Assembly (NCBI GenBank): GCA_902557995.1
Contig: CACECL010000009.1
Location: 1-36,121 of the forward strand
Origin: an uncultured Pelagibacteraceae bacterium
GTDB lineage: Bacteria > Pseudomonadota > Alphaproteobacteria > Pelagibacterales > Pelagibacteraceae
Direction: 5' to 3'
DNA: 36,121 bases
Positions 1-36,121 of this stretch are shown here, in pieces. The first letter of the stretch is position 1, and each line of letters starts with the position of its first letter. A program made the position numbers and the translations under genes. The notes below the pieces were generated by a model that was not told where the DNA came from, searched no databases, and saw only the letters and a program-made list of their open reading frames with translations.

Positions 1-2
1 AT

Positions 3-818
3 TGTGTAAAAAAATCTTTAAAAAATATTACAAGCTGGAAAACTGATAGCGAATATCAGCAAAAAAAAATTTCATCATTACTTAAAGATGTTGAAAAATT
101 TTTAAATTTTATAAACAAAGATTTTAATTTTGAGAGCGAATATCCTTTTAACAAAATATATCAATGGTTGGAGGATAATACTTGCGAGGAATGTATTGAA
201 TACATAGTTTCAATAATGATGGAACCTTATAACAATATTGTAAATCCTTTGGTGAAAGAAATGAGCTCAGATGAAGAAAAATATTTTAATATCCCAACTC
301 AAAGAAAAGTTGAAGAATTGCGTAATATCGTCGAAGCAAAGTATCCAAACATTTTAGATATTAATTTTGACGAAAAAGAAAATAATAAAAATTTTTGGTT
401 TATTTCAAAAAATAAAGAAGAACCTAGATTGGCGGATCGTTTTAAAGAGCATGGATCAGAATTAGAACAGCCTTTAGCAATAGCAAGAGACATAAAAAAA
501 CTTTATGACAAATTATTAGTCTCAAAAAATAGTTTAACTATTGCTGAGTTTTTAACATCAAATTCTGAGTTAAGACATGTTGTAAGGAGAGCGTTCATTG
601 TAGAAAAATTTCCTTATTCAGAAATACAAGATAATACAATTGGTAAAGATTTGATGCCAATTGATATGCTTAGACTAAAATTATCTTTTTTTGGGGCATT
701 AAAATTTGATCCACGATCCGACAAATGGTTAAGAATTTGTATGTTCCAAGGAGCTCCACTTCCAAATGAACTAAAAAGTTATGACGAGCAATGGGTATAT
801 AAAACCAATATTTATTAA
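3..818 (+). CDS. 5'-truncated conserved hypothetical protein
   Basis: The frame is open from the first complete codon at the left edge, so the gene starts outside the window. A TTG at 168 is the first internal start-like codon, but more than 50 sense codons precede it in frame and read as ordinary protein, so I do not use it as the start. About 271 residues are visible. I do not recognise the family. The protein is soluble-looking, rich in Lys, Glu and Asn, with a CxxC pair just after the TTG position and a conserved-looking C-terminal part with many aromatic residues. No signal peptide or membrane segment is visible. Its stop codon overlaps the start of the DUF3726 gene by one base (TAATG), so the two are probably translated together and may share a function. 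Confidence 0.7.
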   Translation, partial: CVKKSLKNITSWKTDSEYQQKKISSLLKDVEKFLNFINKDFNFESEYPFNKIYQWLEDNTCEECIEYIVSIMMEPYNNIVNPLVKEMSSDEEKYFNIPTQRKVEELRNIVEAKYPNILDINFDEKENNKNFWFISKNKEEPRLADRFKEHGSELEQPLAIARDIKKLYDKLLVSKNSLTIAEFLTSNSELRHVVRRAFIVEKFPYSEIQDNTIGKDLMPIDMLRLKLSFFGALKFDPRSDKWLRICMFQGAPLPNELKSYDEQWVYKTNIY

Positions 819-1429
819 TGAAATCACTGAGTGAAATTGAAACTACTGTTAAAAGAGCTTCAAAAGCAGCAGGCTATTCTTGGGGAGTTTCTGAGGAGAC
901 AGGAAAAAGTATAAGGTTGTTAGAGCTATTTAGTTTACCAGGTATTAAGCATCTTAATGAATATTTTAATGAAAAAAATAAAAGTAAATTTGAAAATTTA
1001 AATTTAATTAGTGAAAATAACTCTTCATCAAACAATTCTTATTGTCCAATTACTTTAGGTATTAGTTTTTTAGATCAAATAAATGTTTTAGAAAATTTAA
1101 AAAAAATTGAATTTAAAAATGTTGCTTATCCAATTATTTTTATTTCCTTTATAAGTCGTTCATCAGAAATTATTGGAAAAAAAATTTATGTAAAAATAGA
1201 TGATAAAAAAATTTTACTAAATTTAAATGTAAATATTAGTTCAAATTTTATTGACCAAGAATTTCCGAAAATAGCGAAGAAAATTGAGGTAAATCTCCTT
1301 GAAAATGAAGATAACTTTACAGATGATGAATGGAATAATTTATACAAGTTATCTGAAGAAACTTTTGTCGAAGAAAGTGACAGTTTAAAAGAAGGTGCAG
1401 CAGGTGCTGGTTTGACTGATAATGACTGA
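818..1429 (+). CDS. DUF3726 domain-containing protein
   Basis: This 203-residue protein resembles the uncharacterised DUF3726 family. The N-terminus MKSLSEIETTVKRASKAAG, followed by SWGVSEETGKSIR, matches the conserved start of the family, and the C-terminus ends in the typical Gly/Ala-rich GAAGAGLTDND. The middle is Asn/Lys-rich and poorly conserved, as expected for an AT-rich genome. There are no membrane segments. The start ATG overlaps the preceding stop by one base, and the last eight bases are shared with the start of the 55-residue CxxC gene at 1422, so the three genes form one translationally coupled unit. No biochemical role is known for the family. The assignment rests on recalled motif similarity, not on a search. 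Confidence 0.75.
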   Translation: MKSLSEIETTVKRASKAAGYSWGVSEETGKSIRLLELFSLPGIKHLNEYFNEKNKSKFENLNLISENNSSSNNSYCPITLGISFLDQINVLENLKKIEFKNVAYPIIFISFISRSSEIIGKKIYVKIDDKKILLNLNVNISSNFIDQEFPKIAKKIEVNLLENEDNFTDDEWNNLYKLSEETFVEESDSLKEGAAGAGLTDND

Positions 1430-1589
1430 TAAAATTGATGAAAAATATCTTAATACAGATACTGAAGAATTAAACAATATTTGCGATGAATGTAAAGAGG
1501 AAGACGAAAGTGTTACTCAAAATTTAATTCTTACTGGGTTTAAATTATGTAAATCTTGTAGAGTATCTAAGACTATTTTTCCACTTTAA
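1422..1589 (+). CDS. 55-residue double-CxxC (zinc-ribbon-like) small protein
   Basis: A short ORF of 55 codons begins at ATG 1422, eight bases inside the DUF3726 gene, and ends at TAA 1587-1589. It contains two CxxC knuckles, C21-D-E-C24 and C43-K-S-C46, spaced 18 residues apart, the arrangement expected of a small zinc ribbon or rubredoxin-like metal site. The N-terminal third is acidic and the C-terminus is basic. The coupling to the upstream gene, the paired cysteines and the lack of other use of this interval support a real gene, although it is short enough to be skipped by many gene finders. Its stop overlaps tail to tail with the stop of the minus-strand YIP1 gene in the palindrome TTAA (1586-1589). 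The metal-binding role is inferred. Confidence 0.62.
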   Translation: MTDKIDEKYLNTDTEELNNICDECKEEDESVTQNLILTGFKLCKSCRVSKTIFPL

Positions 1590-2131
1590 CTGATTTGACT
1601 AACTGGAAGCATATTCATTCTACTCATTACAAATGAGATAGATAAAAATGCAATAATTAAAAAAGATAAAAGAACAATCCCAAAGGATTTAAAATTAGAT
1701 TTTAAACTTAATATTTGTTTAGTTGAAATTATTAAACCTGCAAAAATCCAAAACTGGGTAAGAAATATTATTGGTATCATTAAATCTGGTGTGACTGCAA
1801 AAAATCTTAATAAACCAGGAGCATGTGCAAATCCAACAGCTGTTAAAACTTTTTTGAAAGAAACTTTGGTTTGCTTATCAGGAAATAATTTAACTCCAAT
1901 TACAAAAATAAAAATTGCCCATATTAGCCAAGTAATAATTGCAGTTAGTCCAGACATTGCGATAGCTGTTTTAATAATCGTATTCGCCGCTACTGCTCCA
2001 GCGATACCATCTAGAATCATTATAATCCCAGCAAAGTATATTGATGCTTCTCCAAAATTTTTATTATCTGAATAAAGAGTTTTGTCTAATTTTATTGACT
2101 TAAAAATTATATTTAAAAATTCAGCAAACAT
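1586..2131 (-). CDS. YIP1-family integral membrane protein
   Basis: This 181-residue membrane protein has about five hydrophobic segments (roughly residues 32-52, 55-80, 105-120, 120-137 and 148-168). The motif GFAHAPGLLRFF near residues 99-110 is the hallmark of bacterial Yip1-domain proteins (GxAxxPxLL). The N-terminal soluble stretch MFAEFLNIIFKSIKLDKTLY resembles the amphipathic start of the family. The function of bacterial YIP1 proteins is not established. The start ATG (2129-2131) overlaps the stop of the 36-residue peptide gene by one base (TAATG on the minus strand), so the two are probably coupled. The gene ends tail to tail, overlapping the double-CxxC gene by four bases. Confidence 0.72.
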   Translation of the reverse strand: MFAEFLNIIFKSIKLDKTLYSDNKNFGEASIYFAGIIMILDGIAGAVAANTIIKTAIAMSGLTAIITWLIWAIFIFVIGVKLFPDKQTKVSFKKVLTAVGFAHAPGLLRFFAVTPDLMIPIIFLTQFWIFAGLIISTKQILSLKSNFKSFGIVLLSFLIIAFLSISFVMSRMNMLPVSQIS

Positions 2132-2241
2132 TAATTTTTTTTATTTTTATTTTTTTGAGCCTTATAAGAAACAATTAATGGGAATATTATTAAAGCAATA
2201 GCAATTATAATGCAAACTGCTATTAGAAAACTTTTGGTCAT
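2131..2241 (-). CDS. 36-residue single-pass membrane peptide
   Basis: Reading the minus strand from ATG at 2239-2241 gives a 36-residue ORF that begins MTKSFLIAVCIIIAIALI, runs through one strongly hydrophobic helix of about 20 residues (5-24), and ends in a basic Lys/Asn tail before TAA at 2131-2133. The stop overlaps the YIP1 start by one base. It looks like a classic bacterial membrane microprotein: a short N-terminus, one transmembrane helix and a positively charged cytoplasmic tail. It lies just downstream of the demethylase-operon terminator, so it probably has its own promoter or depends on read-through. No family is recognised. The coupling to a membrane protein suggests a subunit or regulator of it, which is inference. 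Confidence 0.5.
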   Translation of the reverse strand: MTKSFLIAVCIIIAIALIIFPLIVSYKAQKNKNKKN

Positions 2242-2253
2242 TAAAATTGAAAA

Positions 2254-2275
2254 GGGGAGCTGAAATTAGCTCCCC
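2254..2275 (-). terminator. Intrinsic terminator of the importer/demethylase operon
   Basis: The perfect 8-bp stem GGGGAGCT / AGCTCCCC with a 6-base loop lies 12 bases after the stop of the minus-strand demethylase gene. Read on the minus strand it is followed by TTTTCAATTTT, a short U-rich tail. It is the most GC-rich element in the neighbourhood and separates the 2287-6374 operon from the small membrane gene pair. Confidence 0.75.
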
Positions 2276-2286
2276 CTTAGTAAATT

Positions 2287-3645
2287 TTAGCCTTTTACAA
2301 CTTCTCTTGTATTTGCATTGAAAGACTCTTTGAATGGAATATCCACAACTACAGCATCCACAGGTGTTCCTGGAGTGTCCGAATATTTTTCAGGAAGATG
2401 AACTTTAAACTTAGTTCCAACTTTACCTTTTGGAAATCCATTAGGGTTTAAAGTTCCGTCAAACGGAACATATCCCATTGCTATATTAGTTTTCTTCTCC
2501 GGGTGCCACCATGGTGAAGTAATAAATCCAACTGGATCTCCACCGCTTTCTGGTGATACCAACCAAAAGTCAGGCGCATAATCGTCAATAGGCTTACCAC
2601 CCAACTCCATTCCAACTAATTGAAGTTTATAAGGTTTTTTTCCAGCTTTTATTTCTGCTCCCATTTTCTCCAAAGCAGCCTTACCAACATAATCAGCTTT
2701 TTTATTCCATTCACCTTTACCAGATAATGAAACTTGGTAACCTAAATTACATTGAAAAGGATTATGTTGTTGATCCATGTCTTGTCCCCAAGAAAGAATA
2801 CCTGCTTGTATTCTTCTATGGTGTGCAGGTGCAATCACCATTAAGTTATGTTTTTTTCCTGCATCTAATACTGCATTCCACATATCTTCAGCATATAAAG
2901 TTGCATTTCTTAAATATATCTCATAACCAGCTTCTCCTGAAAAACCAGATTGAGAAATTACACAACTTCTTCCACCAATTGTTGCTTCTGCTAATCCATA
3001 AAAAGGCATATTGTCAAAATCAACTTGGTCTCCACAAAGATCTTTCATTAAAGCTTTTGATTTAGGACCTTGAATTTGCACTGGACATGCATCAATTTCT
3101 TCAATTGTACAGTTAAATCTTCCATCCGCATTTACACCTTGTAAATACATTCCAATATCAGAGTCTGATAATGAAAACCAAAACTCATCTTCTGAAATTC
3201 TTAAAAGAATTGGATCATTTAAAACTCCGCCATAAGCGTTACACAATATTACATATCTTGCTCTCATTGGAGAAATTTTTGTTGCATCTCTAGTGATTAC
3301 ATAGTCCGTAAATTTTTCTGCATCTGGACCCTTTACTCTTATTTGTCTTTCAACAGCAACGTTCCACATTGTTACGTGGTTTACGATCGCATCGTATTCA
3401 ACCATAGCTCCACCATCTTCAGGTTTTACATAACCTCTTGGGTGATAAATACGATTGTATACAGTTGCTCTCCAACAACCTGCCTGCATTGATAAATGCC
3501 AATAAGGTGACTTTCTTACCCTCGTTGAAATTAATAATTCAACTTTAGTTGGCCCACTTTGTCTTAAATTGTATGGTACTTCTCTATCAGACTGATCAAC
3601 AGAAGTAACATGTTGTACTTTAGTATAGTCAAATTCTTTAGACAT
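2287..3645 (-). CDS. GcvT-family THF-dependent demethylase (LigM/DesA-like)
   Basis: This 452-residue protein has a GcvT/aminomethyltransferase fold. Parts such as NDPILLRISEDEFWFSLSDS (about residues 142-161) and PVQIQGPKS (about 188-196) resemble THF-dependent O-demethylases of the LigM/DesA type more than glycine-cleavage T protein. It is also longer than SAR11 DmdA (about 370 residues, from memory). Family members transfer a methyl group from a substrate to tetrahydrofolate, giving 5-methyl-THF. The start ATG has a strong AAGGAG site eight bases upstream and lies eight bases inside the MetF-like gene, so the pair is coupled. That fits a demethylase whose methyl-THF is oxidised by the neighbouring MetF. 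The betaine-type importer upstream suggests a quaternary amine or sulfonium substrate; this is inference, and DMSP, betaine or another compound cannot be told apart from sequence. Confidence 0.75.
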   Translation of the reverse strand: MSKEFDYTKVQHVTSVDQSDREVPYNLRQSGPTKVELLISTRVRKSPYWHLSMQAGCWRATVYNRIYHPRGYVKPEDGGAMVEYDAIVNHVTMWNVAVERQIRVKGPDAEKFTDYVITRDATKISPMRARYVILCNAYGGVLNDPILLRISEDEFWFSLSDSDIGMYLQGVNADGRFNCTIEEIDACPVQIQGPKSKALMKDLCGDQVDFDNMPFYGLAEATIGGRSCVISQSGFSGEAGYEIYLRNATLYAEDMWNAVLDAGKKHNLMVIAPAHHRRIQAGILSWGQDMDQQHNPFQCNLGYQVSLSGKGEWNKKADYVGKAALEKMGAEIKAGKKPYKLQLVGMELGGKPIDDYAPDFWLVSPESGGDPVGFITSPWWHPEKKTNIAMGYVPFDGTLNPNGFPKGKVGTKFKVHLPEKYSDTPGTPVDAVVVDIPFKESFNANTREVVKG

Positions 3646-4366
3646 AACTATTCTCCTTCAACCACTTGTTAGTTTCCTTCAAGCCGCCGAATGTATAAAT
3701 GTGGAAGTTATCAGTGTGCGATTTTACTTTCCCAATTAAATCATTAGGGTCTTTAGGTTTCAATAAATCTAATGCCTTACTAAAATTAGATTTAAGAAAG
3801 TTTAAGGAATTTTTTGCCCCAACAATATTAGCAAATTTAATTAAGCTAGATATTTTTAATGGCCCAGTAATTCCCACATGCACTGGTACGCTTTGCTTAG
3901 AAATAAAATCTATAATAGGCTGAGGATCAAGTAACCATTGCGTTACAATATAATCAGCGTAAGGCTTTTTATCTATCATAGCTTTTTCTAAATCTGAGTC
4001 GGATATATCAGGACTCCCCTCGGGATGTCCAGCAATTCCTATTTTCATTTTTTCAAAATAACCTGTCTCTAAAAGTTGAAATGAACTATCAAATTTACCT
4101 GCTGGCTCTCTTCCACCTCCAATAATTAAGGCTTGCTTTACCCCTCCATCTTTGCATCTAGAAACGTAATCCTTTAGTTCTTTTTCATCATACATTGATC
4201 TTGCAGGAAAATGAGGTACAGGGTTAAATCCTTTTTTTACAAGCTCCACTGCTTTATCAGCGGTCTCTCTGTAATCACCCCCAGGTAGCATTGTTATATA
4301 AATGTCAGACAATTCTGGCACTGTATCAACCTCGGTTTTAGGACCTATTTCCAATGAAAAATTCAT
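3638..4366 (-). CDS. Short methylenetetrahydrofolate reductase-like protein (MetF family)
   Basis: This 242-residue protein resembles the TIM-barrel flavoprotein MetF but is shorter than the usual 290-300 residues. Visible features are an N-terminal strand with FSLEIGPKTE, the segment FNPVPHFPAR (about residues 46-55) where MetF binds folate and flavin, IIGGGREPAG (about 81-90), and the AGHPEGSPD motif (about 111-119) typical of MetF proteins. MetF interconverts 5,10-methylene-THF and 5-methyl-THF. Beside a GcvT-type demethylase it most likely runs towards methylene-THF, as proposed for MetF genes linked to ligM. The shortened C-terminus makes a role in methionine synthesis less certain. No clear Shine-Dalgarno sequence precedes the start. 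Confidence 0.8.
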   Translation of the reverse strand: MNFSLEIGPKTEVDTVPELSDIYITMLPGGDYRETADKAVELVKKGFNPVPHFPARSMYDEKELKDYVSRCKDGGVKQALIIGGGREPAGKFDSSFQLLETGYFEKMKIGIAGHPEGSPDISDSDLEKAMIDKKPYADYIVTQWLLDPQPIIDFISKQSVPVHVGITGPLKISSLIKFANIVGAKNSLNFLKSNFSKALDLLKPKDPNDLIGKVKSHTDNFHIYTFGGLKETNKWLKENSYV

Positions 4367-4427
4367 TTTGTAATCTTTATTTATTTTGAAATATGAGTCT
4401 AGAAAATTCGATGCAGCAAAGCATCAA

Positions 4428-5312
4428 CTATTTTATCTGACCTCTATGCTTTTGGATCCTTCTTCCATATTCTTGGGTGACCCTATCAAAGACAATTGCA
4501 AGAGCAACTATTGCCAATCCATTCATCATTCCAAGAGCTAAATATTGGTTAGAAACAGCTCTTAATATTGGCACTCCAAGACCTTTTACGCCTATCATAG
4601 AAGCAATAACTACCATAGCTAAAGCCATCATTATGGTTTGGTTTACCCCAGCAAATACAGTTGGTAAAGCTAGCGGAATTTGAACAGATTTTAATTTTTG
4701 TGCTGTTGTTGCTCCAAAAGCTTCACTAGCCTCTAAAGTTTCTTTGTCTACTTCTCTAATACCCAAGTTGGTTAATCTAATTATTGGAGGAATCGCATAG
4801 ACACAAACAGCAATTAATCCTGGTACTTTTCCAATTCCTAACAACATTAAAATTGGGATCAAATAAACAAAACTAGGAATTGTTTGCATCATATCTAATA
4901 CGGGAAGTATTGCTTTTTCAGCTCTACTTGATCTTGCCATCACAATTCCTATCGGAATTCCAACAACAATACAAATGATTGTACAAACAGTTATAATTGC
5001 AACCGTAGCCATGCAATCTTCCCACATTCCAAAATAACCAATTAATAAAAAAGCAATTGCACTTCCTACCACTAATTTCCAACTTCTTGAGCCCAACCAG
5101 GCTAATCCACAAATTATTCCAATAATTATTATCCATGGTGTAGATAATAATAATTTTTCTAATGATACTAAAAAAAACAATAATGGATCAAAAAATGCTT
5201 CTATACTGTCACCATATTCTTTTGAAAAATTTCTAAAAGCTAAGTCTATACCTTTTCTTAGCTCCATTTGGGATCTTCTTCCCAGTTCTGGAAATTCAGT
5301 AAAAAATTCCAT
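4428..5312 (-). CDS. proW: Glycine betaine/proline-type ABC transporter permease (ProW/OpuAB family)
   Basis: This 294-residue inner-membrane permease has about six to seven transmembrane helices. The binding-protein-dependent transport domain covers about residues 100-280 and has the EAA-loop region ASEAFGATTAQKLKSVQIPL (about 193-212), where the ATPase would dock. The N-terminus resembles ProW, with a long soluble start and an early helix. It follows the binding-protein gene after a 51-base spacer that carries a strong hairpin, and no good Shine-Dalgarno sequence precedes its ATG. No gene for the cognate ATPase (ProV) lies in this operon or next to it. A small 5-bp stem-loop (4410-4425) sits just after the stop, before the MetF-like gene. 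Confidence 0.88.
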   Translation of the reverse strand: MEFFTEFPELGRRSQMELRKGIDLAFRNFSKEYGDSIEAFFDPLLFFLVSLEKLLLSTPWIIIIGIICGLAWLGSRSWKLVVGSAIAFLLIGYFGMWEDCMATVAIITVCTIICIVVGIPIGIVMARSSRAEKAILPVLDMMQTIPSFVYLIPILMLLGIGKVPGLIAVCVYAIPPIIRLTNLGIREVDKETLEASEAFGATTAQKLKSVQIPLALPTVFAGVNQTIMMALAMVVIASMIGVKGLGVPILRAVSNQYLALGMMNGLAIVALAIVFDRVTQEYGRRIQKHRGQIK

Positions 5313-5323
5313 AAATATTAATT

Positions 5324-5352
5324 TTACGAGCCTATATTAAATAGGCTCGTAA
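5324..5352 (-). promoter_or_regulatory. Intergenic mRNA hairpin between binding-protein and permease genes
   Basis: A perfect 12-bp inverted repeat with arms around GAGCCTAT / ATAGGCTC and a 5-base loop fills the spacer between the two transporter genes. On the minus strand the 3' arm is followed by AAAATTAAT rather than a U-run, so it is not a classic terminator. In ABC operons such hairpins often protect the upstream binding-protein mRNA from 3' exonucleases and so raise its level over the permease. That role is inferred here. Confidence 0.6.
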
Positions 5353-5363
5353 TTTAAAGTTAA

Positions 5364-6374
5364 TTATAAACTTTTTTTGATTTTTTTTGCAGCATCAGAA
5401 GATACCCACTTAGTCCAAATATCTTCATGTTTAATTAAAAACTCAACTGCAGCATCAGATCCTTTAGCTTGGTTGTCAGCCATATAAACCAACATTCCAT
5501 TCATGACTGTGCCTGGAAAAGTTCTACTTTCAACATATTTTAGAACATCTTTTCCACCAGTTTTAGCAAAGTTAGCACTTACAATTGAGTTAACCTCAGA
5601 TTTTGTCCAAGCTGTTGGTTTTGGATTTGCACAGTCTTGTTCTGCAAGAGTTATGCAATTGTCCCAATTATCTCTACCTGCAAAAGGAACACCAAAATCA
5701 ACTGGCTGTAAATTATATTTACCAACCATAGATGTAGGATTCCAATAATATCCAAACCAAGGCTCACCAGAGTCTGAAGCTTTAGCAATTGAACCGTCTA
5801 AACCTGCTGCTGAACCTGGATCAATAAGTTTCCAACCTTTTTTTTCCATTTCAAAAGCTCTGTACAAATTAGCATTAGCTAATTGGCATCCCCATCCTGC
5901 TGGACATCCCATGAAAGCACCTTTTGATGGGTCCTCTTTATCAGGAAACAAATCTGGACGTTCTAAAATTTGAACAGCTGTCATTCCTTTAAGTTCAGGA
6001 TGTTTTTCTAAAGCTGCTGGATTTAACCACCAACCTTCTCCAAGACCTGTAATTGGAGCTTTATTTGCAATAATTAGTCTTTTCTCGCTTACCGCTTTTT
6101 TTAAAGGAGTGTAAACTGCATTCGCCCATTGTTCAGGGTTCATGTCAGGCGTTCCTTTATCATTCATAGATGTAAATGTTGGCATAGTAGCACCAGGTAC
6201 TAATTCTACGTCACATCCATATCCTTCTTCGAGAATGATTTTATCAACGTTTGCCATTAACTCGGCAGATGCCCAGTTTTGTTCGGCTATAACTAATTTT
6301 CCACAAGCATTTGCAAAAGAAGTCATACCAAATGCTAAAAGCGCGGAAAATAGAATTGTTTTTAATTTTTTCAT
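5364..6374 (-). CDS. proX: Glycine betaine/proline-type ABC transporter substrate-binding protein (ProX/OpuAC family)
   Basis: A periplasmic binding protein of 336 residues, counted from the ATG at 6372-6374, which follows a GGAG site (CGGAGATAAAATG). An ATG 33 bases further upstream is in frame but lacks this site and would spoil the signal peptide. Residues 1-23 (MKKLKTILFSALLAFGMTSF then ANA) form a Sec signal peptide. The mature protein resembles the OpuAC domain, with EQNWASAE near its start and many Trp/Tyr residues (for example GEGWWLN and EPWFGYYWNP) of the kind that form the aromatic cage for quaternary ammonium groups. It is the first gene of the operon. The ligand is probably glycine betaine or a related methylated osmolyte; the exact substrate cannot be told from sequence. 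Confidence 0.87.
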   Translation of the reverse strand: MKKLKTILFSALLAFGMTSFANACGKLVIAEQNWASAELMANVDKIILEEGYGCDVELVPGATMPTFTSMNDKGTPDMNPEQWANAVYTPLKKAVSEKRLIIANKAPITGLGEGWWLNPAALEKHPELKGMTAVQILERPDLFPDKEDPSKGAFMGCPAGWGCQLANANLYRAFEMEKKGWKLIDPGSAAGLDGSIAKASDSGEPWFGYYWNPTSMVGKYNLQPVDFGVPFAGRDNWDNCITLAEQDCANPKPTAWTKSEVNSIVSANFAKTGGKDVLKYVESRTFPGTVMNGMLVYMADNQAKGSDAAVEFLIKHEDIWTKWVSSDAAKKIKKSL

Positions 6375-6433
6375 TTTATCTCCGTTAGTTAATTTTCGAT
6401 TAAACACTACAACATATCAATTAAAAGATTGCA

Positions 6434-6462
6434 AATATCTTTCAACCGCTGATTGAAGTCAA
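6434..6462 (-). promoter_or_regulatory. Putative sigma-70 promoter with inverted repeat, upstream of proX
   Basis: On the minus strand TTGACT (6462-6457) and GATATT (6439-6434) are separated by exactly 17 bases. The -35 matches five of six consensus bases and the -10 four of six. The spacer holds the inverted repeat TTCAA-N7-TTGAA (6441-6457), a possible operator between the two promoter elements. Transcription would start about 55 bases before the proX start codon. The rest of the 277-base divergent region (6375-6651) shows T-rich tracts but no riboswitch I recognise and no convincing plus-strand promoter. Confidence 0.4.
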
Positions 6463-6618
6463 ATTGTCTTTAAATATGATTTATTAAAGGATAAAGTTTT
6501 TTTTATGAAATTTTCTGCAAATTTTTTTTTCAAAGAGTTTGTTTATATTTTAAATTGCAAAACTGTATTTCAACAAATCATTATAAGAGAGTCGTAAAAA
6601 TTTAGCTTTAATTAATTC

Positions 6619-6649
6619 CAACTTAAACAAGGAGGTTTAATAAAAGTTG
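6619..6649 (+). promoter_or_regulatory. Ribosome-binding-site hairpin before the Rieske oxygenase gene
   Basis: CAACTT (6619-6624) can pair with AAGTTG (6644-6649), and the adjacent AAAC (6625-6628) with GTTT (6635-6638), leaving the loop AAGGAG with the Shine-Dalgarno sequence exposed at its tip. A five-base bulge separates the two helices. The ATG follows at 6652. The structure sits at the head of an 18-gene run, where control of translation would matter. The fold is predicted by eye and no ligand or factor is implied. Confidence 0.4.
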
Positions 6650-6651
6650 AA

Positions 6652-7830
6652 ATGAAAAAGTTATCTCAAATACTCGATTTAAAAAAATTAAAAGTAGTAA
6701 ATAAAAATATTAATAAAGCTCATGGCTTACCAAATGAGTGCTATACTGATTTAGATTATTTATCTATTGAGAAAAAAAAAATTTTTGAAAATAAATGGGT
6801 AGTAATTGGTGTTGGCAGTTCTATACCAAATATTGGAGATGCTAAACCATTTGATCTGCTAGGAACTCCATTAATTATATTGAGAGATAAAAATAATAAA
6901 ATAAAAGTTTTTCATAATGTTTGTAGTCATAGAGGATACAAAATTCTTAAAGAAAAATGTAAAATTAAGAATATAATAAGATGTCCTTATCACTCTTGGT
7001 CCTACGATATGAGTGGCAAGTTAATAGCTACACCTCATATTGGTGGAATGAATAAACATAATTGTAATAAATTTAATAAATCAAAAAGTGGACTTAAGGA
7101 AGTTAGATCTCAAGTTTGGTTAGATTTAATTTTTGTTAATTTAAATAATAATGAAATTGATTTTGAAAAATATATTAAACCATTAAATGATAGATGGAAA
7201 AAATTCTGGCCAATTAAAGATAGAGATTTAATTGTTTATTCAAAAGATTATGGTTATTTTAATTTAAATGCCAAATGTAATTGGAAATTTGCAATAGAAA
7301 ATTATTGCGAAAGTTATCATCTACCCTGGGTTCATCCTGGATTAAACTCTTACTCAAAAATTGATGATCATTATCATATTCAAGGATTACCCAATCGTTT
7401 TGCTGGACAAGGCACAATGGTTTATAATCCAAGGTTTAAAAGTAACTTAAAATTTCCAACATTCCCAAACTGGCCAAAAGATCAAGAGCATATTGCTGAA
7501 TATGTTGCTCTTTTCCCAAATGTAATGCTTGGAATTCATAAAGACCATTTTTACGCCTACTGGTTAGAACCAGTAAACAATGAATATACAAAAGAACATA
7601 TGGAAATTTTTTATGTTGGTAACGAAGCGGCAAATTCGAAAAAATTTAAATCACTTAGAAAACAAAACTTTGAACTTTGGAAAGGAGTTCAAAGTGAAGA
7701 TTTAAATATAATTGAGGGAATGCAAGATGGGAGAAAATCACCATCTTATAATGGGGGAAACTTTTCACCTGTGATGGATAATCCCACCCATCATTTCCAC
7801 AAATGGGTTGCAAACAATATAATGAAATGA
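6652..7830 (+). CDS. Rieske non-heme iron oxygenase, betaine-demethylase-like alpha subunit
   Basis: This 392-residue protein has an N-terminal Rieske [2Fe-2S] domain with ligands C91/H93 (in NVCSHRG) and C111/H114 (in CPYHSW). A C-terminal catalytic domain carries the mononuclear iron motif ENYCESYHLPWVHPG, with H223 and H228 as likely ligands and E220 as the likely electron bridge. An acidic segment near residue 350 probably supplies the third ligand. Such enzymes hydroxylate N-methyl groups of betaines (GbcA, stachydrine and carnitine oxygenases) or aromatic rings. The next gene is BHMT, so a betaine substrate is the best guess, but the motif does not fix it. No reductase partner is encoded nearby. 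The start is preceded by AAGGAGG held in a hairpin. It heads the plus-strand operon. Confidence 0.82.
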   Translation: MKKLSQILDLKKLKVVNKNINKAHGLPNECYTDLDYLSIEKKKIFENKWVVIGVGSSIPNIGDAKPFDLLGTPLIILRDKNNKIKVFHNVCSHRGYKILKEKCKIKNIIRCPYHSWSYDMSGKLIATPHIGGMNKHNCNKFNKSKSGLKEVRSQVWLDLIFVNLNNNEIDFEKYIKPLNDRWKKFWPIKDRDLIVYSKDYGYFNLNAKCNWKFAIENYCESYHLPWVHPGLNSYSKIDDHYHIQGLPNRFAGQGTMVYNPRFKSNLKFPTFPNWPKDQEHIAEYVALFPNVMLGIHKDHFYAYWLEPVNNEYTKEHMEIFYVGNEAANSKKFKSLRKQNFELWKGVQSEDLNIIEGMQDGRKSPSYNGGNFSPVMDNPTHHFHKWVANNIMK

Positions 7831-7841
7831 AAGGATAAATT

Positions 7842-8882
7842 ATGAAAAAAGATCTTATTACTAGATTAAATGAAGGACCTATTATGTGTGCAGAAGGATA
7901 TCTTTTTGCAATGGAAAGAAGAGGTTATCTTTCAGCAGGTCCATTTGTTCCAGAAGTAGTTTTAGAACATCCTGAGGTAGTAACTCAGTTACATAGAGAA
8001 TTTATTAGAGCTGGATCAGATGTTGTTCAAGCATTTACTTATTATGGTCATAGAGAAAAATTGAGAATTATTGGCAAAGAAGCTATGTTAGAGCCACTCC
8101 AAAAAAATGCTCTTAAGATAGCGAAAGATGCTGCGAATGAATTTAAAGATTTAGATTTAATGGTATGTGGAGATGTAGCTAATACAAACGTATTTGATCC
8201 TGGTGATGCTAACACTCATAAACAATGTCAACAAATGTATGAAGAACAGATAGCTTGGGCGAAAGAAGCTGGTGTTGATTTTGTAATTGCAGAAACAATA
8301 AATTGGACTGAAGAAATGAAGATAGCATTAAAAGCAATTAAAGATGCTGGACTTATTGCAGTTTGTAATTTTGCAATTCCTAGGGGGGACAAAACTAGAG
8401 AAGGTCATACCGCTGAAGATGCCTGCAAAATGATGGAAGATTTAGGTGCAGATGTAGTTGGTTTAAATTGTTATCGAGGACCTGAAATGACAATGAAACT
8501 ATTAAAAAAAGTTAGAGAAAAAGTTTCATGTCACGTTGCTGGACTTCCAGTACCATACAGAACAACTGAGGAAGAACCTGGTTTTCTAAATATAACTGAT
8601 CATGGTTGCAATTGTATTCCAGGTGGAAATGCATTCCCAGTAGCTTTAGATAATTTGTTTTGTAACAGATTTGAAATGGCAGAGTTTGCAAAAGATTGTG
8701 TTCAGAACAAAATAAATTTTATTGGTATATGTTGTGGAGCAGAAGCACATCACGTAAGAGAAATGTCAGTTGCAATTGGAAAAAAACCAATTTCAATGAA
8801 ATATATGCCTGACATGAGCAAACATTTTCATCACGGTACTGATAAATCTTTGAAAAAAGTAAACAAGGAAATTAAATACTAA
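7842..8882 (+). CDS. bhmT: Betaine-homocysteine S-methyltransferase
   Basis: This 346-residue protein belongs to the homocysteine S-methyltransferase barrel family. The three zinc-binding cysteines are present: C210 in VGLNC and the pair C297-C298 in GICCGAEAHH, spaced much as in mammalian BHMT. An N-terminal EGYLFAMERRGYLSAG segment corresponds to the homocysteine/betaine site of BHMT proteins. The enzyme moves one methyl group from glycine betaine to homocysteine, giving dimethylglycine and methionine; some homologues also accept sulfonium donors such as DMSP. An AAAGGA site precedes the ATG. Its stop overlaps the dimethylglycine dehydrogenase start by one base, which matches the order of the pathway. 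Confidence 0.88.
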   Translation: MKKDLITRLNEGPIMCAEGYLFAMERRGYLSAGPFVPEVVLEHPEVVTQLHREFIRAGSDVVQAFTYYGHREKLRIIGKEAMLEPLQKNALKIAKDAANEFKDLDLMVCGDVANTNVFDPGDANTHKQCQQMYEEQIAWAKEAGVDFVIAETINWTEEMKIALKAIKDAGLIAVCNFAIPRGDKTREGHTAEDACKMMEDLGADVVGLNCYRGPEMTMKLLKKVREKVSCHVAGLPVPYRTTEEEPGFLNITDHGCNCIPGGNAFPVALDNLFCNRFEMAEFAKDCVQNKINFIGICCGAEAHHVREMSVAIGKKPISMKYMPDMSKHFHHGTDKSLKKVNKEIKY

Positions 8883-11287
8883 TGGAAAAGCATGCGAAGG
8901 TAGTAATCATAGGAGGTGGTGTAGTAGGGTGCTCTATACTTTATCATCTATCTAAATTTGGATTAAAAGATTGTATTTTACTTGAGAGAAATGAATTAAC
9001 ATCAGGTTCTTCGTGGCATGCTGCAGGTAATGTTCATGTAATTTCATCTGATCCTAATATTTCTCGGATGATGGCTTATACGATAGGCTTGTATAAAGAG
9101 ATAGAAAAAGAATCTGGTCACTCAACTGGATTTAAACCTAGTGGAGGATTTTATTTAGCATCAAATGAAGTCTGGGCTGATTACTTAAAAAGAGAAAGAT
9201 CAAAAGCAAGGTATATGGGGCTAGACCAAGAATTTATTTCTCTTGAAGAAGTAAAAAAGAAACACCCATTAATTGATCCATCTAGATATTTGTTAGCTTT
9301 GTGGGATCCTATTGATGGTGAGGTTGACCCGTCAGGTGTTACTTATGCTTTTGCAAAAGCAGCCAAAGTTCATGGTGGTAAGTATTATACTCACACAGTA
9401 GTCAAAGATACTAAACAAAAAAAAGATGGGTCATGGGAAGTGTTTACCGACAAAGGAAACATCAATGCTGAAATAGTAATTAATGCAGGAGGACTTTGGG
9501 CAAGAGAAGTTGGACAATTAGCTGGATTAAATCTTCCTGTTCAACCAATGGAGCATCATTATTTAATCACTGAACCTATTCCAGAAATTGAGGCAATGGG
9601 TGACCAAAGATTGCCAATTGGAACAGATTTTGAGGGAAATATTTACTTTAGACAAGAAGGAAAGGGTATGTTGCTTGGAACTTATGAGCCAAAATCAACT
9701 CCTTGGAAAGTTGAAGGTACACCAATGAATTTTGGTCACGAGTTACTTGAGCCAAAGTTAGATAATATTCAGGATAGATTGGCTATTGGTTTTGAAAGAA
9801 TGCCAGCGCTAGAACGTGCAGGAATAAAAAATATAGTTAATGGACCTTTTACTTTTGGTCCAGATGGAAGTCCTCTGATTGGTCCAGTGCCAGGGATGAA
9901 AAATTATTGGGTTGCGGTTGGTGTTATGGCTGGATTTTGTCAAGGTGGTGGTGTTGGAAAATGTTTAGCAGAATGGATTATTGAAGGAGAACCTTCTATA
10001 GATGTTTGGGCAATGGATGTTGCTCGTTTTGGAGATTATGCTTCACCTCAGTATGGAACCATTAAATCTTCAGAAAATTATGAGCGAAGATTTATCATGA
10101 CTTTTCCAAATGAAACTTTACCAAAAGGAAGAAAGCAAAAAACTACTGCACTTTATGATCGATTTATAAATAAAGGTGCTGTTATGGGAGATAGTTTTGG
10201 TTTGGAAAACGTTTTGTGGTTTGCAAATAATAAAGAAGATGCTCATGAAGAGCCTACTATTAAAAGATCAAGATCACATGACTATGTTTCAAAAGAAGTT
10301 ATTAATGTGAGAGAAAATGTTGGTTTAATCGAAGTTGCTAACTTTTCAAAACATGAATTCAAAGGTCCTGATGCTAGAAAATTTTTAGATCATATAATGG
10401 CCGGAAGAATTCCAAAACCAGGGAGGATATCTTTATCCCCGATGTTGTCATATAGAGGAAAGTTATGTGGCGATTTAACTGTGGCTTGTTTAGATGAAAA
10501 TGAATTCATTGTATTTGGTTCTGGAGCTGCTCAAGAAATGCATAGACGTTGGTTTGAGAGTCATTTAGATAAATTTAATTTAAGTTATTCCAATAGATCT
10601 GATGAATATCACGGTTTGTCTATTGCAGGACCTAACTCGAGGAAAGTTTTAGAAAAAATTGTAAGAGACGATGTTTCAAATGAAAAATTTAAATTTAGAG
10701 ATTCTAGAAGAATGTTTGTTGGAGGAGTTCCAGCAATAATAAATAGAATTTCATTTACTGGTGAACTTGGATATGAAATTTATGTAGCACCTCACTATCA
10801 ATTAAAACTTTACGAAGAATTAATGGAAGCTGGAAAAGAATTTAATATAAAACCTTTTGGTGGAAGAGCATTAATGTCAATGAGGTTAGAGAAAAATTGG
10901 GGAGCTTGGACTTTAGATTATAGACCAGATTTTACAGCAAAAGAGACAGGCTTAGATGCTTTTATTAATTGGGATAAAGAGTTTATAGGTAAAGAAAGTG
11001 CACAAAAGGAAAATTCTTCAAATAAACTAATACCATTAATTGTTGAAACAAATGATATTGATGTAACAAATAATGAAGCCGTGATGAATGGCGATCGAAA
11101 TATTGGTTATGTAACTTCAGGTGGTTTTGCTCACTTTGTAAATAAAAGTGTAGCGTTTACTTTTATTGATCAAAATAACATTAATTCTGAAAATAAAATT
11201 CAAGTAGAGATAAATGGAGATTTATTTAATTGTTCAATAATTAAAGAACCACTTTATGATCCAAGTGGTCAAAAAATGAGAAGCTAA
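8882..11287 (+). CDS. Dimethylglycine/sarcosine dehydrogenase-type FAD-GcvT fusion protein (first copy)
   Basis: This 801-residue fusion begins with a FAD-binding oxidoreductase domain: dinucleotide motif GGGVVG at residues 11-16 and SGSSWHAAGN around H46, the His that carries covalent FAD in mammalian DMGDH. The C-terminal part, from about residue 390, is a GcvT-type folate domain (for example NVGLIEVANFSKHEFKGPDA and FTGELGYEIYV). Such enzymes oxidatively demethylate dimethylglycine or sarcosine, passing the one-carbon unit to THF and electrons to ETF. The gene lies directly after BHMT, so dimethylglycine is the likelier substrate, but sequence alone does not separate the two activities. 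Its stop overlaps the methyltransferase start by one base. A second copy lies at 18875. Confidence 0.85.
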   Translation: MEKHAKVVIIGGGVVGCSILYHLSKFGLKDCILLERNELTSGSSWHAAGNVHVISSDPNISRMMAYTIGLYKEIEKESGHSTGFKPSGGFYLASNEVWADYLKRERSKARYMGLDQEFISLEEVKKKHPLIDPSRYLLALWDPIDGEVDPSGVTYAFAKAAKVHGGKYYTHTVVKDTKQKKDGSWEVFTDKGNINAEIVINAGGLWAREVGQLAGLNLPVQPMEHHYLITEPIPEIEAMGDQRLPIGTDFEGNIYFRQEGKGMLLGTYEPKSTPWKVEGTPMNFGHELLEPKLDNIQDRLAIGFERMPALERAGIKNIVNGPFTFGPDGSPLIGPVPGMKNYWVAVGVMAGFCQGGGVGKCLAEWIIEGEPSIDVWAMDVARFGDYASPQYGTIKSSENYERRFIMTFPNETLPKGRKQKTTALYDRFINKGAVMGDSFGLENVLWFANNKEDAHEEPTIKRSRSHDYVSKEVINVRENVGLIEVANFSKHEFKGPDARKFLDHIMAGRIPKPGRISLSPMLSYRGKLCGDLTVACLDENEFIVFGSGAAQEMHRRWFESHLDKFNLSYSNRSDEYHGLSIAGPNSRKVLEKIVRDDVSNEKFKFRDSRRMFVGGVPAIINRISFTGELGYEIYVAPHYQLKLYEELMEAGKEFNIKPFGGRALMSMRLEKNWGAWTLDYRPDFTAKETGLDAFINWDKEFIGKESAQKENSSNKLIPLIVETNDIDVTNNEAVMNGDRNIGYVTSGGFAHFVNKSVAFTFIDQNNINSENKIQVEINGDLFNCSIIKEPLYDPSGQKMRS

Positions 11288-11913
11288 TGGCTCAAAAAGA
11301 CGTAGGAAACAAAATTCCAATTTATAAGCTTAAAACTACTGACGAAGTTATGAAGTACTACGATGAGTGGGGAGACAAAGATAAATACAATAAAGACATG
11401 GTTGATTGGAACTATACAGGGCCCAAAGAAACCGCTGAAACATTTAACAAATATGAAAAAAACAAAGATACTTTAATTTTTGATGCTGGATGTGGAACAG
11501 GTTTAGTGGGATTGGAGCTTAAAAAATATAGTTTCAAAAACTTTCATGGAGCCGATTTATCTCAAACTTTATTAGACACTGTACCAAAAGATCTTTATCA
11601 AAAATTAGTAAAGATTGATTTAAATAAACCAATAGAAGTTGAGGACAACTTTTATGGTGGAGTTATGTGTGTTGGAACATTTACTTTTGGGCATGTAAAA
11701 CCATACGCATTAGATGAATTTATAAGAATAACAAAACCAGGTGGATTGATTTGTTTTACTATAAATGAAGGAATTCATGAGGAGTATGGTTTTGATAAAA
11801 AAATTGATATACTCAATGATAGCAAGAAGTGGGAAGAAGTTGAATTTTTTAAATCTGACTATATTGCAAGCAAAGATGTTAATGCATGGTTAGGGTTGTA
11901 TAAAGTATTATGA
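11287..11913 (+). CDS. Class I SAM-dependent methyltransferase
   Basis: This 208-residue Rossmann-fold methyltransferase has motif I FDAGCGTG (residues 65-72), an acidic residue after the second strand (HGADLS) for the SAM ribose, and the post-motif ITKPGGLICFTIN. It resembles METTL27-like and other small-molecule methyltransferases. The substrate is unknown. It sits between a dimethylglycine dehydrogenase-type gene and the DddP gene, overlapping both (1 and 4 bases), so a role in methylated-osmolyte metabolism or in disposing of methyl groups is plausible but unproven. Confidence 0.8.
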   Translation: MAQKDVGNKIPIYKLKTTDEVMKYYDEWGDKDKYNKDMVDWNYTGPKETAETFNKYEKNKDTLIFDAGCGTGLVGLELKKYSFKNFHGADLSQTLLDTVPKDLYQKLVKIDLNKPIEVEDNFYGGVMCVGTFTFGHVKPYALDEFIRITKPGGLICFTINEGIHEEYGFDKKIDILNDSKKWEEVEFFKSDYIASKDVNAWLGLYKVL

Positions 11914-13145
11914 GATTTAGTAGAAAAATTGCTCCTGAAATAAAACCAAGACAAAATTTTATTACAAAAAAAAGATTAAGAGAAGATGAGATAAATTTTG
12001 ATAAGTTAAGATCATATCGTTTAGATAGGGTCAGAAAAGAATTAGTAAAAAACAATTTAGAAGCTTGTATTCTCTTTGATCCAGTGAATGTTCGTTATGC
12101 TTTAGACACAATCAACATGAGTGTCTACAATATGCATAATTTAACAAGATATTGTTTTGTTCCAGTCAATGGACCTACAATTCTTTATGAGTATTTTAAT
12201 TGTGAAATATTATCAAAACATTTAAATCTAATTGACGAAATAAGACCTGCAATCACATGGGATTATTTTAGTAATGGAGATCAAGCAGACAATCAATTAT
12301 TAAAATGGATAAATGAAGTTAAAGATTTATCAAAAAATTATTTTAAAACAAAAAAAATTGCAATTGATGTTTTAAATGGTCCCGCGGTTACAGCTTTAAA
12401 TAAAGAAGGTATTGAAGTTGTAGATGCAAAATTAATTTTAGAACAAGCAAGAGTAATAAAATCACCTGATGAATTGACTTGTATGAAAGCAGCAATAGAA
12501 GTTGCAGAAAAAGGTGTATCAAAAATGAGATCAGATCTCAAACCAGGAATGACAGAAGATGAATTGTGGTCAATTCTACATAAAACAAATATTGAAAATG
12601 GCGGTGAATGGATTGAATGTAGAATTTTATCTTCTGGTGAAAGAACAAATCCATGGATGCAAGAGAGTAGTAATAAAGTTATTCAACAGGGAGAAATTGT
12701 TGCTTTTGATACAGATATGGTTGGTCCCTATGGATACTGTGCTGACATATCAAGGGCCTTTGTAGTTGGACATAAATTTAATGATGAGCAAAAAAAAATA
12801 TATTCAATGGCCAGAAATCAAATTGATCATAATTTTAGATTAATAAAACCAGGAATGAGTTTTAAAGAATTTATAAAAAAATCTTGGGTTTTGCCTGATG
12901 AATATTATGGAAATAGATATTCATGTATGGTTCATGGAATTGGTTTATGTGATGAGTGGCCTCAAATAAGATATCCAACTGATGGTGGAGAAGAAGGTGG
13001 AACTTTTGAGAAGAATATGACAATCACACTTGAGAGTTATATTGGTAAAGTTGGTGGTAAAGAAGGTGTAAAACTTGAACAACAGTATCTTGTAGGTGAA
13101 AATGGACTTGAATTAATGTCCCATCATCCGTTAGAAGATATTTAA
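11910..13145 (+). CDS. dddP: DMSP lyase DddP (M24 metallopeptidase fold)
   Basis: This 411-residue protein has the M24 creatinase/aminopeptidase fold. Its metal-site residues match the spacing I recall for structurally studied roseobacter DddP (D295, D297, D307, H371, D377, E406, E421). Here FDTDMVGPYGYCADIS gives D267, D269 and D279, VHGIGLCD gives H342 and the catalytic-type D348, and LESYIG and VKLEQQ give E375 and E390. The intervals 2, 10, 6 and 15 are identical. Ordinary Xaa-Pro peptidases lack the D269 and D348 equivalents. DddP cleaves dimethylsulfoniopropionate to DMS and acrylate in the cytoplasm. The start overlaps the upstream stop by four bases (ATGA). The protein is somewhat shorter at the N-terminus than roseobacter DddP. 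A DddP-like peptidase without lyase activity remains possible. Confidence 0.78.
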   Translation: MRFSRKIAPEIKPRQNFITKKRLREDEINFDKLRSYRLDRVRKELVKNNLEACILFDPVNVRYALDTINMSVYNMHNLTRYCFVPVNGPTILYEYFNCEILSKHLNLIDEIRPAITWDYFSNGDQADNQLLKWINEVKDLSKNYFKTKKIAIDVLNGPAVTALNKEGIEVVDAKLILEQARVIKSPDELTCMKAAIEVAEKGVSKMRSDLKPGMTEDELWSILHKTNIENGGEWIECRILSSGERTNPWMQESSNKVIQQGEIVAFDTDMVGPYGYCADISRAFVVGHKFNDEQKKIYSMARNQIDHNFRLIKPGMSFKEFIKKSWVLPDEYYGNRYSCMVHGIGLCDEWPQIRYPTDGGEEGGTFEKNMTITLESYIGKVGGKEGVKLEQQYLVGENGLELMSHHPLEDI

Positions 13146-13555
13146 TGAAAATTATTTTAGTAATGGGTTTGCCTGGAGCTGGTAAAACAACTCTAGCAAA
13201 TGAAATGGCTCCACTATTAAATGCTAAAAGACTGAATGCAGATGAGGTAAGAAAAGCTGCAAACGATTGGGATTTTTCAGAAGAAGGAAGGGTAAGACAG
13301 GCAAAAAGAATGGCTGAAGCAGCTTTAAAAATAAAAGCAGAAGGTCATTATGTAATTGCTGATTTCATTGCACCAACCCCTGAAGCAAGGAGCTTGTTTC
13401 CAGCAGATTTTAGGGTGTGGGTGGATACAATTAAAGAAGGAAGATTTGAAGACACAAATCAAATGTTTGTTAAGCCTAAGAATTTTGATTTTCATGTAAC
13501 AACCCAGGATGCAAAAAATTGGGCACCAAAAATAATAGAGGAGATAAATAAATGA
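13145..13555 (+). CDS. P-loop kinase of the adenylylsulfate-kinase-like group
   Basis: This 136-residue protein opens with Walker A GLPGAGKTT (residues 8-16), followed by LNADEVR and a segment DFSEEGRVRQAKRMAEAA that resembles APS kinase (CysC), but it is only about two thirds of CysC length. SAR11 bacteria are reported to lack assimilatory sulfate reduction, so true APS kinase activity is doubtful; another hydroxyl-bearing small molecule may be the acceptor. It overlaps DddP by one base and the nucleotidyltransferase by four bases, so the two small enzymes were probably selected as a pair. Confidence 0.72.
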   Translation: MKIILVMGLPGAGKTTLANEMAPLLNAKRLNADEVRKAANDWDFSEEGRVRQAKRMAEAALKIKAEGHYVIADFIAPTPEARSLFPADFRVWVDTIKEGRFEDTNQMFVKPKNFDFHVTTQDAKNWAPKIIEEINK

Positions 13556-13926
13556 CACACCAATGGGATAATAAAAAACCAACAGCGCAAATGCTAGGAA
13601 GATGGCAACCTTTTCACGATGGACATTATACTTTGTTTAAAGAAATTATTAAAAAAACTGGACAAGTTTGTATTCAAATTAGAGATGTACAAGGAGTAGA
13701 TGATAATCCTTTTGATTTTGAAACAGTAAAAAAAAACATTGAAGACAGATTAAATCCTGAGTTTGAAGGACAATTTAAAATAATGTTAGTACCTAATATT
13801 ACAAATATTTGTTATGGTAGGGGAGTTGGATATAAGATTGAGGAAATAGTTTTGGATGAAGAAACTCAAAAAATATCGGCTACTAAAATAAGAGCAAAAA
13901 TGAGAGAAGAGGGAAAGTTAAAATAA
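13552..13926 (+). CDS. Small HIGH-motif nucleotidyltransferase
   Basis: This 124-residue protein has the nucleotidylyltransferase superfamily signature: GRWQPFHDGH (residues 17-26, the HxGH-type motif) and a late ISATKIR motif (about residues 112-118) equivalent to ISxTxIR. The overall look is closest to NadM/NMN adenylyltransferase-like and cytidylyltransferase-like proteins. It would transfer AMP or CMP to a phosphorylated substrate. Coupling to the preceding kinase suggests the order phosphorylation, then nucleotidyl activation. It is followed after six bases by a 2OG oxygenase gene. The substrate is unknown. Confidence 0.72.
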   Translation: MTHQWDNKKPTAQMLGRWQPFHDGHYTLFKEIIKKTGQVCIQIRDVQGVDDNPFDFETVKKNIEDRLNPEFEGQFKIMLVPNITNICYGRGVGYKIEEIVLDEETQKISATKIRAKMREEGKLK

Positions 13927-13932
13927 AATTAA

Positions 13933-14784
13933 ATGAACGATAGACTTAAGACTATTGTAGATTTAGAAAAATATCCAATACACGAACTAAATTCACCAAT
14001 AATTCAAAATTTAGTTAAAAAATGTAAAGAAGAACTTGATCGATATAGTTGTTCAACAATTCCGAATTTTATTTTACCTAAATCACTTAAGGTAATGAAT
14101 TCTGAGTTAGAAAAACAATTAAACGAAGTTTATATGTCTAAAGAGAGTATAAATGCTTACTTGTATGCAGAGGATGATCCTTCATTACCAAAAGATCATC
14201 CAAAAAGAACTTTTATGAATAGATACAATGGATATTTGAATTCAGATTGTTTTCCAAAAGACTCCGAAATGAAATATCTATACGAAACTGAGGAACTTTT
14301 AAAATTTGTATCTGCTTGTTTAGGTATTTCTCCTATTTACAGATGGGCAGATCCTTTAGCATGTCATGCATATAATGTTATGAAACCAGATGGAGTACTA
14401 CCATGGCATTTTGATAGTTGTGAATTTACACTTAGTTTAATGATACAAAAACCTGAGAAGGGAGGAGTATTTGAGTACTGTCCAAATATTAGAGAACCAG
14501 GAAATGAAAATTTCGAGGAAGTTCAAAAAGTTATAGCAGGAGATAGAACTAGAGTTAGACAATTGAAATTAGAGCCAGGAGATTTACAAATATTTAAAGG
14601 TAGATTTACCTTGCATAGGGTAACAAAAGTTGAAGGTCAAAAATCAAGATATATGTGTATTCCAGCTTATGTTTTAGATCCACGGAGAGTAAACACTCCA
14701 GAACATTCCAAAGCCATTTATGGTAAAGTTTTACCAATTCATATAGAAAGAAATCAGGCTAGAACTGATGGATTAACTGATTAA
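13933..14784 (+). CDS. Fe(II)/2-oxoglutarate-dependent oxygenase
   Basis: This 283-residue protein has the double-stranded beta-helix facial triad in PWHFDSCEFT (H159 and D161) and GRFTLHRVT (H228), followed by R239 in KSRY, which would bind the 2-oxoglutarate carboxylate. The Asp of HxD is present, so it should hydroxylate rather than halogenate. It belongs to a group often annotated only as '2OG-Fe(II) oxygenase'; the substrate is unknown. It lies between the kinase/nucleotidyltransferase pair and a crotonase gene, directly adjacent to the latter, whose ATG begins one base after its stop. Confidence 0.78.
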   Translation: MNDRLKTIVDLEKYPIHELNSPIIQNLVKKCKEELDRYSCSTIPNFILPKSLKVMNSELEKQLNEVYMSKESINAYLYAEDDPSLPKDHPKRTFMNRYNGYLNSDCFPKDSEMKYLYETEELLKFVSACLGISPIYRWADPLACHAYNVMKPDGVLPWHFDSCEFTLSLMIQKPEKGGVFEYCPNIREPGNENFEEVQKVIAGDRTRVRQLKLEPGDLQIFKGRFTLHRVTKVEGQKSRYMCIPAYVLDPRRVNTPEHSKAIYGKVLPIHIERNQARTDGLTD

Positions 14785-15564
14785 ATGATTAGTAGCATTA
14801 AAATTAAAAAAAATAACAACGAAGTTTCATCAATTATTATTGATGAACCAAAAACTTATAACTCTTTATCATTCAAAAATCTTTTAGATTTATTAAAAGC
14901 ATTAAAAAAATTAGATGCTGATAAAAAAGTTAAAGTAATAATATTAGAGGGTGCCGGTAAAGGATTTAGTGCTGGACACAATTTAAAAGAAGTTAGGGGT
15001 CTAAAAAAGAGAGATAAATATTTAAAATTATTTAATCTTTGTTCAAAAGTAATGCTTCAAATTGTTGAAGGTAGAAAACCTGTAATTGCTAAAGTTCATG
15101 GAGCTGCATTTGCAGCTGGCTGTCAATTGGTTGCAAGTTGTGATTTAGCTTATAGTACTAAGGACGCATTGTTTGCTACTCCTGGTGTAAATATTGGTTT
15201 GTTTTGTAGTACACCTATGGTTGCTGTCAGTAGAAAGATAAATCGAAAACCTATGATGAAAATGTTGCTAACTGGAGAACCTATCACTGCAAATTATGCA
15301 AAAGAAATAGGGTTGATAAATGATAATTTTTCAAAAGCCAAATTAAATAAGGAAGTGTTAAAAGTGGCAAATAAAATTGCTTCTAAATCTAATTTAACAA
15401 TAAAAATTGGAAAGCAAGCTTTTTACAAACAATTAGAAATGCCATTAAGTAAAGCTTACGCTTATACAAGTAAAATGATGACTCTTAATATGATGGCAAT
15501 GGATGCAAAAGAAGGAATTTCTGCATTCCTCGAAAAACGGAAACCAAAATGGAAAAATAAATAA
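14785..15564 (+). CDS. Enoyl-CoA hydratase/isomerase-family protein (ECHDC3-like)
   Basis: This 259-residue crotonase-fold protein has oxyanion-hole segments GFSAGHNLKE (about residues 60-69) and HGAAFAAGCQLVASCDLAY (about 105-123). The region ATPGVNIGLFCSTP (about 131-144) has Pro-Gly where classical enoyl-CoA hydratases carry the first catalytic Glu, and the second Glu is also not evident. This pattern matches the ECHDC3 subgroup, whose reaction is poorly defined. Hydration of acryloyl-CoA or methylthioacryloyl-CoA would fit the DMSP theme but is not supported by the missing residues. Its stop overlaps the next gene by one base. Confidence 0.8.
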   Translation: MISSIKIKKNNNEVSSIIIDEPKTYNSLSFKNLLDLLKALKKLDADKKVKVIILEGAGKGFSAGHNLKEVRGLKKRDKYLKLFNLCSKVMLQIVEGRKPVIAKVHGAAFAAGCQLVASCDLAYSTKDALFATPGVNIGLFCSTPMVAVSRKINRKPMMKMLLTGEPITANYAKEIGLINDNFSKAKLNKEVLKVANKIASKSNLTIKIGKQAFYKQLEMPLSKAYAYTSKMMTLNMMAMDAKEGISAFLEKRKPKWKNK

Positions 15565-15749
15565 TGATAAAAAATGTTTTAATAGTCCTTTTTATTATTG
15601 TTGGAATGTTTGTAATTTATAATTTTAAAGATCATAATCAAAAAAGAGCAATAGATGCGTGTATTGCTGGTAGCCAAAAACTAGAAAAACCAATGACAGT
15701 TCCTGAAGCTAAAATATTTTGTGAAGAAAAAATTAAAAATAATAAATGA
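15564..15749 (+). CDS. 61-residue single-pass membrane protein
   Basis: A small ORF of 61 codons, coupled at both ends (its ATG overlaps the crotonase stop by one base, and its stop region overlaps the CoA-binding gene by four). Residues 4-20 form one hydrophobic helix after MIKN, followed by a mostly charged soluble tail with two Cys (C33 and C53). It may be an anchored periplasmic or cytoplasmic peptide. The family is not recognised. The tight coupling argues that it is a true gene. Confidence 0.6.
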   Translation: MIKNVLIVLFIIVGMFVIYNFKDHNQKRAIDACIAGSQKLEKPMTVPEAKIFCEEKIKNNK

Positions 15750-16180
15750 TTGATATCAAAGAAGTTCTTTCTAAATATAAATCAATTGCAATGGTAGGAG
15801 TTAGTAACGATCCAACAAAAGCATCAACTATAGTTATGAAATATATGCAAAAATATGGATACAAAGTTTATCCTGTAAATCCTAGAGCCGAGGGTCAAAA
15901 AATTTTAGGAGAAGAAGTTTTTGCTAAAATATCTGATATTAATGATAAGGTTGATATTGTAGATGTTTTTAGACCATCAAAAGAAGTTTATGCTATTGCA
16001 GAAGATGCAGTTAAAATTGGTGCTAAGGTTTTATGGTTACAGCTCGGTATACGAGACGAAAAGGCAAAAGAATTGATGGAAAAAAATGATATTAAGTATA
16101 TTGAAAACAAATGTACTAAAATGGAATATCAAAAATATTTTTTAAAAGTTAGACAAGCTTTTCCAGTTTTAAGTGACTAA
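15746..16180 (+). CDS. CoA-binding domain protein (YccU family)
   Basis: This 144-residue protein has a CoA-binding Rossmann fold related to succinyl-CoA synthetase alpha. Typical segments are IAMVGVSNDPTKAST (about residues 14-28), YKVYPVNPRAEG (about 39-50), DIVDVFRPSKEV (about 69-80) and LWLQLGIRDEKA (about 94-105), plus a late NKCTKMEY that carries the conserved Cys. YccU proteins bind CoA but no reaction is established. It is coupled to both neighbours by short overlaps. Confidence 0.85.
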   Translation: MIDIKEVLSKYKSIAMVGVSNDPTKASTIVMKYMQKYGYKVYPVNPRAEGQKILGEEVFAKISDINDKVDIVDVFRPSKEVYAIAEDAVKIGAKVLWLQLGIRDEKAKELMEKNDIKYIENKCTKMEYQKYFLKVRQAFPVLSD

Positions 16181-17790
16181 TGAGCAAAATAATTAAATTT
16201 TTAGACAGCACATTTTTAGATTTGGGTCGTCAATTTAAATGGACTTATCTTCCTCCATTAATGGTTTATATGGCTGCAGGTATTTCCGGTTTAACAGGTA
16301 TTGTTGGTACATTTTTTGTTAAAGATTATTTAAATTTATCAGCAGCATTTTTAGCAGGCCTAGGTTTTTGGGCTGGAATTCCTTGGGCATTAAAAATGCC
16401 GTTAGGACATTTAGTAGATCTAATCTGGGATAGAAAAAATTACATGGTCTACTTTGGAGCTTCATTGATAGCTCTTAGTTTATTAATTATGTATGGATTG
16501 ATTATTCATACTGAAGATATGTCCCAGGTATTTTCGGTAGAAACATGGTTTGTGATAAGTGTGATTTTAGCTCCAGTTGGTTATGTGGTTCAGGACGTTG
16601 TAGCCGATGCTATGACAGTTGAGGCAGTTCCTTTGGTTGATGAAACAGGAAATGATTATTCTAAAGATCAAATAAAAATAATGCATACAACAATGCAGAC
16701 ACTTGGAAGGTTTGCTATTATTGGCGGTACAGTACTTGTTGCATTAGTTAATGTAATATTGTTTAGAAATGTGGAAAGCCTTGAGCAGGCCGATAAGATA
16801 AATTTATATGGAACTATCTACATTTATGCTCTTATAATACCTTTAGTTTCTATACTAGGTGTAATTTTAGCAAATTATTTAAGACATAAAAAAATACAAA
16901 CTTTAAAATCTAAAGGTCTAGAATTTAAAGATGAAAGAGGTAACCAAAAAACAAAAATAAACTGGTGGATATTAGGAGGAAGTTTAGTTTTTGTTATTTT
17001 CACATTGTCTATTGGTTCCTTTAAGGTTCCGTTTGCACAAGAAATTGTGTTTATTGGCTCAGTGATAATCATTTTGTTTTTAATGTTTAAACTTATTAAG
17101 GAATTACCTCAGGAACTAAGATTAACAATTGTAGGTACAGCAGTAATTATTTTTGTATTTAGAGCCATGCCAGGTCCTGGACCAGGATTAACTTGGTTTG
17201 AAATTGATGAGCTTGGATTTAATGAACAGTTTTTTTCTGTTCTATCATTATTGGCATCAATTTTAACATTAGCAGGAATTGTATTGTTAAGACCTTTTAT
17301 GGCAAATAATTCAATTGCTAAAATAATTGTAGTTCTAAGTATTGCGGGTGCGATTTTGTTTTTACCAAGTGTTGGAATGTATTATGGTTTTCATAACTGG
17401 ACAGCCTCGTTAACAGGTGGAGTTGTTGATGCTAAGTTTATTGCATTAATTAATACTGCATTAGAGTCTCCGCTCGGCCAAGTATCAATGATACCTCTAT
17501 TAGCTTGGATAGCAAAAAATGCTCCAGCACATTTAAAGGCAACCTTTTTTGCAGTTTTTGCATCGTTTACAAATCTTGCATTATCAGCAAGCGCATTAGG
17601 CACAAAGTATTTAAATGAAATATTTACAGTTACCAGAGAAGTAAAAGATAAAGTTTCTGGCGAAATACAAACAACAGCAGATTATTCTGAACTTGGAATA
17701 CTGTTAATTTTTGTAACACTTTTAACATTAATTCTTCCAATTTTATTTGTATTTATAATTAATAATAGTAAATACAAAACTACTGAATAA
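16180..17790 (+). CDS. Folate/biopterin transporter-family (BT1/FBT) membrane protein
   Basis: This 536-residue polytopic protein has about 12 transmembrane helices. ALKMPLGHLVDLIW (about residues 69-82) and VQDVVADAMTVEAVP (about 135-149) are hallmarks of the BT1/folate-biopterin branch of the major facilitator superfamily. The length fits FBT proteins. Bacterial members are thought to move folates or pterins, but other substrates are possible. The setting is suggestive: several enzymes in this window use THF, and folE lies downstream at 25574. The start overlaps the YccU stop by one base. Confidence 0.78.
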   Translation: MSKIIKFLDSTFLDLGRQFKWTYLPPLMVYMAAGISGLTGIVGTFFVKDYLNLSAAFLAGLGFWAGIPWALKMPLGHLVDLIWDRKNYMVYFGASLIALSLLIMYGLIIHTEDMSQVFSVETWFVISVILAPVGYVVQDVVADAMTVEAVPLVDETGNDYSKDQIKIMHTTMQTLGRFAIIGGTVLVALVNVILFRNVESLEQADKINLYGTIYIYALIIPLVSILGVILANYLRHKKIQTLKSKGLEFKDERGNQKTKINWWILGGSLVFVIFTLSIGSFKVPFAQEIVFIGSVIIILFLMFKLIKELPQELRLTIVGTAVIIFVFRAMPGPGPGLTWFEIDELGFNEQFFSVLSLLASILTLAGIVLLRPFMANNSIAKIIVVLSIAGAILFLPSVGMYYGFHNWTASLTGGVVDAKFIALINTALESPLGQVSMIPLLAWIAKNAPAHLKATFFAVFASFTNLALSASALGTKYLNEIFTVTREVKDKVSGEIQTTADYSELGILLIFVTLLTLILPILFVFIINNSKYKTTE

Positions 17791-17802
17791 AAATTTAATA
17801 CA

Positions 17803-18372
17803 ATGAAAAAAATTTTCTTAGTGTATGGGCACTACAATGACAATTCATTTAATGCAGCAATTCGAGATGAGTTTGTTAAACAATCAAAAGTAAATGGAAA
17901 TCAAGTTGATGTTGTTGATTTATATAAAGAGAAATTTGATCCTGTTTTTGCTGGAGAGGAGCCTGATCACGAAGTTTTAGATCATAGAAAAAGAATCGAG
18001 GAAAGTGATACAATTGTTTTAATTGCTCCAATTTGGAATTTTAGGATGCCAGCAATAGTAGAAGGTTGGATTGATAAAGTTTTAGCTCCACCTTGGGCAT
18101 TTAGATTTAAACAGTTGGTTGGAAATTACGGTTATCCAATTGGAAACTTAAGAGATAAAAAAGCTATAATATTCTGCACATATGGTTCACCAAGATTAGC
18201 AATTACAACTTTTTTTTTAAACTTACCAATTAGAAGATTAAAAAGAGGGGTTTTTCATATGTGTGGCATATATAACATTGTCTATAGAAGATATTTTGCA
18301 GTACCATTTGTAAGTGATGCAAAGAGACAAGAATTTTTAAATGATGTTAGAAAAACCGCTAATAATCTTTAA
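17803..18372 (+). CDS. NAD(P)H:quinone oxidoreductase-like flavodoxin-fold protein
   Basis: This 189-residue protein has the flavodoxin-like fold of the NQO1/KefF/MdaB group. It starts MKKIFLVYGHYNDNSFNAAI with the FMN/FAD phosphate-binding pattern, has VLIAPIWNFRMPAIVEGWID (about residues 72-91), the typical 'W-x-MPA-x-KGWID' stretch of these quinone reductases, and CTYGSPR (about 126-132). It would reduce quinones or related compounds with NAD(P)H in the cytoplasm. Its last 32 bases are shared with the DUF4864 gene in another frame. Confidence 0.8.
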   Translation: MKKIFLVYGHYNDNSFNAAIRDEFVKQSKVNGNQVDVVDLYKEKFDPVFAGEEPDHEVLDHRKRIEESDTIVLIAPIWNFRMPAIVEGWIDKVLAPPWAFRFKQLVGNYGYPIGNLRDKKAIIFCTYGSPRLAITTFFLNLPIRRLKRGVFHMCGIYNIVYRRYFAVPFVSDAKRQEFLNDVRKTANNL

Positions 18373-18817
18373 ATCTATAATTTTATTTTTTTTCTTTATT
18401 TCATTTTCGCACGCTGAATTATTAAACCCCAACAGCACTATAAGCCCGAAAGAAGTTATTAAAATTCAATTGAATGGGCTTCAACAAAATGATCTTGAAT
18501 ATAAAGATAGTGGTATAGAACAAACTTGGAAATTTGCTCACCCAAATAATAAGAGAGTAACAGGACCATTAAGCAACTTTAAGATGATGATAAAAAGCGA
18601 CTCTTACGGGATGATGATTAACCACCTAAGTCACACAATAACTGAACTTGGAAGTAGTGACAAATGGGCTCAATTTGAAGTAATCATTCTTGATAAAGAT
18701 AAGATTTATCACAAATTCAATTGGCAAGTCGAAAAGTACACCTCCGAGGGAACTTTAAAAGACTGTTGGCTAACTACAATGGTATCCAGCCCAATCCCTC
18801 TTGGAAGCTCAATTTGA
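18341..18817 (+). CDS. DUF4864 domain-containing secreted protein
   Basis: This 158-residue protein has an N-terminal signal peptide (hydrophobic FKSIILFFFFISFSHA, cleavage likely after HA at about residue 25). The mature part has the DUF4864 pattern, with an N-terminal ISPKEVIKIQLNGLQQNDLE and a late WQVEKYTSEGTLKDCWLTT. DUF4864 has no assigned function; it belongs to a periplasmic NTF2-like fold group, as I recall. The start is one of two adjacent ATGs (18341 or 18344) inside the preceding gene, an unusually long 32-base overlap. Confidence 0.72.
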   Translation: MMLEKPLIIFKSIILFFFFISFSHAELLNPNSTISPKEVIKIQLNGLQQNDLEYKDSGIEQTWKFAHPNNKRVTGPLSNFKMMIKSDSYGMMINHLSHTITELGSSDKWAQFEVIILDKDKIYHKFNWQVEKYTSEGTLKDCWLTTMVSSPIPLGSSI

Positions 18818-18874
18818 TTGTCCACATATACATTTTTGTTTCGTAACAATTAAAAATTTAGTAGGAATCCCTGA

Positions 18875-21307
18875 ATGAAAACAAAAACTAAAGTTGTAGT
18901 AGTTGGTGGAGGAGTTGTAGGGGTAAGTGCCCTTTATCATTTAGCAAAAAAAGGCTGGTCTGATGTTGTTTTAGTTGAAAGAAAAGAGTTAACTTCGGGA
19001 TCTACTTGGCACGCAGCAGGTTTGTTGCCTTTATTTAATATGAGTTACTCAGTTGGACAACTTCATAAATATGCGGTTAATCTTTACAAAACATTAGAGG
19101 AAGAAACTGGAAAAAATGTTGGCTTTAGTGTTGTTTCAAATATTCGTCTAGCAAGTACAAAAGATAGAATGGATGAATACCATCAATACGCAGGCGTCGC
19201 TCGAACTATCGGAGTAGATGTTAAATTTTTGAAACCAGAACAAGTAAAAGAAATTTGGCCATTATGTCATACAGATGATTTAGTTGGCGCAATACAACAC
19301 CCTGAAGATGGATATATTCAACCAGCAGATTTAACACAAGCATTAGCAACAGGTGCAAGAAATAGAGGAGCAGAAATTTATAGAAACACAACTGTCCTAT
19401 CAATGAGGCAAACTAAAGATGGATGGATTGTGGAAACAGATAAGGGATCAATAGAGTGCGAACATGTTATTTCTTGTTCTGGAAATTTTGCGAGACAAAC
19501 AGGTGAAATGGTAGGATTAGATATCCCAGTAATACCTGTTGAACATCAATACATTGTTACAGAACCACATCCTGCAATTCAAAAAAGAAAAAAAGATGGA
19601 TTACCAGAAATGGGAGTCTTAAGAGATAGTGATAGCAGATGGTATATGAGGGAAGAAGCTGGAGGATTGATTTTAGGTCCTTATGAAGATGGTGCGCCAG
19701 CTTGTTATGTAGAGGGGCCATCAAAAAATTCAGAATATGAATTATTTCAAGAAGACTTAGACAGATTAGCTCCACATATAGAAGGAGCAATTCATAGAGT
19801 ACCTGCGTTTGGAGAAGTTGGAGTAAAGAAAGTTTATAATGGAGCAATCTGTTATACTCCTGATGGAAATCCAATTGTTGGACCAGCTTGGGGACTTAAA
19901 AATTTTTGGATAAATGAAGGACATAGTTTTGGAATAACAGCAGCAGGTGGTGCAGGCTGGCAGTTAGCAGAGTGGATCGTTGATGGCGAACCTACAATTG
20001 ATATGTTAGGAGTTGAACCAAGACGTTACGGGAACTACGCAACTAAATCTTATTTGAAAGCAAAAAATGAAGAAGCATACAGCCATGTATTTATTGTTCA
20101 CTATCCAGATGAAGAAAGACCAGCGGCAAGACCATTAAGAACAGCTCCTTGTTATGAACGAATGAAAAATTTAGGTGCTGTGTTTGGTCAGAAGTTTGGA
20201 TGGGAAAGACCTAATTTTTTTGCAACAGACGGAATGGAACAAAAAGATGATTGGTCATTTAGAAGATCGAAATGGTTTGATGCTATTAAAAAAGAATGTC
20301 AAAATGTTAAAGAAAACGTAGGTCTTTTAGATATGACTGCGTTTGCAAAATGCAGAATTAGGGGACCTAAAGCAGAGGAATTTTTAGATTATTTAGTTGC
20401 AAACAAACTTCCTAAGAAAATTGGAAGAATAAATTTATGTCATGCTTTGAACACTAAAGGTGGAGTGCATTCAGAATTTACAATAATGAAAGAAGCGGAA
20501 AATAGTTATTATCTAGTTTCTGCTGGAGCAAATTTAAGATTAGACCATGATTGGATACAAAAATGGATGCCAGATGATGGGTCTGTAATATTTGAAGATC
20601 TAACAAATAGTACAGGAGTTCTGGTAGTAGCTGGTCCAAAAGCAAGACAATTAATGCAAAAGGTTTCAACAGACGATTTTTCTAATGAAAATTTCAAATG
20701 GTTGACTGCTAAAAATGTAAATGTTGGATATGCTCCAGTAAATGCAATGAGAGTAAACTTTGTGGGTGAGCTTGGTTGGGAACTACATCATCCAATTGAA
20801 TATCAAAACCATATTTTTGATAAATTAATGGAAGCGGGAAAAGATTTAGGAATTAAACCTTTTGGGATTAGAGCAATGAATAGTTTGAGGGTAGAAAAAT
20901 CTTATAAACTAGTTGGTACAGAATTATCAATCGAATACTCACCATATGAGTCTGGTCTTGATAGATTTGTTCATCCTAATAAAGGAAACTTTATTGGGTT
21001 AGAAGCACTTAACAAATGGAGAGAAAAAGGTTTTGATAATAAATTGGTCACTTTAGAGGTTCATAATACTAAAGATGCAGATGTGCTTGGAAATAATCCA
21101 ATTTTTAAAGACGGAAAAGTTGTTGGAAGAGCAACCGGAGGTGAATTTGGTTTTAGATTAGATAAATCAATAGCTCTTGCAATGGTTAAACCAGATTGTT
21201 CGAATGTGGGCGACAAATTACAAGTTGATATATTAGGTGAAATGTACGACGCTACTGTCCTAGATGAGAGTCCTTACGATTCAGAAAATAATTTATTGAG
21301 AGCTTAA
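18875..21307 (+). CDS. Dimethylglycine/sarcosine dehydrogenase-type FAD-GcvT fusion protein (second copy)
   Basis: This 810-residue fusion has the same architecture as the protein at 8882: GGGVVG at residues 11-16 and [10 protein letters not shown] with the FAD-linking H46 at the N-terminus, and a folate-binding GcvT-like domain from about residue 400 ([19 protein letters not shown] and [13 protein letters not shown]). The two differ at many positions, so this is an old paralogue rather than a recent duplicate. It is directly coupled to EtfB-EtfA, its expected electron acceptor. One of the two copies probably acts on dimethylglycine and the other on sarcosine, but which does which is not visible. 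TAGGAAT lies about 8 bases before the start. Confidence 0.86.
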
Positions 21308-22056
21308 TGAAAATTTTAGTAGCTGTAAAAAGGGTAATTGATTACAACGTTCAAATAAGAGTTAAAGAAGACGGAACGGGTGTAGTTACTGACAACGTTA
21401 AAATGTCAACCAATCCCCCTGATGATAATGCAATAGAGGAGGCTGTAAAAATTAAAGAAGCAGGTAAAGCTACAGAAGTAGTTGCAGTAACTGTTGGTGA
21501 AGAAAAAGCTCAAGAAACAGTTAGGAAAGCTTTAGCAGTTGGTGCAGATAGAGGTATTCATGTAAAAGTTGATGGAATTCTAGAGCCACTCGCTGTTTCA
21601 AAAATTTTACAAAAAATAGTAGATAAAGAAAAACCAGATTTAGTATTTATGGGTAAACAAGCAATAGACGATGATTGCAATCAAACAGGCCAAATGTTGA
21701 GTGCTTTATTAAATTGGCCACAAGCAACATTTGCCTCAAAGATTGATATTCAAGATAATAAATTAGAAGTAACTAGAGAAATAGATGAAGGTCTTGAAAC
21801 AATTGAAATAAATGTTCCAGCTATTGTAACTTGTGATCTTAGGCTGAATGAACCAAGATACGCATCCCTACCAAATATAATGAAGGCTAAGAAAAAACCT
21901 ATAGAGGAAATTGCTGCTTCTGATTTAGGAGTAGATGTATCACCAAGATTAGAGCAATTAAAAGTAGAGGAACCTCCAAAAAGAAAAGCAGGTATAAAAG
22001 TAGCAAATGTTGCTGAATTAGTTCAAAAGTTAAAAAATGAGGCGAAGGTAATTTAA
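21307..22056 (+). CDS. etfB: Electron transfer flavoprotein beta subunit
   Basis: This 249-residue protein has the classic EtfB start [20 protein letters not shown] and the AMP/FAD-supporting segment [20 protein letters not shown] (about residues 115-134). It forms a heterodimer with EtfA and carries electrons from the dimethylglycine/sarcosine dehydrogenases (and acyl-CoA dehydrogenases) to ETF-QO. Its start overlaps the upstream dehydrogenase by one base, and its stop overlaps etfA by one base, which supports co-expression with its donor enzyme. Confidence 0.95.
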
Positions 22057-23009
22057 TGGCAGTTTTACTTATAGCAGAACACAATAATAAAGAATTAAGA
22101 CCATTTACTCTTAATGCAGCTACAGCAGCATCTCAAATAGATTCAGATTTACATGCTGTAATTATTGGTCAAAACTCTGCAGATGCTGCAAAACAATTAT
22201 CTGAACTTCCAGTAGTTAAAAAAGTATTGAGTGTGGAAGGAGCGCACTATGAAAACTTCACAGCAGAAAATTTTGCTCCAGTGATTGTTAAACTTGCAGA
22301 AAATTATTCTCACATTGTTTGTTCGGCAAATACATTTGGAAAAAATTTGATGCCACGAATTGCTGCTCATCTTGATACATCGCAAGTAAGTGACATCATT
22401 AAAGTAATATCACCAGATACTTTTTTAAGACCAATTTATGCAGGTAATGCTTTTGCAACAATTAAGAGTAATGATGCTAAAAAGTGTGTTACAATCAGAC
22501 CTACTTCTTTCGATCCATGTGAAAGTACAGGTGGATCAGCACCAATTGAAAAAGTCGATCCTAGTGAAGAGTTTTCAAATACAAAATTTATCAAAAGAGA
22601 AGAAATTAAATCTGATAGGCCTGAACTTGGAACAGCAAGAATTGTTGTATCAGGTGGCAGAGGAATGCAAAGTGGAGATAATTTTAAATTAATTACAGAA
22701 ATTGCTGACAAACTTGGTGCGGCTATTGGAGCATCGAGAGCAGCAGTAGACGCTGGTTATATTAGTAATGATCACCAAGTAGGTCAAACAGGAAAAGTAG
22801 TTGTTCCAGATTTGTATATTGCTATTGGAATTTCAGGAGCAATTCAGCATCTAGCTGGAATGAAAGAAAGCAAAGTGATTGTAGCAATTAATAAAGACGG
22901 TGAAGCCCCAATTTTTAGTGTAGCAGATTATGGTCTTGAAGCAGATTTATTTGAGGCAATACCTCAGTTTATGGAAGAGCTGAACAAATTAAACACTATA
23001 CAAAAATAA
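22056..23009 (+). CDS. etfA: Electron transfer flavoprotein alpha subunit
   Basis: This 317-residue protein carries the conserved FAD-binding C-terminal domain: VVSGGRGMQSGDNFKLI (about residues 198-214), RAAVDAGYISNDHQVGQTGK (about 230-249), YIAIGISGAIQHLAGM (about 255-270) and INKDGEAPIFSVADYGLEAD (about 278-297). This is the EtfA signature block. It holds the FAD of the ETF heterodimer. It is followed after 23 bases by ETF-QO, so the electron route from dehydrogenase to quinone is encoded in order. Confidence 0.95.
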   Translation: MAVLLIAEHNNKELRPFTLNAATAASQIDSDLHAVIIGQNSADAAKQLSELPVVKKVLSVEGAHYENFTAENFAPVIVKLAENYSHIVCSANTFGKNLMPRIAAHLDTSQVSDIIKVISPDTFLRPIYAGNAFATIKSNDAKKCVTIRPTSFDPCESTGGSAPIEKVDPSEEFSNTKFIKREEIKSDRPELGTARIVVSGGRGMQSGDNFKLITEIADKLGAAIGASRAAVDAGYISNDHQVGQTGKVVVPDLYIAIGISGAIQHLAGMKESKVIVAINKDGEAPIFSVADYGLEADLFEAIPQFMEELNKLNTIQK

Positions 23010-23032
23010 TCCTTACAGTTAAAAACTAGAGT

Positions 23033-24652
23033 ATGTCTAGAGAATCAATGGAATATGATATTGTAATCATTGGTGGAGGACCATCAGGACTATCAACTGC
23101 AATAAAGTTAAAACAATTAGATCCAAATCTAAATGTTTGTTTATTAGAAAAAGCGTCAGAAATTGGAGCTCATATTTTAAGTGGAAATGTGTTTGAAACT
23201 CGTGCTCTAGATGAATTATTACCAAATTGGAGAGAATTAAATTCTCCAATCAAAACAAAAGTAACTAAAGAAAAATTTTTATTTTTAGGAAAAACCAAAT
23301 CTTTAAGTTGGCCAACTTGGCTCCTACCTGCGGTGCAACAAAATCATAAAAATTATATTATTAGTCTTGCGAATTTATGTAGATGGCTTGCTGAACAAGC
23401 TGAAAATTTAGGTGTAGAAATCTTTCCAGGATTTCCAGCAAGTGAAATTTTATATAACGAAGATGGATCTGTTAAAGGTGTTGCTACTCAAGATATGGGC
23501 ATAGACAAAGATGGTAATAAGAAAGATAGTTTTGAACCTGGTATTGAACTTTTAGGTAAAGTAACTGTTTTTGCAGAAGGGTGCAGAGGTCATTTAGGAA
23601 AACAATTGATTGAAAAATTTGAATTAAATAAAGGTAAAGATCCTCAACAATACGGAATTGGTTTTAAAGAAATTTGGGAAATAGAGGATAAAAATCACGA
23701 AGAAGGCTTAGTAATGCATACAGCTGGATGGCCATTAGATAACAATACATATGGTGGTAGTTTTATGTATCATGCAGAAAATAAACAAGTTTTTCTGGGC
23801 TATGTAATTGGTCTAGATTACAAAAATCCACATTTATCACCTTATGACGAATTTCAGAGGTTTAAAACACATCCAGCAATTAAAAAAATTATAGAAGGTG
23901 GAAAAAGAATTTCTTACGGTGCAAGAGCTTTAATTGAAGGTGGATTTCAAAGTTTGCCAAAAATGTTCATGCCCGGAGCTTTGTTAGTTGGTTGTGATGC
24001 TGGAACCTTAAATATGCCAAAAATTAAAGGCTCTCATACAGCTATGAAAAGTGGGATTATTGCAGCCGAAACTATTCATGAACACATAAAAGAAAATAAA
24101 GATTTATCTATTTATGAAGATAAATTTAAAAATAGTTGGTTACATAAAGAGCTTTATGAAGCTCGGAACGTGAAACCTAGTTTTAGTTGGGGATTAATTT
24201 TAGGAATAATTTTCACAGGTATCGATCAAATTTTATTTAGAGGAAAACTTCCTTTTACACTTAAACACAAACATGCTGATCACGAAACATTAAAACCTGC
24301 AAATCAAATGCCGAAAATAGATTATCCAAAATACGATAATGTAATAACTTTTGATAAAACAAGTTCAGTTTATCTAACAGGAACCAATCATGCAGACAAT
24401 CAACCAGTTCATCTAAAACTTAAAGATCCTGATTTACCAATAAATTATACTTTAGAAAAATTTGATGAACCCGCTCAAAGATATTGTCCCGCAGGTGTGT
24501 ATGAAGTCCAAAAAGAAAATGATGTAAATAAATTTGTCATTAATTCTCAAAATTGTATTCATTGTAAAACTTGTGATATTAAAGAACCATCTCAAAATAT
24601 TACTTGGGTTACTCCAGAAGGCAGTGGTGGTCCAAGATATGGAAATATGTAA
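23033..24652 (+). CDS. Electron transfer flavoprotein-ubiquinone oxidoreductase
   Basis: This 539-residue protein starts with the FAD motif DIVIIGGGPSGLSTAI. It contains a ubiquinone/membrane-associated middle part (ALIEGGFQSLPKMFMPGALL) and ends with a [4Fe-4S] cluster site: C485 in RYCPAG and C508, C511 and C514 in NCIHCKTCDIK, then the typical GGPRYGNM end. It passes electrons from ETF to ubiquinone at the inner membrane. An ATG five codons downstream (23048) is an equally possible start. It ends the 18-gene plus-strand run, two bases from the end of the convergent DUF2237 gene, with no terminator visible between them. Confidence 0.94.
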   Translation: MSRESMEYDIVIIGGGPSGLSTAIKLKQLDPNLNVCLLEKASEIGAHILSGNVFETRALDELLPNWRELNSPIKTKVTKEKFLFLGKTKSLSWPTWLLPAVQQNHKNYIISLANLCRWLAEQAENLGVEIFPGFPASEILYNEDGSVKGVATQDMGIDKDGNKKDSFEPGIELLGKVTVFAEGCRGHLGKQLIEKFELNKGKDPQQYGIGFKEIWEIEDKNHEEGLVMHTAGWPLDNNTYGGSFMYHAENKQVFLGYVIGLDYKNPHLSPYDEFQRFKTHPAIKKIIEGGKRISYGARALIEGGFQSLPKMFMPGALLVGCDAGTLNMPKIKGSHTAMKSGIIAAETIHEHIKENKDLSIYEDKFKNSWLHKELYEARNVKPSFSWGLILGIIFTGIDQILFRGKLPFTLKHKHADHETLKPANQMPKIDYPKYDNVITFDKTSSVYLTGTNHADNQPVHLKLKDPDLPINYTLEKFDEPAQRYCPAGVYEVQKENDVNKFVINSQNCIHCKTCDIKEPSQNITWVTPEGSGGPRYGNM

Positions 24653-24653
24653 A

Positions 24654-25028
24654 TTAGGACAAATCTATTGCAAACTTTTTTAAAGTTTCAATAGGCACAT
24701 ATTTAAGAGTGTTTTCGTGTGTTCTTTTCAAAAATATTGGACATCCTTTACCGGCTTCAACTGCTTTAGCATACCAACTAGCACACAAACACCATCCATC
24801 TCCATCTTTTAAACCTGGAAACCCAAATTCAGGATGTGGAGTAATCAAATCGTTACCTGCTTCTTTCATCCACTCTAAGCATTCGGTAGTAACTTTAGCA
24901 CAGACCGTATGAAGTCCATGATCATTCTCGTCAGTATTACAACAACCATCACGAAACCATCCTGTTAAAGGATCATTTGAACATTCCTCTAAGTCTTCAC
25001 CTAAGACATTTTTTTGTTTTTCACTCAT
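24654..25028 (-). CDS. DUF2237 family protein
   Basis: This 124-residue Cys-rich protein matches DUF2237: NVLGEDLEECSNDPLTGWFR (about residues 7-26), DGCCNT, HTVCAKVTTECLEWMKEAGN (about 39-58) and DGWCLCASWYAKAVEAG (about 76-92). The conserved cysteines suggest metal binding or redox, but no function is known. It follows hisI on the minus strand with no gap. Its 3' end meets that of ETF-QO. Confidence 0.9.
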   Translation of the reverse strand: MSEKQKNVLGEDLEECSNDPLTGWFRDGCCNTDENDHGLHTVCAKVTTECLEWMKEAGNDLITPHPEFGFPGLKDGDGWCLCASWYAKAVEAGKGCPIFLKRTHENTLKYVPIETLKKFAIDLS

Positions 25029-25496
25029 TTAAATTTTTGTTGGGTTTGGTTGTCCTTTATAAACTTCTTCTGGATCAAATTTTTTTTCTTTTTCAAGAAA
25101 TTTCATTTCAACTTTTCTTCCGTTATCAATTGGTCCTATTGGAATTGATCTATAAAAACATGATCTATATCCTACATGACAGCTAGCCCCATCACCTATA
25201 TCAACTGTTAACCATAAAGAGTCTTGATCATCATCAATTCTAATTTCTGTTACTTTTTGAGTAAAACCACTTGTTTTACCTTTGTGCCAAATAGCTTTTC
25301 TTGATCTGCTAAAATAGTGTGCTTCTTTTGTTTCAATTGTCTTTTTAAGAGCCTCTACATTCATATATCCATGCATTAAAATATCCTTTGTTTTTGAACA
25401 CATAGTTATGACAGGAATCAATCCATCATTATCAAATTTGGGTGATAGAAGATTTCCTTCTTCAATATCATAGATATTTTCTCTTTTTTTGAACAT
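25029..25496 (-). CDS. hisI: Phosphoribosyl-AMP cyclohydrolase
   Basis: This 155-residue monofunctional HisI carries HYFSRSRKAIWHKGKTSG (about residues 60-77), the metal-binding acidic run DDDQD (about 88-92) and GASCHVGYRSCFYR, with zinc-ligand Cys C106 and C113. It opens the adenine ring of phosphoribosyl-AMP in histidine synthesis. There is no HisE domain, as is usual in Alphaproteobacteria. It is divergent from folE across 77 bases that must hold both promoters; I see no strong consensus there. Confidence 0.95.
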   Translation of the reverse strand: MFKKRENIYDIEEGNLLSPKFDNDGLIPVITMCSKTKDILMHGYMNVEALKKTIETKEAHYFSRSRKAIWHKGKTSGFTQKVTEIRIDDDQDSLWLTVDIGDGASCHVGYRSCFYRSIPIGPIDNGRKVEMKFLEKEKKFDPEEVYKGQPNPTKI

Positions 25497-25573
25497 ACGG
25501 GGTGATTATTTAGCACATATCTAAATATATTAAATATTTTTAAATTGAGGTATTTACTGTATAAAAAGGCGCT

Positions 25574-26194
25574 ATGAAATTAGTAAAAGACACAGATAAC
25601 AATAATTTAGAAACAAAAAAGGTTTCAGATAAAGAGGCAGAAGAGGCTATTAGAACAATTTTGTCCTGGATGGGAGAAGATCCCAAAAGAGAAGGATTGC
25701 TGGAAACCCCTAAAAGAGTTGTAAAAGCATTTAAAGAATATTTTCAAGGCTATAACGAGGACGCAAATAAAGTGTTAGATAAAACTTTTGGTGATGTTGA
25801 AGGTTACAGTGACATGGTTGTTCAAAAAAATATTTCGGTGCAAAGTCACTGCGAACATCATATGGCTCCAATTATTGGAAAAGCTCATGTTGCCTATATA
25901 CCAAATGAAAGAGTTGTGGGATTAAGTAAAATTGCAAGAGTAGTTGAAATATTTTCAAAAAGATTACAAACGCAAGAAAGATTAACTGTTCAGATTGCAA
26001 ATTCTCTTATGGAAGCGTTAGATGCAAAAGGTGTAGCTGTTACAATAGATTCAACCCATCAGTGTATGACTATGAGGGGTATTAAAAAAGAACAAGCAAC
26101 AACTGTAACTAATTTTTACTTAGGTCAATTTAAAGAAGATCTGAGTTATCAAAATAGATATTTACGATTTATCAGCACTGAGTTAAAAGACTAG
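25574..26194 (+). CDS. folE: GTP cyclohydrolase I
   Basis: This 206-residue FolE has the zinc site C93 and H96 in HCEHHMAPI and C164 in HQCMTMRGI, plus GLSKIARVVEIFSKRLQTQE (about residues 116-135), all family signatures. It makes dihydroneopterin triphosphate, the first committed step of tetrahydrofolate synthesis. That fits a window rich in THF-dependent demethylases and a folate-type transporter. Its stop lies one base before the GTG start of the AcuI-like gene. Confidence 0.96.
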   Translation: MKLVKDTDNNNLETKKVSDKEAEEAIRTILSWMGEDPKREGLLETPKRVVKAFKEYFQGYNEDANKVLDKTFGDVEGYSDMVVQKNISVQSHCEHHMAPIIGKAHVAYIPNERVVGLSKIARVVEIFSKRLQTQERLTVQIANSLMEALDAKGVAVTIDSTHQCMTMRGIKKEQATTVTNFYLGQFKEDLSYQNRYLRFISTELKD

Positions 26195-26195
26195 T

Positions 26196-27197
26196 GTGTC
26201 TGACCAATTTAAAGCACTAATTCTTAATCAAGAGGGTGAAAACTTCTCACGTGAAGTTAAATCTATTGATAAAAGTTTTCTAAAGCATGGAGATGTAACT
26301 GTAAAAGTAGATTATTCTGACCTTAATTTTAAAGATGGAATGATTTTAAAAAACGGTGGACGATTAGTAAAAGAATTTCCACATATTCCAGGAATAGATT
26401 TTTCAGGAAAAGTAATTGAAAGTGAAAATTCAAAGTTTAAAGAAGGAGATGAGGTAATTTTAACCGGATTTAGAGTTGGAGAAATATTCTTTGGTGGATA
26501 TTCACAAATTGCAAAAGTAAATGCAGAATTTTTAGTAAAAAAACCAGATAGCTTAACAACTAAACAAGCCATGATTTTAGGTACTGCAGGTTTTACATCC
26601 TTAATGAGCGCTTTTGCAATTCAAGCAAGGGAAAGTATTTTATTAGGTGAAAAAGTTAATGATGTTTTAGTTACAGGTGCAACAGGAGGAGTTGGTAGTG
26701 TAGCAATCATGGCATTAACTAAATTAGGTTACAACGTTACTGCAGTAACTGGAAAAGATTCTAAGTCAGATTATTTAAAATTATTAGGTGCTAAAAACAT
26801 TATAAATAGGGCTGAATTTGATAAAGATCCAAGACCAATAGATAAGGGTTTATGGGATGGAGTAGTTGATACTGTAGGTGGAAAAATTTTAGCAAACGCA
26901 ATAGCTCAAACAAAATCAAATGGAATTATAGCAGTATGTGGAAATGCAAACAGTAATGAGCTTAACACAAATTTACTTCCTTTTATGTTAAGAGGTATTA
27001 AAGTTTGGGGAATGGACTCTGCTAATTGCAGTATCAAAAGAAGAGATTTTATTTGGGGTGAGGCATCAAAATTAATTGATTTTGATTTAATTGAAAAATC
27101 AGTTTTAACTGTTAGTTTAGAGGAATTAGTTGAGACTTATCCAAAAATTTTAAAAGGCGAAATTGCTGGAAGAGTGTTAGTTGATTTAAATAAATAA
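26196..27197 (+). CDS. acuI: AcuI-type acryloyl-CoA reductase (YhdH/MDR family)
   Basis: This 333-residue zinc-free medium-chain reductase starts at GTG. It has the YhdH/AcuI pattern: YSDLNFKDGMILKNGGR (about residues 40-56), FPHIPGIDFSGKV (about 60-72) and the NADPH-binding GATGGVGSVAI (about 160-170). AcuI reduces acryloyl-CoA to propionyl-CoA, detoxifying the acrylate made by DMSP lyases. The DddP-like gene in this window makes that role likely. A generic quinone oxidoreductase activity cannot be excluded by sequence alone. It sits between folE and a LysR regulator, overlapping the latter by one base. Confidence 0.8.
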   Translation: MSDQFKALILNQEGENFSREVKSIDKSFLKHGDVTVKVDYSDLNFKDGMILKNGGRLVKEFPHIPGIDFSGKVIESENSKFKEGDEVILTGFRVGEIFFGGYSQIAKVNAEFLVKKPDSLTTKQAMILGTAGFTSLMSAFAIQARESILLGEKVNDVLVTGATGGVGSVAIMALTKLGYNVTAVTGKDSKSDYLKLLGAKNIINRAEFDKDPRPIDKGLWDGVVDTVGGKILANAIAQTKSNGIIAVCGNANSNELNTNLLPFMLRGIKVWGMDSANCSIKRRDFIWGEASKLIDFDLIEKSVLTVSLEELVETYPKILKGEIAGRVLVDLNK

Positions 27198-28084
27198 TGG
27201 ATTGGGATAAATTAAAAATTTTTCATGCTGTAGCAGAAGCAGGTAGTTTTACGAATGCTACTGTTAATTTAAATCTTAGCCAATCTGCTATAAGTAGACA
27301 AATTCAATCTTTAGAGCAAGATTTAAAAGTTCAATTATTTGAAAGACATGCAAGAGGCTTAACCCTCACGCAAAATGGTGAATATGTTTTTAAAACTGCT
27401 CATGAGGTGATAAGCAAACTTAAAGAAGTTGAAACATCACTAGGTGATCAAAAGAGTAAACCAACAGGAAAATTAACAATCACAACTGTAAGAAGTTTTG
27501 GAACACACTGGTTAACACCAAGAATTCAAGAATTTATGACACTTAATCCAGAAATTGAGATTGAACTAGTTTTTGATGATAAAGAATTAGATTTGAGTAC
27601 TCGTCAAGCTGATATTGGAATTTTTATGAGAAGACCAAAACAGCTTAATTATATTCAGAAAAAATTAGTTGATATTAAGTATTATATTTATGGATCAAAT
27701 AAATACTTAGAAAAAAATGGGATGCCAAAAACAGTTAATGATTTAAACAAACATAAATTTATTTCATTTGGAAAAGGTGCTCCTTCGCCAGTTTATAATC
27801 CTGATTGGGCATTAAAAATAGGAATGCACGATGGGAAAAAAAGAAAATCTATTATGAAGGTTAATAGTGTAAGTGGTTTATTATATGGTGTTGAATCTGG
27901 AGTAGGGTTGGCAGCATTGCCAGAATATTTAGTATCAAATAGTAGTAGTATAATTAAAGTACTTCCAAAAGTAGAAGGACCAATAACAGAAGCACACTTT
28001 GTATACCCACAATCCTTGAAAAACACAGCAAGAGTTCAAGCTTTTAGAAACTTCTTGTTCAGTAAAATCGGCGACTGGAAATAA
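27197..28084 (+). CDS. LysR-family transcriptional regulator
   Basis: This 295-residue regulator has an N-terminal winged helix-turn-helix (DKLKIFHAVAEAGSFTNATV then LSQSAISRQIQSLEQDLK, about residues 4-44) and a LysR substrate-binding domain (about 90-290). Its ATG overlaps the acuI stop, so it is co-transcribed with folE-acuI and may respond to an acrylate or DMSP-related signal; the effector is unknown. No divergent target promoter lies next to it. The iron operon starts 123 bases downstream. Confidence 0.9.
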   Translation: MDWDKLKIFHAVAEAGSFTNATVNLNLSQSAISRQIQSLEQDLKVQLFERHARGLTLTQNGEYVFKTAHEVISKLKEVETSLGDQKSKPTGKLTITTVRSFGTHWLTPRIQEFMTLNPEIEIELVFDDKELDLSTRQADIGIFMRRPKQLNYIQKKLVDIKYYIYGSNKYLEKNGMPKTVNDLNKHKFISFGKGAPSPVYNPDWALKIGMHDGKKRKSIMKVNSVSGLLYGVESGVGLAALPEYLVSNSSSIIKVLPKVEGPITEAHFVYPQSLKNTARVQAFRNFLFSKIGDWK

Positions 28085-28142
28085 CAATTTCCACTATAAA
28101 TAGCATCAAAAAGTTCTTGTTTTCTGCGACAAAATATGCGAT

Positions 28143-28173
28143 TGATAATCATTCGCATTGAGAATAATTCTCA
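28143..28173 (+). promoter_or_regulatory. Tandem Fur boxes upstream of the ferric iron operon
   Basis: TGAGAATAATTCTCA (28159-28173) is a perfect 7-1-7 palindrome differing from the Fur consensus TGATAATNATTATCA at two positions. TGATAATCATTCGCA (28143-28157) matches it at 13 of 15 positions. The two are 16 bases apart, on the same helical side within about one and a half turns. The pair sits 35-65 bases before the iron-binding protein start, where a bound repressor would block transcription. Confidence 0.8.
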
Positions 28174-28207
28174 TTCGCAAACTAACTAGGGTAAAGAAAA
28201 GGATAAA

Positions 28208-29236
28208 ATGAAAAAAGTTACAATAATAAGTTTATTTGTTTCTTTAATAGTCTCGTCTTTTGCGATTGCAAATGAAGTAAATATCTTCAATGCAAGACAT
28301 TACAAGGCAGATAATGAGCTTTATAGCAAATTTACCAACAAAACTGGAATTAAAGTAAACCTTATTAATGGAAAGGCCAGTGCATTAGAAAAAAGAATGA
28401 TTGAAGAGGGGACTGACTCTTCAGCTGATCTTTATATCACTGCTGATGCTGGAAGATGTGGAGCTTTCAAAGCTAAAGGAATGACACAAAGTGGTTTGGT
28501 GTCTCCAACAATTAAATCTTCTGTTTCAAAAAATTTTAGAACTACACACTGGGTAGGAATAGCAAAAAGAGCAAGAATAATTTACTACTCACCAGAAAGA
28601 GTTAGTGGTGCTGAATTATCAGGATTAACATATGAAGGTCTAGCTGATCCAAAATGGAAAGGTAGATTAGTAATTAGAAAATCAAGTAACATTTATAACA
28701 AGTCACTTGTAGCTTCATTAATTGAAAATAATGGAAAGAAAGCTGCTGCTGAATGGTCTAAAGGAGTTGTTTCTAATATGGCAAGAACACCAAAAGGAAA
28801 TGACAGAGCTCAAATTATGGCGGTTGCGGCTGGAGAAGCCGATATCGCTGTGGCAAATACTTATTACTTGGCACTTATGCTATCTGGTAATAAAGGAGCA
28901 GAGCAACAAGCGGCTGCTAAAAAAGTTAAGGCATTTTTTCCTAATCAAAATGATAGAGGAACACACATGAATATTAGTTGTGCAGCTTTAGTTAAAGGAG
29001 CTCCTAATAAGGCAAATGCTATCACTCTTGTTGACTTTTTATTATCACCAGAGGCTCAAGAACATTTTACAAATAATACTTTTGAGTTTCCAATGATAGC
29101 TGGGGTATCTCCAAATCCATTAGTAGTGAATAATTTAGGATTAGATTTTAAACAAGATTTAACAACTAAAGTTTCAAGCTATGGAAAAAATCAAGCTGCT
29201 GCATTAGAGGTAATGACAGCTGCTGGATGGAAGTAA
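28208..29236 (+). CDS. fbpA: Ferric iron ABC transporter substrate-binding protein (FbpA/FutA family)
   Basis: This 342-residue periplasmic protein starts after an AAGGA site. Residues 1-21 form a signal peptide, with AIAN at the cleavage point. The mature start EVNIFNARHYKADNELYSKF is typical of class II ferric-binding proteins. The later IIYYSPERVSG (about residues 133-143) and AVANTYYLALM (about 212-222) provide the paired tyrosines that bind Fe(III). It captures ferric iron for the permease and ATPase downstream and lies behind tandem Fur boxes. Confidence 0.92.
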   Translation: MKKVTIISLFVSLIVSSFAIANEVNIFNARHYKADNELYSKFTNKTGIKVNLINGKASALEKRMIEEGTDSSADLYITADAGRCGAFKAKGMTQSGLVSPTIKSSVSKNFRTTHWVGIAKRARIIYYSPERVSGAELSGLTYEGLADPKWKGRLVIRKSSNIYNKSLVASLIENNGKKAAAEWSKGVVSNMARTPKGNDRAQIMAVAAGEADIAVANTYYLALMLSGNKGAEQQAAAKKVKAFFPNQNDRGTHMNISCAALVKGAPNKANAITLVDFLLSPEAQEHFTNNTFEFPMIAGVSPNPLVVNNLGLDFKQDLTTKVSSYGKNQAAALEVMTAAGWK

Positions 29237-29243
29237 GGAAAAA

Positions 29244-29438
29244 GTGAGAAAGAATTTATTTAATTTTAATTTAGACATTTCTCCAGGCAAAAGTGGTTCT
29301 CTAGAGGGTCAGATAACTTGTGAGCCATGCTTGTCACAATGTGAAAAAATTAAAAAAAAAATAAATAATAGAAAATTATCTGAGATCGAAAATGATGATA
29401 TTGATCGTGTCATTAATGTTTTTGATCTTAAAAGTTAA
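29244..29438 (+). CDS. 64-residue CxxCxxxC miniprotein inside the iron operon
   Basis: A GTG-started ORF of 64 codons with a GGAAAAA site just before it begins seven bases after the fbpA stop. It contains C26, C29 and C33 (TCEPCLSQC) near the middle and an acidic/basic C-terminal half. No signal peptide or membrane helix is visible, so it would be cytoplasmic. The Cys pattern could hold iron, zinc or an iron-sulfur cluster. Its position between the binding protein and the permease, under the same Fur control, suggests iron handling. The family is not recognised. Confidence 0.6.
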   Translation: MRKNLFNFNLDISPGKSGSLEGQITCEPCLSQCEKIKKKINNRKLSEIENDDIDRVINVFDLKS

Positions 29439-29446
29439 TTTTCAAA

Positions 29447-29512
29447 AAGTGAACATAACTCAATAGTTATTTACCCTACTATTGATTATGTTCACTTGAA
29501 CAAAAGGGTAAA
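29447..29512 (+). promoter_or_regulatory. Long hairpin with loop complementary to the permease ribosome binding site
   Basis: AAGTGAACATAACTCAATAGT (29447-29467) pairs with 29478-29497 over 20 bp with one bulged base. The 10-base loop contains TTTACCCT (29470-29477), the exact complement of AGGGTAAA (29505-29512), which is the Shine-Dalgarno region of the permease. Both pairings cannot easily form together, because seven bases would have to span a 20-bp stem, so two alternative structures are likely. There is no U-tract, hence no simple terminator. A role in lowering permease translation relative to fbpA is inferred. Confidence 0.6.
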
Positions 29513-29513
29513 A

Positions 29514-31142
29514 ATGTATATAAAAAAAATTAATTTTTGGTTTTTAAGTTCTTTATTGGTATCAATTTTTGTTGCCATACCAATTGTTACTGTATTTACT
29601 AGTTTTTTTGAGGATACATCAAATTATTATCAAATTCTAAAAGATACCTTTTTGTTTGAATATATTTTTAATTCATTAGTTTTACTGATTAGTGTTTTAG
29701 TTTTAACTTTTTTAATTGGAACCAGTACGGCTTATTTGGTTTCATTTTATAAATTTCCTTTTAGTAATTTTTTTAAATGGGCACTTATATTATCTTTTGC
29801 TGTACCTCCTTATATTTACGCATATTCTTTGACAGCTTTCTTTGAAAATTATGGAACTTTATATTCGATTTTGAAAAATTTGTTTGGAGAAGCAAATTTT
29901 AATCAAAGCATACCAAAGTTTGATGGTCTGATAGGGGCTGTACTTTCTCTATCTTTTTCACTGTTTGCTTATGTTTATATTCTCTCAAGAGCATCGTTTC
30001 AGTATCAATCTCAAAATTTAATTGATTTAGGTAGAAATTTAGGATTTTCAAAAGCAAAATCCTTTTATTCCTTAATTTTACCTGCCGCTAGACCAGCAAT
30101 TGTTGCAGGCCTTTCTCTAGTTGCGATGGAAACTTTAGCTGAATTTGGGGCAGTTGATTTCTTTTCTATAAATACTTTAACAACAGGCATTTACAATTCT
30201 TGGATTACATTTGATGACTTAGCTTTCTCAAACAGGATATCTTTTTTTCTTCTTTTATTCATTTTTGCAATATTTATTTTAGAAAATTTATCTAGAAAGA
30301 AGGCAAGATATCACGCAAATACTAAAGGAGGATTTAAACAAAAAGAAAAAATCCAACTATCAGGAAGTAAAGCATTTTTAGCGTTCTCAATTTGCTTCGT
30401 AGTTTTTTTCTTAAGTTTTTTATTTCCACTAAGTCAAATGCTTTATTGGACATTAAAATTTCCTGAAAATCTTTTTGATATTTCAGTAGTAACTTTAACA
30501 TTAAACACCTTGTACTTGGTGTTGTTATCAAGCTTAGTTTTAATAATTTTTTCTTTAATTTCTAATTATGGAAATAGAGTTTCTAAAAATAAAACTTTAA
30601 ACGTTTTATCTACTTTATCTATTTCTGGTTATGCAATTCCAGGAGTAATTTTAGCAGTAGCATTTATAACTTTTATTGCTTGGTTTGATGACAATGTTGT
30701 AAAAGCACTAGGTTTTTTATCTATTAAAAAAATGTTTATTGGTTCCATTCTAGGACTTGTCTTAGTTTATTTTGTAAGATTCTATTCTTTAGCTTTTAAT
30801 GGAATAAAATCTGGTTATGAAAAAATAAATATTTCTGTTGATGAAAGTTCATATTTACTTGGTTACTCTAAAAAGAAAACTTTTATGAATATTCATGTAC
30901 CTTTCTTAAGAAATTCTCTTTTATTTGTTGGAATATTAATTTCTTTAGAAATAATAAGAGAATTGCCAATCACTTTGATTTTAAGACCTTTTAATTTTGA
31001 AACATTTGCAACTACAGCTTATATATCTGCTTCAGAAGACTTATTAGAAGCCGCAGCTGTTCCTTCATTATTTTTAATTTTGATTGCAACTCTATTTATA
31101 ATGCTTACATCTAAATATATACTGAGGGAAAATGAACGATAG
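29514..31142 (+). CDS. fbpB: Ferric iron ABC transporter permease (FbpB family)
   Basis: This protein has 542 residues, counted from ATG 29514, which has an AAGGG site six bases upstream; the TTG at 29496 overlaps the hairpin arm and is less likely. It is a duplicated permease with about 12 transmembrane helices and two EAA loops (NLGFSKAKSFYSLILPAARP, about residues 179-198, and YLLGYSKKKTFMNIHVPFLR, about 442-461), typical of FbpB-type ferric transporters. It overlaps the ATPase start by 11 bases. Confidence 0.88.
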   Translation: MYIKKINFWFLSSLLVSIFVAIPIVTVFTSFFEDTSNYYQILKDTFLFEYIFNSLVLLISVLVLTFLIGTSTAYLVSFYKFPFSNFFKWALILSFAVPPYIYAYSLTAFFENYGTLYSILKNLFGEANFNQSIPKFDGLIGAVLSLSFSLFAYVYILSRASFQYQSQNLIDLGRNLGFSKAKSFYSLILPAARPAIVAGLSLVAMETLAEFGAVDFFSINTLTTGIYNSWITFDDLAFSNRISFFLLLFIFAIFILENLSRKKARYHANTKGGFKQKEKIQLSGSKAFLAFSICFVVFFLSFLFPLSQMLYWTLKFPENLFDISVVTLTLNTLYLVLLSSLVLIIFSLISNYGNRVSKNKTLNVLSTLSISGYAIPGVILAVAFITFIAWFDDNVVKALGFLSIKKMFIGSILGLVLVYFVRFYSLAFNGIKSGYEKINISVDESSYLLGYSKKKTFMNIHVPFLRNSLLFVGILISLEIIRELPITLILRPFNFETFATTAYISASEDLLEAAAVPSLFLILIATLFIMLTSKYILRENER

Positions 31143-32193
31143 TTATTTTGAGATTAAAAATGTTGATTTCACAATAGGTGGAAAGATCAAAGTCAAGAAC
31201 GCATCTTTTGCGATTGAAAATGAAGGGGATACTTTGTGTATTCTTGGTCCTTCAGGAATTGGAAAAACTACAATACTTAGAACTATAGCTGGTTTAGAAA
31301 AAATTGATAAAGGTTCAATAAAATTAAACGGTAAACTATTATCGTCTAAAGATAAAAATATAGAACCTGAAGACAGAAACGTATCTTTAGCTTTTCAGGA
31401 CAACAGTTTATTTCCTCATTACACAGTTGAAAAAAATATTTTATTAGGCGCTGAGAGAAATAAAGGAAAAAGAAAGAAAAAGCTTAGTTTTAAAGAGATT
31501 GTAGATTTTCTTGATATAGAAAAAATATTACCAAAATATCCTCATGAAATTAGTGCAGGGGAGGCGCAAAGAGCGTCACTAGCAAGATCGCTATTAACTC
31601 AACCTGACCTTTTACTTTTAGATGAGCCGCTATCCAATGTAGATCAAAGTTTTAAAGAAGAAATTCAAGTAAGATTAAAAAAAATATTAAGTAAATTAAA
31701 AATTACAACAATAATAGTTACTCATGACTCTTACGAAGCTTTTTATCTTGGTACCAAATGTGCAATTATATTAGATGGTCAAATTAAACAGTTTGATGAT
31801 CCTTATAATGTTTATCATTTTCCAAATTCAGTCGAAGTAGTAAATTTTTTAAATCGGGGAATATTAATTCCAGCAAAAGTAACAGGAGAAAATTCTTTAG
31901 AAAATGAGGATCTTGGAACAATTAAAGGTAATTTTATTAAGCATTATCCAAAAGGTTCAAAAGTACAATTATTATTACAACCAGAAGACCTTGAGCATGA
32001 CGATAAAAGTAATCTAAAGCTAGAAGTAGTAGATCGAAAATTTAGAGGAACAAACTTTATCTATACTTTAAAAACCAACAGCGATTTATTAATACCAGTT
32101 TTTGTTCATTCTCATCACGAACATCAACATGAAGCTGACGAAAAGTTTGGAATTAAAAGACCGATTAATATTGATCACATAGTTTGTTTTTAA
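31132..32193 (+). CDS. fbpC: Ferric iron ABC transporter ATP-binding protein (FbpC family)
   Basis: This 353-residue ATPase has Walker A GPSGIGKTT (residues 39-47), Q-loop FQD (88-90), an altered signature SAGEAQRASLARSL (141-154, instead of LSGGQ), Walker B LLLLDEP (160-166) and the H-loop H198 in VTHD. A C-terminal domain of about 110 residues follows, as in FbpC/PotA proteins, and ends in a His-rich stretch SHHEHQHE (about residues 325-332) that could bind metal. It drives the ferric permease. Confidence 0.9.
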   Translation: MNDSYFEIKNVDFTIGGKIKVKNASFAIENEGDTLCILGPSGIGKTTILRTIAGLEKIDKGSIKLNGKLLSSKDKNIEPEDRNVSLAFQDNSLFPHYTVEKNILLGAERNKGKRKKKLSFKEIVDFLDIEKILPKYPHEISAGEAQRASLARSLLTQPDLLLLDEPLSNVDQSFKEEIQVRLKKILSKLKITTIIVTHDSYEAFYLGTKCAIILDGQIKQFDDPYNVYHFPNSVEVVNFLNRGILIPAKVTGENSLENEDLGTIKGNFIKHYPKGSKVQLLLQPEDLEHDDKSNLKLEVVDRKFRGTNFIYTLKTNSDLLIPVFVHSHHEHQHEADEKFGIKRPINIDHIVCF

Positions 32194-32205
32194 TAAAACA
32201 AGCAA

Positions 32206-32892
32206 ATGCTTACCAAAAAACAATTATTTACTCGAGGTATGTTGGATATTTCTCCACACATGCTCTCTGTTATTCCATTTGGAATAATTTGTGGAGCAAT
32301 CGGTGTTGAACTTGGATTTCACCCGTATTTGGTCTATGCAATGTCTTTTATTATTTTTGGAGGAGCCTCACAAATAGTTTTTTTACAATTGCTGTCAGGA
32401 GGTGCATCTAGTTTAGTTGCAGTTGCTTCTGTTGGAATTATAAATTCCAGACATTTATTATATGGAGCTGTTTTATCTGAATATTTAGAAAAATTATCTT
32501 TTATTAAAAAATTGTTAATTTCATATGTAGTTGTAGATCAAGGCTTTGCAGAGTCTAATAAGTTTTTCAAAAAAAATAGAAGTGAAGAATTTTTACATTA
32601 TCATTTAATTGGTACTGGCTGCACAATGTGGGTTTGTTGGCAAATTGCAACCTTATCAGGTATTGTGTTAGGATCATTTGTTCCAGAGGAACTCGGATTA
32701 AAATTTGCAATTCCTTTAACGTTTATAGCAATTGTTGTTCAAGATTTAAAAAAATTAGACCATGTAATTGTAATGATTACTTGTGGTTTGAGTTCACTGT
32801 TATTTTTTGATGCGCCATTTAAATCTTACATAATTATTTCACCGATAATTGCTTTATTTGTAGCTGCACTATTATTGAGGTTAAAAAAATGA
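32206..32892 (+). CDS. azlC: AzlC-family branched-chain amino acid exporter subunit
   Basis: This 228-residue membrane protein has about six to seven helices. MLDISPHMLSVIPFGIICGA (about residues 12-31), FGGASQIVFLQLLSGGAS (about 51-68) and NSRHLLYGAVLSE (about 80-92) are AzlC signatures. With AzlD it forms a permease that exports branched-chain or related amino acids. The stop overlaps azlD by four bases (ATGA). Confidence 0.93.
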   Translation: MLTKKQLFTRGMLDISPHMLSVIPFGIICGAIGVELGFHPYLVYAMSFIIFGGASQIVFLQLLSGGASSLVAVASVGIINSRHLLYGAVLSEYLEKLSFIKKLLISYVVVDQGFAESNKFFKKNRSEEFLHYHLIGTGCTMWVCWQIATLSGIVLGSFVPEELGLKFAIPLTFIAIVVQDLKKLDHVIVMITCGLSSLLFFDAPFKSYIIISPIIALFVAALLLRLKK

Positions 32893-33206
32893 CGCTTACC
32901 GCAATAATTTTTGCTGGAATATTAACTTACTTTACTAGAATGACTATGATCGCTTTAATAAGTAGAGATATGTTGGGAGAAAAAATTAAAGCAGTGTTGG
33001 AATATGTTCCTTCTGCAGTATTCCCAGCAATAATATTTCCAGGAATATTTATAAATGATTTTGGAACTTTTATAGAAATGAATGATCCTAAAATTTTTGG
33101 AGCATTAGTTGCTGTAATTGTAGGTTATTTCTCAAAAAATATTATTGCAACAATATCAGCTGGCTTAATCTCTTATTGGTTTTTAATATTTGTTGTTTTT
33201 AGTTAG
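32889..33206 (+). CDS. azlD: AzlD-family branched-chain amino acid exporter subunit
   Basis: This 105-residue protein with four hydrophobic segments is the normal partner of AzlC. TYFTRMTMIALISRDMLGEK (about residues 13-32) and VLEYVPSAVFPAIIFPGIF (about 36-54) match the family. It overlaps the end of the convergent ETHE1-type gene by eight bases. Confidence 0.92.
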   Translation: MTLTAIIFAGILTYFTRMTMIALISRDMLGEKIKAVLEYVPSAVFPAIIFPGIFINDFGTFIEMNDPKIFGALVAVIVGYFSKNIIATISAGLISYWFLIFVVFS

Positions 33207-33882
33207 CACCTAACTTAATGTTTCTACTTACATTGATATCTATTAATTGTGGTTTTGCTAAATTAAGATTTGACATAAGCTCAACATATTCATCAACATT
33301 TTTAACCTGCAATCTTGGATTAAATTTTTTTTCATTACCAATTGTACTACATTCTTTGCCGTTATAATCATGACCAGGATACAAAATGGTGTCCTCAGGT
33401 AATTTTAACAATCTATTAAAGATAGAATTATAAGCATCTTTTGAACTACCATTTTGAAAATCAGTTCGACCAGTGCCATTAATTAAAAGAGTATCACCTG
33501 AAAATAAATAGTTATCCATTAAGAAACTATAACTGTCAGAAGTATGACCAGGTGTATACATCGCTTTGATTTCTATTTGGTCAATTTTTATTATTTCATC
33601 ATCTTTTACTTTAATTTCTACTGCATCAGCAGGGGTATGTTCCCCCATAAGTGTAGAGCAATTTGTTGCTTGCTTTAGTTTACTTGCACCAGTTACATGA
33701 TCAGCATGAATATGGGTATCTATTACCTTAACTAGTTTTAAATCTAATTCTTTAAGTAACTTAATGTATCTTTCAACATTCTCAATTACTGGATCAATTA
33801 TGACTGCCTCGCGACCTTTTGCCGATGCAATTAAATAAGTGTATGTCGAAGATTTGTTATCGAATACTTGCCTAAAAATCAT
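33199..33882 (-). CDS. Persulfide dioxygenase-like MBL-fold hydrolase (ETHE1 type)
   Basis: This 227-residue metallo-beta-lactamase-fold protein has THIHADHVTG (H57, H59, D61 and H62), TPGHTSDS (H113), FSGDTLL (D130), GRTDFQNGSS (139-148) and YPGHDYNG (H171). The H57/H113/D130 iron site, with GRTDFQ, is characteristic of ETHE1 persulfide dioxygenases rather than glyoxalase II. It would oxidise glutathione persulfide to sulfite, fitting an organism that takes sulfur from reduced organic compounds such as DMSP. It is divergent from the DUF4396 gene across only 22 bases. Confidence 0.87.
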   Translation of the reverse strand: MIFRQVFDNKSSTYTYLIASAKGREAVIIDPVIENVERYIKLLKELDLKLVKVIDTHIHADHVTGASKLKQATNCSTLMGEHTPADAVEIKVKDDEIIKIDQIEIKAMYTPGHTSDSYSFLMDNYLFSGDTLLINGTGRTDFQNGSSKDAYNSIFNRLLKLPEDTILYPGHDYNGKECSTIGNEKKFNPRLQVKNVDEYVELMSNLNLAKPQLIDINVSRNIKLGAN

Positions 33883-33904
33883 TTGTTATTAATATCAAAT
33901 TATA

Positions 33905-34342
33905 ATGAATACCTCTACATTTCATTGGTCTTGTAGACATACCTGGAAAAGAAGCGCAAAAAATACAGCTTGGTGTGTACTTGGTTGTGCAATTGGTGAT
34001 TTTGGAACAATATTATTTTTTCAATTAACTCAAATTCCTTTTCCAGTTTTAGGAATAATGATTTTAGCAATCATAAACGGATTGATTACAAGTATTATTT
34101 TAGAAACAATAATTTTAATGACACAAAATTTTAATTTTGTTAATGCATTCAAAACAGCTTGTGGCATGAGTTTAATTTCAATGATTAGTATGGAAATCAT
34201 GATGAATTTAACTGACTATGTTTTAACTGGAGGCGCAATTTTAACATGGTGGGTGGTACCAATAATGCTGATTGTAGGTTTTTTAACTCCTTGGCCTTAT
34301 AATTATTGGAGATTAAAAAAATTTGGAATTGCTTGTCATTAA
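33905..34342 (+). CDS. DUF4396 membrane protein
   Basis: This 145-residue membrane protein has an N-terminal HWSCRHTWKRSAKNTAWC, then GCAIGDFGTILFF (about residues 28-40), three or four hydrophobic segments, and the characteristic C-terminal WPYNYWRLKKFGIACH (about 129-144). These are hallmarks of DUF4396. No function is known; conserved His and Cys at both ends suggest metal binding. TATAAT at 33901-33906 overlaps the start codon and is probably just AT-rich sequence. Confidence 0.88.
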   Translation: MNTSTFHWSCRHTWKRSAKNTAWCVLGCAIGDFGTILFFQLTQIPFPVLGIMILAIINGLITSIILETIILMTQNFNFVNAFKTACGMSLISMISMEIMMNLTDYVLTGGAILTWWVVPIMLIVGFLTPWPYNYWRLKKFGIACH

Positions 34343-34344
34343 GA

Positions 34345-34872
34345 TTAAAGAATTCTCTTTAATAAATTATCCCCAAAAAATAGTTTGTGAACAATAACAG
34401 CAGATATATGAAGCACTATTAAACCGATAAGAGTATAATTCGAAAGAATATGAATTTCATAAAACTGATCTGCTAAATCAAAATTTTCATTAATTTGAAT
34501 TTTCTTAAACAATATTGTTAATGTTTCCCCATTAAACAATTTTTTTAATATTCCTGAAATTGTTATTGATAAAATAGCAATATATAAAAGTACATGGTTC
34601 ATTTTTGCCAAAAACCTCTGTCCTTTAAAAATACTTGGATCTAATTTTGGAGTTGGATTAATTATATTATTTATCAATCTAATTATTATTATATAAAACA
34701 CAGTTAAACCTAAAGTAACGTGTATATCTTCAATAGTTATTCTTTGATCACCAAAATCTAAATCAACTAGATAAAAACCCAAAGGTATTTGTATGAATAG
34801 AACAGCTGCGCTGAGCCAATGTAACACCTTTGAGATAATTCCATACTCTGTTAAGGTATTTGTTACATGCAT
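34345..34872 (-). CDS. Cytochrome b561-family membrane protein
   Basis: This 175-residue protein has four transmembrane helices and the di-heme b561 pattern: H18 in KVLHWLSA, H51 in IHVTLGL, H93, and late His residues H141, H155 and H162. The N-terminal YGIISKVLHW is the usual start of the family. It would pass electrons between quinol and a periplasmic acceptor, plausibly the adjacent cytochrome c'. Its start codon overlaps that of the divergent cytochrome gene in the palindrome ATGCAT. Confidence 0.87.
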   Translation of the reverse strand: MHVTNTLTEYGIISKVLHWLSAAVLFIQIPLGFYLVDLDFGDQRITIEDIHVTLGLTVFYIIIIRLINNIINPTPKLDPSIFKGQRFLAKMNHVLLYIAILSITISGILKKLFNGETLTILFKKIQINENFDLADQFYEIHILSNYTLIGLIVLHISAVIVHKLFFGDNLLKRIL

Positions 34873-35334
34873 AATTTATTTAATCACATAAAAAAATATA
34901 TTAAAATAATTTTATTTTCAATTTTAAGCATATTTTTCGTCTCATCTTCTAATGCTGAGTTGACAGTTGAAGATATTATTAAAAGCAGACAGGCACTGTT
35001 TAGTAAAAACTATAGTACAGCTAAAAGGGTTCAGGCTTTATCTTCAAAAGGAGATTTTGAAAAAGCAAAAAAACTTATGATAGAAATGAGTGAAAATTAT
35101 AAAGTTTTAATAGATCTATTTCCTGAAAATACTCAAGAGGGTTTTGATACTGAAGCTTTACTGACAATTTGGGATGAAAAAGATGATTTTAATGCATTAA
35201 TGCAAAAAGCCTCTGATGATATGATAAAACTTACATCTGTAATTGAAGATGCTGAAGATATAAGAGGCACTCTGAAACAATTTATGTGGAGTAATTGTAA
35301 GGCTTGTCACAGCAGGTACAGAGAAGAACATTAG
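34867..35334 (+). CDS. Cytochrome c' family protein (class II c-type cytochrome)
   Basis: This 155-residue protein has a signal peptide (KKYIKIILFSILSIFFVSSS then NAE, cleavage about residue 30), a four-helix-bundle-like body and a C-terminal heme-binding site C144-K-A-C147-H148, the position expected for class II cytochrome c'. The heme would face the periplasm. An in-frame TAA lies 15 bases before the ATG, so this start is fixed unless a non-standard codon is used; AAGG lies about 10 bases upstream. The head-to-head partner is a cytochrome b561 gene, suggesting an electron-transfer pair. Confidence 0.85.
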   Translation: MHNLFNHIKKYIKIILFSILSIFFVSSSNAELTVEDIIKSRQALFSKNYSTAKRVQALSSKGDFEKAKKLMIEMSENYKVLIDLFPENTQEGFDTEALLTIWDEKDDFNALMQKASDDMIKLTSVIEDAEDIRGTLKQFMWSNCKACHSRYREEH

Positions 35335-35347
35335 TTATTAAGTAAGA

Positions 35348-35875
35348 ATGATACCTCAAAAAGTTAAAGATCATATTGAAGAATATATTAGCCAGGAAGT
35401 ATATGTTCAGATAGCTATTATTAAGGGCAAAGAGAAGGTTTCAACAGAAACAGCTATTGATAAATATTTTAACACAAATCATTTTAGAGATTTTTCAGAG
35501 GGTAAACCTTATTTTCATTTTATTGATGGATTAAGAGATAAATGCCTTGGGAAACTTAAGAATTCTCCCATGAGAGATAAAGTAACAGAGGACGAAACTA
35601 TTAAATTATTACAGAAAAAATTAAATGATTTAACTGATGATGAGCTTGAAGACACTTATTGGGAAATAGAAACAGGAGAATTTTTTTCAGGAGAGCAAAT
35701 AAAAGAATTAGAAAAAAATTGCAGTGAATTAATTAAAGACCTTAATTTTTCAAATAAAAATAAAAAAGAAGTTCAAAAAACTATTTTGAGTTTTTGTGAA
35801 AACTACGAAAAGTTGTGTCAAAAAAAATACCCAGAAGCTCCACTTCCACTAGAAATATTAAAATCTGTAAATTAG
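35348..35875 (+). CDS. Conserved hypothetical protein, helical
   Basis: A 175-residue, Lys/Glu-rich, mostly helical soluble protein with no signal peptide or membrane segment. It begins MIPQKVKDHIEEYISQEVYV and has four Cys scattered in the second half. I do not recognise the family. It starts 13 bases after the cytochrome c' gene on the same strand, so it may be co-transcribed, and is followed by the hairpin-rich non-coding region. Confidence 0.7.
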   Translation: MIPQKVKDHIEEYISQEVYVQIAIIKGKEKVSTETAIDKYFNTNHFRDFSEGKPYFHFIDGLRDKCLGKLKNSPMRDKVTEDETIKLLQKKLNDLTDDELEDTYWEIETGEFFSGEQIKELEKNCSELIKDLNFSNKNKKEVQKTILSFCENYEKLCQKKYPEAPLPLEILKSVN

Positions 35876-35881
35876 TTTTTA

Positions 35882-36034
35882 AAGGGTTCGCTCTTTAAGT
35901 GTATACCTAAAGAGCTCCCTTGTGTCGCCTCTTTGGCATTATAATTCCGAGAGGAATTTATTTTTCGTTATATTTTTGAAATATGAGCTGTTCAGCTAAG
36001 TATCAGGTGGTGAAAGTATTAACATAAACCTCCT
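35882..36034 (+). ncRNA. Candidate structured non-coding RNA or 3'-UTR (several hairpins)
   Basis: After the last gene the sequence holds no credible ORF but several inverted repeats: GCTCTTTA/TAAAGAGC (35890-35897 with 35908-35915), extended by AAGGG/CCCTT; GCC/GGC (35927-35937); AATTCC/GGAATT (35943-35958) followed by TATTTTTCG; a short AGCTG/CAGCT; and AGGTGGT/ACCTCCT (36005-36011 with 36028-36034). The local GC content exceeds the surroundings. The third hairpin with its U-rich tail could be a terminator for the plus strand. The strand of any RNA is uncertain, and no known family is recognised. The remaining bases to 36121 are AT-rich with no visible feature. Confidence 0.3.
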
Positions 36035-36121
36035 TCTATAAAAAAGGTAATTATAAATAAAACAATTTCAATTAATTTATTTTAATTTTGAGCAAATATA
36101 TTTATTGAATACAACCTAGTA

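Follow-up and report, generated by a model that had tools for sequence, protein, structure and literature searches.

A MetF-paired, predicted tetrahydrofolate-dependent demethylase in SAR11 and haloarchaea with glycine betaine as candidate substrate

Here we describe a gene pair of SAR11 bacteria that encodes a GcvT-fold protein, AMT, and a MetF-like protein. With somewhat better than even confidence, we read AMT as a tetrahydrofolate (THF)-dependent demethylase most likely acting on glycine betaine, with MetF predicted to oxidise the methyl-THF formed and with an optional importer. In most sampled SAR11 genomes and in some haloarchaea, the pair probably strips betaine methyl groups onto folate for energy. 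Glycine betaine ranks among the major osmolytes of the sea, SAR11 is the most abundant ocean heterotroph, and the first betaine demethylation step is usually assigned to BHMT; because BHMT makes methionine, this step should be homocysteine-limited. Published work reports that betaine methyl groups end up as CO2 in SAR11 cells (Sun et al. 2011, PMC3160333) and that mechanisms of the first betaine step had remained elusive (PMC12478193). If our reading is true, a THF-dependent demethylase that has a MetF to itself would account for the energy yield, serve as a marker gene for C1 oxidation fuelled by betaine and extend the DmdA branch to a new substrate.

Locus organization

The window, that is, the whole 36,121-nt stretch analysed, contains the binding protein, permease, short MetF and 452-residue GcvT-fold protein where a sequence-only reading had placed them (Table 1), and the overlap of 8 bases between MetF and AMT (3638–3645) is as it described. 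No ATPase gene lies within the binding protein–permease–MetF–AMT cluster, and the window gave no Rfam match at gathering scores. Of the terminator proposed after AMT, the hairpin itself is present, with an 11-bp stem and a T-rich tail (2278–2251); however, four terminator-like sites in the region against 2.9 (s.d. 2.0) in shuffled sequence are no clear excess, so the call rests on position.

Table 1 Features of the AMT–MetF locus and its neighbours in the window
Feature	Position	Strand	Basis
AMT, 452-aa GcvT-fold protein, predicted THF-dependent demethylase	2287..3645	-	ORF, profile scores, tree, residues
MetF-like protein, 242 aa, 7xg9 subfamily, predicted methyl-THF-oxidising MTHFR	3638..4366	-	ORF, profile/PDB match
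ABC permease, ProW/choline type, optional importer cassette	4428..5312	-	ORF, profile score, locus survey
OpuAC-type binding protein	5364..6374	-	ORF (ATG at 6374, end at 5364), OpuAC domain, PDB match, ligand-residue alignment
Terminator-like hairpin, T-rich tail, 3′ of AMT	2251..2278	-	hairpin scan
Terminator-like hairpin, binding protein/permease gap	5324..5352	-	hairpin scan
Weak terminator-like hairpin, permease/MetF gap	4408..4427	-	hairpin scan
Divergent Rieske oxygenase, GbcA-like, co-varies with importer	6652..7830	+	128 of 670 bits (GbcA), far under cut-off
BHMT-like homocysteine methyltransferase, co-occurs with importer	7842..8882	+	profile scores, locus survey
DMGDH1, DMGDH-type FAD oxidase with GCV_T domain	8882..11287	+	profile scores
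DMGDH2, DMGDH-type protein	18875..21307	+	homologues of ~69% identity in AMT–MetF clusters of G869 and G895

AMT forms a clade separate from DmdA and GcvT

AMT carries a GCV_T domain (135 bits, Pfam) and scores below the NCBIfam cut-offs of its relatives: 226.9 bits against an equivalog cut-off of 410 for DmdA (NF009133), 145.5 and 127.5 bits against 300 and 235.85 for the GcvT models, and 36.2 and 42.5 bits against 580 and 800 for the LigM/DesA models. In a tree with nine SAR11-order AMT sequences and the window AMT, in which fused proteins were trimmed to their GCV_T part and L148 (LigM-like, internal stop) was omitted, the AMT clade (support 100/100) and the DmdA clade (100/99) are separate, and LigM/DesA forms a distant branch of its own. 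Members of the AMT clade are SAR11, a few other proteobacteria and haloarchaea, and within the family the clade falls on the same side as DmdA. Support for DmdA and the DmdA-like side as one group is only 87/83, which we count against the betaine reading.

The phylogeny with DmdA, LigM and GcvT, a check proposed in the sequence-only reading, places the demethylase outside both the DmdA and the GcvT clades. The description of the enzyme as LigM-like in that reading is ruled out by the scores (36 bits for LigM versus 227 for DmdA) and the distant LigM branch. An orthologue of DmdA or GcvT is ruled out as well by scores, tree, residues and the fact that the same genome encodes DmdA (578 bits) and its own GcvT (361 and 342 bits on GcvT models).

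The residues N143, W156, D161 and Y244 of AMT are those of DmdA in all 20 AMT and all 12 DmdA rows of the alignment and differ in the single GcvT row, and the equivalents of DmdA N107, D108, W120, D125, E204 and Y206 are each kept in 20 of 20 AMT rows. This points to DmdA-type THF methyl transfer as the mechanism of AMT, not to membership of DmdA. At DmdA position 197, all 20 AMT rows have F whereas the DmdA rows have W (5 of 12) or Y (7 of 12), which means that W is not invariant among DmdA sequences themselves; W171, called key for DMSP in DmdA (numbering of PMC7487153), is equated with position 197 by our own mapping. An AlphaFold model of AMT (pLDDT 57.5, from an alignment of 29 rows, 26 of them 92–95% identical to the first) gave 3tfh as its top PDB match with TM-scores of 0.44/0.52 and an r.m.s.d. 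of 11.8; this poor model backs the fold only. The MetF model reached a pLDDT of 44.9.

MetF is the constant partner of AMT

The window MetF scores 22.2 bits on Pfam MTHFR, just under the cut-off of 24. Against the PDB it matches 7xg9 (E 4e-32, 114.7 bits; next best 18), and a profile of ten MetF sequences gives 263 bits for 7xg9 and 64 for the next best, so far ahead of other MTHFRs that we place MetF in the 7xg9 subfamily. We take 7xg9 to be the MTHFR of Sphingobium SYK-6 (S6MTHFR), reported to oxidise methyl-THF. Our SAR11 locus survey covered the best 80 by score of at least 583 matching stretches, all of them Pelagibacteraceae/Pelagibacter, so distant SAR11 is under-sampled in its counts; all counts given here include related genomes, which are not independent events. 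Among these 80, MetF adjoins AMT in 77 of the 77 loci with enough upstream sequence, an adjacency beyond chance. AMT is likewise linked to a MetF of this subfamily in other proteobacteria and in four of five haloarchaeal loci (context from 5 of 16 plasmid records listed), and in G869 MetF (tblastn) is fused to formate-THF ligase (Pfam) and adjoins AMT. Four scans of viral contigs found 1, 0, 1 and 0 loci.

The GCV_T fold and the DMGDH-type neighbours would also suit a GcvT-type accessory that passes methylene units from DMGDH/sarcosine enzymes into methylene-THF. This is very improbable, as those enzymes have a GCV_T domain of their own, the linked MetF is of a subfamily near 7xg9, both GcvT cut-offs are missed and AMT has DmdA-type residues.

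From the clade, the conserved residues, the MetF pairing and the gene contexts we infer the reaction of AMT, its direction and its substrate. AMT would demethylate a quaternary (or sulfonium) osmolyte, likeliest glycine betaine, with THF as the methyl acceptor, yielding dimethylglycine and 5-methyl-THF in the case of betaine. MetF would oxidise 5-methyl-THF to methylene-THF, which would provide energy by way of FolD, formate-THF ligase and formate dehydrogenase, and dimethylglycine would be converted to glycine by DMGDH-type and sarcosine enzymes. On the best reading, this THF-dependent route is independent of cobalamin and oxygen. The core of the sequence-only reading, a probable THF-dependent demethylase of a methylated osmolyte coupled to MetF, is supported.

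The importer is an optional cassette

Its components are a binding protein with an OpuAC domain (149 bits, Pfam) and a permease that scores 270 bits on a choline permease model (cut-off 363). In the locus survey (best 80 of at least 583 stretches), the importer is present in 35 of 72 loci and absent from 37 that keep MetF–AMT; BHMT occurs in 29 of 31 loci with the importer versus 1 of 30 without it; and the sequence identity of the importer varies with the identity of the Rieske protein rather than with AMT identity. The importer is thus a swappable cassette common to the BHMT/Rieske genes, and would serve the AMT route as an optional upstream part. These statistics rule out a dedicated importer–demethylase operon: the sequence-only reading had made the importer a partner of the demethylase on a route separate from BHMT, whereas MetF–AMT persists in loci that lack it, and it travels with BHMT. 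BHMT in SAR11 could itself do the first step, which speaks against AMT as the betaine enzyme.

The only PDB match of the binding protein at E 0.001 is 7yle, presumably RnDmpX. Of the eight residues reported to bind DMSP in it, seven (W35, T64, W84, E113, W152, Y200 and W202) are kept in 41 of 41 binding proteins, and the A153 site is G in 18, N in 21 and A in 2. The window binding protein is thereby predicted to have a DMSP-type cage, again an observation at odds with betaine. Together with the place of AMT on the DmdA side of the tree, a DddP-like M24 protein encoded on the far side of the promoter (354 of 600 bits) and the binding of DMSP at 100 nM by DmpX of Pelagibacter HTCC7211 (PMC10030565), such a cage could mean that AMT is a second sulfonium demethylase, acting on DMSP, MMPA or a related compound, for example dimethylsulfonioacetate, and fed by the DmpX-like importer. 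We regard this as unlikely, given the score of AMT on DmdA (227 of 410 bits), F at position 197, the importer-free loci, the DmdA already present in the genome, the GbdR, DMGDH and Sox genes near AMT outside SAR11, and the scanned non-SAR11 stretches, in which none of the known DMSP genes was seen.

Betaine gene contexts outside SAR11

Glycine betaine is favoured by the company that AMT keeps elsewhere. In one genus (f55), GbdR, formate-THF ligase, SdaA and a DMGDH-type gene lie near AMT (the formate-THF ligase and SdaA calls come from L128 alone, those of GbdR from L130 and from all three genomes); in G895, AMT, MetF, DMGDH, SoxB and SoxA/G follow one another on one strand; and haloarchaeal AMT loci variously contain BCCT, FolD, formate-THF ligase, GlyA and DMGDH-type genes. 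A glycine betaine catabolic context is therefore found in more than one lineage (the f55 genus, G869, G895 and haloarchaea); the G-labelled genomes outside the class of the window are probably gammaproteobacteria. Within SAR11, DMGDH2 has orthologues in 11 of 11 AMT-positive versus 2 of 11 AMT-negative genomes, hand-picked from listed genomes of at least 95% completeness. The contexts are not uniform: the G869 cluster also holds an MttB-family methyltransferase, and no betaine genes adjoin AMT in G016 and Haloarcula GH36 (L013) or, MetF aside, in G383, all of which weighs against betaine.

GbdR exceeds its cut-off in 20 genomes of one sampled order. Seventeen of these have GbcA and no AMT-clade gene, and the other three, which belong to one genus and so count as one event, have AMT at most 3 kb from GbdR and no GbcA. 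Across 145 genomes, the AMT clade (5 genomes) and GbcA (19) do not overlap, which is uninformative by itself with an overlap of 0.7 expected; conditioning on GbdR is what makes the exclusion telling.

An N-methylated substrate other than glycine betaine, be it carnitine, proline betaine, choline, homarine or the product of a Rieske enzyme, would accord with the Rieske gene that diverges from MetF in many SAR11 loci, importer-free ones included (best 80 of at least 583 stretches), with a GbcA-like Rieske gene near AMT in Haloarcula marismortui (132 of 670 bits), which likewise counts against betaine, and with GbdR-family regulators, which respond to more than one ligand. The AMT–MetF–DMGDH–SoxB–SoxA/G row spells out a glycine betaine route, and AMT and GbcA are complementary among GbdR genomes, so another N-methyl substrate seems decidedly unlikely. 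Among the papers listed in a literature search, none bore on homarine as a substrate of AMT, and homarine stays a candidate.

We return to glycine betaine with a fuller statement, which we hold to be about evenly balanced: AMT would be a glycine betaine:THF methyltransferase that works without cobalamin, oxygen or homocysteine, has its own one-way MetF, occurs in most sampled SAR11, is shared with haloarchaea and scattered proteobacteria, probably by transfer, and replaces GbcA near GbdR in one genus.

Comparison with known systems

The work of Sun et al. 2011 (PMC3160333) already describes in Candidatus Pelagibacter ubique, for SAR11 Ia genomes, metF (SAR11_1264) beside an AMT close to DmdA (SAR11_1265), so the route is not as undescribed as the sequence-only reading had it. 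There the substrate is left open with speculation on the second DMSP methyl, and a further AMT, SAR11_1303, is postulated. We equate the window pair with SAR11_1264/SAR11_1265 by description. No earlier assignment of AMT to glycine betaine was found in the literature searched, and as far as that search goes the assignment is new.

DmdA (PDB 3tfh), the top PDB match by sequence, is the closest characterised family; AMT differs in an N-terminal extension (VDQSDR...NLRQSG), HH at 275–276, a C-terminal extension, its own clade and F instead of W/Y at position 197. With the DMSP importer DmpXWV (PMC10030565), the window binding protein shares seven of eight ligand residues; the eighth varies (G/N/A), and no ATPase gene adjoins the window importer. 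LigM and S6MTHFR of Sphingobium lignivorans SYK-6 (PMC12585457; PMC13001107) follow the same logic, a THF demethylase with an MTHFR working towards methylene-THF, although LigM belongs to a different, distant branch. The best PDB match of the window MetF, 7xg9, is presumably S6MTHFR. For Ruegeria, PMC12478193 describes a cobalamin route for glycine betaine and reports MtgC as not found in Pelagibacteraceae. MtgBCD and MetF2 of Ruegeria pomeroyi pass glycine betaine methyl groups to THF and then to MetF2, much as proposed here for AMT–MetF, but the MtgBCD route requires cobalamin and several proteins.

AMT forms its own clade beside DmdA

The sequence-only reading correctly recognized all four genes, the importer pair (binding protein and permease), MetF and a predicted GcvT-fold demethylase (AMT), and the reading frames of MetF and AMT share 8 bases. 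The window's genome (987 kb, 43 contigs, 77% complete) has, among the matches listed, Pelagibacteraceae single-cell genomes as its closest relatives and encodes other family members over their cut-offs, DmdA (578 bits) and GcvT (361 bits).

Coordinates of the features discussed
Feature	Position	Strand	Observation
AMT (window)	2287-3645	-	452 aa
MetF (window)	3638-4366	-	242 aa
Permease (window)	4428-5312	-	
Binding protein (window)	5364-6374	-	OpuAC type
Rieske (window)	6652-7830	+	
BHMT (window)	7842-8882	+	
M24 protein (window)	11910-13145	+	DddP (DMSP lyase) score 354 bits, cut-off 600; a DddP relative near BHMT/DMGDH genes
DMGDH2 (window)	18875-21307	+	DMGDH type
Locus L133 (another SAR11 family)	9254-11793	+	Second AMT-type gene directly after AMT; groups with DmdA (372 bits, cut-off 410)
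Locus L202 (genome G869)	6604-9165	-	854-aa open frame, MetF-like part plus formate-THF ligase; adjoins AMT

Against NCBIfam models, AMT scored 227 bits for DmdA (cut-off 410), 146 for GcvT (300) and 36 for LigM (580). In a tree of 54 rows, AMT sequences formed a single clade (support 100/100) of 20 rows: ten from the SAR11 order, one other alphaproteobacterium, four non-alpha proteobacteria and five haloarchaea. This clade, DmdA and DmdA-like proteins made up one group (99/98), within which the DmdA plus DmdA-like side had a support of 87/83 and DmdA alone 100/99. GcvT, DMGDH, sarcosine oxidase and TMAO demethylase lay on the opposite side, with LigM on a long branch; because the tree was midpoint-rooted and carried flagged long branches, the AMT and DmdA clades are firmer than the placements of LigM and GcvT. 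The phylogeny that the earlier reading had proposed as a check thus sets AMT outside both the DmdA and GcvT clades, and its LigM-like label was wrong on score and branch alike.

In the alignment, N143, W156, D161 and Y244 of AMT are the same in 12/12 DmdA rows and are D, I, A and S in the sole GcvT row. F235 occurs in 20/20 AMT rows, 4/9 DMGDH/Sox/TMAO-demethylase rows and no DmdA row, H276 in 19/20 AMT rows and no other, and Q298 in 20/20 versus 1/34 others; an N-terminal stretch, VDQSDR...NLRQSG, is also AMT-typical. This residue pattern points to a predicted DmdA-type methyl transfer with a different substrate pocket. At two other loci, DmdA-like proteins outside the AMT clade adjoin a MetF of the AMT-linked subfamily, in one case together with a DMGDH-type gene, and are further candidate THF demethylases.

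AMT was strongly matched in 203 of the 247 genomes from the window's order, after removal of 7 with a best match of only 1e-61 to 1e-68 from the 210 that passed 1e-60, and copies of 65–70% identity were found in 5/397 genomes of the rest of the phylum. Sixteen of the 20 plasmid records listed were haloarchaeal (51–57% identity), followed by Phaeobacter (34%). This distribution suggests a core gene of SAR11 that was transferred sporadically.

The importer is not dedicated to AMT

SAR11 loci were surveyed in Pelagibacteraceae/Pelagibacter records as the best 80 of at least 583 matching stretches, related genomes not being independent events. Among these, MetF abuts AMT at 77/77 loci with at least 800 bp upstream. 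Of the 72 loci that extend 2,800 bp or more upstream, 35 have the binding protein and permease and 37 lack them; given at least 6,000 bp, BHMT accompanies 29/31 importer-bearing versus 1/30 importer-free loci. Binding-protein identity to the window's copy tracks Rieske identity (Spearman 0.84, n=33) and not that of MetF (-0.03) or AMT (0.04). The link is not strict, since four importers of a 61% type accompany Rieske proteins of 79–89%. At importer-free loci MetF often directly faces the Rieske gene, and three loci of another SAR11 family have MetF–AMT and no importer matches. The importer is therefore tied no less to the Rieske/BHMT side than to AMT, and the proposal of a dedicated importer fails. 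The window's importer cluster has no ATPase gene; the genome's top choline-type ATPase lies on a different contig (380 bits, cut-off 484).

All 41 binding-protein sequences keep seven of the eight residues that contact the ligand in DmpX, which makes DMSP a likely ligand, though it may instead be betaine; we infer that PDB 7yle is RnDmpX from residues matching at published positions. Residue 162 is equivalent to DmpX Ala153, which reportedly touches the carboxylate of the ligand; this position varies between G, N and A with the type of importer cassette, hinting that ligands may differ between types.

Glycine betaine is the best-supported candidate substrate of AMT

AMT would pass a methyl group from a methylated osmolyte to THF, and MetF would then oxidize the resulting methyl-THF. 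This idea of THF-dependent osmolyte demethylation, shorn of LigM chemistry and a dedicated importer, emerges strengthened, and gene context and co-occurrence best support glycine betaine as the putative substrate.

Among 145 genomes of one order outside the alphaproteobacteria, the glycine-betaine regulator GbdR exceeded its cut-off in 20. Seventeen of these match the glycine-betaine monooxygenase GbcA at 1e-100 or better, 16 of them exceeding the cut-off for GbcA and the seventeenth having a split gene. None of the seventeen has an AMT-clade gene; G086 among them holds a 44% relative outside the clade. The remaining three, G138, G174 and G070 of one genus, have AMT and no 1e-100 GbcA match, with GbdR 2.2 to 2.8 kb from AMT (500.8 bits at locus L130, cut-off 480). 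Ten further genomes carry sub-cut-off GbdR relatives, with GbcA in G919, AMT in G869 and neither in eight; G895 has AMT and no GbdR match. In a hand-picked SAR11 set, DMGDH2 orthologues (at least 75% identity) occur in 11/11 AMT-positive versus 2/11 AMT-negative genomes.

In the three-genome genus, the linked MetF lies near AMT in G138 and G174, G070 having a remnant there and an intact copy elsewhere; formate-THF ligase, serine dehydratase and a DMGDH-type protein neighbour AMT at locus L128, and DMGDH also at L130. G895 encodes on one strand AMT, MetF, DMGDH (69% identical to DMGDH2), SoxB and a SoxA frame that includes a SoxG domain, separated by about 10 to 290 bp (starts uncurated). The G869 cluster holds a GbdR-like gene (390 bits, below cut-off), AMT, a MetF–formate-THF-ligase fusion, DMGDH (69%) and an MttB-family protein. 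Haloarchaea have MetF at 4/5 AMT loci, and various of these loci carry FolD, formate-THF ligase, GlyA, threonine ammonia-lyase, BCCT, formate dehydrogenase, DMGDH-type proteins and a GbcA-like Rieske protein. None of these genes occurs at locus L013; G016 has no MetF or DMGDH near AMT, and the G383 neighbourhood has MetF and an M24 peptidase only.

The available part of Sun et al. 2011 (PMC3160333) describes the MetF–AMT pair and speculates on the second DMSP methyl as target. In the accessible text of a proteome study, SAR11_1264 and SAR11_1265 change similarly, unlike bhmT (PMC5069961). PMC7487153 may include the AMT family, since the portion available describes a sister clade called 'non-DmdA' and calibrates on Halobacteriales. 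No GcvT-family demethylase of glycine betaine turned up in searches of openly licensed literature.

The linked MetF subfamily is shared by several demethylation systems

AMT-linked MetF proteins stand apart as a subfamily of their own: a profile built from 10 members scored 263 bits against PDB 7xg9, which we take to be the Sphingobium SYK-6 enzyme, and 64 against the next MTHFR, with entries presumed to be E. coli MetF at about 45. Near the expected flavin-site Asp (Asp120 of E. coli MetF), Pelagibacteraceae MetF has GGG/GGS and several other members have GGD. A single MetF-type gene was found at 1e-8 in the window genome (incomplete) and in G399 (99% complete). The L202 frame is a natural fusion that would couple the oxidation of methyl-THF with the release of formate.

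The subfamily is common to several demethylation systems; MetF alone therefore names no substrate. SYK-6 MTHFR reportedly oxidizes methyl-THF derived from LigM (PMC12585457; also the available part of PMC13001107). In G083, a subfamily member adjoins a methyl-THF:corrinoid methyltransferase, a pairing that resembles mtgD–metF2 of Ruegeria pomeroyi, in which, according to the accessible text of PMC12478193, MetF2 is the most differentially synthesized protein on N-osmolytes.
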